A DNA stretch of 64,000 nt, from positions 1-64,000 of the forward strand of contig NZ_VAUP01000005.1 in assembly GCF_005871085.1 (NCBI RefSeq), read 5' to 3'. Positions 1 to 64,000 of this stretch are shown here, piece by piece; position 1 is the stretch's first letter, and each line of letters opens with the position of its first letter. This stretch comes from Xanthobacter autotrophicus (GTDB lineage: Bacteria; Pseudomonadota; Alphaproteobacteria; Rhizobiales; Xanthobacteraceae). The translations under genes and the position numbers were made by a program. Under the pieces are notes generated by a model, which was not told the DNA's origin, made no database searches, and saw nothing but the letters and a program-made list of their open reading frames with translations.

Positions 1-2
1 AT

Positions 3-521
3 TCCGGCCTGTTCTCCCTGCGCTCGGGCCCCTATGCCGGCAGCGGCGTCTACCTCGCCGCCATGTCCCGGGAAGAGGCCGGCGTGCTCCGCAAACTCGT
101 TGCCTCCGCCACATCGGGGGGCTCCGGAGGCGCAATGCGTGTCACCTCGCGCAACGGCGCCCTCGCCGCGCTGACGGTCGCCCCAGCGCCGCTGGGCCTT
201 GCCAATGACGTGAGCGGGCGGGACGAAGGCGATGCCAGGGAGCCCTTGGCTCTCATCCTCCTGCGGCCGCTCAATCGCAAAGTGGTGCCGCAGGCGGACA
301 TGCTGTGCGAGATGTTCGGCTTCAGCCGGGCCGAGGCGGAGGTCGCCGTCGCGCTCACCGGCGGCGCCAGCGCCGAGGACGTGGCGCGCGGACGCGGGGT
401 CTCGCTCATGACCGTCCGCAGCCAGATCCGCTCGATCCTGGGCAAGTCGGAAGCGGAGAATTTGCGCGACTTCGAGCGCACCATGGCGACACTCGGGGCG
501 CTCGTGCCGCAGCTGCGCTAG
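3..521 (+). CDS. LuxR-family transcriptional regulator, C-terminal part (5' end outside window)
   Basis: The reading frame is open from the left edge (first full codon at base 3) to the TAG at 519-521, so the true start lies outside the window. About 172 residues are visible. The last 70 or so form a GerE/LuxR-type helix-turn-helix: a helix around FGFSRAEAEVAVAL, then GASAEDVARGRGVSLMTVRS and a third helix SQIRSILGKSEAENL. This is the usual DNA-binding end of LuxR proteins, so the product is probably a transcriptional activator. The upstream sensor or receiver part cannot be seen, so the signal is unknown. The domain is clear; the target genes are not. The nearby RND efflux pair starts about 540 bases downstream and is a possible but unproven target. 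Confidence 0.8.
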   Translation, partial: SGLFSLRSGPYAGSGVYLAAMSREEAGVLRKLVASATSGGSGGAMRVTSRNGALAALTVAPAPLGLANDVSGRDEGDAREPLALILLRPLNRKVVPQADMLCEMFGFSRAEAEVAVALTGGASAEDVARGRGVSLMTVRSQIRSILGKSEAENLRDFERTMATLGALVPQLR

Positions 522-1056
522 GGCTCCTCGGCGCTGCCCCTGAAAGCGCGATCACCCCCGCACTGTTCCGTCGGCGGACCGTTTCGGGTCCCACATAAAC
601 AGTTCTGAAGATGAGGCGCCGGACCGGACTGGCCAGGTGATGTTGCCCCAATTTCCATCCAGCCGTGAGTTCGTGGCTGCGGTTGGATTGGCCCTCTGGG
701 CGGGCGAAAGTCCGACCGGCTGAGCTGGACGAAGAACTCGACCGCGGCATCCGTCGACGGGCGGCGGCGCTGAATACGACGTCAGCGATGGCGAGGCGAT
801 GCATTGAGGGGGGATGGCCGCACAGTCGAACCCGGCGACGCGAAGCCTCGAACGGCGAGCGTTTCGGGGCGGCGCAGAGGCCCGCCTTGTGCGGGTCTTC
901 GCCTCGATGAGGGGCGGACCTTCGCCGCGGTGGGCACGCTCGACTGCCTCGCGAACGCTCGAGGAGGCGTTCTCGCAAAGCTCCGCTCCTGCCGGAAAGA
1001 CCCCTGCCGGGAAACACGGCTGACTACCCGTTCGTCTTCGGAACGGGTCGAAAGCT
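522..1056. other. Intergenic region of about 535 bases
   Basis: No convincing intact gene lies between the LuxR-type gene and the efflux adaptor. Several short open frames exist on both strands but have no recognisable domain and no good ribosome binding site. The only meaningful content is the frameshifted IS110-like fragment described separately at about 637-800. I see no clear terminator and no clear promoter for the efflux genes. Confidence 0.5.
637..800 (+). pseudogene. Decayed IS110-family transposase fragment
   Basis: Two neighbouring frames together resemble the conserved C-terminal region of IS110-type transposases. In the frame of base 637 there is QFPSSREFVAAVGLAL, matching the family pattern F-x-S-G-R-x-F-A-A-x-x-G-L. 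It ends at a TGA at 721. In the next frame from base 707 there is KVRPAELDEELDRGIRRR followed by a TSAMAR stretch, which lines up with the usual K-V-x-L-G ... DRxLRRLL ... T-S-V-V-R block. A frameshift near base 700 and further decay make it non-functional. No insertion-sequence ends or target duplications were identified. The assignment comes from motif memory, not from a search. Confidence 0.4.
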
Positions 1057-2196
1057 ATGGCGCGGATGAAAATGGAACACGGGCTCTGGCTCGTCACGCT
1101 GGCCGCCACGGCGATGAGCATCGCCGCGTTCGCCGTCGAGGCGCAGGCCGGCGATGGCCCCCCCGCGCCAGCGCCGGCCCCGATACCGGTGGAGATCGCC
1201 ACCGCCGATCGGCGCGATGTCCCCATCTTCCTCACCGACCTCGGGACGGTCGAGCCGTATAATCAGGTCACGATCCGCTCACGCGTGGACGGTGCCCTGC
1301 AACAAGTTCTGTTCAAGGAGGGGAACGACGTGCGCCAGGGCGATCTCCTCGCGGAGATCGATCCTCGCACCTTCCAGGCATCCCTCGACCAGGCCAGGGC
1401 GCGGCTCGATCAGGACACGGCGAGCCTCGCCAACGCCAGGCTCATCCTGAACCGGGATGCCCAGCTGGTGGCGCGCGATTTCGTCAGCGTAGAGACCGCG
1501 GATACCCAGCGCAGCACCGTTGCCCAGCTCGAAGCGCAGGTCGAGCAGGACAAGGCCCTGATCGTGACGGCGGAGACGGAACTCTCCTACACCCGCATCC
1601 TGGCGCCTATCGACGGGCGCGCGGGCCTGCGCCTCGTCGATGTGGGCAACATCGTTCATGCGAGCGATCCGGGGGGGCTGGTGGTCATCAACCAGGTGAA
1701 CCCCATCGCTGTCATCTCCACCCTCCCGGAGCGGGACGTTCCCGCCATCCGTGCCGCCCTGGCGGCAGGGCCGGTGGAGGTCGAGGCCCTATCGCGGGAG
1801 GACGGCACGGTTCTGGACATCGGAACCGTCCAGCTCATGGACAATGCCATCGACCCGAAGAGCGGCACCCTGAAGCTGAAGTCGGTCTTTCCCAACGCCG
1901 GGGACCAGCTCTGGCCGGGCCAGTTCATCGACGCCAAGGTGCACGTGACGACGCTGAAGGGCGTCGTCACGGTGCCGGCCGGCGCCATCCAGCGCGGCCC
2001 CGACGGTACGTTCGTCTACCAGGTGGCGCCGGACCAGACCGTGTCGCCCGCCGCCGTCAGAACCGGCCCGATCTCAGAGGGCGTCGCCGTGATCGAGAGC
2101 GGGCTCGCAGAAGGCGCGCGCGTGGTTAGCGCCGGCCAATACCGTCTGTCTGCCGGCGCTCGCGTCGCCGATGTACCCTCCTCTCAAGCCCAGTGA
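1057..2196 (+). CDS. RND efflux periplasmic adaptor (membrane fusion protein), MdtA-like
   Basis: A protein of 379 residues. The N-terminus has a hydrophobic segment (residues 10-28) ending in an AQA signal-peptidase-like site, so it is exported and probably periplasmic. It then shows the standard adaptor order: a first barrel-sandwich strand with TVEPYNQVTIRSRVDGALQQ (about 68-87), a coiled-coil hairpin of Q- and A-rich helices (about 105-175), the second lipoyl half with APIDGRAGLRLVDVGNIV, then beta-barrel and membrane-proximal segments. Such adaptors link an inner-membrane RND pump to an outer-membrane channel. Its stop codon overlaps a possible GTG start of the pump gene (GTGA), so the two are translated together. 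The ATG at 1057 has only a weak GAAAG upstream; internal ATGs at residues 4 and 6 are alternatives. Confidence 0.9.
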   Translation: MARMKMEHGLWLVTLAATAMSIAAFAVEAQAGDGPPAPAPAPIPVEIATADRRDVPIFLTDLGTVEPYNQVTIRSRVDGALQQVLFKEGNDVRQGDLLAEIDPRTFQASLDQARARLDQDTASLANARLILNRDAQLVARDFVSVETADTQRSTVAQLEAQVEQDKALIVTAETELSYTRILAPIDGRAGLRLVDVGNIVHASDPGGLVVINQVNPIAVISTLPERDVPAIRAALAAGPVEVEALSREDGTVLDIGTVQLMDNAIDPKSGTLKLKSVFPNAGDQLWPGQFIDAKVHVTTLKGVVTVPAGAIQRGPDGTFVYQVAPDQTVSPAAVRTGPISEGVAVIESGLAEGARVVSAGQYRLSAGARVADVPSSQAQ

Positions 2197-2201
2197 TCCC
2201 C

Positions 2202-5200
2202 ATGGCCGATACTGCAGCGCGGGCGTCGCTCTCCTCCTGGTTCGTCCGGCATCCCATCGGCACCTCGCTGCTGATGGCGGGCCTGCTGGCCCTCGGCATC
2301 GCGGCATTCCCCAAGCTGCCGGTCGCGCCCCTGCCGGAGGTGGACTTCCCGACCCTCCAGGTCTCCACTTCCCTGCCCGGTGCCAGCCCGCAGATCATCG
2401 CCGCCTCGGTGACCCAGCCGCTGGAGCGGCAGTTCGGCGAAATCCCCGGCGTGGCGCAGATGACATCGATCTCGACCCTCGGCAGCAGCGCCATCACGTT
2501 GCAGTTCAATCTCGACGTGAACATCAATGCCGCCGCCGAGCTGGTGCAGACCGCGATCAATGCGGCGGGCGGGCAACTGCCGGCCAACCTGCCCGCGCCG
2601 CCCACCTATCGCGAGGTGAACCCGGCCGATCCGCCCATCCTGGTGCTGGGCCTGACATCGCGGACCCTGCCCATCATCCAGGTGGACGACTACGCGGAGA
2701 ACGTGCTGGAGCAGCATATCAGCCAGATCGCCGGGGTCGGGCAGGTGCTCGTCTTCGGCCAGCAGAAGCCATCCGTCCGGATCCAGGTGGACCCGGTGAA
2801 AGTGGCGAACCTCGGCCTGTCCCTGGAGGACCTGCGGCAGGCCATCGTGACCAATACGGTGAACGGCCCGAAGGGGACGGTGCAGGGGCGCACGCGCACC
2901 TTCACCCTGCTCGACAACGACCAGATCACCAGCGCGGGACCCTGGCTCGACGCCGTTCTCGCCTATCGCAACGGCGCGCCGGTGCGCGTGCGCGATCTCG
3001 GCACCGCCGTCGATGCCCCGGAGAATACGCAACTGGCGGCCTGGGCCGATGGCGAGCGGGCCATCATCCTGCCCGTGTTCAAGCTGCCGGGCGCCAACGT
3101 GGTGGAGACCGTGGAGCAGATCAAGGCGCAACTGCCCGGCCTTCTTGCCGGTGCGCCCGCGGGCATCGAGCTGAAGATCCTCAGCGACCGCACCGCCACC
3201 ATCCGCGCCTCGGTTGCCGACGTGGAGAAGACGCTCGCCATCACGGTGATCCTGGTGGTGGCGGTCATCTTCGTGTTCCTGCGCAGCCTGTGGGCGACGG
3301 TGATCCCGTCGGTGGCTGTGCCGCTCGCCGTGATCGGCACGTTCGCGGTCATGCTGGCGTTGGGCTACAGCCTGGACAATCTCTCGCTGATGGGCCTCAG
3401 CATCGCCGTGGGCTTCGTGGTGGACGATGCCATCGTGATGCTCGAAAACATCGAGCGGCACCTCGAAATGGGCAAGACACCGCTCGAGGCGGCGCTGGAC
3501 GGCTCGGCCGAGATCGGATTCACCATCCTGTCCATCAGCCTCTCGCTGATCGCCGTATTCATCCCGCTGCTGTTCATGGGCGGGCTGGTGGGGCGCCTGT
3601 TCCGGGAATTCGCGGTCACGGTCGCCGTGACCATCGTCATGTCGGCCTTCGTCTCGCTCGCACTCACCCCGACCCTGTGCGCCCTGTTCCTCAAGCCGAA
3701 GGGCGAGGTGCAGCATGGCCGGCTCTATCGGGTTGCCGAGCGCTGCTTCGACACGCTGCTGGCCGGCTACCGTCGCACCCTGGACCTGGCGCTGGCCCAC
3801 CAGCGCGCCACGCTCGCCGTGTTCCTCATCGCCCTCGCCGCGACGGCAGCGCTGTTCGTGGCGATACCGAAAGGCTTCTTCCCACAGCAGGATACGGGCT
3901 TGATCCTCGGGGTGTCCGAGGCGGCACAGGACCTTTCCTTCGCCGAGATGGCGCTGAAGCAGCAGGCGCTTGCCGCGGTGGTGGCACGGGATCCGGACGT
4001 CTATTCCGTCTCCAGCACCATCGGCGCTACGGCGGGCCAGACCATGAATGACGGCCGCATGTTCATCACCCTGAAGCCGCGGGAGGAGCGCACGGCGTCC
4101 GCCTTCGAAATCATCCGCCGGCTGGAGAAGCAGCTTGCGAAGGTGGAGGGGGCGGCGCTGTTCCTCCAGGCCGCGCAAGATCTCAACGTGGGCGGGCGCC
4201 TGGCCCGCACCCAATTCCAGTACACCTTGCAGGACGGCAATATCGACGAGCTGAACGCCTTCGCCCCCAGGCTGCTCGCGAAGATGAAGACCCTGCCGGA
4301 ACTGACCGGCGTCGCCACCGACCAGCAGGCGTCCGGCGCAACGCTGACGCTCACCATCGACCGTGATCAGGCGGCCCGTTTCGGCATCAGCCCCACGCTG
4401 ATCGACGACACGCTGTACGATGCCTTCGGCCAGCGCCAGGTGACGCAATACTTCACCCAGCTCAACAGCTACCACGTCATCCTGGAACTGTTGCCCAGCC
4501 TGCAGACCTCACCCCATGCCCTCGAACAGATCTACATCAAGTCGCCGCTGACCGGCGAACAGGTGCCGCTCAGCGTCCTGGCCCGATCGACGTCACTGCC
4601 CACCGCCCCACTGGCGATCAATCATCAGTCGCAGTTTCCTTCGGTGACGCTGTCCTTCAACCTGGCGCCCGGCGCGGCGCTGGGGGATGCGGTGGCCGCG
4701 ATCCATCGTGCCGAGACCGAGATCGGCAAGCCGACCACCCTCACCGGCGCCTTCCAGGGCAATGCTTCGGCGTTCCAGTCGTCGCTTGCCAGCGAGCCCT
4801 ATCTGGTGGCCGCTGCCCTCCTCGTCATCTATGTCATCCTCGGTGTGCTCTACGAGAGCTATGTGCACCCGTTGACCATCCTGTCCACGCTGCCATCGGC
4901 CGGCCTCGGCGCGCTCGCGACGCTGTGGGCGTTCGGCTTCGATTTCTCGATCATCGCGCTGATCGGCATCATCCTTCTCATCGGCATCGTGAAGAAGAAC
5001 GGGATCATGATCGTGGACTTCGCCATCGAGCGTCAGCGCCTGGAAGGCCTGTCGCCTCAGGAGGCGATCCGCGAGGCGTGCCTGCTGCGCTTCCGGCCGA
5101 TCCTCATGACCACCATGGCCGCCCTGCTCGCGGGCGTGCCGCTCATGCTGGGGCACGGCACCGGTTCGGAACTGCGTCAGCCGCTGGGCTATGCCATCGT

Positions 5201-5330
5201 CGGCGGCCTGCTGGTGAGCCAGTTGCTGACACTCTACACCACGCCGGTTATCTATCTCTGGCTCGACCGCCTCGGAGCGCACCGCCCGAAGGCGACGAGG
5301 CAGTCGCCCACCGGAACACAAGGGACGTAG
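2202..5330 (+). CDS. RND-family multidrug efflux permease, MdtB/MdtC-like
   Basis: About 1042 residues, the normal length for a hydrophobe/amphiphile RND pump. It has an N-terminal transmembrane helix after FVRHPIGTSLLMAGLLALG, a large periplasmic loop, the TM4 proton-relay motif GFVVDDAIVMLENIERH with the paired aspartates near residue 408, a second N-terminal-like repeat (SPNP-type loop at the middle) and the C-terminal helices with GIVKKNGIMIVDFAI. It should exchange protons for amphiphilic drugs, with the adaptor encoded just upstream. I chose ATG 2202; an in-frame GTG at 2193 overlapping the adaptor stop is equally possible and would add three residues. No outer-membrane factor follows, so a TolC-type channel must come from elsewhere. 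The VDD relay argues against a heavy-metal pump. Confidence 0.92.
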   Translation: MADTAARASLSSWFVRHPIGTSLLMAGLLALGIAAFPKLPVAPLPEVDFPTLQVSTSLPGASPQIIAASVTQPLERQFGEIPGVAQMTSISTLGSSAITLQFNLDVNINAAAELVQTAINAAGGQLPANLPAPPTYREVNPADPPILVLGLTSRTLPIIQVDDYAENVLEQHISQIAGVGQVLVFGQQKPSVRIQVDPVKVANLGLSLEDLRQAIVTNTVNGPKGTVQGRTRTFTLLDNDQITSAGPWLDAVLAYRNGAPVRVRDLGTAVDAPENTQLAAWADGERAIILPVFKLPGANVVETVEQIKAQLPGLLAGAPAGIELKILSDRTATIRASVADVEKTLAITVILVVAVIFVFLRSLWATVIPSVAVPLAVIGTFAVMLALGYSLDNLSLMGLSIAVGFVVDDAIVMLENIERHLEMGKTPLEAALDGSAEIGFTILSISLSLIAVFIPLLFMGGLVGRLFREFAVTVAVTIVMSAFVSLALTPTLCALFLKPKGEVQHGRLYRVAERCFDTLLAGYRRTLDLALAHQRATLAVFLIALAATAALFVAIPKGFFPQQDTGLILGVSEAAQDLSFAEMALKQQALAAVVARDPDVYSVSSTIGATAGQTMNDGRMFITLKPREERTASAFEIIRRLEKQLAKVEGAALFLQAAQDLNVGGRLARTQFQYTLQDGNIDELNAFAPRLLAKMKTLPELTGVATDQQASGATLTLTIDRDQAARFGISPTLIDDTLYDAFGQRQVTQYFTQLNSYHVILELLPSLQTSPHALEQIYIKSPLTGEQVPLSVLARSTSLPTAPLAINHQSQFPSVTLSFNLAPGAALGDAVAAIHRAETEIGKPTTLTGAFQGNASAFQSSLASEPYLVAAALLVIYVILGVLYESYVHPLTILSTLPSAGLGALATLWAFGFDFSIIALIGIILLIGIVKKNGIMIVDFAIERQRLEGLSPQEAIREACLLRFRPILMTTMAALLAGVPLMLGHGTGSELRQPLGYAIVGGLLVSQLLTLYTTPVIYLWLDRLGAHRPKATRQSPTGTQGT

Positions 5331-5508
5331 CGGACGCGCCCGGTGCCGGCCGCGGCTCGGCCGGACCGCCATCCGTCCACCAATCCAGCAACGGGCATAC
5401 CTTGGTATCGACGACGCATAGGGGCGTATGCCAGCAGCAAACCACCATAGAATTGTTGACCGAATGGGCCGGCGATACATTCAATACATCAGAAACGGAG
5501 TGTTCGTC

Positions 5509-5796
5509 ATGTCCATCAAGAACCTAGTGCTTGCCGCCAGCGCCTCTCTCGTGCTCGTGTCCTCCGCCGGTGCCGCCTTTGCCGATCCCTATATTCAGAA
5601 GGAGAATCGCGATCAGTACGCGGTCTCGGCCCAGGGCAGCCTGATCCCGACCTCCCAGGCTGCCGCCGCCCGCGAAGCCCAGAAGCTGGCGCGCCCCAGC
5701 GCCTTCGGTACCCCCGGCCCGTACTATGCTGCCGAGAAGCCCTTCCAGGATGGCAATCCCCACTGGGGCCCGGCCGAGGATGCCGACCAGAACTGA
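5509..5796 (+). CDS. Small secreted/periplasmic protein of unknown function
   Basis: A 95-residue protein starting at ATG 5509, with the ribosome binding site ACGGAG at 5495-5500. The longer open frame upstream has no good initiation signal. Residues 1-25 form a clear signal peptide (MSIKNLVLAASASLVLVSSA, then GAAFA and DPY), so the mature part is about 70 residues. It is rich in Gln, Ala and Pro, lacks cysteines and shows no domain I recognise. It is transcribed alone: a strong hairpin terminator lies 25 bases after the stop. The presence of a signal peptide, ribosome binding site and terminator makes it a real gene; its role is unknown. Confidence 0.75.
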   Translation: MSIKNLVLAASASLVLVSSAGAAFADPYIQKENRDQYAVSAQGSLIPTSQAAAAREAQKLARPSAFGTPGPYYAAEKPFQDGNPHWGPAEDADQN

Positions 5797-5821
5797 CGCG
5801 AATACAATGCGTCGAGAAAGC

Positions 5822-5853
5822 GGGGCAACGCCATTGGCGCTGCCCCTCTTCCT
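5822..5853 (+). terminator. Rho-independent terminator after the small secreted protein gene
   Basis: Stem GGGGCA-a-CGCC at 5822-5832 pairs with GGCG-c-TGCCCC at 5836-5846 around an ATT loop, with one internal mismatch. It is followed by TCTTCCT. The position 25 bases after the stop codon fits a terminator for that gene. Confidence 0.7.
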
Positions 5854-6320
5854 CGCCGAGAACCGAACGACCGGTTCAAGCGTGCGCGCCAAAGTGCGAA
5901 ACTGGCGCTCGACACGCAAACACAGGCCTTGTCGGCGAGAAGGATGCCCCTTGGCAGGCGGGACAACAGTGCGTCCTGCCGGTGCATTGTCTTCTCCCAG
6001 GTCGGATAAACTTGAATCACGCCCCGCCCAGCGCGCACATTTATGGGGGCACTTCTCCGGGCTGGTGCTTCAAAGCGGGCATCAGATCACCGGGAAGGGA
6101 CCCGTGCGTTCATGCACGATCTCGAGATGACCTCTGTCCGCGACTGCGTGCCTTCGTCCTGAGCCTAGATTTCTGTCCGCCGAACAAGCCCACCACGCCC
6201 CGGTCCGGTCCGGGCTCTCGTTCGGCGACTTCGAGCAGGGCGACGCCTACGCTGGGGCGCGCCAGAATTGTGCCTGTCGTGCTTACTCTGTGCTTGCCGG
6301 AATGCCTAAGCCATGGCCGG
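5854..6320. other. Intergenic region without recognisable gene
   Basis: About 470 bases between the terminator of the secreted-protein gene and the tRNA-Gly terminator. Short open frames are present on both strands, but none shows a domain, a plausible start signal or typical coding bias. I see no repeat or RNA gene here. Confidence 0.5.
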
Positions 6321-6324
6321 TAAA

Positions 6325-6350
6325 CAGAAAACGCCCCGAAGGGCGTTTGC
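6325..6350 (-). terminator. Rho-independent terminator of the tRNA-Gly gene
   Basis: Read on the minus strand, AAACGCCC-TTCG-GGGCGTTT forms a perfect eight-pair stem with a stable TTCG loop (6329-6348), followed by TCTGTTT. It lies about 28 bases after the 3' end of the tRNA, as expected for its terminator. Confidence 0.85.
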
Positions 6351-6377
6351 TAACTGTCTGATTTTATTTGGAAAATT

Positions 6378-6452
6378 TGGAGCGGGCGATGGGATTCGAA
6401 CCCACGACCCCAACCTTGGCAAGGTTGTGCTCTACCCCTGAGCTACACCCGC
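6378..6452 (-). tRNA. tRNA-Gly(GCC)
   Basis: The minus strand gives a 75-base cloverleaf: GCGGGTG acceptor strand, GCTC..GAGC D arm, anticodon arm AACCT-TGCC-AAGGTT region with loop TTGCCAA, GGTTCGAATCC T arm, CGCCCGC closing the acceptor stem with one G-U pair, discriminator T and an encoded CCA at 6378-6380. The anticodon GCC corresponds to plus-strand bases 6418-6420. This is the standard bacterial tRNA-Gly. A hairpin terminator follows it. Confidence 0.95.
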
Positions 6453-6610
6453 ATCCATTTTGCCGGCGTCGCAGTGCGTCGCGGCGGTGCGTTCGTATGC
6501 CAAAACCCCACGCAGAATGCAACAGGCATCACACCAACTTGTCCACAGGCTTCGTCCTCAGGCCACCCCTGGCCCAAAAAATACCCGCCTTTCCATAGCC
6601 TTAATAAAAT

Positions 6611-7099
6611 TCACTCGCGGTGGATGGGGTCGATCCACTTCACCGCCTCGGGCTTCTCCACCGGTTCGATGTCGAGATTCACCACCACCGGATCCTGCCC
6701 GGAGCGCACCAGCACGCACTCCAGCGTCTCGTCGGGGGAGGCGTTGATCTCCTGGTGGGGCACATAAGGCGGCACGAAGATGAAGTCGCCGGGGCCGGCC
6801 TCGGCCACGAATTCCAGGTGCTCGCCCCAGCGCATGCGCGCGCGGCCCTTCACCACATAGATGATGCTCTCCAGGTCGCCGTGATGATGCGCCCCGGTCT
6901 TGGCGTCCGGATGGATGCGCACGGTGCCGGCCCAGATCTTCTCGGCCCCGGCCCGCGCCCGGTTGATGGCGGCAGCGCGGTTCATGCCGGGGGTCTGGGC
7001 GGTGTTGGGATCAAGGCTGTCGCCGGGGATCACCTTCACCCCGTGCGTGCGCCAGTCGATCTTCTCGTGTCCGTCGTCGTGGGAATGATCCGCGCCCAT
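6611..7099 (-). CDS. Cupin-domain protein
   Basis: A 162-residue soluble protein with one cupin barrel. Motif 1 is visible as [18 protein letters not shown] (about residues 70-87; His, His and Glu metal ligands) and motif 2 as [16 protein letters not shown] (about 106-121; the last His ligand). The N-terminus is His/Asp rich ([11 protein letters not shown]), which may bind metal. A good ribosome binding site, AGGGAGG, precedes the start. Cupins of this size include small dioxygenases, isomerases and sensors of sugars or metals, and the substrate cannot be read from the sequence. It is divergent from ettA, about 110 bases away, and probably monocistronic. Confidence 0.85.
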
Positions 7100-7210
7100 C
7101 TTGTCCTCCCTGTCACCGGGGCCCTTGAGGCCCCATTCCCTTGCCGCGCCGCCGCGCGGGGGCTAGAACGGCGCCAACTCAACGCATCCCTTTTTAGGAG
7201 ACGGCGGCTC

Positions 7211-8866
<1,656 letters not shown>

Positions 8867-8910
8867 GTGGGAATAGGGAGAAGGCCTCTCTTGGTAGAGA
8901 GGTCCTCGCA

Positions 8911-8941
8911 GCGGGGGGCTTTGTATCGGAAAGCCCCCCGC
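8911..8941. terminator. Hairpin terminator between convergent ettA and otnC
   Basis: A perfect 12-pair stem, GCGGGGGGCTTT at 8911-8922 and AAAGCCCCCCGC at 8930-8941, with loop GTATCGG. It sits between two genes pointing at each other and can serve both directions. A smaller stem, CCTCTC/GAGAGG, lies just before it at 8885-8902. Confidence 0.75.
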
Positions 8942-8944
8942 CCC

Positions 8945-9616
8945 CTAATGCCCATGCCCCTCATGCTCATCCACGGGCAGGGACACGCCGAAGACCTTCA
9001 CCAGGTCGGCCACCTGCTCCGGCGAGAGGTAGCGCGGGTTCAGGCCGCGTAGCAGCAGATAGAGCCGGGCGGTTTCCTCCAGTTCCTCGGTGGCGAAGAC
9101 GGCGGCTTCCAGCGTATCGCCAGCCACCACCGGGCCGTGATTGGCCAGCAGCACCGAGGAATAGCGCCCTGCCAGCCCCCGGATGGCCTCCGACACCGCC
9201 GGGTCGCCGGGCCGATAATAGGGCACCAGCGCGGTCTGGCCGCAGCGCATCAGATAATAGGGCGTCATGGGCGGCAGCACCGCCTTCGGATTGATCTCCG
9301 GCAGCATGGTGAGCGCCACCGAATGGGTGGAATGCAGGTGCACGATGGCCCGCGCGCTGGAGCGCGTGTCGTAGAGCGCCTGGTGGAGCGGGATCTCCTT
9401 GGTGGGCGCATCGCCGGAGACGACGCGGCCCGCGGCGTCGAGGCGCGAGATGCGCGCCGGATCGAGGAAGCCCAGCGAAGCATTGGTGGGCGTCACCAGC
9501 CAGCCGCCGTCGTCGAGGCGCAGGCTGATATTGCCTGACGAACCGGGGGTGAGTCCGCGCTCGAACAGCGAGCGGCCGAACATGCAGATGCTTTCGCGCA
9601 GTTTTGTTTCCGACAT
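8945..9616 (-). CDS. otnC: 3-oxo-tetronate 4-phosphate decarboxylase (class II aldolase family)
   Basis: 223 residues of the class II aldolase/adducin fold. Visible are GSSGNISLR near residue 26, the catalytic-type Glu in KEIPLHQALYD (about 72), the zinc-binding HLHSTHS (about 90-96), and a second metal-binding histidine in LLANHGPVV. In the family, OtnC decarboxylates 3-oxo-tetronate 4-phosphate to dihydroxyacetone phosphate. This role is supported by ltnD, otnI and otnK on the other side of the regulator. The start at 9616 follows GAGGAC with 6-base spacing; an in-frame start 93 bases upstream lacks such a signal. It is the last gene of a likely lacI-otnC transcript. An unrelated fuculose-phosphate-type aldolase is the main alternative but fits the context less well. 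Confidence 0.85.
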   Translation of the reverse strand: MSETKLRESICMFGRSLFERGLTPGSSGNISLRLDDGGWLVTPTNASLGFLDPARISRLDAAGRVVSGDAPTKEIPLHQALYDTRSSARAIVHLHSTHSVALTMLPEINPKAVLPPMTPYYLMRCGQTALVPYYRPGDPAVSEAIRGLAGRYSSVLLANHGPVVAGDTLEAAVFATEELEETARLYLLLRGLNPRYLSPEQVADLVKVFGVSLPVDEHEGHGH

Positions 9617-9720
9617 GGCAAGTCCTCGGCCCGGCCCCAAGGCTGAGGCACGGGCTCCAAAGCGGGAGCGGAAGATCTCGGCCCGATTGAGACAGCAAAC
9701 CGGGTCCAAAGCAGATGAAC

Positions 9721-10788
9721 TTAAGTGGTCGCGCCCTCGATCAGCTCGAAATCGAGGGTGACGATCGACGGCGGCCCGTCCGATGAAATGAGCCGTGCGC
9801 TGGCCTCGCCGACCTCGACGCGGGGGGTGCGGATGGTGGACAACGGCTGCGGCGCGCAGCGGGCGACCTCAAGGCCGTTGTGGCCGAACAGGGCGAGCCG
9901 GTCGGGAATGCCGATGCCCCTCGACAGGCAGAGGAAATAGCCGCCGATGGCCATGTCGTCGTTGGAGAAATAGACCGCGTCGAGATCGGGGGTCTCATGC
10001 AGGATCCGGTCAAGCGCCTCGCGCCCCGCCGCGATGGACGAGGGCACCGGCGCGATCATCTGGCCCGCCACCTGAAGCCCGGCCTCGGCGAGCGCCGCGC
10101 GGAACCCCTCGAACCGTTTGGCGGCGCGCAGGTCCAGCGCCAGATCGTGACCCACATAACCGATCCGGCGATAGCCGCGCGCGATGAGATGGCGCGCGGC
10201 GGCGCGGCCGGCATCCCGGTTGGAGAAGCCCACCACCATGTCGATGCCGGCCCCGTCGGTATCGAGCATCTCGATGATGCGGATGCCCGCGCCCCGCAAC
10301 ATGGCGTCCGCCCGCGGGGTATGCTCCAGCCCCGCCACCAGCAGCCCGGCGGGGCGCCAGCTCAGCAGCGAGGAGATGAGGGCTTCCTCGCCCACGAGAT
10401 CATAGTCAGTGACGCCGATGACCGACTGGAAGCCGGCCTTGCCGAGCACCGAATTGGCGCCGCGCAGCAGGTCCGGAAACACGATGTTGGCGAGCGAGGG
10501 CACGATGATGCCCACCAGCTTTGATCCGGTGGAGGCAAGGGTGCCGGCGATGCGGTTGGGCACGTAGCCCAGCCGGGCGGCGGCCTCCAGCACGCTGGCG
10601 CGGGTCTTCGACGAAAACGAGCCGTGGCTGCGCAGCACCCGGGAGGCCGTGCTCTCGCCGACGCCGGCCGCGCGCGCCACATCCGTAAGGGTCACGCCCG
10701 CACCTGAGCCCATGGGAAAACCTATGTGCGTGCCTGAGCTCGCGCGGCGCCCGGCCAGCGCGTCGTCACGCATCGCGTCATCTTGCAT
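9721..10788 (-). CDS. LacI-family transcriptional regulator of the tetronate genes
   Basis: A LacI/GalR repressor of about 355 residues. The helix-turn-helix is VTLTDVARAAGVGESTASRV (about residues 32-51), followed by the hinge RLGYVPNRIAGTL and a periplasmic-binding-type effector domain starting SKLVGIIVPSLANIVFPDLL. It is closest in style to the GntR branch of LacI regulators. The start is uncertain: I chose ATG 10788 with AAGGA upstream; GTG 10842, ATG 10773 and ATG 10713 are alternatives. It is flanked by otnC (same strand, 104 bases downstream) and a divergent MFS-ltnD-otnI-otnK operon. Three near-identical palindromes lie in the divergent spacer, so it probably represses both sides and responds to a four-carbon sugar acid. 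The ligand is inferred. Confidence 0.85.
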   Translation of the reverse strand: MQDDAMRDDALAGRRASSGTHIGFPMGSGAGVTLTDVARAAGVGESTASRVLRSHGSFSSKTRASVLEAAARLGYVPNRIAGTLASTGSKLVGIIVPSLANIVFPDLLRGANSVLGKAGFQSVIGVTDYDLVGEEALISSLLSWRPAGLLVAGLEHTPRADAMLRGAGIRIIEMLDTDGAGIDMVVGFSNRDAGRAAARHLIARGYRRIGYVGHDLALDLRAAKRFEGFRAALAEAGLQVAGQMIAPVPSSIAAGREALDRILHETPDLDAVYFSNDDMAIGGYFLCLSRGIGIPDRLALFGHNGLEVARCAPQPLSTIRTPRVEVGEASARLISSDGPPSIVTLDFELIEGATT

Positions 10789-10927
10789 CGAAAGGGCGTC
10801 CTTGTCGGCCACGCCTGCCCTCCCCCGCCCGGACGGGCGCACCCCGGATGCGCGGCAACCGCGCTTCGGGTTTTCGTGTTTGGTTTTTGTTGTGTCACGC
10901 TCCTAGGGAGCCATCAAGGCGGTATTT

Positions 10928-10941
10928 TGGCAGCGCTACCA
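10928..10941. promoter_or_regulatory. LacI-type operator 1 (one mismatch)
   Basis: TGGCAGCGCTACCA, a 14-bp palindrome with a central CG like LacI/GalR operators, differing from the two perfect copies by one base. Its centre is 23 bp from operator 2. Confidence 0.75.
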
Positions 10942-10950
10942 TTTTCTGTT

Positions 10951-10964
10951 TGGCAGCGCTGCCA
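10951..10964. promoter_or_regulatory. LacI-type operator 2 (perfect palindrome)
   Basis: TGGCAGCGCTGCCA, a perfect 14-bp palindrome in the spacer between the divergent regulator and transporter genes. Confidence 0.8.
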
Positions 10965-10982
10965 CTGTTTGCTATGTGCTGT

Positions 10983-10996
10983 TGGCAGCGCTGCCA
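10983..10996. promoter_or_regulatory. LacI-type operator 3 (perfect palindrome)
   Basis: An identical TGGCAGCGCTGCCA copy, with its centre 32 bp from operator 2 and about 70 bp before the transporter start. The 23- and 32-bp spacings are close to two and three helical turns, so bound dimers would face the same side of the DNA. Confidence 0.8.
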
Positions 10997-11066
10997 TGCC
11001 ATGCACGCAGCCCAAGACACGCCCAACGCGACAGCCAACACAAACGCCACCTCCAGGGAGGACCCG

Positions 11067-12380
11067 ATGAGCACCCAAACCGCGCCCCTCGCGGCGCACG
11101 TCGCCGTGGAACCGGACACGCAGAAGGCGGCCTACGCCAAGGTGTTCTGGCGCATCGTACCGTTCCTGATGCTGTGCTACGTGGTCGCCTACCTCGACCG
11201 CGTGAACGTGGGTTTCGCCAAGCTCCAGATGTCGCAGGATCTCAACTTCAGCGAGACCGTCTACGGCCTCGGCGCCGGCATCTTCTTCCTCGGCTATTTC
11301 CTGTTCGAGGTGCCGAGCAACGTCATCCTCCACAAGGTCGGCGCGCGCATCTGGATCGCCCGCATCATGGTGACCTGGGGCCTCATCTCCGGCGCCTTCA
11401 TGTTCGTGTCCAGCGCACCCATGTTCTACGCCCTGCGCTTCCTGCTCGGGGTCGCGGAAGCCGGCTTCTATCCCGGCATCATCCTGTACCTGACCTATTG
11501 GTATCCCTCGCACCGCCGCGCCAAGATCATAGCCATCTTCATGTCGGCAATCCCGATTTCCGGCATCTTCGGTAATCCCCTGTCGGGCTGGATCATGGAC
11601 AGCTTCCACGGCACCTCGGGGCTGGCCGGCTGGCAGTGGATGTTCCTCATCGAGGCCATTCCGGCCATCGCCATCGGCATCGCCATCTATTTCTATCTGG
11701 ACAATGGCATTCGCGACGCCAAGTGGCTGAGCGCCGAGCACAAGGCCGTGCTGGAATATGAAATCGCCCAGGAAGAAAAGACCAAGGAAGGCCACCACTC
11801 GGTTGCCGGCGTGTTCGCCGACAAGCGGATCTGGCTCATGAGCTTCATCTACTTCTGCTTCGTCATGGGCCAGTATGCCCTGACCTTCTGGATGCCCACC
11901 CTGGTGAAGGCGACCGGCGTCGTCGGCAACTTCCACATCGGCCTCGTCAGCGCCATTCCCTTCATCTCCGCCGTCATCGCCATGAACCTGATCGGCCGCA
12001 GCTCGGACCGCCATCGCGAGCGGCGCTGGCATCTGGTCATCCCGGCGCTGATGGGCGCGGTGGGCTTCACGGTGGCCGCCACCTCCACCAGCACCACGGT
12101 GGCCATCATCTTCCTGTCCATCGCCGCCGCCGGCGCCATCTCCTGCGCGCCCCTGTTCTGGTCCCTGCCCACCGCCTTCCTGGCCGGCACGGGCGCCGCA
12201 GCGGGCATCGCGCTGATCAATTCGGTGGGCAACCTCGCCGGCTTCGTCAGCCCCTATCTCATCGGCTTCCTGAAGGACCTCACCGGCTCGACCCAGGTGG
12301 GCATGTATGCCCTCGCGGCGATCCTGGTGGCGGGCGCTGCGGCGGTGCTCACCACCTCGCCCAAGCTCGTCAACAAGTGA
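11067..12380 (+). CDS. MFS transporter of the anion:cation symporter (ACS) family
   Basis: 437 residues with about twelve hydrophobic helices. The early YVVAYLDRVNVGFAKLQM segment (about residues 35-52) and the FEVPSNVILHKVGARIWIAR loop are typical of the ACS branch (GudP/GarP/ExuT-like), whose members import sugar acids with protons. The start at 11067 has the ribosome binding site AGGGAGGA at 11055-11062. Immediately downstream are ltnD, otnI and otnK, and upstream are three LacI-type operators, so it most likely imports L-threonate, D-erythronate or a related C4 acid. The exact substrate is not visible in the sequence. Confidence 0.85.
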   Translation: MSTQTAPLAAHVAVEPDTQKAAYAKVFWRIVPFLMLCYVVAYLDRVNVGFAKLQMSQDLNFSETVYGLGAGIFFLGYFLFEVPSNVILHKVGARIWIARIMVTWGLISGAFMFVSSAPMFYALRFLLGVAEAGFYPGIILYLTYWYPSHRRAKIIAIFMSAIPISGIFGNPLSGWIMDSFHGTSGLAGWQWMFLIEAIPAIAIGIAIYFYLDNGIRDAKWLSAEHKAVLEYEIAQEEKTKEGHHSVAGVFADKRIWLMSFIYFCFVMGQYALTFWMPTLVKATGVVGNFHIGLVSAIPFISAVIAMNLIGRSSDRHRERRWHLVIPALMGAVGFTVAATSTSTTVAIIFLSIAAAGAISCAPLFWSLPTAFLAGTGAAAGIALINSVGNLAGFVSPYLIGFLKDLTGSTQVGMYALAAILVAGAAAVLTTSPKLVNK

Positions 12381-12386
12381 ACCCAC

Positions 12387-12416
12387 GGCCTCCCGCGGCG
12401 CGATCCGCGGGAGGCC
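12387..12416 (+). terminator. Hairpin between transporter and ltnD (attenuator or mRNA processing site)
   Basis: A perfect 12-pair stem, GGCCTCCCGCGG at 12387-12398 and CCGCGGGAGGCC at 12405-12416, with loop CGCGAT, starting six bases after the transporter stop. There is no T run, so it is more likely to adjust transporter versus enzyme levels or protect the upstream mRNA than to end transcription fully. Confidence 0.5.
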
Positions 12417-12465
12417 CCTCATGCAAATGCCGTCGCAGCGCAGCTCCCTTTCCGAGGATCAGGTC

Positions 12466-13413
12466 ATGACAGAACAGTTCTCGCCCGAGGTCGCCATTTC
12501 GGGGGCCACAGGGACCGGGCGCGCCGCGGTCATCGGGCTCGGCTCCATGGGCTATGGCATGGCCCAGTCCCTGAAGCGCGCCGGGTTCGAGGTGGCCGGC
12601 TTCGACGTGAACGCCGCCGCCGTGGAGCGCTTCGCCGCCGAGGGCGGGCGCGGCGCCTCGAGCCCGGCGGAAGCTGCCCGCGATGCCGACGTGGTGGTGA
12701 GCGTGGTGGTGAACGCCGCCCAGACCGAGACCATCCTGTTCGGCGCCGACGGCGTGGCGCAGACGCTCGTGGACGGCGCCGTCTTCCTCTCCTCCGCCAC
12801 CATGGACCCGGAGGTCGCCCGCACCCTCGCCGCCCGGCTGGAGGCCACCGGCCGGCTCTATCTCGATGCGCCCATCTCCGGCGGCGCCCAGCGCGCGGCG
12901 GAAGGCGCGCTCACCATCCTCGCCTCCGGCAGCCCGGCGGCCTTCGCCAAGGCGCGGCCGGCGCTCGATGCCATGGCGGCCAAGCTCTATGAGCTGGGCG
13001 ACGCGCCGGGACAGGGCGCGGCCTTCAAGATGATCAACCAGCTGCTGGCCGGCGTGCACATCGCCGCGGCGAGCGAGGCCATTGCCTTCGCCGCGCGGCA
13101 GGGGCTCGACATCGCCAAGGTCTATGAGGTGATCACCGCCTCGGCCGGCAACAGCTGGATGTTCGAGAACCGCATGCCCCACGTGGTGGAGGGCGACTAT
13201 ACGCCGAGGAGCGCGGTGGACATCTTCGTGAAGGACCTCGGCATCATCCAGGACATGGCGCGCAGCGCCAAGTTCCCGGTTCCGGTGTCTGCCGCCGCGC
13301 TGCAGATGTTCCTCGCCACCTCCGCCGCCGGCATGGGGCGCGACGACGACGCCTCCGTCGCCCGCCTCTATGCCCGCATCACCGGCACCAGGCTGCCGGG
13401 CGATCCGGCCTGA
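12466..13413 (+). CDS. ltnD: L-threonate dehydrogenase-like beta-hydroxyacid dehydrogenase
   Basis: 315 residues of the 3-hydroxyisobutyrate dehydrogenase family. It shows the NAD-binding GLGSMGYGMAQSLKRAGF (about residues 25-42), the substrate-binding YLDAPISGGAQRAAEG (about 140-155) and the catalytic lysine in GAAFKMINQLLAG (about 187). LtnD enzymes oxidise L-threonate to 2-oxo-tetronate using NAD. The start at 12466 has GAGGA eight bases upstream; an in-frame ATG at 12421 lacks a signal. It sits between the transporter and otnI/otnK, which would isomerise and phosphorylate its product. D-erythronate or another C4/C3 hydroxyacid is possible. Confidence 0.85.
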   Translation: MTEQFSPEVAISGATGTGRAAVIGLGSMGYGMAQSLKRAGFEVAGFDVNAAAVERFAAEGGRGASSPAEAARDADVVVSVVVNAAQTETILFGADGVAQTLVDGAVFLSSATMDPEVARTLAARLEATGRLYLDAPISGGAQRAAEGALTILASGSPAAFAKARPALDAMAAKLYELGDAPGQGAAFKMINQLLAGVHIAAASEAIAFAARQGLDIAKVYEVITASAGNSWMFENRMPHVVEGDYTPRSAVDIFVKDLGIIQDMARSAKFPVPVSAAALQMFLATSAAGMGRDDDASVARLYARITGTRLPGDPA

Positions 13414-13511
13414 GCCGGCACCGACCCGGACCCCGCTTGCGCCCGCGCGCGGATTGGTGCGTTCTTCACGCCGCACCGACCGCCGCGACCCGACCCTTTC
13501 GGAAGATCCCC

Positions 13512-14318
13512 ATGCCGCGCTTCGCCGCCAACCTCACCATGATGTTCACCGAGTGGTCGTTCCTCGACCGCTTCGCCGCCGCCGCCGACGCCGGCTTCAC
13601 CGCGGTGGAATTCCTGTTCCCCTACGAGCATGCGCCGGAGGCGGTGGGCGAGCGCCTCACCCGCAACGGCCTGACCCAGGCCCTGTTCAACCTGCCCCCC
13701 GGCGATTGGGCGGCCGGCGAGCGCGGCATCGCCGCCTTCCCCGAGCGCTTCGACGAGCTGAAGGCGGGCGTTGCGACCGGCCTCACCTATGCCGCCGCCA
13801 CCGGCGTGAAGCGCCTGCATCTCATGTCCGGCCTTGCCGACCGCGCCGATCCCAAGGCCCGCGCCGCCTATGCCAAGGCGGTGGCCTATGCCGCCGGCGC
13901 GCTGGCGGAGAAGGATCTCGACCTGGTGCTGGAGCCCATCAACGGCCGCAACATGCCGGGCTATTTCCTCAACGACTTCGCCTTCACCGAGGCGCTCATC
14001 GCCGAGCTGGGCCTGCCCAACCTGAAGCTCCAGTTCGACATCTATCACTGCCAGATCATCCATGGCGACGTGACCATGCGGCTGCGCCAGCTGATGCCCA
14101 TCACCGGGCATGTGCAGATCGCCAGCGTGCCCTCGCGCAACGAGCCGGACGGCGAGGAACTGAACTATCCGTTCCTGTTCGCCGAGCTGGATCGCCTCGG
14201 CTATGACGGCTTCGTCGGCTGTGAGTACAACCCGCGCGCCGGCACGCTGAACGGCCTTAGCTGGTTCGCGCCCTATGCCGCCGCCACCCCGGCCCACAAG
14301 GTGGGAGCGAACGGATGA
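13512..14318 (+). CDS. otnI: 2-oxo-tetronate isomerase (hydroxypyruvate isomerase family)
   Basis: 268 residues, an AP-endonuclease-2-type TIM barrel. Typical hydroxypyruvate isomerase segments are seen: MPRFAANLTMMFTEWSFLDR at the start, the acid LVLEPINGRN (about residue 138), FDIYHCQIIHGD (about 177) and the terminal acid GFVGCEYNPRAGT. OtnI converts 2-oxo-tetronate to 3-oxo-tetronate, the substrate of OtnK. Its stop overlaps the otnK start by ATGA, so the two are translationally coupled. Sequence alone cannot separate OtnI from hydroxypyruvate isomerase (Hyi), but the neighbours favour OtnI. Confidence 0.85.
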   Translation: MPRFAANLTMMFTEWSFLDRFAAAADAGFTAVEFLFPYEHAPEAVGERLTRNGLTQALFNLPPGDWAAGERGIAAFPERFDELKAGVATGLTYAAATGVKRLHLMSGLADRADPKARAAYAKAVAYAAGALAEKDLDLVLEPINGRNMPGYFLNDFAFTEALIAELGLPNLKLQFDIYHCQIIHGDVTMRLRQLMPITGHVQIASVPSRNEPDGEELNYPFLFAELDRLGYDGFVGCEYNPRAGTLNGLSWFAPYAAATPAHKVGANG

Positions 14319-15595
14319 CCCTCGCCCTCGGCACCATCGCCGACGACTATACCGGCGCCTCCGACCTCGCCAATACCCTGGCCAAGAACGGCCTGCGCAC
14401 GGTGCAGACCGTGGGCATCCCGGCCGACGACCTGCCTCTGGGCGAGGTGGACGCGGTGGTGGTCTCCCTGAAGATCCGCTCCGTGCCGGCCGCCGAGGCG
14501 GTGGAGAAGGCCCGCGCCGCCGACCGCTGGCTCAGGGCGCGCGGCGCCGGCCATGTCATGTACAAGATCTGCTCCACCTTCGATTCCACCGACGAAGGCA
14601 ATATCGGCCCGGTGCTCGACGCGCTCGCCGCCGATGCCGGGGCGGCGGCGGTGCTGGTCACCCCCGCGTTCCCGGAGACGGGCCGCACCGTCTACCAGGG
14701 CCACCTCTTCGTCGGCGCGGTGCCGCTGAACGAGAGCCCGCTCAAGGACCATCCCCTCAATCCTATGCATGACGCCAATCTGGTGCGCGTGCTGGGGCGG
14801 CAGAGCGTCTCCCGCGTGGGCCTCGTGCCCCAGGCGCTGGTGGCACGCGGCGCCGACGCCATCCGCGCACGGCTGGCGGAGCTTGCGGCCGACGGCATCG
14901 GCGGCGTGATCGCGGATGCGGTGAATGAAGCCGATCTGGTCGCCCTCGGCGCCGCCGCGCTCGATTCCCGGGTGTCCGTGGGCGCCTCCGGTCTAGGCCT
15001 CGGCCTGGCCCGGGGCCTCGTCGCCACCGGCCGGGTGCTACGCGTCGATGCGACGGCATCGGTCATGGCCGGTGTCGGCGGGCTTTCCGCCTGTCTCGCC
15101 GGCAGTTGCTCCAAGGCGACGCTGGAACAGATCGCGCGGGCCGAGGACGCCATGCCGGTGCTGCGGCTCTCCGCCGAAGCGCTGGTCTCCGGCCCGGCCG
15201 AGGCCGAGGACGCGCTGGAGTGGGCCGCTGCCCGCATCGAGAGCGGCCCCGTCCTCATCGCCTCCTCCGCCTCGCCGGCAGAAGTGGCGCGCCTTCAGGC
15301 CCTCCACGGCCGCGAGGCCGCCGGCCATGCCATCGAGCAGGGACTGGCGACCATCGCCGAAGGGCTGGTCAAGCGCGGGGTCCGCCGGCTGGTGGTGGCG
15401 GGCGGCGAAACCTCCGGCGCGGTAGTGGATCGCCTCGGCATCCCCGCCTTCGCGCTGGGGCCGGAGATCGCGGCCGGCGTGCCGGTGCTGCGCGCCATCG
15501 GCGGCGCGCACGGTGATCTGTTGATGGCGCTCAAGTCCGGCAATTTCGGCGGCGTGGACTTCTTCACCGATGCGCTGGGGCTGATGTCGAAGTAG
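14315..15595 (+). CDS. otnK: 3-oxo-tetronate kinase (four-carbon acid sugar kinase)
   Basis: 426 residues of the four-carbon acid sugar kinase family (formerly DUF1537). The N-terminal substrate domain begins LGTIADDYTGASDLANTL (about residues 5-22), with KICSTFDSTDEGNIGP (about 86-101). The C-terminal nucleotide-binding part has VVAGGETSGAVVDRLGI (about 363-379) and the closing segment LKSGNFGGVDFF. It phosphorylates 3-oxo-tetronate so that OtnC can decarboxylate it to dihydroxyacetone phosphate. It overlaps otnI by four bases and is the last gene of the transporter-ltnD-otnI-otnK operon; a long hairpin follows. Confidence 0.9.
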   Translation: MTLALGTIADDYTGASDLANTLAKNGLRTVQTVGIPADDLPLGEVDAVVVSLKIRSVPAAEAVEKARAADRWLRARGAGHVMYKICSTFDSTDEGNIGPVLDALAADAGAAAVLVTPAFPETGRTVYQGHLFVGAVPLNESPLKDHPLNPMHDANLVRVLGRQSVSRVGLVPQALVARGADAIRARLAELAADGIGGVIADAVNEADLVALGAAALDSRVSVGASGLGLGLARGLVATGRVLRVDATASVMAGVGGLSACLAGSCSKATLEQIARAEDAMPVLRLSAEALVSGPAEAEDALEWAAARIESGPVLIASSASPAEVARLQALHGREAAGHAIEQGLATIAEGLVKRGVRRLVVAGGETSGAVVDRLGIPAFALGPEIAAGVPVLRAIGGAHGDLLMALKSGNFGGVDFFTDALGLMSK

Positions 15596-15625
15596 CAAGC
15601 CGCCGTCCAGACACCGAGCTTCGCG

Positions 15626-15670
15626 GAGCGGGCTCCGACCGGGTCGAAACGGCCCCGTCGGAGCCCGCTC
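15626..15670 (+). terminator. Long hairpin downstream of otnK
   Basis: GAGCGGGCTCCGAC (15626-15639) and GTCGGAGCCCGCTC (15657-15670) form a perfect 14-pair stem with a 17-base loop, 31 bases after the otnK stop. There is no T run after it (GCGTTTCGG), so it is a possible weak or factor-dependent terminator. The rest of the 320-base gap before the pirin gene shows no gene. Confidence 0.5.
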
Positions 15671-15915
15671 GCGTTTCGGGGCCGCGCCCCGGCCGATGTT
15701 TGCATTTCTGCAAATGCGGCTGTCGCGCCACCCCTCTTTGCTTTGCCCAGCGCCAACCTAATATCCACCCCGACACCTGAAGCGATCGCCGTTCGCACAA
15801 GCTCACGGCAATCGCTCCAGATCCCGAAGTTGACGCGTTTTCGTCACGCGAACCGGTATCCACTTCGCTAGAAAACGCTCTGTTGAGGCCGCTTGGACGG
15901 CCACGGAACACCCCC

Positions 15916-16614
15916 ATGATCGAACATCGTCCCTTCGACAGCCTCGGCAAGGCCAACCACGGCTGGCTCAACGCCCGGCACCACTTCTCCTTCGCCAATT
16001 ATTTCGATCCCGCCCGCCAGAGCCACGGCAAGCTCAGGGTGTGGAACGACGACGAGATCGCGCCGGGATCGGGCTTTCCGCCCCACCCGCACGCCAACAT
16101 GGAAATCATCACCTATGTCCGCGAGGGTGCCATCACCCACGAGGACAGCCTGGGCAACCGCGGCCGCACCGTGGCCGGCGACATCCAGGTGATGAGCGCG
16201 GGGCGCGGCATCCGGCACTCGGAATACAATCTGGAAAGCGCGCCCACGCGCATCTTCCAGATCTGGATCGAGCCGGACCAGGCCGGCGGCGCGCCCACCT
16301 GGGGCACGCGGCCCTTTCCCAAGACCGACCGCTCCGGCCGCTTCGTGGCCCTGGCGAGCGGGATCGCGGGGGATGGGGACGCCCTGCCCATCCGCGCCCA
16401 TGCCCGCGTCCTCGGCGCCACGCTGAAGGCGGGCGAAACCATCGATTATGCCCCTTTGAGCGGCCTAAACACCTATCTGGTGCCGGCCACCGGCGCGGTG
16501 GAGGTGAACGGCCTGCGCCTTGCCACCCGCGACGGCGCCGCCATCTCCGACGAGCCCGCCCTCACCATCACCGCGCTGGAAGACAGCGAGCTGGTGCTGG
16601 TGGAAGCGGCCTGA
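15916..16614 (+). CDS. Pirin family protein (bicupin, possible quercetinase-like)
   Basis: 232 residues with the pirin N-terminal cupin: the iron ligands are seen in GSGFPPHPHANMEIITYV (two His), then THEDSLGN and GRGIRHSEYN (His and Glu). The C-terminal half is the second, degenerate cupin. Pirins of the YhhW/YhaK type are metal-binding soluble proteins; some have quercetin dioxygenase activity, others act as redox sensors. The start at 15916 follows a GGAACACCCCC stretch rather than a classic signal. The gene lies just upstream of wrbA on the same strand (54-base gap), and pirins are often found with quinone-related redox genes. The substrate is unknown. Confidence 0.85.
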   Translation: MIEHRPFDSLGKANHGWLNARHHFSFANYFDPARQSHGKLRVWNDDEIAPGSGFPPHPHANMEIITYVREGAITHEDSLGNRGRTVAGDIQVMSAGRGIRHSEYNLESAPTRIFQIWIEPDQAGGAPTWGTRPFPKTDRSGRFVALASGIAGDGDALPIRAHARVLGATLKAGETIDYAPLSGLNTYLVPATGAVEVNGLRLATRDGAAISDEPALTITALEDSELVLVEAA

Positions 16615-16668
16615 CGCCTTTTTCCCCTCCCCCGTTTCCCCGTTTCCCCCTTTCTCAAGGAGCCCATC

Positions 16669-17268
16669 ATGGCCAAAGTCCTCGTCCTGTATTATTCCGC
16701 CTACGGTCACATCGAGCAGATGGCCGAAGCTGCCGCCGCCGGCGCCCGTGAGGCCGGCGCCACGGTCGACATCAAGCGCGTGCCGGACCTGGTGCCGGAA
16801 GAGGTGGCCAAATCCGCCCACTTCAAGCTGGACCAGAAGGCCCCCATCGCCACCGTGGCGGAGCTGGCCGAGTACGACGCCATCATCGTGGGCACGGGCA
16901 CCCGCTTCGGCCGCATGGCCTCGCAGATGGCCAACTTCCTCGACCAGGCCGGCGGCCTGTGGGCGCGCGGCGCGCTGAACGGCAAGGTGGGCGGCGCCTT
17001 TACCTCCACCGCCACCCAGCACGGCGGCCAGGAAGTGACGCTGTTCTCCATCATCACCAACCTGATGCATTTCGGCATGGTGATCGTGGGCCTCGACTAC
17101 GGCTACGGCGCCCAGATGACCCTCGACGAGATCACCGGCGGCAGCCCCTATGGCGCCACCACCATCACCGGCGGCGACGGCTCCCGCCAGCCCTCCGCCA
17201 TCGAGCTGGATGGCGCCCGCTACCAGGGCAAGAAGATCGCCGAGACCGCCATCAAGCTGCACGGCTGA
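16669..17268 (+). CDS. wrbA: NAD(P)H:quinone oxidoreductase WrbA
   Basis: 199 residues, the full WrbA length. It has the flavodoxin-like FMN phosphate loop [18 protein letters not shown] (about residues 8-25), the WrbA-type [19 protein letters not shown] loop (about 78-96), [13 protein letters not shown] (about 112-124) and the closing [17 protein letters not shown]. The enzyme reduces quinones by two electrons using NAD(P)H and FMN as a tetramer, which limits radical formation. The ribosome binding site AAGGAG is directly upstream. It probably shares a transcript with the pirin gene and ends at the clear terminator at 17345-17378. Confidence 0.95.
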
Positions 17269-17344
17269 AGGGATGGGCCGGCGGGGTTCACCCACCGGCC
17301 CTCGCTCCAGGCCCGTACGGGCTTCCATTTTCTTGATCCGCATG

Positions 17345-17378
17345 GCGGCCGGGGCGAACGCTCCGGCCGCATTTTATT
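17345..17378 (+). terminator. Rho-independent terminator of wrbA
   Basis: Stem GCGGCCGGGGC (17345-17355), loop GAAC, stem GCTCCGGCCGC (17360-17370) with one G-U pair, followed by ATTTTATT. This is a classic intrinsic terminator. Confidence 0.85.
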
Positions 17379-17388
17379 GTGCGCACAA
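17377..17388. promoter_or_regulatory. Possible operator palindrome upstream of the dehydratase operon
   Basis: TTGTGCGCACAA is a perfect 12-bp palindrome about 190 bases before the dehydratase start, in an otherwise gene-free gap of 310 bases that also holds the wrbA terminator. It could bind a GntR- or LacI-type repressor. No regulator gene is adjacent and only one copy was seen, so this is a weak suggestion. Confidence 0.3.
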
Positions 17389-17578
17389 GCTGTGAAAAGC
17401 CGTCTCGGCACCGGCTGTTCAGCCGCCCGATGCCGTGTCATAAATCGTTTTAAGAAGATGCGGCCAAAGCCGCGTTCGGGCCAGGGAGGACAGCCGCCGT
17501 GTCACGCTATGACCCGCCTCGCGCCGGTGCGCCCGGCCTTGCCACGCCGCCCCCCGGCGGCATGACGGGACACGCATC

Positions 17579-19315
17579 ATGAGCGACGAGACCAAGGGCA
17601 AGCCTATGCGCAGCCAGGCCTGGTTCGGCCGGCAGGACAAGATGGGCTTCTATTATCGCTCCTTCCTGAAGAACAGCGGCTTCCCCCAGGACCAGTTCGA
17701 CGGCCGCCCGGTGATCGGCATCTGCAACACCTGGTCGGAACTCACCCCCTGCAACGCCCATTTCCGCACCATCGCGGAGCATGTGCGCTACGGCGTGCTG
17801 GATGCCGGCGGCTTCCCGCTGGAATTCCCGGTCTCCTCCCTCGGCGAGGTGACCATGCGGCCCACCGCCATGCTGTTCCGCAACCTCGCCTCCATGGATG
17901 TGGAGGAGGCCATCCGCGCCCATCCCCTCGACGGCGTGGTGCTGCTGATGGGCTGCGACAAGACCACCCCGGCCCTGCTCATGGGCGCGGCTTCCGCCGA
18001 TCTGCCGGCGATCGGCGTCTCCGGCGGGCCGCAGCTGCGCGGCGTCTATCGCGGCGAGATCATCGGCTCGGGCACCAACATCATCTCCATGAGCGAGCAG
18101 TTGCGCGCGGGAGAGATCACGCTGGCCGACTTCCACGAGGCGGAGGCGGCCATGAACCGCTCCGCGGGCAGCTGCATGACCATGGGCACGGCTTCAACAA
18201 TGGCCTCGATGGTCGAGGCTCTTGGCCTCGGCCTGCCGGAGAATGCCGCCATCCCCGCCGCCGACGCCCGGCGCAACCTGCTCGCCCGCATGGCGGGGCG
18301 GCGCATCGTGGAGATGGCGAAAGCGGACCTGAAGCCCTCGGATATCCTCACCCGCGCCGCCTTCGAGAATGCCATCCGGGCGCTCGCGGCCATCGGCGGT
18401 TCCACCAATGCGGTGGTCCACCTGCTCGCCATCGCCGGCCGGGTGGGCGTGGAGCTGACCCTGGACGATTTCGACCGGCTGGGCCGCGACGTGCACTGCC
18501 TGGTGGACCTCATGCCCTCCGGCCGCTTCCTGATGGAGGATTTCTACTATGCCGGCGGCCTGCCCGCCGTGCTGCGGACGCTGGGCGAGCGCGGGCTGCT
18601 GAATCGCGAGGCCCTCACCGTCAACGGCCGCTCCATCTGGGAGAATGTGGCTGAGGCGCCGTGCTGGAATAAAGAGGTCATCACCCCGTTCGAGGCGCCG
18701 TTCAAGGCCGACGCGGGCATCGCCATCCTCACCGGGAATCTTGCCCCGGACGGCGCCGTCATCAAGCCGTCCGCCGCCTCGCCGGAGCTGATGCAGCACA
18801 CCGGCCGCGCCGTGGTGTTCGAGAGCGTGGAGGAGATGCACCACGCGGTGAACGATGAGGCCCTCGACATCGACGCCTCCTGCATCATGGTGCTGAAGCA
18901 TTGCGGGCCCAAGGGCTATCCCGGCATGGCGGAGGTGGGCAACATGCCCCTGCCCGCCAAGCTGCTGCGCCAGGGCGTACGCGACATGATCCGCATCTCC
19001 GATGCCCGCATGTCCGGCACCGCCTACGGCACGGTGGTGCTGCACGTGGCGCCCGAGGCCACCGCCGGCGGGCCGCTGGCGCTGGTGAAGACCGGCGACC
19101 TCATCACCCTCGACGTGCCCGCCCGCGCCCTCAACCTGCATGTGAGCGAGGAGGAACTGGCGCAGCGCCGCGCCGCCTTTGTGCCGCCCGCTCCCCACGC
19201 CGAGCGGGGCTATGCCCGCCTCTACATCGACCACGTGCTGCAGGCCGATCGCGGCGCGGATTTCGATTTCCTCGTCGGCCGCACCGGATCGCCGGTGCCG
19301 CGCGACAATCACTGA
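17579..19315 (+). CDS. L-arabinonate dehydratase-like enzyme (IlvD/Edd family)
   Basis: 578 residues of the IlvD/Edd dehydratase family. Cysteines at positions expected for a [2Fe-2S] cluster are present: Cys58 in TPCNAHF, Cys126 in GCDKTTP and Cys199 in SAGSCMTMGT. The active-site serine loop is SDARMSGTAYG. The length and cysteine positions match the sugar-acid branch (L-arabinonate dehydratase of Rhizobium, 579 residues, with ligands at nearly the same numbers) rather than IlvD. It would turn L-arabinonate into L-2-keto-3-deoxyarabonate. The next gene, ten bases on, encodes a DapA-family enzyme fitting the following step. Another pentonate or hexonate substrate is possible. The ribosome binding site is weak (GGGA). 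Confidence 0.75.
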   Translation: MSDETKGKPMRSQAWFGRQDKMGFYYRSFLKNSGFPQDQFDGRPVIGICNTWSELTPCNAHFRTIAEHVRYGVLDAGGFPLEFPVSSLGEVTMRPTAMLFRNLASMDVEEAIRAHPLDGVVLLMGCDKTTPALLMGAASADLPAIGVSGGPQLRGVYRGEIIGSGTNIISMSEQLRAGEITLADFHEAEAAMNRSAGSCMTMGTASTMASMVEALGLGLPENAAIPAADARRNLLARMAGRRIVEMAKADLKPSDILTRAAFENAIRALAAIGGSTNAVVHLLAIAGRVGVELTLDDFDRLGRDVHCLVDLMPSGRFLMEDFYYAGGLPAVLRTLGERGLLNREALTVNGRSIWENVAEAPCWNKEVITPFEAPFKADAGIAILTGNLAPDGAVIKPSAASPELMQHTGRAVVFESVEEMHHAVNDEALDIDASCIMVLKHCGPKGYPGMAEVGNMPLPAKLLRQGVRDMIRISDARMSGTAYGTVVLHVAPEATAGGPLALVKTGDLITLDVPARALNLHVSEEELAQRRAAFVPPAPHAERGYARLYIDHVLQADRGADFDFLVGRTGSPVPRDNH

Positions 19316-19324
19316 AGGTGACCC

Positions 19325-20257
19325 ATGCCCACGTTTACTGCCGCGCGCCCCTTCAAGGGCGTGTTCCCGGTGGCGCCCACCGTGTTCGACGCCGCCGGAG
19401 CGCTTGATCTCGAAGGCCAGAAGCGCGCCATCGACTGCATGATCGATGCCGGCTCCCACGGCATCTGCATCCTCGCCAACTTCTCCGAGCAGTTCGTGCT
19501 CACTGACGACGAGCGCGACCGCGTCATGGTCGCGGTGCTGGAGCATGTGGCGGGCCGGGTGCCGGTGATCGTCACCACCACCCATTTCTCCACCGCCGTC
19601 TGTGCCGAGCGCTCGCGCCGGGCGCAGGACCTGGGCGCGGCCATGGTCATGATCATGCCGCCCTATCACGGCGCCACCTTCCGGGTGCCGGAGGCGTCCA
19701 TCTACGACTTCTACCGTGGCGTGTCCGACGCCATCTCCATCCCCATCATGGTGCAGGACGCCCCGGTGGCGGGCACGCCCTTGTCAGTGCCGTTCCTCGC
19801 CCGCATGGCCAAGGAGATCGGCAACCTCGCCTATTTCAAGATCGAGGTGCCGCAGGCCGCCGCCAAGCTGCGCGCGCTGATCGAGGCCGGGGGCGCGGCG
19901 ATCGAAGGTCCGTGGGACGGGGAGGAGGCCATCACCCTCATGGCCGATCTCGACGCCGGGGCCACCGGCGCCATGACGGGCGGCGCCTATGCGGACGGCA
20001 TCCGCCAGGTCACCGATCCCTATTTCGCCGGCGACCGCGAAGCCGCCATGGACGCCTACCAGCGCTGGCTGCCCCTCATCAATTACGAGAACCGCCAGTG
20101 CGGCCTCGCCGCCTGCAAGGCGCTGATGCAGGAAGGCGGCGTCATCGCCCACGAGACCGTGCGCGCGCCGTTGCCGGCCATGCACCCCGCCACCCGCGCC
20201 GGCCTGATCGAGATCGCCCGTCGGCTCGATCCGCTGGTGCTGCGCTGGGGGAAATGA
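19325..20257 (+). CDS. DapA-family enzyme, probable L-2-keto-3-deoxyarabonate dehydratase
   Basis: 310 residues forming a dihydrodipicolinate synthase/N-acetylneuraminate lyase-type TIM barrel. The Schiff-base lysine is in LAYFKIEVP (about residue 169) and the tyrosine equivalent is in MIMPPYHGATF (about 117). The AraD-type relatives dehydrate L-2-keto-3-deoxyarabonate to 2-oxoglutarate semialdehyde; others are aldolases, so the reaction is inferred from the upstream sugar-acid dehydratase nine bases before. The final 2-oxoglutarate semialdehyde dehydrogenase is not in this window. Start ATG 19325 is preceded by GAAGGTGACCC. Confidence 0.7.
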   Translation: MPTFTAARPFKGVFPVAPTVFDAAGALDLEGQKRAIDCMIDAGSHGICILANFSEQFVLTDDERDRVMVAVLEHVAGRVPVIVTTTHFSTAVCAERSRRAQDLGAAMVMIMPPYHGATFRVPEASIYDFYRGVSDAISIPIMVQDAPVAGTPLSVPFLARMAKEIGNLAYFKIEVPQAAAKLRALIEAGGAAIEGPWDGEEAITLMADLDAGATGAMTGGAYADGIRQVTDPYFAGDREAAMDAYQRWLPLINYENRQCGLAACKALMQEGGVIAHETVRAPLPAMHPATRAGLIEIARRLDPLVLRWGK

Positions 20258-20333
20258 TCTTCACCGGCTGATTGCGGTCGTCATCTTATGTGCCGTCGTC
20301 CTCGGCCTTCGACCGAGGCCGAGTGGGCCGCTC

Positions 20334-20387
20334 AAGCGCCGCGCGGGCTTGACCAATGGCCCACGAGCAAAGCTCATGGGCCATTGG
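20334..20387 (+). repeat. Paired palindromic hairpins between the DapA-family gene and galM
   Basis: Two adjacent inverted repeats: TCAAGC/GCTTGA around GCCGCGCGG (about 20333-20353), then a long hairpin with CCAATGGCCCA-c-GAGC (20353-20368), loop AAA, and GCTC-a-TGGGCCATTGG (20372-20387), that is 15 pairs with one mismatch. No T run follows. It may be a palindromic repeat element, an mRNA stabiliser or an attenuator; whether it recurs in the genome cannot be judged here. Confidence 0.55.
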
Positions 20388-20428
20388 CATACCCATGCCA
20401 GACCGCTGCCGTTCGAGGGCAAAAAGCG

Positions 20429-21496
20429 ATGACGACCCCCATCCTGCGCGAGAATTTCGGCCTGCTGCCCCACGGCCCGGTGGTGGAGCGGGTGCGGCTC
20501 ACCGGGGCCGGCGGCTTCGAGGCCTCGGTCATCACCTATGGCGCGGCGCTCCAGGCGCTGCGCGTCCCCGACGCCCACGGCGTCCTCGCCGACGTGGTGC
20601 TCGGCCATGACGACGCCGCCGGCTATGGGCGGACGCGCGATTTCTACGGCGTCACCGTGGGCCGCTTCGCCAACCGCATCGCCGGGGCGGCCTTCGACCT
20701 CGACGGCGCCCGCGTCACCCTTGAGGCCAATGACGGCGCCAACATGCTGCACGGCGGCGTCATTGGCTTCGACCGGGCGCTGTGGACCATCGAGGCGGTG
20801 GACGAGGACCCGGTCCCGGCGGTCACCCTGCGCCACATCAGCCCGGACGGGGCCGGCGGCTTTCCCGGCACGCTGGACGCCCGCGTCACCTACAGCCTCA
20901 CGGGCCTCGGCGAACTGACCATCGCCTTTTCTGCGGTGACCGACCGGCCCACGGTGGTGAACCTCACCAACCACGCCTTCTTCAACCTGGACGGGGTGGA
21001 GACGGCCGGCGACATCCTCGGTCATCACCTCACGCTCGCCGCCGAGCGCTTCCTCGCCACCGATGCTGCGGCGATCCCCCTGCCCGGCCCACCGCGCACG
21101 GTGGACGGCACGCCGTTCGATTTCCGCGCCGGAGCGCTCATCGGTGCGCGCATCCGGGACGACGACGAGCAACTGCGCTTCGGGCGCGGCTACGACCATA
21201 ATTATTGTCTTGAACCGACCGACACGCCGCGCCTTGCCGCTCGCGTGCGGGCCGCGCACTCCGGCCGGGTCATGGAGCTGCTGACCGACCAGCCGGGCGT
21301 GCAGTTCTATTCGGGCAACGTCATCGACGGGGCGGCGCAGGGCAAATATGGCCGCCTGCACCGCCAGTCCGACGCCTTCTGCCTGGAGCCGCAGGCCTGG
21401 CCCGACGCGCCCAACCGGCTGGATTTCCCTTCCGCCCGGCTCAATCCCGGCGAGACCTACCGGCACGTCTCCATCTATCGCTTCTCGACCCTCTGA
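20429..21496 (+). CDS. galM: Aldose 1-epimerase (mutarotase)
   Basis: 355 residues of the galactose mutarotase family. Typical segments are TVGRFANRIAGAAF (about residues 72-85), MLHGGVIGFDRALW (the first catalytic-site His region), VVNLTNHAFFNLDG with the catalytic histidine (about 176), and the closing VQFYSGN followed by the C-terminal acid region FCLEPQAWPDAPN. It interconverts alpha and beta anomers of aldoses, which suits a gene cluster oxidising L-arabinose through its lactone. The start at 20429 was chosen because the upstream extension runs through the palindromic repeats and lacks a start signal. It converges with pgi, leaving 17 bases between the stops. Confidence 0.85.
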   Translation: MTTPILRENFGLLPHGPVVERVRLTGAGGFEASVITYGAALQALRVPDAHGVLADVVLGHDDAAGYGRTRDFYGVTVGRFANRIAGAAFDLDGARVTLEANDGANMLHGGVIGFDRALWTIEAVDEDPVPAVTLRHISPDGAGGFPGTLDARVTYSLTGLGELTIAFSAVTDRPTVVNLTNHAFFNLDGVETAGDILGHHLTLAAERFLATDAAAIPLPGPPRTVDGTPFDFRAGALIGARIRDDDEQLRFGRGYDHNYCLEPTDTPRLAARVRAAHSGRVMELLTDQPGVQFYSGNVIDGAAQGKYGRLHRQSDAFCLEPQAWPDAPNRLDFPSARLNPGETYRHVSIYRFSTL

Positions 21497-21513
21497 GGCC
21501 GCGCGGGCTTCGC

Positions 21514-23130
21514 TCAGGAATTCAGGCTCAGGAATTCGCGGATGAGCGCCTGGGTAGAGCCATCCTTGCCGTCCGCCGACGCCCCCGCCCCCAGCATGGG
21601 AACGATGGCGGTGGCGAGTTCCTTGCCGAGCTCCACGCCCCACTGGTCGAAGGCGTTGATGTTCCAGATGGCGGCCTCCACGAACACGCGGTGCTCGTAG
21701 AGCGCGATCAGCCGCCCGAGGGCGAAGGGATCAAGCGTGCGGAAGGCGATGGTCACCGAGGGCCGGTTGCCCGGAAAGCTGCGGTGCAGCGCCATGCCGG
21801 CCCCGGCGGGGCTCAGCCGCGCCTGCGTCTCCGCGAGGCTGCGGCCGTTCATCAGCGCTTCCGACTGGGCGAGGCAATTGGCCACCAGCAGGCGCTGGTG
21901 CTCGGCGAGATCCGTCTCGTGGCCCTCCAGCGGCAGGATGAATTCCGCCGGAATCACGTCCGTGCCCTGGTGCAGCAGCTGGTAGAAGGCATGCTGCCCG
22001 TTGGTGCCCGGTTCGCCCCACACCAGGGGGCCGGTGGCATAGGCGACCGCCTCCCCCGAAAGGGTCACGCGCTTGCCGTTGCTCTCCATGTCGAGCTGCT
22101 GGAGATAGGCCGGCAGGCGGGCGAGCCGCTGCGCATAGGGCAGCACGGCGCGGGCCGCATAGCCCATCCCGTTGCGGTGCCAGACGCCGATGAGGCCAAG
22201 CAGTACCGGCAGGTTCTGCGCCAGGGGCGCGGTGCGGAAATGCTCGTCCATGGCATGGGCGCCGTCCAGGAACGCCTCGAAACGCCGCGCGCCCACTGCG
22301 ATCATCAGCGGCAGGCCGATGGCCGACCACACCGAATAGCGCCCGCCGACCCAATCCCAGAAGCCGAACATGCGCTCGCGGGCGATGCCGAAGGCCTCCA
22401 CTTCCGCCAGCGCCGTGGACACCGCCGCGAAATGGGCGCCGGCCACCGCTTCGCCCACCGCCGCCGCGATCCAGCGGCGGGCCGAGCGGGCATTGGTCAT
22501 GGTCTCGATGGTGGTGAAGGTCTTCGACGCAACGATGACGAGGGTGGTCCGCGGGTCGAGCCCCTTCAGCGTATCGGCGAGGTGCGCGCCGTCCACATTG
22601 GAGACGAAGTGCAGGCGCGGCCCGTCATGGAATGGCTTCAGCGCCAGCGTCGCCATGGCCGGGCCGAGATCGGAGCCACCAATGCCGATGTTGATCACGT
22701 CCGTAAACGGCGCCCCGGTGGATGAGGCGATGGCGCCCGAGCGCACGTCTTCCGCGAAGGCGAACAGGCGCGCGAAGGTGGCGTTCACCGCACCCATCAC
22801 ATCCACGCCGTCCACCGGGATGGGCCGGTTGGCGCGGTTGCGCAGGGCCACGTGCAGCACGGCGCGGTTCTCGGTGGTGTTGATGCGCGCGCCGTCGAAC
22901 ATGGCGTCGCGCTTGGCCTCCACCCCGGCGGCGCTGGCAAGGTCCATGAGGGCGGCGAGGGCCGGCGCCGTCAAATGGGTCTTGGAGAAATCGAGGAGCA
23001 GATCGTCCAGCCGCGCGGAGAAGGCGGCAAACCGCCCCGGGTCCGCGTCGAACAGGGCGCGGATGCGCAGGCCTGCGGCCTCGGCGGCCTCGACGTTGAG
23101 CCGCGCCCAGGCGGGGACGATGTCGGTCAT
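21514..23130 (-). CDS. pgi: Glucose-6-phosphate isomerase
   Basis: 538 residues, full length. The family signatures are present: [18 protein letters not shown] (about residues 146-163), the PGI block [19 protein letters not shown] (about 258-276), the active-site [11 protein letters not shown] (about 345-355) and [19 protein letters not shown] with the catalytic histidine. It interconverts glucose 6-phosphate and fructose 6-phosphate. The ribosome binding site GAGGGAGGA lies upstream. It follows eda by 34 bases on the same strand, so it is the last gene of zwf-edd-eda-pgi, where it can return fructose 6-phosphate to glucose 6-phosphate for the Entner-Doudoroff route. Confidence 0.95.
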
Positions 23131-23164
23131 GGGGTGTCCTCCCTCGCGCCTCGATGGTCCGGCT

Positions 23165-23802
23165 TCAGGCCCGCAGCGCCGCCGCGGCGCGGCTGAGGGC
23201 TTCGATGGCGGCCCAGTCTCCGGCCGCCACCAGAGCGCGCGGCAGCATCCAGGAGCCGCCGACGCAGATCACGTTGGGCAGGGCGAGATAGCCCGGCGCG
23301 GAGGCGAGGCTGATGCCGCCGGTGGGGCAGAAGGTGAGCTGCGGCAAGGGCGAGGCGATGGAGGCGAGATAAGCGCTGCCGCCCGCCGGCTCGGCCGGGA
23401 AGAACTTGGCATAGCGGTAGCCGTGCTCGATCAGCCGCATGGCCTCCCCCGCCGTGGCGATACCCGGCAGCAGCGGGATGCCGGCCTCGGCGGCGGCATC
23501 GAGCAGGCGCGGCGTGGCGCCGGGCGAGACCGCGAAGCGCGCACCGGCCTTCTCGGCCTCCTCGAGCTGGGCGGCGTCCAGCACCGTGCCGACGCCGGGG
23601 ATCGCGCCCTCCACCTCATCCGCCACGGCGCGGATGGCGTCCATGGCCTCGGCCGTGCGCAGGGTGATCTCGATGGCCGGAAGGCCGCCCGCCACCAGGG
23701 CGCGGGCGAGCGGGACAGCGTCCGCGGCGCGCTCAACGACCACCACGGGCACCACCGGCGCGCGGGACAGAATGCTGTGGAGACCGGACTGGATCTTGTC
23801 GT

Positions 23803-23806
<4 letters not shown>
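23165..23806 (-). CDS. eda: KDPG aldolase (2-dehydro-3-deoxyphosphogluconate aldolase)
   Basis: 213 residues starting at a GTG (23806) with a strong AGGAGG signal. The GTG overlaps the edd stop codon as GTGA, so the two genes are translationally coupled. The family pattern is clear: the general base region AIEITLRT with Glu (about residue 45), [31 protein letters not shown] and the Schiff-base lysine in YAKFFPAE (about 133), followed by FCPTGGI. It splits 2-keto-3-deoxy-6-phosphogluconate into pyruvate and glyceraldehyde 3-phosphate, the last specific step of the Entner-Doudoroff pathway. Confidence 0.95.
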
Positions 23807-25683
<1,877 letters not shown>

Positions 25684-25781
25684 GGCGGTCTCCTCCCGGA
25701 GGGATCCGCCTATCCTGTAGCGGGTCTTCCGGCAATCGGTCTCTTATGATCGTCTCTTATACGCGTATCTTGCGACCATCT

Positions 25782-25836
25782 CTTGGCAAGCAGGGCTTTT
25801 GGCAAGCAGGCCTTTGGCAAGCGGATCCCTTGGCGC
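25782..25836. repeat. Short direct repeats between zwf and edd
   Basis: Units with TTGGCAAGC start at 25783, 25799 and 25814, with a partial TTGGCG at 25830, giving a period of 15-16 bases. They are preceded by two TCTCTTAT copies (25740 and 25754). This 205-base intergenic region may hold a regulatory site or be simple slippage. Confidence 0.5.
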
Positions 25837-25888
25837 TCCGCTTCCCTCACGGGCGATGCCGCTCGGGAAGACAGCGCAACCTTGACCA

Positions 25889-27367
25889 TCAGTCGTCGCC
25901 GGACCAGGTACGGCCGTCGCGCTCGATGAGGGCGATGGCGGCGGCGGGGCCCCAGGTGCCGGCGGTATAAGGCTTGGGCGGCTCGCGGGAGGCGCGCCAT
26001 GCCTCCAGAATCGGGTCCACCCAGCGCCACGCCGCCTCCACCTCGTCGCGACGCATAAACAGGGTCTGGTTGCCGCGCACCACGTCCATGAGCAGGCGCT
26101 CATAGGCATCGGGGTTGCGCACGCCGAAGACGCTGGCAAAGCTCATGTCGAGGGGCACATGCTCGAGCCGCATGCCGCCGGGGCCGGGGTCCTTGATCAT
26201 CAGCCAGAGCTTCACGCCCTCCTCCGGCTGGAGCCGCAGCACCAGCACGTTGGCGCGGAGCGCGCCGGCCGACTCGTCGAACACCGAATGGGGCACCGGC
26301 CGGAAGGTGATGACGATCTCCGACACCCGCGAGGCCAGCCGCTTGCCGGTGCGCAGGTAGAACGGCACGCCCGACCAGCGCCAGTTGCCGATCTCCGCCT
26401 TCAGCGCCACAAAGGTCTCGGTGTCCGAAGTGCTGGACCCCAGCTCCTCCAGATAGCCCGGCACCGCCCCACCCGCCGAGGCGCCGGCGCGATACTGGCC
26501 GCGCACGGTGAGCTGGCCGGCATTGGCCTCGGTGATGGGCTGGAGGGCTTTCAGAACCTTCAGCTTCTCGTCGCGCACCGCGTCCGCGTCCAAAGACACC
26601 GGCGGTTCCATGGCGACAAGGCACAGCAGCTGGAGAATGTGGTTCTGCACCATGTCGCGCAGGGCGCCGGCAGTGTCGTAGTAACCGGCGCGGCCGGCGG
26701 TGCCGATGTCTTCCGCAACCGTGATCTGCACATGGTCGACGTGAGCATTGTTCCACACCGGCTCGAACAGGGTATTGGCGAAGCGCAGCGCCATCAGGTT
26801 CTGCACCGTCTCCTTGCCGAGATAATGATCGATACGGTAGACGTTGCGCTCCTCGAACACCTCGCCGATGGCTTTGTTGAGGGCGACCGCGCTCTCAAGG
26901 CTCTTGCCCAGCGGCTTCTCCACCACCACCCGCGCCCCATCGACGGCGATGCCGTGGGCGCCGAGGCGGGTGCAGATGGGGCCGAACAGGGCCGGCCCGG
27001 TGGCCAGATAGAACACCCGGATCATGTCCGTATGGGTGGCGATGAGGGCGGCAAGCCGCTCCCATCCACCCTCGCCTTCCGCCTCCACCGGCACATAGGT
27101 GAGGCGGGCGAGGAAGCGGGCCACGTCCGCATCCTCAAGATCGCCGGCGGGCACATATTCGGTAATGGCGGAGCGGGCGAAGGCGACGAAGGCCTCCGGC
27201 GTCATCTGCTGGCGCGAGGCGCCGACGATGGCGGCGCGCTCCGGCAGTTGGCCGGCGCGGTCGCGCTGGTAGAGCGCGGGAAGAAGCTTGCGCCGCGCCA
27301 GGTCGCCGGTGGCGCCGAACACCGTGAGGACGAAGGGTTGCACCGGAATGACGCGACTCGACATCAA
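25889..27367 (-). CDS. zwf: Glucose-6-phosphate dehydrogenase
   Basis: 492 residues. It has the NADP-binding FGATGDLARRKLLPALYQ (about residues 17-34), the active-site signature RIDHYLGKETVQNLMALRFAN (about 176) shown here in part as RIDHYLGKE, EKPLGKSLESA (about 150) and VQITVAEDIGTAGRAGYYD. It oxidises glucose 6-phosphate to 6-phosphogluconolactone with NADP or NAD and starts the zwf-edd-eda-pgi series. No phosphogluconolactonase (pgl) gene is found in the cluster. Two adjacent ATGs at 27367 and 27364 are possible starts. A good promoter lies about 80-110 bases upstream. Confidence 0.95.
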   Translation of the reverse strand: MMSSRVIPVQPFVLTVFGATGDLARRKLLPALYQRDRAGQLPERAAIVGASRQQMTPEAFVAFARSAITEYVPAGDLEDADVARFLARLTYVPVEAEGEGGWERLAALIATHTDMIRVFYLATGPALFGPICTRLGAHGIAVDGARVVVEKPLGKSLESAVALNKAIGEVFEERNVYRIDHYLGKETVQNLMALRFANTLFEPVWNNAHVDHVQITVAEDIGTAGRAGYYDTAGALRDMVQNHILQLLCLVAMEPPVSLDADAVRDEKLKVLKALQPITEANAGQLTVRGQYRAGASAGGAVPGYLEELGSSTSDTETFVALKAEIGNWRWSGVPFYLRTGKRLASRVSEIVITFRPVPHSVFDESAGALRANVLVLRLQPEEGVKLWLMIKDPGPGGMRLEHVPLDMSFASVFGVRNPDAYERLLMDVVRGNQTLFMRRDEVEAAWRWVDPILEAWRASREPPKPYTAGTWGPAAAIALIERDGRTWSGDD

Positions 27368-27449
27368 ATTCGCCTTGCAGTGAGGCCCGTCAGGTCGGGA
27401 CGACGGTCCGGAGCCTGGGTGGCGGCACGAGCCGGGGAGGCTCGGCGAG

Positions 27450-27478
27450 ATTTATGCGGCTGACCGCGCCTGCGTCAA
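27450..27478 (-). promoter_or_regulatory. Sigma-70-type promoter of zwf
   Basis: On the minus strand, TTGACG (27478-27473) and ATAAAT (27455-27450) are separated by exactly 17 bases. Transcription would start near 27443, leaving a leader of about 75 bases. The region around it is AT-rich compared with the surroundings. The rest of the 322-base divergent spacer holds a 20-bp tandem duplication and no gene. Confidence 0.6.
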
Positions 27479-27560
27479 TTAATAACTTCACATGATTTAT
27501 ATATTGGCCCGGAAAGCACACGCAAATACCGCACCCGGTTCAGTGGACTGCCGACGCCCC

Positions 27561-27600
27561 GATCAGCCGTTCCGGAGGCCGATCAGCCGTGCCGGAGGCC
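27561..27600. repeat. 20-bp tandem duplication upstream of the alpha-glucosidase gene
   Basis: GATCAGCCGTTCCGGAGGCC (27561-27580) is followed at once by GATCAGCCGTGCCGGAGGCC (27581-27600), with one mismatch. It lies about 90 bases before the start of the alpha-glucosidase gene, in the divergent promoter region. Confidence 0.7.
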
Positions 27601-27689
27601 GCGCGGCATTGCGCACCGCCGTCGCGCCGCACATCCTCCGGCACCAGATGATCTGCGGCTGGATGGCCGCAGACAGGAAGGGCGGATCA

Positions 27690-29363
27690 ATGACCTTCAC
27701 AATAGCGCCCGGCGCGAGCGCCCAGTCGCCCCAGGCGGATCAGCAAGATCAAAAGGATCTCGAATGGTGGCGCGGAGCCGTGATCTACCAGATCTATCCG
27801 CGCTCCTTCCAGGATACGGACGGTGACGGCATCGGCGACCTGAAGGGCATCGTCCGCCGGCTGGACCATGTGGCGGCACTGGGCGTGGACGCCATCTGGC
27901 TGTCGCCCTTCTTCACCTCCCCCATGAAGGATTTCGGCTACGACATTTCCGATTATCGCGGCGTCGATCCCATCTTCGGCACCCTCGACGATTTCGATGC
28001 CCTGGTAGAAAAAGCCCATGCGCTGGGGCTGAGGATCATCATCGACCAGGTGCTGAGCCACACCTCCGACCAGCACCCGTGGTTCGCCCAGAGCCGCGCC
28101 GATCGAACCAATGCCAAGGCCGACTGGTACGTCTGGGCCGACCCCGAGGCGGACGGCACGCCGCCCAACAACTGGCTCGCCGTGTTCGGCGGCTCCGCCT
28201 GGGAATGGGACAGCCGGCGCCGGCAATACTACCTGCACAATTTCCTCACCTCCCAGCCCGACCTCAACCTGCACAACCGGGCGGTTCAGGACGCGCTGCT
28301 GAACGAGGTCCGGTTCTGGCTCGATCGTGGCGTCGACGGGTTCCGGCTGGACGCCTGCAATTTCTATTTTCACGACCCGATGCTGCGGAACAACCCACCG
28401 TTCACCGGTGAAAGCGAGGTGCCCCGGGCCAACCCCTATGGCTTCCAGGATCATGTCTTCGACAAGAACCGCCCGGAGAACCTCGATTTCCTCAGGCGGG
28501 TGCGGGCGCTGATGGCGCTTTATCCCGGCGCCATGACCGTGGGCGAGATCGGCGAGAGCGGGGAGCGGGCCCTCGCCCTGATGGCCGCCTACACCTGCGG
28601 CGGCGACAAGCTCAACATGTGCTATTCCTTCGACTTCCTCGCGCCGCCGTTTTCGGCCGGCCATTTCCGCCGCATCGTCGAGCGCTTCGAGGCCGCGGCC
28701 GCCGACAGCTGGCCGTGCTGGGCCTTCTCGAACCACGATGTGACGCGCCACGTCTCCCGCTGGCGGGGCGAGGGGCGCAATCCGGTGCGCCTCGCCCGGG
28801 TGATGGCGGCGCTGCTTTTGGCGCTGCGTGGCTCCGTCTCGCTCTATGAGGGCGAGGAACTGGGCCTCCCCGAGGCCGACCTCGCCTTCGAGGATCTGGT
28901 GGACCCCTATGGCGTGCGCTTCTGGCCCGATTTCAAGGGCCGCGACGGCTGTCGCACCCCCATGGTGTGGGACGCCGCCGCACCCCATGGTGGCTTCACC
29001 ACGGGCCGGCCCTGGCTGCCGGTTCCGGCCGATCACCTGCCGCTGGCGGTGGACCGGCAGAGCCATGACGCGGGGTCCGTGCTGGCCCAGTATCGCCGCC
29101 TGCTGGCGTTCAGGCGGCACCATCCGGCCCTGGTCAAGGGCAGCATCAGGTTTCTGGACAGTGCGGGCGAAATCATCGCCTTCCGCCGGGATTTCGGCGG
29201 CGAAGGGCTGATGTGCGCGTTCAACCTCGGCACCGAGCCGGCCACGCTGGAGCTGCCCGAGGGCCTCGCGGCCGACCCCATCGCGGACCTCGGCTTTTCC
29301 GGAACCATACGGGATGCCTGCGTGCGGCTTGAGGGATTGGACGCTGTCTTTGCCCGGCTGTGA
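27690..29363 (+). CDS. GH13 alpha-glucosidase
   Basis: 557 residues of glycoside hydrolase family 13 (oligo-1,6-glucosidase/alpha-glucosidase type). It begins WWRGAVIYQIYPRSFQDTDG and shows all four GH13 regions: region I IIIDQVLSHTSDQHPWF, region II GFRLDACNF with the nucleophile Asp (about residue 219), region III GEIGES with the acid Glu (about 285) and region IV FSNHDVTR (about 347). There is no signal peptide, so it acts in the cytoplasm on imported alpha-glucosides, releasing glucose. The DQVLSHTS form of region I is typical of proteobacterial AglA enzymes. It is divergent from zwf, which would process its glucose after phosphorylation. No sugar transporter is adjacent. AGGAAGGG precedes the start. 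Confidence 0.9.
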   Translation: MTFTIAPGASAQSPQADQQDQKDLEWWRGAVIYQIYPRSFQDTDGDGIGDLKGIVRRLDHVAALGVDAIWLSPFFTSPMKDFGYDISDYRGVDPIFGTLDDFDALVEKAHALGLRIIIDQVLSHTSDQHPWFAQSRADRTNAKADWYVWADPEADGTPPNNWLAVFGGSAWEWDSRRRQYYLHNFLTSQPDLNLHNRAVQDALLNEVRFWLDRGVDGFRLDACNFYFHDPMLRNNPPFTGESEVPRANPYGFQDHVFDKNRPENLDFLRRVRALMALYPGAMTVGEIGESGERALALMAAYTCGGDKLNMCYSFDFLAPPFSAGHFRRIVERFEAAAADSWPCWAFSNHDVTRHVSRWRGEGRNPVRLARVMAALLLALRGSVSLYEGEELGLPEADLAFEDLVDPYGVRFWPDFKGRDGCRTPMVWDAAAPHGGFTTGRPWLPVPADHLPLAVDRQSHDAGSVLAQYRRLLAFRRHHPALVKGSIRFLDSAGEIIAFRRDFGGEGLMCAFNLGTEPATLELPEGLAADPIADLGFSGTIRDACVRLEGLDAVFARL

Positions 29364-29385
29364 GGGGGTGCGCGCTCTGCTCTTC

Positions 29386-30174
29386 TCAGGGCGTGGTGCC
29401 GGCGAGAAAACGCTCCATGGGCATGAGCCGCCAGACCACCGGGCATGGCGCACGGACGGCGGCGGCCAGAAGATAGTCGGGTCCAAGGTCGCATTGATGC
29501 AGGTGCCAGTCGCCCGCGGCGCCCAGATGTCCGGCCAGATGGGCCACAGCCGGCGCTTCCTGGCCAGCGGGGCCTGATCCGGCAAGCTGGAAGGACACGT
29601 CGTTGGGCGGCAGCGACAGGCCCAGGCCCACCGCCTTGGCGAAGGCCTCGCGCAGCGTCCAGTAAGCGAAGGCCCTGGGTCTGGCGGCCGCGCCGGCGGC
29701 GGACAGATCCGCCACCTCCGCATCGGCCATGATCATGGCCATCGCCTCCAGGGGAACCTCGCGGACGTGGGCCTCCACATCGACGCCCACCAGGGGCGTG
29801 CCAGCGATGGCGACGGCCACGGCCGTGCCGGAATGGGACAGGCTGAACCCGGGCCCTGCCCCGGCCTGGGAAGGCCCGGCAAGGAACGGGCCGGCGAGGA
29901 AGGGCTTGCCGCTCGGATCCCGGGCGAAAGCCAGATCCTGCGGATCGACCCCCAGGCAGCGACCGAGGGCCAGCCGCTTCACCGCGTGCGCCAGAAGAAA
30001 AAGGTCCCGGTCGCGGGGAAAGGCGAAGGCCCGCCGGCGCGCCTCCTCCTCCGGACTGAGGGACGCCATCAAGCGCACGCGCATGTCCGGCGCCAGCAGG
30101 TCGGTGAAGCCGTGCAGGATCAGCACCTCGCCGGACGCCGGCCCGTGATCGAACGCGCCATCCCGCGCCCCCAT
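29386..30174 (-). CDS. 4'-phosphopantetheinyl transferase, Sfp type
   Basis: 262 residues, the size of Sfp/Gsp transferases. Features seen: DPSGKPFLAG (about residues 86-95), FSLSHSGTAVAVAI (about 108-121), the magnesium-binding VGVDVEAH (about 128-135) and the second metal motif in WTLREAFAKAVGLGLSLPP (about 170), where Arg replaces the usual Lys of WTxKEA. It would move the phosphopantetheine arm from CoA to the carrier domains of the PKS/NRPS proteins encoded upstream in the same direction. Between GKP and the SHS motif there is a small repeated insertion (FLAGPFLAGP). The start at 30174 has GGAG upstream; longer open frames lack one. It is the last gene of the cluster. Confidence 0.9.
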   Translation of the reverse strand: MGARDGAFDHGPASGEVLILHGFTDLLAPDMRVRLMASLSPEEEARRRAFAFPRDRDLFLLAHAVKRLALGRCLGVDPQDLAFARDPSGKPFLAGPFLAGPSQAGAGPGFSLSHSGTAVAVAIAGTPLVGVDVEAHVREVPLEAMAMIMADAEVADLSAAGAAARPRAFAYWTLREAFAKAVGLGLSLPPNDVSFQLAGSGPAGQEAPAVAHLAGHLGAAGDWHLHQCDLGPDYLLAAAVRAPCPVVWRLMPMERFLAGTTP

Positions 30175-30208
30175 CGCAATCTCCCCCTGCCGCGTGCCGG
30201 CTGTGCCC

Positions 30209-31126
30209 TCACGACACCGAGCGGATGAAGGCGATGATCGCCTGCTGGGCGGGCGCGTCCCACAACAGGGGGGCGTGGCCCTGGTCCGCCACCTCATGGA
30301 TCACAAGGCCCGGGTGATGGGCCGCCATGTCCGCCATGGTCTTCGCCGACAGCACGTCCGACAGCGCGCCGCGCACCACCATGGCGGGCACATGGGCAAG
30401 GGCATCGAAGCCGGGCCACATGTCCGGCAGGGGCTTGCCGGGATCGATGGCCTTGAACGACTCGCCCAGCGCCGGATCATAGGAGAGGCACGGCTTGCCG
30501 CCGGCATCGCCATGGATCTGGCGGGCAAAGCGCTCCCACTCCGCATCGCTCAGGGCCGGGAACATGAAGCCCTGGCTTGCCTTCAGGTCGGCGACGGCCT
30601 CCGGCCAGCTCGCCGGCAGCGGCGCGCCCACATAGCCGCCGATGCGCACGATGCCGGCCACATCCACGAACGGGCCGATGTCGTTGAAGATGGCGCCGGC
30701 GAACAGCTGCGGCCGCAGGATCGCCAGCACGAACATGACGAGGCCGCCCCGCGAGGTGCCGAACAGCACCGCCCGGGAGATGCCGAGCACGGCAAGGCCG
30801 GCCAGGATGTCCTGCGCCTCCTGGATCGGCGTGTAGGTGGTGTAGGGCGCATGGCCCGAGCCGCCGCGCCCGCGATAATCGAACGCCACCACGCGGGTGG
30901 GATGGGCGCCATCGGCCACCAGCGCCTGCGCCAGGGCCTCATAATCCCGCGAATTGCGGGTGAGGCCGGACAGCAGCACCACCGGCAGGGGCGCCGCGGG
31001 GTCCCCCCATTCGCGCCCCAGCAAGGCGACACCGTCCGCGCTCGGATAGGCGAAAAAGCGCGCCGGGGCCGTCCTCAACTGGTCTTCGCCGGCCTGTCCG
31101 GCCGGTTCTGTTTCGTGCTGGTCCAT
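30209..31126 (-). CDS. Alpha/beta-fold hydrolase
   Basis: 305 residues of the alpha/beta hydrolase fold without signal peptide. The oxyanion-side segment is LLSGLTRNSRDY, the FDYRGRGGSGHA loop follows, and the nucleophile elbow is FGTSRGG with Ser125. The acid is probably the Asp in GALSDVLSA (about 253) and the base the His in DQGHAPLL (about 284). It lies in the same transcription direction as the PKS/NRPS genes, 34 bases before the phosphopantetheinyl transferase. It could hydrolyse or tailor an ester or lactone of the product. It lacks the GxSxG spacing and length of classic RedJ/GrsT type II thioesterases, so an editing role is not assumed. Confidence 0.8.
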   Translation of the reverse strand: MDQHETEPAGQAGEDQLRTAPARFFAYPSADGVALLGREWGDPAAPLPVVLLSGLTRNSRDYEALAQALVADGAHPTRVVAFDYRGRGGSGHAPYTTYTPIQEAQDILAGLAVLGISRAVLFGTSRGGLVMFVLAILRPQLFAGAIFNDIGPFVDVAGIVRIGGYVGAPLPASWPEAVADLKASQGFMFPALSDAEWERFARQIHGDAGGKPCLSYDPALGESFKAIDPGKPLPDMWPGFDALAHVPAMVVRGALSDVLSAKTMADMAAHHPGLVIHEVADQGHAPLLWDAPAQQAIIAFIRSVS

Positions 31127-31229
31127 GCTCCTCCCTCCCGGCCGCTCTGCCGGCGTCCGTTGAAGCCGCCTCTACCCGGCAGTTGCCGGCGGGCCGAAGG
31201 CAGCTCCGGCCCCGCGTTGAAAGCCCCCG

Positions 31230-32216
31230 TCACGAGACGGGCGCGGCGGGCGCCTTCACGGCGGCGGCCGAATCGTTCCAGCCGTGGGCGTTGAGCCAGT
31301 CCACGGTGGTGTCCAGCGCCGCATTGGTCTCCGGCGCGTCCCAGGCCGGCCCGGTGAACACCGGCGGATCGACGCGCCGGAAGCGCGAGCCCAGAAGCTG
31401 GGCGCACTGCGCGCTGGTGGCAGCGGCGCCGGCCTGCAGGAACAGGTCCACCAGCACCAACGGATTGAACGGATCCAGCAGCCACTGGCGATAGCCCCAG
31501 TCGGCGCTGCCCTCGGAGAGGCCGGGCGACAGATAGCGGGACTGGCCGGCGAGGTTGCGCGGCGTTCCGACGGACAGCAGCGCCATGTCCTCCAATGCCT
31601 TCTGCTGGGCCAGCGCGCCGGTGATGGCCGTCAGCGCCGGATTGTTGGAGGCCACCGCCCCATCCACATAGGCGGGACCGGTCTGCGCCCCGCTCTGGTA
31701 GATGGGATATTGCAGCGGCATGGCCATGGTGCGCAGCACCACGTCCGCGATCAGCTCCACCCGGCCGAGATCGCCGGGAAAATTGGAGAAGGTGCGCGGC
31801 AGCCAGCTGCGCTGCCCGTCGGAAAGGGCATTGTCGAGCTGCACCGTATTGACCAGCACCGGCCGCTTCACGTCGGCGAGGATGGCGCCGGGGCCGAACA
31901 CCTCGTCGCAGAACGCCTTGATGCGCCCCGTGGTCATGGCGGCATTGTTGCCCAGCACGGTGCCGGCGATGGACCACGGCGTCTGGCTCTCGCGCACCTC
32001 GTCATCGAAGCGCAGCACCGCCTCGAAGGCGAGGACCGGATCGTCGAACCACGCCAGCAGCAAGGCGTTGACGGCGCCGTTCGAGGTGCCGGCGAACAGG
32101 TCGATCTGGCGCAGGACGCTGAAGCCGAGCACCTCGGCCCGGCGCTCCAGCGTCGAGAGGAACACGCCGGCCTTGCCGCCGTTGCCGCCGTCCAAAGACA
32201 GGATGCGATACGTCAT
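31230..32216 (-). CDS. Patatin-like phospholipase/acyl hydrolase
   Basis: 328 residues of the patatin family. The glycine-rich anion loop is LDGGNGGKAG (residues 8-17), the nucleophile elbow is FAGTSNGAV with Ser45, and the catalytic aspartate is in AYVDGAVASNNPAL (about 190). These form the Ser-Asp dyad of lipid acyl hydrolases. The start codon overlaps the stop of the NRPS-D gene as ATGA, so it is translationally coupled to the assembly line, which is an unusual partner for a patatin. It may release, transfer or trim a fatty acyl chain of the product, or supply fatty acids. No signal peptide is seen. The exact substrate is unknown. Confidence 0.85.
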   Translation of the reverse strand: MTYRILSLDGGNGGKAGVFLSTLERRAEVLGFSVLRQIDLFAGTSNGAVNALLLAWFDDPVLAFEAVLRFDDEVRESQTPWSIAGTVLGNNAAMTTGRIKAFCDEVFGPGAILADVKRPVLVNTVQLDNALSDGQRSWLPRTFSNFPGDLGRVELIADVVLRTMAMPLQYPIYQSGAQTGPAYVDGAVASNNPALTAITGALAQQKALEDMALLSVGTPRNLAGQSRYLSPGLSEGSADWGYRQWLLDPFNPLVLVDLFLQAGAAATSAQCAQLLGSRFRRVDPPVFTGPAWDAPETNAALDTTVDWLNAHGWNDSAAAVKAPAAPVS

Positions 32217-35200
32217 ACCCCTTCTCCCTTTCGTGCTCCGGCCTCACCATCGAGAAACGGCTTCAAGCGGGCGGCGAGTGCCGCCGCCCCCTCGGGATCG
32301 AGAATGATCGACATGTGGTTGCCCGCAAGATCCACGCGCACCACACCGCCAGCAACATGGGTCCGCAACTCCGCTTCCAGCGGATCGTCCGCCCCCTGCG
32401 AGGAGCCCGCGCGGAACAGCACCGCACCTGCGGTGATGCGGGACGGACAATAGCGGTATCCCATCGTCGTGTTGAGATTGAAGATGCGCAGGGAACGCCC
32501 GACCCCCGCCCAGAAGGCGCGATCGAGCCTGAGGTCCCGGAAGCTGGCCGGCAGGCTCAGCCCGATGAGGCGCGCCAGGGCCGTAAGGTCGCCATAGGAG
32601 CGCGGCAGGCGCACCTGCGTCACGAACGTGCCCATGCGCCACAGTGCCTTCACATGGCGCAGGGGATCGCGCGAGCGCACGAAATTCTCGGTTTCCATCA
32701 CCGCGCAGTCGAGGAAGGCCAGCGTCGCCACGCGCTCGCCGCTCTCCTCCAGCAGCCGCGCCATCTCGAACGCCACCGGCCCGCCGGAGGACCATGCGGC
32801 GACATGGTAGGGCCCCGAGGGCTGGCGCACCCGCATCGCTTCCACATAGAGACGCGCCATCTCCTCCACGGTGGACAAAGGCGGCGCGTCGTCGATCAGC
32901 CCCGGCGCCTGGAAGCCATAGAGCGGCTGGTCGCGGCCCAGATGTTCGGCGAGGAACAGGTAGCACCAAGGGCTGCCACCGGCCGGATGGACACAGAACA
33001 AAGGCGGCCGCGCGCCTTCCGGCTGCACCGGCACCAGGCAGTCGGGCAGCGGCCGGCGATCCGCCTCGGCCGGCGCGTTGGCGGCGATCCAACGGGCCAT
33101 GCCGCGCAGGGTCGGGGCCTCGAACAGGATGCGCAGGGGCAGGTCCACCCCGAACGCCTCGCGCACCCGGTGGACGAGGCCGGCCGCCACCAGCGAATGG
33201 CCACCGGAGGTGAAGAAATTGTCCTCCGGCGCGATACTCGGGCGCTTCAGCAGCGCGCTCCAGATGGCGGCCAGTTGCGCCTCCACCCCGTCCTGCCCGC
33301 CCTCGACGGCCAGCGCCGCGCCGTCATGGCGCGCCAGGGCGTCAGTGTCGATCGAGCCGTCCGCCGACCGGGGCAAGGCATCAAGCACGCGCAGGGGACA
33401 GGGGATAGGCGTGCCGAAGCGGTCGGGCATATCGTCGTTGGCGGGCGCGGCCAGCACGGCGCCGGAGCGAGGCACCACGAAGCCCGCCAGTCCCTGAAGA
33501 GGCCGCACCGGCTGGCGCACCCGCGCCCTGACAAATGGCGAGGCGCCATCGAGCCCGATGGACAAAGGCGAAGTCCCCAGCGCCAGCGCCGCCTCAAGAC
33601 TGGCGAGGGCGTCCTCCACGCGCAGGGTGCGGAAGCCGCGTGCGGCGGCAAATTCCGCCGCCCCGGCATCGCCGCCCGCCGGCGCACTCATGCCGAGGTC
33701 GGCCCAGCGGCTCCAATTAAGGCACAGCACGCGGGTTCCCTCCCCCACCATCCCCGCCAGCGCGGCATTGGCGGCGGCATAGGCCCCGGCCTCGGCGCCG
33801 CCGAAGATGGCATTCACCGACGACCACAGCACGACGAACCCGCCAGGCCGGCGCCCCATGGCCTCGATCACCGCCCGCGCGCCCACCGCCTTCGGCGCGA
33901 AGGCGGCCGCCAGTCCCGCCACCGTCTCCTCCGCCAGTGCTCCGGCCGGGGCGAGGCCGGCGAGGTGGAAGGCGCCGTCTAGGGGGCCGCCGAACTGCGC
34001 CTCCGCCGCGCGGATGGCGGCTTCCAGCGCGTCGGCGTCGGTGACATCCACGGCGCGGGTGAGCAGGTCCGGGCCATCCTGTTCGCCGTCCGCAGCGGAG
34101 CGCCCGACCACGAGCAGCCTGGCCCGGCAGCGCGCTGCCAGATGTTTGATCAGCGCGCGCCCGATGCCGCCGGTGCCGCCGGTGATGAGATAACGCCCGC
34201 CGGTCTTCAACCGGAGCGCGGGATCGCGGGGCGCGCGGCTTGGGTCCACCGCCTCCAGCCGGGGCACGAAGCGGCCGGCGGGCCGCAGCGCCACTTCGGC
34301 CTCGCCATCCGGTGCGCGGATTTCGCGGGCCAGCCGGGCCATCAGGTCGGGGGCGGCATCCTGGTCGCTGACATGGATCTGCCGGCAAGAGAGGTCCGGC
34401 ATCTCCTGCGCGGCGGTGCGCAGCAGGCCGCGCAGGGCGGCGCGGGCCGGGTCGATCCCCTCCCCGCTCCCGGCCCCGCCCCGCGTCACCACCGTGAGCG
34501 CCACCGACCGCCCCTCCCGCCCGCGCCCCATGTGCTGGAGCAAAGCGACGCTGGCCGCCAGCTCGGAGCCGGCTCGCGCCCGGAACGCATCCAGCGTCTC
34601 GCCGGCGGGAACAGGTGCCAGCGGGCGCAAATCCACCACCATGTCGGCCCACGCACCGGGCGATGCACCGACGAGGGCCGACTGAACGACCCCATCCACA
34701 TCGGCACCCGCCGTCTCGACCGGTACCCCCTCCCGTTCCAGCGCCTGCGCCAGCGCGGCGGCGATCTCGGCCGGACCGCCCAGAAGCACCACGCCGCGCG
34801 GCGGCGCCGGCTCCGCTTCCAGATCGCGCCGCACCCAGCTTTCGGCATGGAACCACGCCGGCACCGTGCGCGTGCGCGCGCCCTGCGCCAGTCGCGCCAT
34901 CAACTGGGCGCGCAGCTGCATGCGCTGGATCTTGCCGCTGGTGGTCTTGGGAAAATCCGGCTGGGGGATGGCGATCACATGGGCCGGGGCGATGCCAAGC
35001 TGGCCCGTCACCGCCGCGCGGATGGCGTCGGCCACCACCGGTGCGTCCGCCTCCGGGCGGGGGGAGAAGAACAGGGCCAGCGCCTCGCTGCCCGTGGCCG
35101 CATCCGGCACGGCGCAGGCCGCGGCAAACGTGGGCTGGACGCCGGCCACCGCGTTCACCAGATCCTCGATCTCGTAGCAGTAGAAATTGGCGCCGTTGAC

Positions 35201-38161
35201 GATGATCAGCTCTTTCTCGCGGCCGGTCAGGGCAAGATTGCCGTCGCGGATGAAGCCGAGGTCGCCGCTGTTGAACCAGCCGTTGCCCACGAAGGCCTCG
35301 GCGTTGGCGGCCTCGTTGCGCAGATAGCCCGGCGTGATCACGCCGCCCTTGATCTGGAACCGCCCGATGACCCCCTCCGGCACCAATGCGCCGGCACCAT
35401 CCACGATGCGGATGGCCACCCCCGGCACCGGCGGGCCGAGCTTGATGAAGCTCGCCGCCTCGGGCGCGTCCGCCGCCACCGGCCGCAGCCGGCCGCCGAG
35501 GGAGGCCTTGTCGATCCAATGCACTGAGTGGGCGGAATCGAACCCGGTCTCATAGGTCATGCAGGTGCAGGCCTCGGCCATGCCGAAGGCCGGCTGCATC
35601 GCCTGCGCCCGGATGCCGAAGGGCGCCGTGAGGGCGAGAAATTCGGCGATCACCGGCAGCGTCGCCTGCTCCCCCGCATTCATGAGGGTGCGCACATGGC
35701 CGAGGGCGAAGCGGCGCCCGCCCCCCTGCCGCAGCGTGTCCGACACCAGCTTGAAGCCGAAATTGGGCGACCAGCTGCGGGTGACGCCGTGGCGGTCCAT
35801 GAGGTCGAGCCACAGCAGCGGATCGGCCAGCACCGCCGCCGTCTCCACCTGGATCTGGGTCATTCCCAGATACACGTCGCGCAGATGCCAGGTGAGCATG
35901 GGCACCACATGGTCCATAGGCAGCCAGTTCAGCGCCACGTCGTCGGCGCCATAGAAGTTGACGCGCATGGTCGCATGGATGTGCGCCACCACCCCGCCAT
36001 GGGTGATCTGGATACATTTGGGCGTGCCGGTGCTGCCGGAGCTGAGCTGGAGGAACAGCACGTCCCCGGGCGCTGCCGCATGCACGGTTTCGAGGGGCGC
36101 GTGGGCCGTGAGTTGTTCCAGTGCCAGCACCTGGGGCGCGGCATCGGCGAAGCGCGCCAGCCCCGCGAGCGGCCCCGCAAGCGCGGCCGGCGCCAGCACC
36201 ACCGGGCGGCCCAGCAATTCCCAGGCGTTGATGAGCTTGGCCACCAGCGCCGTGCGTTCTGCGAAGGTGGCGCTCACCGCCACCGTCACCGGCTGCACGC
36301 CGGCCAGCACGCAGCCCCAGAAGGCGGGCAGATGCGCCCGCAGGTCCGGCACCTGCAGGATGGCGGTGTCACCGGGCTCAAGCCCCGCCGCCTTGAGCCC
36401 GCCGGCGATGCGCCGCGCCTCCTGAAGCAGCACAGCATAAGTGAGCCGCCGGGCCGGTCCCGCCCCTTCGAACACGATGCCGGTGTCGCCGGCCCGCTCC
36501 GCCGTGTGCAGCAGGGCATCGGTGAGGGTGCGGGGGGCGTCGGCCGGCAGCTCCAACGGCCCGCCATCCGCCAGCGCCCATGGCCCTTCGGAGCCGGGCG
36601 GCGGCTCGGGCACGACCGTCGCGGGGGGCGGGAGCGGCGCCACCGGCGGCAGCGTGACCAATGCCGCCTCCGGCGCCAGCGCGCGCGTCACCACGGCGGC
36701 TTCCGCGACACCGTCCATGCGCTCCAGAAGCGCACGCCACTGCGCGGCGGCGAAGCCATCGGGCACCGGCAGGCGGGCCAGCGCCGCGTCGTCCACCGCC
36801 CCAGCCTCGGTGAGCGGCAATGCCGCCACCGCGACGAAGGCCGCCGGCCGCTGCCAGATCGGCAGCACACGTTCGGCATGGGGCGCCCAGTCCTGCGGCG
36901 TCGCATGGCCGTCCGGCACGACGTAGGCGACGAGGCGGGGCGCGCCCGCCGTATCCATGCGTTCCAGAACCCGGCAATCGGCGATGCCGGCATGGCCACG
37001 CAGCTCCGCCTCCACGGTAGCGAGGCCGAAGCGCAGGCCGCCTGCCTCCACGCGCCGCCCGCCATCGGGCCGGCGCTCGAAGCGGCCATCGGCGCGCTGC
37101 CGTGCCCGCGCGCCCGGCGTCACCTCCGATCGTCCCGTGGCAGGGGTCACCGCGAGGCTGCCGACACCGCCCAGCGGCACTTTCTGGCCATGGCGATCGA
37201 GGACGCGCAGGGGCGCACCTATCAGCGGCGCGCCCTCGCCCACCGGCTGCGCCAGCACCGGGCCTCCGGCCTCGGCGACCTGCCACAGGGTGAAGGCATG
37301 AGCCCCCGCCGGGCCGGCCATGCCGGGGGGCGGATCGCCATCGAGGAAGACCAGCCGCGGCGCGGTTTCATCCAGCAGCGGCTGGGCGGCGGGTGGCAGC
37401 AGCGCGACTGTCGCCCCCGTGGTGCGGGCCAGCGCCGCCAACGCGGCCGGCTCGCGCTCCACCGGCGCCAGCGCCACCGTCGCACCCATCGTCAGCGGCC
37501 AGAACAGGCTGGTGACGGCCGATATGTCGTGGAGGGAGGCAGCGCACAGGCTCACGTCCGCACCAGTGAGAGGAAAGGCCGCCCGCAGCCACGCCAGCCG
37601 CTCCGCCACCGACCGCTCCGGCACGGCAAGGAGCGCCCGCTCCGGTGCGATCCGGGCGAAGGCGGATGGGTCGGCGGCGGTGCCAGCCTCTGCAAGACTT
37701 ACCTCGACCAGCCTTGCCTCAGCAGCCCCCTCCTGCGTGAGCACGAACCGGACAGATGCCCGCAAGCGGTCGAGCCGCGCCGACGCATCCCCCGGCTCCA
37801 GCGGCAGGAAAGCGCAGCCCGTCTTCAGGATGCCGATGAGGCCGGCCACCAGCGCCGGGCCGCGCGCGAAGGCGAGCCCCACCACATCCCCCGGCCGTGC
37901 GCCCTGGCCACGCAGGGCATCGGCCCACTGCGCCGCGCGGGCGTTCAATGCGCCATAGGTCAGCCCCGCTCCACCATGGGACACCGCCACCGCGTCCGGC
38001 GTGAGCCCCGCCTGGCGCTCGAACAGGGGCCCGAAGCCCTCGGCCGGGGCGACGGCGCGGCCTTTCCCCTCCGCCATCAGCCGCGCCAGCAAGGCGCGCT
38101 TCTGGGCGGCAGAAAGGCCGGTGCCGGCCCCGGCTGGGCCATCGTCCCGGGCGATGCTCAT
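32213..38161 (-). CDS. NRPS-D: terminal assembly-line protein, degenerate A - AMP ligase - KR - PCP - TE
   Basis: 1982 residues. Order seen: (1) residues about 40-490, an NRPS adenylation-like domain that keeps LTYGALNAR and ILKTGCAFLPLEP but lacks the ATP loop, the YGPTE motif and the terminal lysine (AGAVDDAAL in place of NGKVDRxAL), so it is probably inactive; (2) about 530-1120, a second adenylating domain of the acyl-AMP ligase kind, with LQLSSGSTGTPKCIQITH near 710, FGMAEA and the intact TSGKIQRMQLR; (3) about 1190-1500, a complete ketoreductase with YLITGGTGGIGRAL (near 1324), SSVNAIFGG and AYAAANAAL; (4) a PCP with FFTSGGHSLVAAGL (near 1655); (5) a type I thioesterase with the Ser loop VAAWSSGGPVAFEM (near 1790), the Asp in AFLDC and His in AGNHMS. 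It probably receives the chain from the C domain ending PKS-C and releases the product. GAGGCAGG precedes the start. Confidence 0.9.
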   Translation of the reverse strand: MSIARDDGPAGAGTGLSAAQKRALLARLMAEGKGRAVAPAEGFGPLFERQAGLTPDAVAVSHGGAGLTYGALNARAAQWADALRGQGARPGDVVGLAFARGPALVAGLIGILKTGCAFLPLEPGDASARLDRLRASVRFVLTQEGAAEARLVEVSLAEAGTAADPSAFARIAPERALLAVPERSVAERLAWLRAAFPLTGADVSLCAASLHDISAVTSLFWPLTMGATVALAPVEREPAALAALARTTGATVALLPPAAQPLLDETAPRLVFLDGDPPPGMAGPAGAHAFTLWQVAEAGGPVLAQPVGEGAPLIGAPLRVLDRHGQKVPLGGVGSLAVTPATGRSEVTPGARARQRADGRFERRPDGGRRVEAGGLRFGLATVEAELRGHAGIADCRVLERMDTAGAPRLVAYVVPDGHATPQDWAPHAERVLPIWQRPAAFVAVAALPLTEAGAVDDAALARLPVPDGFAAAQWRALLERMDGVAEAAVVTRALAPEAALVTLPPVAPLPPPATVVPEPPPGSEGPWALADGGPLELPADAPRTLTDALLHTAERAGDTGIVFEGAGPARRLTYAVLLQEARRIAGGLKAAGLEPGDTAILQVPDLRAHLPAFWGCVLAGVQPVTVAVSATFAERTALVAKLINAWELLGRPVVLAPAALAGPLAGLARFADAAPQVLALEQLTAHAPLETVHAAAPGDVLFLQLSSGSTGTPKCIQITHGGVVAHIHATMRVNFYGADDVALNWLPMDHVVPMLTWHLRDVYLGMTQIQVETAAVLADPLLWLDLMDRHGVTRSWSPNFGFKLVSDTLRQGGGRRFALGHVRTLMNAGEQATLPVIAEFLALTAPFGIRAQAMQPAFGMAEACTCMTYETGFDSAHSVHWIDKASLGGRLRPVAADAPEAASFIKLGPPVPGVAIRIVDGAGALVPEGVIGRFQIKGGVITPGYLRNEAANAEAFVGNGWFNSGDLGFIRDGNLALTGREKELIIVNGANFYCYEIEDLVNAVAGVQPTFAAACAVPDAATGSEALALFFSPRPEADAPVVADAIRAAVTGQLGIAPAHVIAIPQPDFPKTTSGKIQRMQLRAQLMARLAQGARTRTVPAWFHAESWVRRDLEAEPAPPRGVVLLGGPAEIAAALAQALEREGVPVETAGADVDGVVQSALVGASPGAWADMVVDLRPLAPVPAGETLDAFRARAGSELAASVALLQHMGRGREGRSVALTVVTRGGAGSGEGIDPARAALRGLLRTAAQEMPDLSCRQIHVSDQDAAPDLMARLAREIRAPDGEAEVALRPAGRFVPRLEAVDPSRAPRDPALRLKTGGRYLITGGTGGIGRALIKHLAARCRARLLVVGRSAADGEQDGPDLLTRAVDVTDADALEAAIRAAEAQFGGPLDGAFHLAGLAPAGALAEETVAGLAAAFAPKAVGARAVIEAMGRRPGGFVVLWSSVNAIFGGAEAGAYAAANAALAGMVGEGTRVLCLNWSRWADLGMSAPAGGDAGAAEFAAARGFRTLRVEDALASLEAALALGTSPLSIGLDGASPFVRARVRQPVRPLQGLAGFVVPRSGAVLAAPANDDMPDRFGTPIPCPLRVLDALPRSADGSIDTDALARHDGAALAVEGGQDGVEAQLAAIWSALLKRPSIAPEDNFFTSGGHSLVAAGLVHRVREAFGVDLPLRILFEAPTLRGMARWIAANAPAEADRRPLPDCLVPVQPEGARPPLFCVHPAGGSPWCYLFLAEHLGRDQPLYGFQAPGLIDDAPPLSTVEEMARLYVEAMRVRQPSGPYHVAAWSSGGPVAFEMARLLEESGERVATLAFLDCAVMETENFVRSRDPLRHVKALWRMGTFVTQVRLPRSYGDLTALARLIGLSLPASFRDLRLDRAFWAGVGRSLRIFNLNTTMGYRYCPSRITAGAVLFRAGSSQGADDPLEAELRTHVAGGVVRVDLAGNHMSIILDPEGAAALAARLKPFLDGEAGARKGEGV

Positions 38162-38199
38162 GCGGCCTGCCTCATGGCGCCTGTCTCATAAAACCTGTC

Positions 38200-38203
<4 letters not shown>
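38162..38203 (-). repeat. Three 14-nt repeats forming an ATGA mini-ORF relay
   Basis: On the minus strand the junction between PKS-C and NRPS-D is ATGAGACAGGTTTT, ATGAGACAGGCGCC, ATGAGGCAGGCCGC, then the ATGAGC of NRPS-D. Each ATGA is at once the stop of the preceding frame and the start of the next. The PKS-C stop overlaps an ATG at 38203 (M-R-Q-V-L-stop), which overlaps one at 38189 (M-R-Q-A-P-stop), then 38175 (M-R-Q-A-A-stop), then the true start at 38161. Thus the 38-base gap is fully spanned by coupled five-codon frames. Confidence 0.8.
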
Positions 38204-46007
<7,804 letters not shown>

Positions 46008-46011
<4 letters not shown>

Positions 46012-49000
46012 GATGCCGCTTCCGCTTCTGTCGAATGGCCGCCGGTGCGCCGGCGGGCGAGCCGTCTCGCGCGGTCCTGCTTCGCGCGCTCGACGCGCGC
46101 GACGATGTCGTCGGTCTCAAGCTCCGCCGCGCCGCCGCCGAGGAACAGGGCGAGGCGGCGGATGGAGGGGTTCTGGAACAGGTCCACCAGCGGGAAGGTG
46201 CGCTCCAACTGCTCCTGCAGCCGGCGGTGGATCTGCACCAGATGCACCGAATTGGCGCCGAGGTCGAAGAAGTTGCTGTCGAGCCCCAGCGCCGGCAGCT
46301 GCAATACGGCCGCCACCACTTCAGCGATGGTCTTCTCCACGTCGGTGGAGGGCGCCGCACCCGCATCCGCCACAGGCAGGACGGTGTCGGGCGACGGCAG
46401 GGCGTCGCGGTCCACCTTGCCGTTGGCGCTCAGCGGCAGGGCATCGAGCAGGATGATGCTCGACGGCAGCATGTAGTCGGGCAGCTTGCGGCGCAGGTGG
46501 GCGCGCAGTTCGTCCACCGGGTTCGGCTGCTGGGGCACCTCCTCCGGGGACCAGCTTTCCAGCTGGGCCTCGGTGATGCCACCGCCGGCGAAGCTGTGCA
46601 GCACCACATCCGCCTCTTCGAGCCCGAGCAGGGCGTGTGCCGGCCCCTCGGCGAGGAAACCCAGCGGGCATAGGCCGAGCTTGTGCTCCGGCGCGGCGGA
46701 CGCCAGCAACTGGCCCATGTAGCCCGCCTCCAGCAGGCAGAAGTCGCGCCACAGCGGACCATACAAAGGCTCCACCGCCGCCCGCCGCCCCACCAGCACG
46801 ATGGAAAAGGCCGAGGCCTCCACCAAAGGCCGGTTGGGGCCGGGATAAAGCTTTGTCATCTCCGCCCCCGGCCCCACCGCGACGAGGCGATGGCGGCTCG
46901 GGTCGTAGTAATAGGCCCCGCCCGCAAGGCCGGCGACGCGGCCGGGCTTTGCCACCACATAGGCCTGCACCGGATAAAGGCTGCCGGCCGAGGGATAGCG
47001 GAACTTCGGCAGCGGCGCGCCCTCCATGGGCAGTTCCTGCAACGCGCCCAGAAGCGCGCCGAGGCGCTCCATGGTGATGCTCCCGCCCTCGAAATGGCGG
47101 AAGCTCTGGCGTGCCAGCCAGGCCGCGCGGCGCGCCGCATCGAAGCTGCCGCCGGGCAGCGCCACGGCTTCCGCATCGGGCGCGGGCGGGCGCAGGCCGC
47201 GGCGATCGAGCTTGAAGGCGACCCGCGCCATGGGATCGGCGAGCACGTTTTCCGTGCTCAGGTCCCCGCCCGGTTCCTCCTCGGCCGCGGGTTGCGGCTT
47301 GAGCACCACATAGGCCACCAGCCGGCGATGGCCGAGGGCGTCCATCGGCGCCGCCGCCACCGCGTGCTCCACGCCCGGATGCTGCGCCAGGATGGCCTCG
47401 ATCTCGCCCAGCTCTATGCGGTGGCCGTTCACCTTGATCTGGGTGTCGCGCCGGCCGAGGAACTCGATGTTGCCATCGGGCAGGAAACGCCCGTAATCGC
47501 CGGTGCAATACAGCCGCTCGCCGGTGCGGGGATGGCGGATGAAGGCGGCGCGTGTCTTCGCCTCGTCCTTCCAGTAGCCGTCCGCGAGGCCGGTGCCGCC
47601 GATATAAAGCTCCCCGGGCACATAGTCCGGCGCGGGCTCCAACTGGGCGGTCAGGATATGGGCGGTCTGGTTGGCGAAGGGCTTGCCGTAGGGAATGGAG
47701 CGCCACGCCGGGTCCACCGCGCCGATGGGATAGACCACCGCATTGATGGAGGTTTCCGTCGCTCCGCCCTGACCGTGGAGCGCGATGGCGGGATCGAAGG
47801 CGCGGATGCGGTCGGGCAGGGACACCGGGATCCAGTCGCCGCTCATGACCACGCAGCGCAGGGACGCCGGCCACGCCTCGCGGCGCGGTTCCAGCGCTTC
47901 CACCAGCATCTGCATCAGCACCGGCACCGACTGCCAGACCGTGACGCCATGGCGGCGGGCAAGGTCCGCCCAGTGCTCGGGATCGCGCAGCCGGTCGGCG
48001 TCCGGCAGCACGATGGCGCCGCCGGCGGAGAGCGGGCAGAAGATGTCGAACACCGAGAGGTCGAAGCCCAGCGCCGAGAGGCCGAGCGTGCGGTCGCGCG
48101 GGGTGAAGCCGTAGCGGCGGGTGAAGTCGGCGATGGAATTGGCAATGGCCCGCTGGCGGATCATCACCCCCTTCGGCACCCCGGTGGAGCCGGAGGTGAA
48201 GAGCACATAAGCCAAGTCATCCAGGGAGAGCGGGCGGGGTTCGGCACCATCGCCCGCCCCCTCCAGCAGGTCCACGGCGATGCGCGCGATGCCGTCCGGC
48301 CAGTCCAGCGCCCCATCCACTGCGGACTGGGTGAGGGCGGTGGTGACATCGCAATGGGCGAGCAGATAGGCCCGGCGCTCGCTGGGCAGGTCGGGATCCA
48401 CAGGCAGATAGGCCGCGCCCGCCATGAGGATGCCGAGCACGGCGGCCACCTGCTCCCAGTCCTTGCGCATCACCACCGCGACGAGGCGGCCCGGCCCGTC
48501 GCCCCGCGCCCGCAACAGGCCGGCGATCTCCACCGCGCGCCGGTGCAGTTCGCCATAGGTCACGGCGCGGCGGCTGGTGAGGACGGCCACGGCCTCGGGA
48601 TGGGCGGCGGCGTGGGCGCGGAAGGCGTCTTCCAGCCGGCGCGGCGGGAAGTCTTCCTGCGTCCGGTTGACGGCGGCGCGGCGGGCGATCTGGGCGGCGG
48701 GGGCAAGGCTGCCGTGCCCTTCGCTCCACGCGCTGTCGCTGGTGGCGAGGCGTTCCACCAGATCGCCGTGGGCGGTGACGAAATCGTCCAGCAGGCCGGG
48801 CGGGAAGATGGCCTCCACCGCGTCCCAGTTCAGCACCAGCGCGCCGTTCCACTCCATCACCTGATGGTCGAGCCAGACCTGCGGGGTCTGCGACACGCTC
48901 TCCACCACCTCGCCGAAGCGCTGGGCCTTCTGGCCGGCGGGGTCGATGTCGAGGGCGCTGGTGAACACCACCGGCATCAGCGCCGACACGCCGCTGCGGC

Positions 49001-52000
49001 GGCGCTGGGCCAGCGCGCGCAGCACGTCGATGCCGCTGATGGTGCGGTGCTCCAGATCATCCCACAGCCGGGCCTGCAATGCCCGCGCCCGATCGAGGAA
49101 GGAGGCCGGCTGGCTGTGGTCCGCTTCCAGCAAGGTGAGGGTGGTGAAGTCGCCCATCAGGCCGGTCACGTCGGGGTGCAGCGGCAGGCGGTTGAAGGTG
49201 GTGAGGTTCAAGGTGAAGCGCGGGCTGGCGCTCCAATTGCCCAGCGCCTGCGCATAGGCGGCGATCAGCACCAGCGACGGCGTCAGCCCGGCCGCGGCGG
49301 CGCGGTCCTTCAGCGCCTGCCAAAGGGCGGGGGAGAGCCGGCGGGTGCGGCGCACGAAATGGGGCTTGTCCAGCGCGGCCGCCGCCGCCCGGTCCACCGG
49401 CAGGTCCGGCGCCGGCGGCAGGCTGTCCAGCCGGTCGAACCAGTAGCGCTGCGCGGCCTGGTAGAGGGCGCCCCGGTGCAGGCCGCGCTCGGCCAGCACA
49501 TAATCGCGGAAGCCGATGGCGAGCGGGGGACGCGTGTCCCCATCCGCCTCGTAACTCCGGCGCCATTCGTCGAACAGCAGGAACAGGCTGGCGGCATCCG
49601 CGATCAGCGCGTCGACGCCCACATGCAGGCGCACCTTGCCGCCGTCCATGAGGGTGGCGCGGATCTGGAACAGGGGCCAGCGATCGGCCGGCAGGGTCTG
49701 CCCGCTCATGGCCGCGCGCACCGTTTCGAGATGGCGCTCCACCGCGTCGGCGGGGCGGCCGCGCAGGTCCTCGACGGCGATGGGATAATAAGGCACGTCC
49801 GCCAGCACCTGCTGGCGCTCCTCGCTGAGGATGACGGCGCGCAGCATGTCGTGGCGCTTCACCAGCCGGTTCCACGCCGCCTCGATCCGCGGCAGGTCCC
49901 AGCCCACCTGCTCCAGTTCCAGATAGATCTGGGTCGCCGCCTGCCCCAGTTCGAAGGTGGCGGTGCGCCCCATCCAATAGGCTTCCTGGATGGGGGTGAG
50001 TGGGAACGGCTCGTGCCACGCCGCCGGGTCGGGCGTCAGCTGCGGCAGGCCGGCGACGGCATCCGCGCCAACAACCGCCGGCTCGGCCTCGATGCGCGCG
50101 GCGAGCCGCGCCACTGTGGGCGCCTCGAACAAAGCGCGCAGCGGCAGCGCCACGTCGAAGCGGGCGCGCAGCTGCGCCATCAGCAGGGTCGCGAGAAGCG
50201 AATGCCCGCCGATGCGGAAGAAATCATCGTGGATGCCCACGGCCTCGCGGTGCAGCACCTCGGCCCACAGGCTGGCGAGGCGCCGCTCGGTCTCGGTGCG
50301 CGGGGCGGCGGCTTGCGGCGCGGCGGGGGCGGCGGGCACGGGCAATGCGCGCGTGTCGAGCTTGCCGTTCGGGGTGAGCGGCAGCGCATCAAGGAACACG
50401 ATATCCGCCGGCACCATGTAGTCCGGCAGGCGGCCGACCAGCGCCGCGCGCAGCCCCTCGGCATCAAGCATGGGAGGGATGGCGGCGCGGGGCGGGCGCG
50501 GGCCGGGGCGCGGGCCGCGATGGGCGTAGAGGTAGTAATTGGTCTTCGCGCTTTCCTCCAGCCGCCAGTCCTGCTCCACGCTCACGGTGAAGCCCTGCGC
50601 CTTGAGCAGCGCCACCACCGCGTCGAGCCGCCCGTCCATGTCGTGCAGCTCCAGCGCCACCTGCCGGATCTTCGGCCAGTCTTCGGCGCGGATACCGGCG
50701 AGAACCTCAGCCTCGCTCTTCTCCACGTTGATCTTCAGGAGGTCGATGATCTCCACCCCCTCCCGCGCCATGACATCGGAGAGGGTATCCAGCGCCACCT
50801 CAAGGGTGCGGCTGGCGAGGCGATCCTCCAGCAATTCCTCCAGCAGGGGCGGGGCGAAGCCCGCCCCGCCCTCGCCCTCATGCTTGCGCACGAAGGAGCG
50901 CACCACGTCCGCATCCGCCGCCCGGTCGGCATGCAGGCCGGAGAGGAAGGAGAAGCCAGGATAGAAGGTGAAGGCGGCACGGCCCGGCGCGGCGGCGAGC
51001 CCCGTATTGTGGACGGTTGCAGCGACGCCATAGAGGCCCGCATTGGCCCGCGCCAGCGCGCAGACCGTGGGGTTGGGCTCGAAGGCATGCACCCGCACAT
51101 CCGGTGCGGCGAGATGGGCGGCGAGGGTGAAGAGGCCGATATTGGCCCCCACGTCGAACACCGTATCGCCGGCGCGCAGCTCCACCCCGTGGCGGAAATA
51201 GGCTTCCAGCTCAAACATTTCCTCATAGAGGAAGTCGGTCTCGTTGCGGTTGAGGTGAGCCACCGCAAGGCCGTTGGGCAGAATATGGCGCGGCGCGCCG
51301 TTCGCCGTGGGCGCGCGGGCGGGATCGGCCACCACATAGGCCGCCAGCCGCTGCACCGCGCCCGCCCCGTGCAGCACCACGGCGGCATCGCGCACGCCCG
51401 CCACCGCCTTCAGCGCGGCGGCGATCTCCCCCGGCTCGATGCGATAGCCGCGCAGCTTCACCTGCGCATCGGCCCGGCCGAGGAAGACGAGGCTGCCATC
51501 GGCCCGGCGGCGCACCAGATCGCCGGTGCGATAGACCGGCCCGTCGTCGAACGGCAGCGAAACGAACCGCCGGGCGGTCAGTTCCGGCTCGCCCAGATAG
51601 CCCCGCGCCACCCCGGCGCCGCCGATGTAAAGTTCGCCCGCCATGCCCTGCGGCACCGGGCGTCCGGCATCGTCCAGCACATAGGTGCGCACGTTCGCCA
51701 GGGCCCGGCCCATGTGGGGCATAGGGCCGGCGATCAGGGTGGCGGTGGCATCGACGGTGCTTTCCGTCGGCCCGTAGAGGTTGAAGAAACGCACGCCGGA
51801 CGGCGCCGCAAGCTGCGCCCACAAGGCCCCGTCGATGGGCTCGCCGCCCACCAGCACCGCCTTGGGCCGCACGTGGCCGGGCGCCAGCAGGCCCTCGGCC
51901 AGCAGCATGGAGAGATGGGTGGGCGTCACGTCCAGCACGTCGATGGCATGGGCGCGCAGATAGGCGACCAGCGCCGCCGGGTCCTCCCGCGCCGCGTCCG

Positions 52001-54122
52001 GGATCACATCCAGCGTGTGGCCGGCGAGCAGCTGGATGATCTGCTTCACCGAAGTGTCGAACACCACCGGTCCGTTCACCGCCACCCGCAGCGGCCCGTC
52101 GCCGAGGCCGGCATGGACGCTGGCCCGCAAGGCGTGGAACAGGTTCACCACTGCGCCGTGGGGCACCACCACCCCGCGCGGGCGCCCCGTGGAGCCGGAG
52201 GTGTAGATTATATAGGCCGGGTCATCCGGCCCCACGGCGACTTCCGGCGCCGTGGCGGGCTCATCGGCGATGGCGGGAGCGCAAGGGACGATCCCCTCAC
52301 CCAGATCCCCATCCGCCGCGCGCGCCACGGCGATGCGGGCGCCGCTCTGGGCGAGGATCTCCACCTGCCGCGCCGCCGGCCACTGGGGGTCCAGCGGCAC
52401 ATAGGCCGCCCCCGCCTTCAGGATGCCGAGGAGGCCGATGATCAGCTCCACCGAGCGCTGAAGCCGCAGCGCCACCGCCTGCCCCGGCCCGGCGCCGAGC
52501 CTGATGAGGCGATGGGCCAGCCGGTTGGCTGCGGCGTCCAGCGCGCCATAGGTGAGGCTCTCCGCCCCGCAGGTGACGGCGAGGGCGTCCGGCTGGCACG
52601 CGGCCACGGCGGCGAAAAGCACATGGAGCCGCCGCTCGCCGCCGATCTCCAGCGCAGGCCCGATGCCGGCGGCCAGCGCCTCCCGCGCCTCCTCATCCGA
52701 CATCAGGGCGAGGTCGGCCAGCGCCGCATCGGGCCGGGCGACGATGTCCGCCAGCAGCGCCTGGAACTGCCGCGCCATGGCCTCTACGGACGCGCGGTCG
52801 AACAGGTCGGCTGAATACTCGAAGGTGCCCACCAGTTCGGCGCCCTCATCCTTGATGGAGAGGCCGAGATCGAACTTGCTGGTGCCGGGGTCCACGTCCA
52901 GATAGTCGACGGTGAGCCCCTCCGGCGCGATGCCCGCCGGCAGCTTCTGCACGTCGAACATCAGCGCCGTCAGCGGCACCGGCCCCAGATCGCGCTCCCG
53001 GCGCAGATGCTCCACCAGCCGCTCGTGAGGATAAAGCTGGTGCGCCCGCGCTTGGGTCGTGACTTCGCGCACGCCGCCGAGGGCATCGCGGAACGAGGCC
53101 TGCCCGTCCAGCCTCAGGCGCAGCACCAGCGTGTTGATGAACAGCCCCACCGCGCTTTCCAGCTCAGGCAGGTCGCGGGTGGTGGAGGGCGCGGCGAGGA
53201 GCACGTCGTCGGTGCCGCCATGGCGCGACAGGAGCACGCCATAGGCGGCCGCCAGCGTCGCGAACAAAGTGGTCTCGCAGCTCTGGGCCAGCGCGCGCAG
53301 CGCCGCGCTCAGGTCCGCATCGCAGCGGAACACCACCCGCCCGCCGGCGGTGCCGCGCAGGGCCGGGCGCGGCCGGTCCAGCGGCAAGGCGGGGGGCGGC
53401 GGCGCATCGGCCAGCGTCCGCGTCCAGTAGTCGCGCTCAGTGTCCAGCGCGTCGCTCACGAAGCGCGCGCGCTCCCACACCGCATAATCGGCATAGTGCA
53501 CCTGCGGCACGGGAGCCTGCGCCCGCTCGCCGCGCTGGCGGGCGCCATAGGTGGCGAAGATCTCGCGGAACAGGCCGGCGGCGGACCAGCCGTCGAGCAC
53601 GATATGGTGGACCACGAACACCAGCACCTGCTCATCCGGCCCCGTCTCCAGCGCGCAGAGCCGCAGCAGCGGCGGCGCGGCGAGGGTGAACGGGCGGCGG
53701 ATGGCTTCGCGGATCGCCTCGTCCAGCGCCTCTTCGCCCTGCCCCGCAAGATCGCGCCGCTCCAGCGGCAGCGGCGCCGGCGGGGCGATCACCTGCTCCG
53801 CCGAGCCCCCGGCCGGCACGATGCCGGTGCGCAAAATCTCGTGGCGGGCGATCAGGTCGTCGAGGGCCTCGCCGATGAAGTCGAGCCTCAGCGGGCCGCG
53901 CACGCGCAGCACCACCGCCTCGTTATAGGCCGGGCTCGAAGGGTCGATCTGGTGCTCGAACCACAGCCGCTCCTGCGCGAACGACAGGGGAAAGCCCCGC
54001 CCGTCGCGCGGCTGGGGCGTGATGCGCGGCGCGGCCGGGGCCTGCGCCCGCTGCCCGAGCCGGCGCGCCAGCAATTCGCGCTGCTGGGGGGACAATTGGG
54101 CGAGGCGCTCTTCGATGTTCAT
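46008..54122 (-). CDS. Bimodular NRPS: C-A(FkbM-MT)-PCP-Cy-A(Ox)-PCP
   Basis: 2704 residues. C (about 45-470): FAQERLWFEHQ and HHIVLDGW (near 174). A1: LTYGAL (525), YTSGSTGRPRGV (640), NLYGPTES (783), VKLRGYRIEPGEI (893), then an inserted FkbM-type methyltransferase at about 940-1200 (FDVGANIGLF near 991, LLKINVEKSEAEVL near 1134), then the A10 motif LTPNGKLDTRAL (1253). PCP1: GGHSLLATLL (1306). Cy (about 1370-1800): TPIQEAYWMGR and the heterocyclisation motif DALIADAA (1505) instead of HHxxxDG. A2: LFTSGSTGVPKGV (1980), GQGGATETS (2118), IKVNGHRIELGEIE (2235), with an inserted FMN oxidase domain at about 2320-2520 (RQSFRHFEGG, YPSAGSLYPVQAYV) and A10 LSANGKVDRDAL (2567). PCP2: LGANSVHLVQIH (2622). 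It should add an acidic, possibly O-methylated residue and then a cysteine cyclised and oxidised to thiazole. Confidence 0.93.
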
Positions 54123-54125
54123 GGG

Positions 54126-59621
<5,496 letters not shown>

Positions 59622-59631
59622 GGATTAAGCC

Positions 59632-62600
59632 TCAATATTTCAACGCATTAAGCTCGGCGAGGAGCGCGCTTTCGGCATCGTCCTGCGGCTCGGTGAGGGC
59701 CGCGGCGGAGGCCTCCTCGCGCCAGGCCAGCACCTCGTCGACGAGGTGGCGCACCAGAGCGTCGATGCTCGGATAATCGTAGGCCAGGGTGGCCTTGAGC
59801 AGGACGCCCAGATCCTTCTCCAGCGCCGCCTTGAGTTCCATGTTCATGAGGGAATCAAAGCCCATGTCCTCCAGCGGACGCGCCGGGTCGAACGCCTCGG
59901 GCGCTGGAAATTCGAGTGCAGTGGCAACGAGTTGCCGGACATGAGCGCGCAGCAGGCGGGCCCTCTCCTCCGTCCCCGCCGCCTCCAGCCGGGCGCGGAA
60001 CGGCGGGGCGGCCGGCCCCCCATCCTGTGGCGGCATAGCGGCGGCGAACCCTGCCAAAAGTCCTGTTGAACCAAGGCCTTTCCTCAATCCGGCCTGCCAG
60101 CCGGTGGGCAGTACCGCCACATGTCCGGGGCGACGCGCCATGAGCTGCCCCAGCACCGCCGCTCCGGCGGCGGGCGAGATCCGGCCCATACCGTCAGAAC
60201 CCAACGTTTGAGCCATTCCCGCCCCCTCCCACGGTCCCCAGTCGATGGCCTGAGCGGGCAGGCCGAGGCTGGCGCGATGCTCGGCGAGAGCATCCAAGGC
60301 GGCGTTGGCGGCGGCGTAATTGGCTTGCCCCGGCAGCCCCAGCAGGCCGGACGCCGAGGCGTAAAGAACGAACATTTCCAGGGGTTCATCGAGGGTCGCC
60401 CGGTGCAGCAGCCAAGCCGCCCGCAGCTTGGGCGCGAGAACACGCAGGAAATGCGCTGGGCTCTGGTTCACCAGCAAGGCGTCGTCGAGCACGCCAGCGG
60501 CATGGATAAGCCCACGCAGCGGCAGCATTTTTTCCCGCACCGCCGCGAGCAGATGGTCCACCTCCGCCGGCTCGCCCACGTCCGCCTGGAAGGCCTCCAC
60601 CCGCGCCCCGGCCCGGCGCAACGCCTCCACGACCTCCCGCGCGGCGTCCCCCGGCATGCTTCGGCCCACCAAAGCAATACTGCGCGCGCCGTGGCGCACC
60701 AGCCAGGACGCCGCATGTAGGCCCAGCGCGCCGAGCCCGCCGGTGACGAGGAAAGTCGCGTCGCCGCGCACCATGTCGCCCGCCGGCGCCGCCGCTTGCC
60801 ACAGCACGATCTTGCCCATGTGCCGCGCCCGGGCCATGTGCTGGAAGGCGGCGCCGGTATCGGCGATGGCGAACAGTTCGGAGCGCAGCGGCACCAGCGT
60901 GCCATCGGCGAGACGGGTGACCATCTCACCCATCATCTGCGCGATAAGACCTTGGTCCTGCTTGATATCCCACAGGTCGAACGGGTGGTAGGCGATGTTC
61001 CGGTCGAGCGCCGCCACATCGGCCGCGCTCCAGATGCCCATCTTGCCGATCTCGATGAAGCGGCCGCCATCGGCCAGCGCCGCGAAGCTCTCGGCGATGG
61101 CCTCGCCGGAGAGGCTGTTCAGCACCACGTCCACGCCCCGTCCGCCGGTGCGGCGGCGGATCTCCTCCGCGAAGCCGGCGGTGCGCGAGTTGAACAGGTG
61201 GGTCACGCCGTGGCGGCGCAGATGGCCCCATTTGGCGGGGCTGGCGGTGGCGAAGATTTCCGCCCCGGCCCGTTGCGCCACCTGGATCGCCGCCTGCCCG
61301 ACGCCGCCCGCCGCCGCATGGATCAGCACCCGCTCGCCGCGCTTCAATCCTGCCAGACGGTCGAGGGCGTAATGGGCGGTGAGGAAGGCCAGCGGCAGGG
61401 TGGCTGCATCGCGGAACGACAGGCTCTCCGGCTTCGGCACCACGAACGCCGCCGGCACCCGCACCCGCCCGGCGAGGCTGCCCACGGTGAGGCCGGCCAT
61501 CACCGGCGTGTTCACGGCAAGGCCAGCGACGCCGGGCCCCACGGCGGCGATGACGCCGGAACATTCCAGCCCATAGGGCATGGCGTCGACACTGTCCGGC
61601 AACAGGCCCATGCCGTGCAGCACGTCGCGGAAATTGAGGCCGCTCGCCACCACGTCGATGACCACTTCGCCGGGGCCGGGCGGGCGGCCGTCGAACTGTG
61701 GAAGTTCAATGGGATGCTCCGGCTCCGCCGGGCGATCCGCCACCAGCCGCGCCGCGAAGCACGCGCCCCGGCGCAGGGCCAGGTCCTCCCCCGACGGCGC
61801 GGCGATGAGGCAGGCGGCGAGATCGGAAAGATCCGTGTCCCCCGCCTCGGGGTCGAGATCGACGCGGGTCTGGCCGAGGTCGGGATATTCCGACGCCGCC
61901 ACCCGCGACAGCCCCCATAATCCGGCCTCCGCCACGCCGGTGACCGGCTCTCCCGCCACGCGCTGGGTGCCGCGCGTCACCACGTCCAGGCGCAGCGTGG
62001 CGCGATGGGCCGAGCGGCCCGCCGCCTGGACAAGCTGCAGCAGGCCAAGATGGGAGGCCGGCACCTCCGCCGCGCCGGGATCGGCCGGCGTGGTCGCGAG
62101 GTAAACGATATGGCAGCGGCCGTCAGGCGCCCTTGCCCGCAGGTCGGAAATCCAGCCAGCGAGGGCATCCGCGCCGGCGTCCCATGGGGGTGGATGATCC
62201 GCCATCACCTGCCCACGCGCCGCCAGCGCATCCGCCAGTTGGCGAACCATCGCCGCATCGTCGCCCAGCAGCGCGAACAGGCGTGGTGCGGGCGGGGCGG
62301 ACAGGTCCGCCCGCTGCCAGCGCAGGCGCAGCAGCTCCGGCTGGGTCGCGAGGCCTTCGTCCTCCACATCGGCGCCATGGGCGATCCGGGCGAAGGCCAC
62401 GCCGTCGAGCTGCGCCACCATCTGCCCGACTCCGTCGCGCAGGATCAGATCCACATGGCAGGTCCGCGCGGCGGGATCATCCCGGAGGCGGAGCGTCGCG
62501 GTGACCGCTCCGCCGGCCGGGGCAAACACCGCCACCCGCCCGATGCCCCTCGGCATCCAGGTCACGCCCGGCCCTAGTTGCGGCAGGATCGCGCTTGAGG

Positions 62601-64000
62601 CGACGAGGCACGCATCCAGCAGCGCAGGGTGGACGAGATAGTCGGCGGCGCTCCCGCTTTCCTTCGGCAGCTCCGCATGGGCGATGACGCCCTCCGCGAC
62701 CATCGCGAGGTCCTTGAGGCCGCGAAAGGCCGGGCGGTAATCAAAACCGAACTGCGTCAGCCCGCCATAGACGGCGGCGCCCGGCGTGGCGATGGCGGAG
62801 GCAAGGCCGGCGTCCCATGCCGGTTCGGGCGCCGGCGCGGAGGCGAGCTTTGCAGTCGCATGAAGGGTCCAGCCGCCGTCCGCTCCGCGCGCGAACACTT
62901 GCCAACCCCCGTCGGCGCCGACGACGCTCTGCAGTTCCACTCCGCCCCGGTCCGGCAGCAGCAGCGGGCGAAGGATCGCCAGATCCTCAACCCCGGCGCC
63001 GGCCCCCAGAACCGCCCGACCGTTCTGGAGTGCAACCTCGGCGAAGGCAGCCAGTGGGAAGGTCGCCCGGCCGCCGAACCGGTGGTCGAGCAGGAAGCGC
63101 AGCCGTTCGCCCCCGAGGGTGAGATTGAAGCGCACCTCGTCGCGCCCGGCGAGGTCCACGCGGCTGCCGGCAAGGCCGTGCGGCGCATGCGCCGAAACCG
63201 TATCGGGGCGAGGGATGAAATAGCTGCCGCGCTCGAACGGATAGGTGGGCAGCGATAGCCGCCGGCGCGGCGCATCCACCGCCGTCCAGTCCGGTTCAAG
63301 CCCCGCCAAATGCGCGGCGGCAAGGCGCGGGGCGATGTCCGCCCACACGGCACCGGAGGGCGCGATGGGGATCACGAACGTGTCCGGCGCCGCCTCCGCC
63401 GCAGGAGCGGGCGTGCCTGTCAGCTGAGCCCACCAGTAAGCGGGACTGGTGACCTCGGCAACGACTTCGCGGCCAAGCAGGCCCGACAGCAGCGGCACGG
63501 CCGGCGGCTTCAGGGCGAGGCCGCGCACTGCGGCGATGAAATCGAGCCGTCCATCCTCCACATCCGTGCGCCCCAGCGCCGCCTGCCGGGCACGCAGCAG
63601 GGCACCAGCATCGGCCAGCGAGAAAACACCCGCGAGGCAGGCGGCGACCACCTCGCCGGCGCCCTGCCCGGCGATGTGATCGGGGGCGAGGCCCCAGCTG
63701 CGCCACAGGGCGGCCAGCGCATAGGCCATCACGAAGGCGGCCACCGGTCCATCCTGCGCGGCCGGCAAACCCGCCTCGGCGCAGGCCGCGACGGCGGCGG
63801 CGAAGGCCGGATCGCTTGCCATCAGGGCGCTCCCACCGTCAGCCGGCAGACCGTCGCCATCGGCGCAGGCGAACAGCACCTGCGGCCGGCGCGATGGCGC
63901 GATGGCGATATCCGCCAGATGCTGGAGCCTGCCGACCAGTTCGCCCACGTCTGCAAACGGCACGGCGGCACGCACCGGAAAGCGGCCGCGCCCGGCGTTC
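59632..64000 (-). CDS. PKS-A (partial): degenerate AT-DH-ER-KR-ACP, N-terminus beyond window
   Basis: The frame is open to the right edge (about 1456 residues seen), so the start and the expected KS lie outside. At 63200-64000 is an acyltransferase-like region in which the GHSxGE motif reads AGQGAGEVVAA (63650-63675), with no serine nucleophile. The first GQG motif is lost (VLFACADGD), and the segment with the HAFH/YASH site is missing. DH: DHRFGGRATFPLAAF (63055-63095, motif HxxxGxxxxP intact) and HPALLDACL. ER: HAAAGGVGQAAIQVAQ (61280-61325). KR: FLVTGGLGALGLHAA (near 60745), ASASGLLG, NYAAANAALD and LDD (B type). ACP: MGFDSLMNMEL (near 59860). It would fully reduce its unit if loaded. The stop is ten bases before PKS-B. 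Confidence 0.88.
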   Translation of the reverse strand, partial: NAGRGRFPVRAAVPFADVGELVGRLQHLADIAIAPSRRPQVLFACADGDGLPADGGSALMASDPAFAAAVAACAEAGLPAAQDGPVAAFVMAYALAALWRSWGLAPDHIAGQGAGEVVAACLAGVFSLADAGALLRARQAALGRTDVEDGRLDFIAAVRGLALKPPAVPLLSGLLGREVVAEVTSPAYWWAQLTGTPAPAAEAAPDTFVIPIAPSGAVWADIAPRLAAAHLAGLEPDWTAVDAPRRRLSLPTYPFERGSYFIPRPDTVSAHAPHGLAGSRVDLAGRDEVRFNLTLGGERLRFLLDHRFGGRATFPLAAFAEVALQNGRAVLGAGAGVEDLAILRPLLLPDRGGVELQSVVGADGGWQVFARGADGGWTLHATAKLASAPAPEPAWDAGLASAIATPGAAVYGGLTQFGFDYRPAFRGLKDLAMVAEGVIAHAELPKESGSAADYLVHPALLDACLVASSAILPQLGPGVTWMPRGIGRVAVFAPAGGAVTATLRLRDDPAARTCHVDLILRDGVGQMVAQLDGVAFARIAHGADVEDEGLATQPELLRLRWQRADLSAPPAPRLFALLGDDAAMVRQLADALAARGQVMADHPPPWDAGADALAGWISDLRARAPDGRCHIVYLATTPADPGAAEVPASHLGLLQLVQAAGRSAHRATLRLDVVTRGTQRVAGEPVTGVAEAGLWGLSRVAASEYPDLGQTRVDLDPEAGDTDLSDLAACLIAAPSGEDLALRRGACFAARLVADRPAEPEHPIELPQFDGRPPGPGEVVIDVVASGLNFRDVLHGMGLLPDSVDAMPYGLECSGVIAAVGPGVAGLAVNTPVMAGLTVGSLAGRVRVPAAFVVPKPESLSFRDAATLPLAFLTAHYALDRLAGLKRGERVLIHAAAGGVGQAAIQVAQRAGAEIFATASPAKWGHLRRHGVTHLFNSRTAGFAEEIRRRTGGRGVDVVLNSLSGEAIAESFAALADGGRFIEIGKMGIWSAADVAALDRNIAYHPFDLWDIKQDQGLIAQMMGEMVTRLADGTLVPLRSELFAIADTGAAFQHMARARHMGKIVLWQAAAPAGDMVRGDATFLVTGGLGALGLHAASWLVRHGARSIALVGRSMPGDAAREVVEALRRAGARVEAFQADVGEPAEVDHLLAAVREKMLPLRGLIHAAGVLDDALLVNQSPAHFLRVLAPKLRAAWLLHRATLDEPLEMFVLYASASGLLGLPGQANYAAANAALDALAEHRASLGLPAQAIDWGPWEGAGMAQTLGSDGMGRISPAAGAAVLGQLMARRPGHVAVLPTGWQAGLRKGLGSTGLLAGFAAAMPPQDGGPAAPPFRARLEAAGTEERARLLRAHVRQLVATALEFPAPEAFDPARPLEDMGFDSLMNMELKAALEKDLGVLLKATLAYDYPSIDALVRHLVDEVLAWREEASAAALTEPQDDAESALLAELNALKY

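Follow-up and report, generated by a model that had tools for sequence, protein, structure and literature searches.

Introduction

AulA of auriculamide biosynthesis in Herpetosiphon aurantiacus has the domain order A1-A2-KR-PCP, in which a ketoreductase (KR) lies between the second of two adenylation (A) domains and the carrier (PCP). AulA A1 misses required residues and is dispensable; AulA A2 activates alpha-keto acids, including 3-methyl-2-oxovalerate; the protein takes several keto acids about equally and one hydroxy acid also well (PMC5238615). For A domains in tandem a single precedent is named, PyrG of pyridomycin biosynthesis, whose A2 is listed for 3-methyl-2-oxovalerate (PMC5238615). 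The solved StsA chain is described as an A-KR-T initiation module (PMC11253843), and a valinomycin synthetase module is likewise described as A-KR-PCP with the same A-domain family (PMC8068249). Cereulide synthetase is another system with A-KR-PCP modules of this kind.

The role of a further label, CAL, has been left as a question by the account of hectoramide B biosynthesis in PMC10949194. HcaB is described there with C, A, CAL, KR and PCP domains, an order inferred from the text, and is proposed to form a hydroxy-acid ester. Its first A domain keeps Asp235 and is read by the authors as the active keto-acid domain, with CAL as perhaps nonfunctional; CAL domains similar to that of HcaB are noted for cryptophycin, hectochlorin and didemnin (PMC10949194).

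Here we analyse a window of 64,000 nucleotides from Xanthobacter autotrophicus (contig NZ_VAUP01000005.1). We are fairly confident that one of its proteins, P0001, closes a hybrid PKS-NRPS line as a module on which a keto acid would be loaded and reduced, esterified by the condensation (C) domain of the preceding protein, P0002, and released by a thioesterase (TE).

Results

Architecture of P0001

P0001 is encoded by a single open reading frame (32213..38161, minus strand) and has 1982 aa in the order pseudo-A, keto-acid A, KR, PCP and TE. The domain search proposed in the initial annotation, run with Pfam, matched an A remnant, AMP-binding, KR, PP-binding and Thioesterase; the order given in that annotation stands, and only its label "acyl-AMP ligase" for the second adenylating domain does not. 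AMP-binding matches three stretches, best at residues 553-947, and AMP-binding_C matches two, the better of which (383-454) belongs to the first A domain. Specifically, the pseudo-A, defined by HMM and motifs, comprises a core and its own Asub remnant (residues 41-470; 36752..38041, minus strand). The alpha-keto-acid A domain follows at residues 541-1092 (34886..36541, minus strand), assigned from its match to 6ulx, a tree and its pocket, with V752 at the Asp235 place and G860-M861.

The KR is of the PKS type, with structural and catalytic subdomains (residues 1095-1535; 33557..34879, minus strand; Pfam KR at 1322-1488, 3e-30). It sits between A and PCP and retains, by motif reading, the TGGTGGIG loop, K1424, S1448, Y1461 and the Asn of YAAAN, in agreement with the cofactor loop, Ser, Tyr and Asn noted initially. 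The PCP (residues 1629-1700; 33062..33277, minus strand; PP-binding at 1629-1692, 4.3e-16) keeps S1656, and the type I TE (residues 1715-1982; 32216..33019, minus strand; Pfam Thioesterase at 1719-1836, 6.9e-26) keeps AWSSGG at 1789 and H1949. No KS or AT was matched in P0001 by Pfam, so that its domain content is not that of a PKS module.

The assembly line that leads to P0001

P0001 is the last synthetase gene of a minus-strand line that starts beyond the end of the window. The preceding module, P0002 (38200..46011, minus strand), has the Pfam order KS-AT-DH-ER-KR-ACP-C, and 38 bases separate its gene from that of P0001. The C domain at the end of P0002 (38302..39666, minus strand; Condensation 2.7e-95; motif HHIVTDG at residue 2257) is the presumed chain-joining partner of P0001. 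Because this C domain ends P0002, P0001 does not lack a preceding C domain as a starter module would.

Further upstream in the line lie P0003 (46008..54122), P0004 (54126..59621; KS-AT-DH-KR-ACP) and P0005 (59632..63975), all on the minus strand. P0003 is C-A-PCP-Cy-A-PCP with a domain inside each A: an FkbM-type methyltransferase in the first (residues 990-1178) and a nitroreductase-type domain in the second, after Cy (residues 2337-2508). These inserts fit a methylated unit and a thiazole or oxazole. P0005 is a PKS module with an AT fragment, DH, ER, KR and ACP; its KS-containing start is upstream of the window on the contig, together with P0006, an AMP ligase-ACP protein.

An aromatic amino acid lyase gene, P0009, lies near the start of the line (L036 8444-9979; contig C6 68444-69979). 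Its best NCBIfam model is tyrosine ammonia-lyase, matched under the cut-off of that model. P0009 is present at 92% or more in four of 15 genomes, and these four all carry P0001 or, in one case, its pieces. The lyase and the AMP ligase-ACP protein beside the line's start suggest a cinnamate- or coumarate-type starter. By eye, genes further downstream look like sugar metabolism, and an apparent RND-type efflux pair, a membrane-fusion protein and a transporter, is located at 1057-5330 of the window (plus strand).

Family assignment of the second adenylating domain

Against all PDB chains, the second A domain of P0001 scores highest with StsA (6ulx, 416 bits; 6ulw, 412 bits), followed by McyG (334 bits), 7r7g, which is labelled polyketide synthase (155 bits), and 3pbk (141 bits), the best entry labelled fatty acyl-adenylate ligase. 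StsA I306, G414 and M415 align with P0001 V752, G860 and M861. Gly-Met is described as a keto-acid feature of StsA, in which the corresponding change of Met to Pro abolished adenylation (PMC11253843). Amino-acid A domains have Gly-Pro at this place, and all 24 rows compared from the keto-acid A family have Gly-Met. The motif is not exclusive to keto-acid domains: three of five rows resembling fatty acyl-AMP ligases (FAAL-like rows, so labelled here from motif and family) carry YGMAE. We therefore rejected Gly-Met as a lone mark of keto-acid domains. The FGMAEA likeness remarked on initially is thus real, and does not make the domain an acyl-AMP ligase.

Two further features separate P0001 from the FAAL-like rows. 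The Asp235 place is occupied by the aliphatic V752 in P0001 and by Asp in all five FAAL-like rows, and the HDxGLxG stretch of these five rows is HVVPMLT in P0001. Consistent with this, a tree of 51 A domains splits 44 family rows (P0001 and 43 relatives) from the five FAAL-like and two amino-acid A domains with support of 100/99, in a tree with long branches and a bootstrap that is not fully settled. The incomplete L023 is left out of the tree; L030, L031 and L001, copies of other rows, and L044, a copy of L038, were dropped, and in stretch L037 the search covered the domains of P0001-P0003. A structure alignment leaves out L024, L041, L020 and L043 for a split frame or a cut or missing KR. 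A KR match in frame is absent from five of the 44 tree rows (L020, L043, L068, L071 and L073).

A reading of the domain as a genuine fatty acyl-AMP ligase, with a fatty acid as its substrate and the KR acting on a beta-keto group, would agree with the NCBIfam ranking, in which models for a fatty-acid-CoA ligase and for a fatty acyl-AMP ligase come right after an NRPS/PKS model, all far below their cut-offs (298.9 of 572, 249.3 of 600). It would also agree with the shared YGMAE and with the CAL annotation given to such domains in PMC10949194. We consider this reading highly improbable in view of the PDB scores, the HVVPMLT stretch and the separation in the tree, and FAAL identity was rejected on these grounds and on the V752 region. 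Because Gly-Met is shared with FAAL-like rows, it is family, tree and the V752 region that decide the matter: as judged from sequence, the second adenylating domain belongs to the keto-acid A family, and not to the acyl-AMP ligases as the initial annotation had it.

The first A domain and an apparent split pseudo-Asub

The first A domain of P0001 is recognised by HMM in its core (E 3e-25) and in both parts of its subdomain (subN 2e-9, subC 4e-7). None of the A3, A5, A7, A8 and A10 patterns was found in it, and by motif the domain is dead. The same holds for its relatives, with the five patterns absent in all 12 upstream stretches of at least 450 aa (10 of them distinct). In L014, L015, L022, L025-L028 and L038 the pseudo-A core is gone, and the remaining 170-210 aa or so mostly match Asub, weakly so in L025 and L028. 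The residual stretch is 314-414 aa long in L017, L018, L019 and L021, and 45 aa in L041.

In the StsA structure, the A-KR cassette reportedly sits between two halves of a pseudo-Asub. P0001 has candidate counterparts of both halves, distinct from the Asub remnant of its pseudo-A: an N-half at residues about 477-502 (36656..36733, minus strand; E 0.05 as a single sequence) and a C-half within residues 1536-1628 (33278..33556, minus strand; subC HMM E 2e-5). The region preceding the A domain, as a profile of 24 rows, matches Asub columns 416-436 when compared with the Asub N-half (E 2.4e-4, probability 44%), and matches more weakly when compared with the whole A domain (E 0.0029, 11%). The region following the KR, as a profile of 19 rows, matches Asub columns 442-518 (E 1e-7), and its match abuts that of the N-half. 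Control profile comparisons with swapped halves, the core and the KR region gave E 0.1 or worse. As single sequences, nine of 25 distinct modules with a searchable stretch match the Asub C-half at E 0.01 or better. The A-KR cassette of P0001 thus appears to interrupt a pseudo-Asub, with strong support for the C-half and modest support for the N-half.

The substrate pocket suggests a small keto acid

The pocket of P0001 reads V-V..T and C-T-C. A C-A-KR-PCP protein of the Tistrella didemnin line, which lies between a C-A-PCP-C-A-PCP protein and the next C-A-PCP frame, has the pocket V-V..T / C-T-V and falls in the same 26-row clade as P0001 (95/93). A later pseudo-A/A-KR-PCP protein of that line, followed by a KS, has the pocket V-G..M / C-S-A. 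From gene order and the structure of didemnin, we take the first of these modules to be the lactate module and the second to be the Hip module. The review text in PMC5577590 confirms no more than the presence of two Gln modules on DidA and the predictions for Hip and Ist. The P0001 pocket is not identical to the lactate-type one and differs at two places (A to E and C to V).

Pyruvate, which would be reduced to lactate, is our best guess for the acid, at somewhat less than an even chance, because the pocket class and clade are shared with the module placed for lactate in didemnin and the identified neighbours would not obviously make a special keto acid. The latter are the patatin, an alpha/beta hydrolase, a phosphopantetheinyl transferase (29386..30297, minus strand; PF01648 1.7e-12), a type II thioesterase, the lyase and the ligase. 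The guess is uncertain because of the two pocket differences. These differences leave close to an even chance that the same module uses a larger or functionalised alpha-keto acid instead, or is loaded directly with an alpha-hydroxy acid, as the breadth of AulA would also allow (PMC5238615). Bulkier V for G307 and C for A421 would better suit a small side chain, and the intact KR favours a keto substrate.

Presumed chain joining by the P0002 C domain

The C domain of P0002 would have to pass the chain to a hydroxyl. In a tree of 61 C domains, keto and amino labels need 10 changes, compared with a mean of 18.3 for shuffled labels, and none of 500 shuffles is as low; a single ester-forming clade was not found among the 61. 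The labels cluster and yet form no ester clade, so the C domain does not prove ester formation. This result leaves some room for another kind of chain transfer, or for a module that acts in trans, with no ester made by the upstream C domain. We regard this as improbable, considering the position of C at the end of P0002, the short gap between the two genes and the conservation of the pair: a KS-AT-DH-ER-...-C protein followed by an A-KR-PCP-TE protein is kept in L009, L010, L011 and L048.

Conservation and terminal position

The P0001 architecture is complete in four of 14 genomes of the genus, counting that of the window, and a fifth has two pieces. The three other complete Xanthobacter copies are 85-89% identical to that of the window, and a Chelatococcus copy is 55% identical over its best segment and 58% over residues 466-1640. 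Because the architecture is kept in genus relatives and in Chelatococcus, it is not a chance arrangement. The second A domain is kept at 62-92% identity across Xanthobacter, Chelatococcus and L048. This conservation, together with the intact motifs of the second A, KR, PCP and TE, makes it very unlikely that the module is vestigial or skipped, with release from an earlier carrier and P0001 mainly a provider of TE, even though the dead first A domain shows that parts of the protein do decay.

The end-of-line position, offered initially as a distinction of this module, is real and recurs elsewhere: in Chelatococcus L011 and in L048 (same order), in the Acidobacteriota MAG L052 and in the Beggiatoa MAG L023. 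TE directly follows PCP in seven of the 44 family tree rows, and also in the incomplete Beggiatoa L023. Six of these seven rows are one lineage (four Xanthobacter, Chelatococcus and L048), and the seventh is Acidobacteriota L052.

A census with an A-domain profile gave at least two of 397 genomes in the order of the window, one being that of the window (threshold 1e-120), and at least one of 398 in its phylum, again that of the window only (1e-120). The corresponding figures are at least three of 183 for the order of Minicystis (1e-150), at least four of 47 for the order of Tengunoibacter (1e-150) and at least 11 of 400 for the phylum of Tengunoibacter (1e-110). All are lower bounds: the counts are of centres, and no more than 3 to 30 candidates per genome were scored in the initial screen. 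Records with the pocket subclass presumably represent Alpha-, Beta- and Gammaproteobacteria, Myxococcota, Acidobacteriota, Chloroflexota and Verrucomicrobia.

Patatin-like genes beside the modules

A gene for a patatin-like hydrolase (31230..32216, minus strand; PF01734 2.9e-27) overlaps with its start the stop of P0001 and is a possible partner. A patatin-like gene also adjoins the module in L009, L010, L011 and L048, and L013, L016, L052 and L069 have patatins close to modules that belong to the same clade. Altogether, patatins occur at eight of 24 loci of the V-V-T/CTC clade and at none of 17 other family loci (Fisher 0.013, kinship ignored). Four of the eight loci in this count belong to a single lineage, and seven of these patatins served as seeds for the search model. 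When the Pfam patatin model was applied to eight genomes instead, a match lay within ~12 kb of the module in five, which were picked in the knowledge that a patatin was there, and in none of the other three. In one Acidobacteriota MAG, eight of 14 matches to the Pfam model are within ~12 kb of two of its four family A domains. A second patatin-like gene lies ~8 kb beyond the start of the line (L036 15477-16553, minus strand).

It is conceivable, but doubtful, that V-V-T/CTC modules form a lactate-type-ester subclass for hybrid products and that the adjoining patatins are dedicated depsi-ester enzymes. If so, the patatin would cut or trans-esterify the terminal hydroxy-acid ester, and the terminal module would add a removable cap. 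An ester-cutting role of the patatin is a guess. Such a scheme would be a prodrug scheme parallel to that of DidK, described as the didemnin esterase (PMC10811503), with an unrelated fold. We regard the patatin association as a lead.

Discussion

We propose the following sequence of events for P0001. The first A domain would be idle, a dead remnant. The second would convert an alpha-keto acid, probably a small one such as pyruvate, to the acyl-AMP and transfer it to the PCP, where the KR would reduce the keto group to a hydroxyl. The C domain of P0002 would then pass the chain from the P0002 ACP to this PCP-bound hydroxyl and form an ester, and the TE would free either an acid that ends in an ester-linked hydroxy acid or a lactone. 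For activation and reduction we argue by analogy with characterised relatives; for the ester bond, the form of release and the identity of the acid we argue from assembly-line logic only. The main idea of the initial annotation, namely keto-acid loading, reduction on the PCP, a chain delivered by the upstream C domain and release by TE, is well supported by homology.

The family assignment bears on other modules. Annotation tools also make the reading that is corrected here, the "CAL" or acyl-AMP-ligase label in A-CAL-KR-PCP modules. We think it very probable that the domain so labelled in these modules is the one that works as the keto-acid A domain, and that the dead domain is the one before it. 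For HcaB-type modules this suggests an assignment opposite to the published one, with CAL as the keto-acid A domain and the preceding A domain dead, and it offers a likely answer to the question of the CAL role in depsipeptide modules as put in PMC10949194. HcaB, compared here by description only, has the same set of domains before PCP as P0001. The pocket gives a prediction for the subclass, a small keto acid and perhaps pyruvate.

Most of the differences from known cases that the initial annotation drew do not hold: Gly-Met, the place of the KR and the end position all recur. The KR separate from the ligase, for instance, was taken as a difference, and the same order is seen in StsA and AulA. 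StsA shares with P0001 the A-domain family, Gly-Met and a KR between A and PCP. The alignment of the A-KR-PCP part of P0001 with StsA 6ulw is colinear and falls into two blocks (chain 77-706 and 822-1312). Only ~98 residues of the StsA chain precede its A-domain match, which leaves no room for a full pseudo-A core, and the chain is an initiation module, unlike the terminal P0001. The Tistrella didemnin pseudo-A/A-KR-PCP module that we place for Hip has its C domain on the preceding protein, as in P0001. Both Tistrella A-KR-PCP modules are mid-line and are followed by C or KS, whereas P0001 is terminal.

AulA, whose gene was identified because its product has exactly 1818 aa and because the order A1-A2-KR-PCP, C-A-PCP, KS-AT-ACP-TE matches PMC5238615, is the counterpart with a dead first A domain. 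In one blastp alignment, P0001 67-1693 aligns colinearly with AulA 32-1786 (30%, 642 bits). With its dead A1 before A2 and this colinearity, P0001 belongs to the tandem A1-A2-KR-PCP subset. A characterised homologue with the same domain order, which the initial annotation had named as evidence against its idea, therefore exists in part: AulA has been characterised biochemically as A1-A2-KR-PCP, but has no TE. AulA also differs from P0001 in its place as the published first module, in the low identity and in its pocket, which is of the V-G-M/SETSSG type compared with V-V-T/AEACTC in P0001.

Beside aulA, we observed an NRPS ending in C (L074 1-4104 and L079 13526-20000) that stops ~60 bases before the aulA start and is itself preceded by a KS-AT-DH-KR protein. 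It may be that the four genes published as the auriculamide cluster are not all of it, or that a longer chain is cut to give auriculamide. In P0001, the order of dead first A, keto-acid A and KR before the PCP is that already known from AulA; what is added here are terminal examples with a TE.
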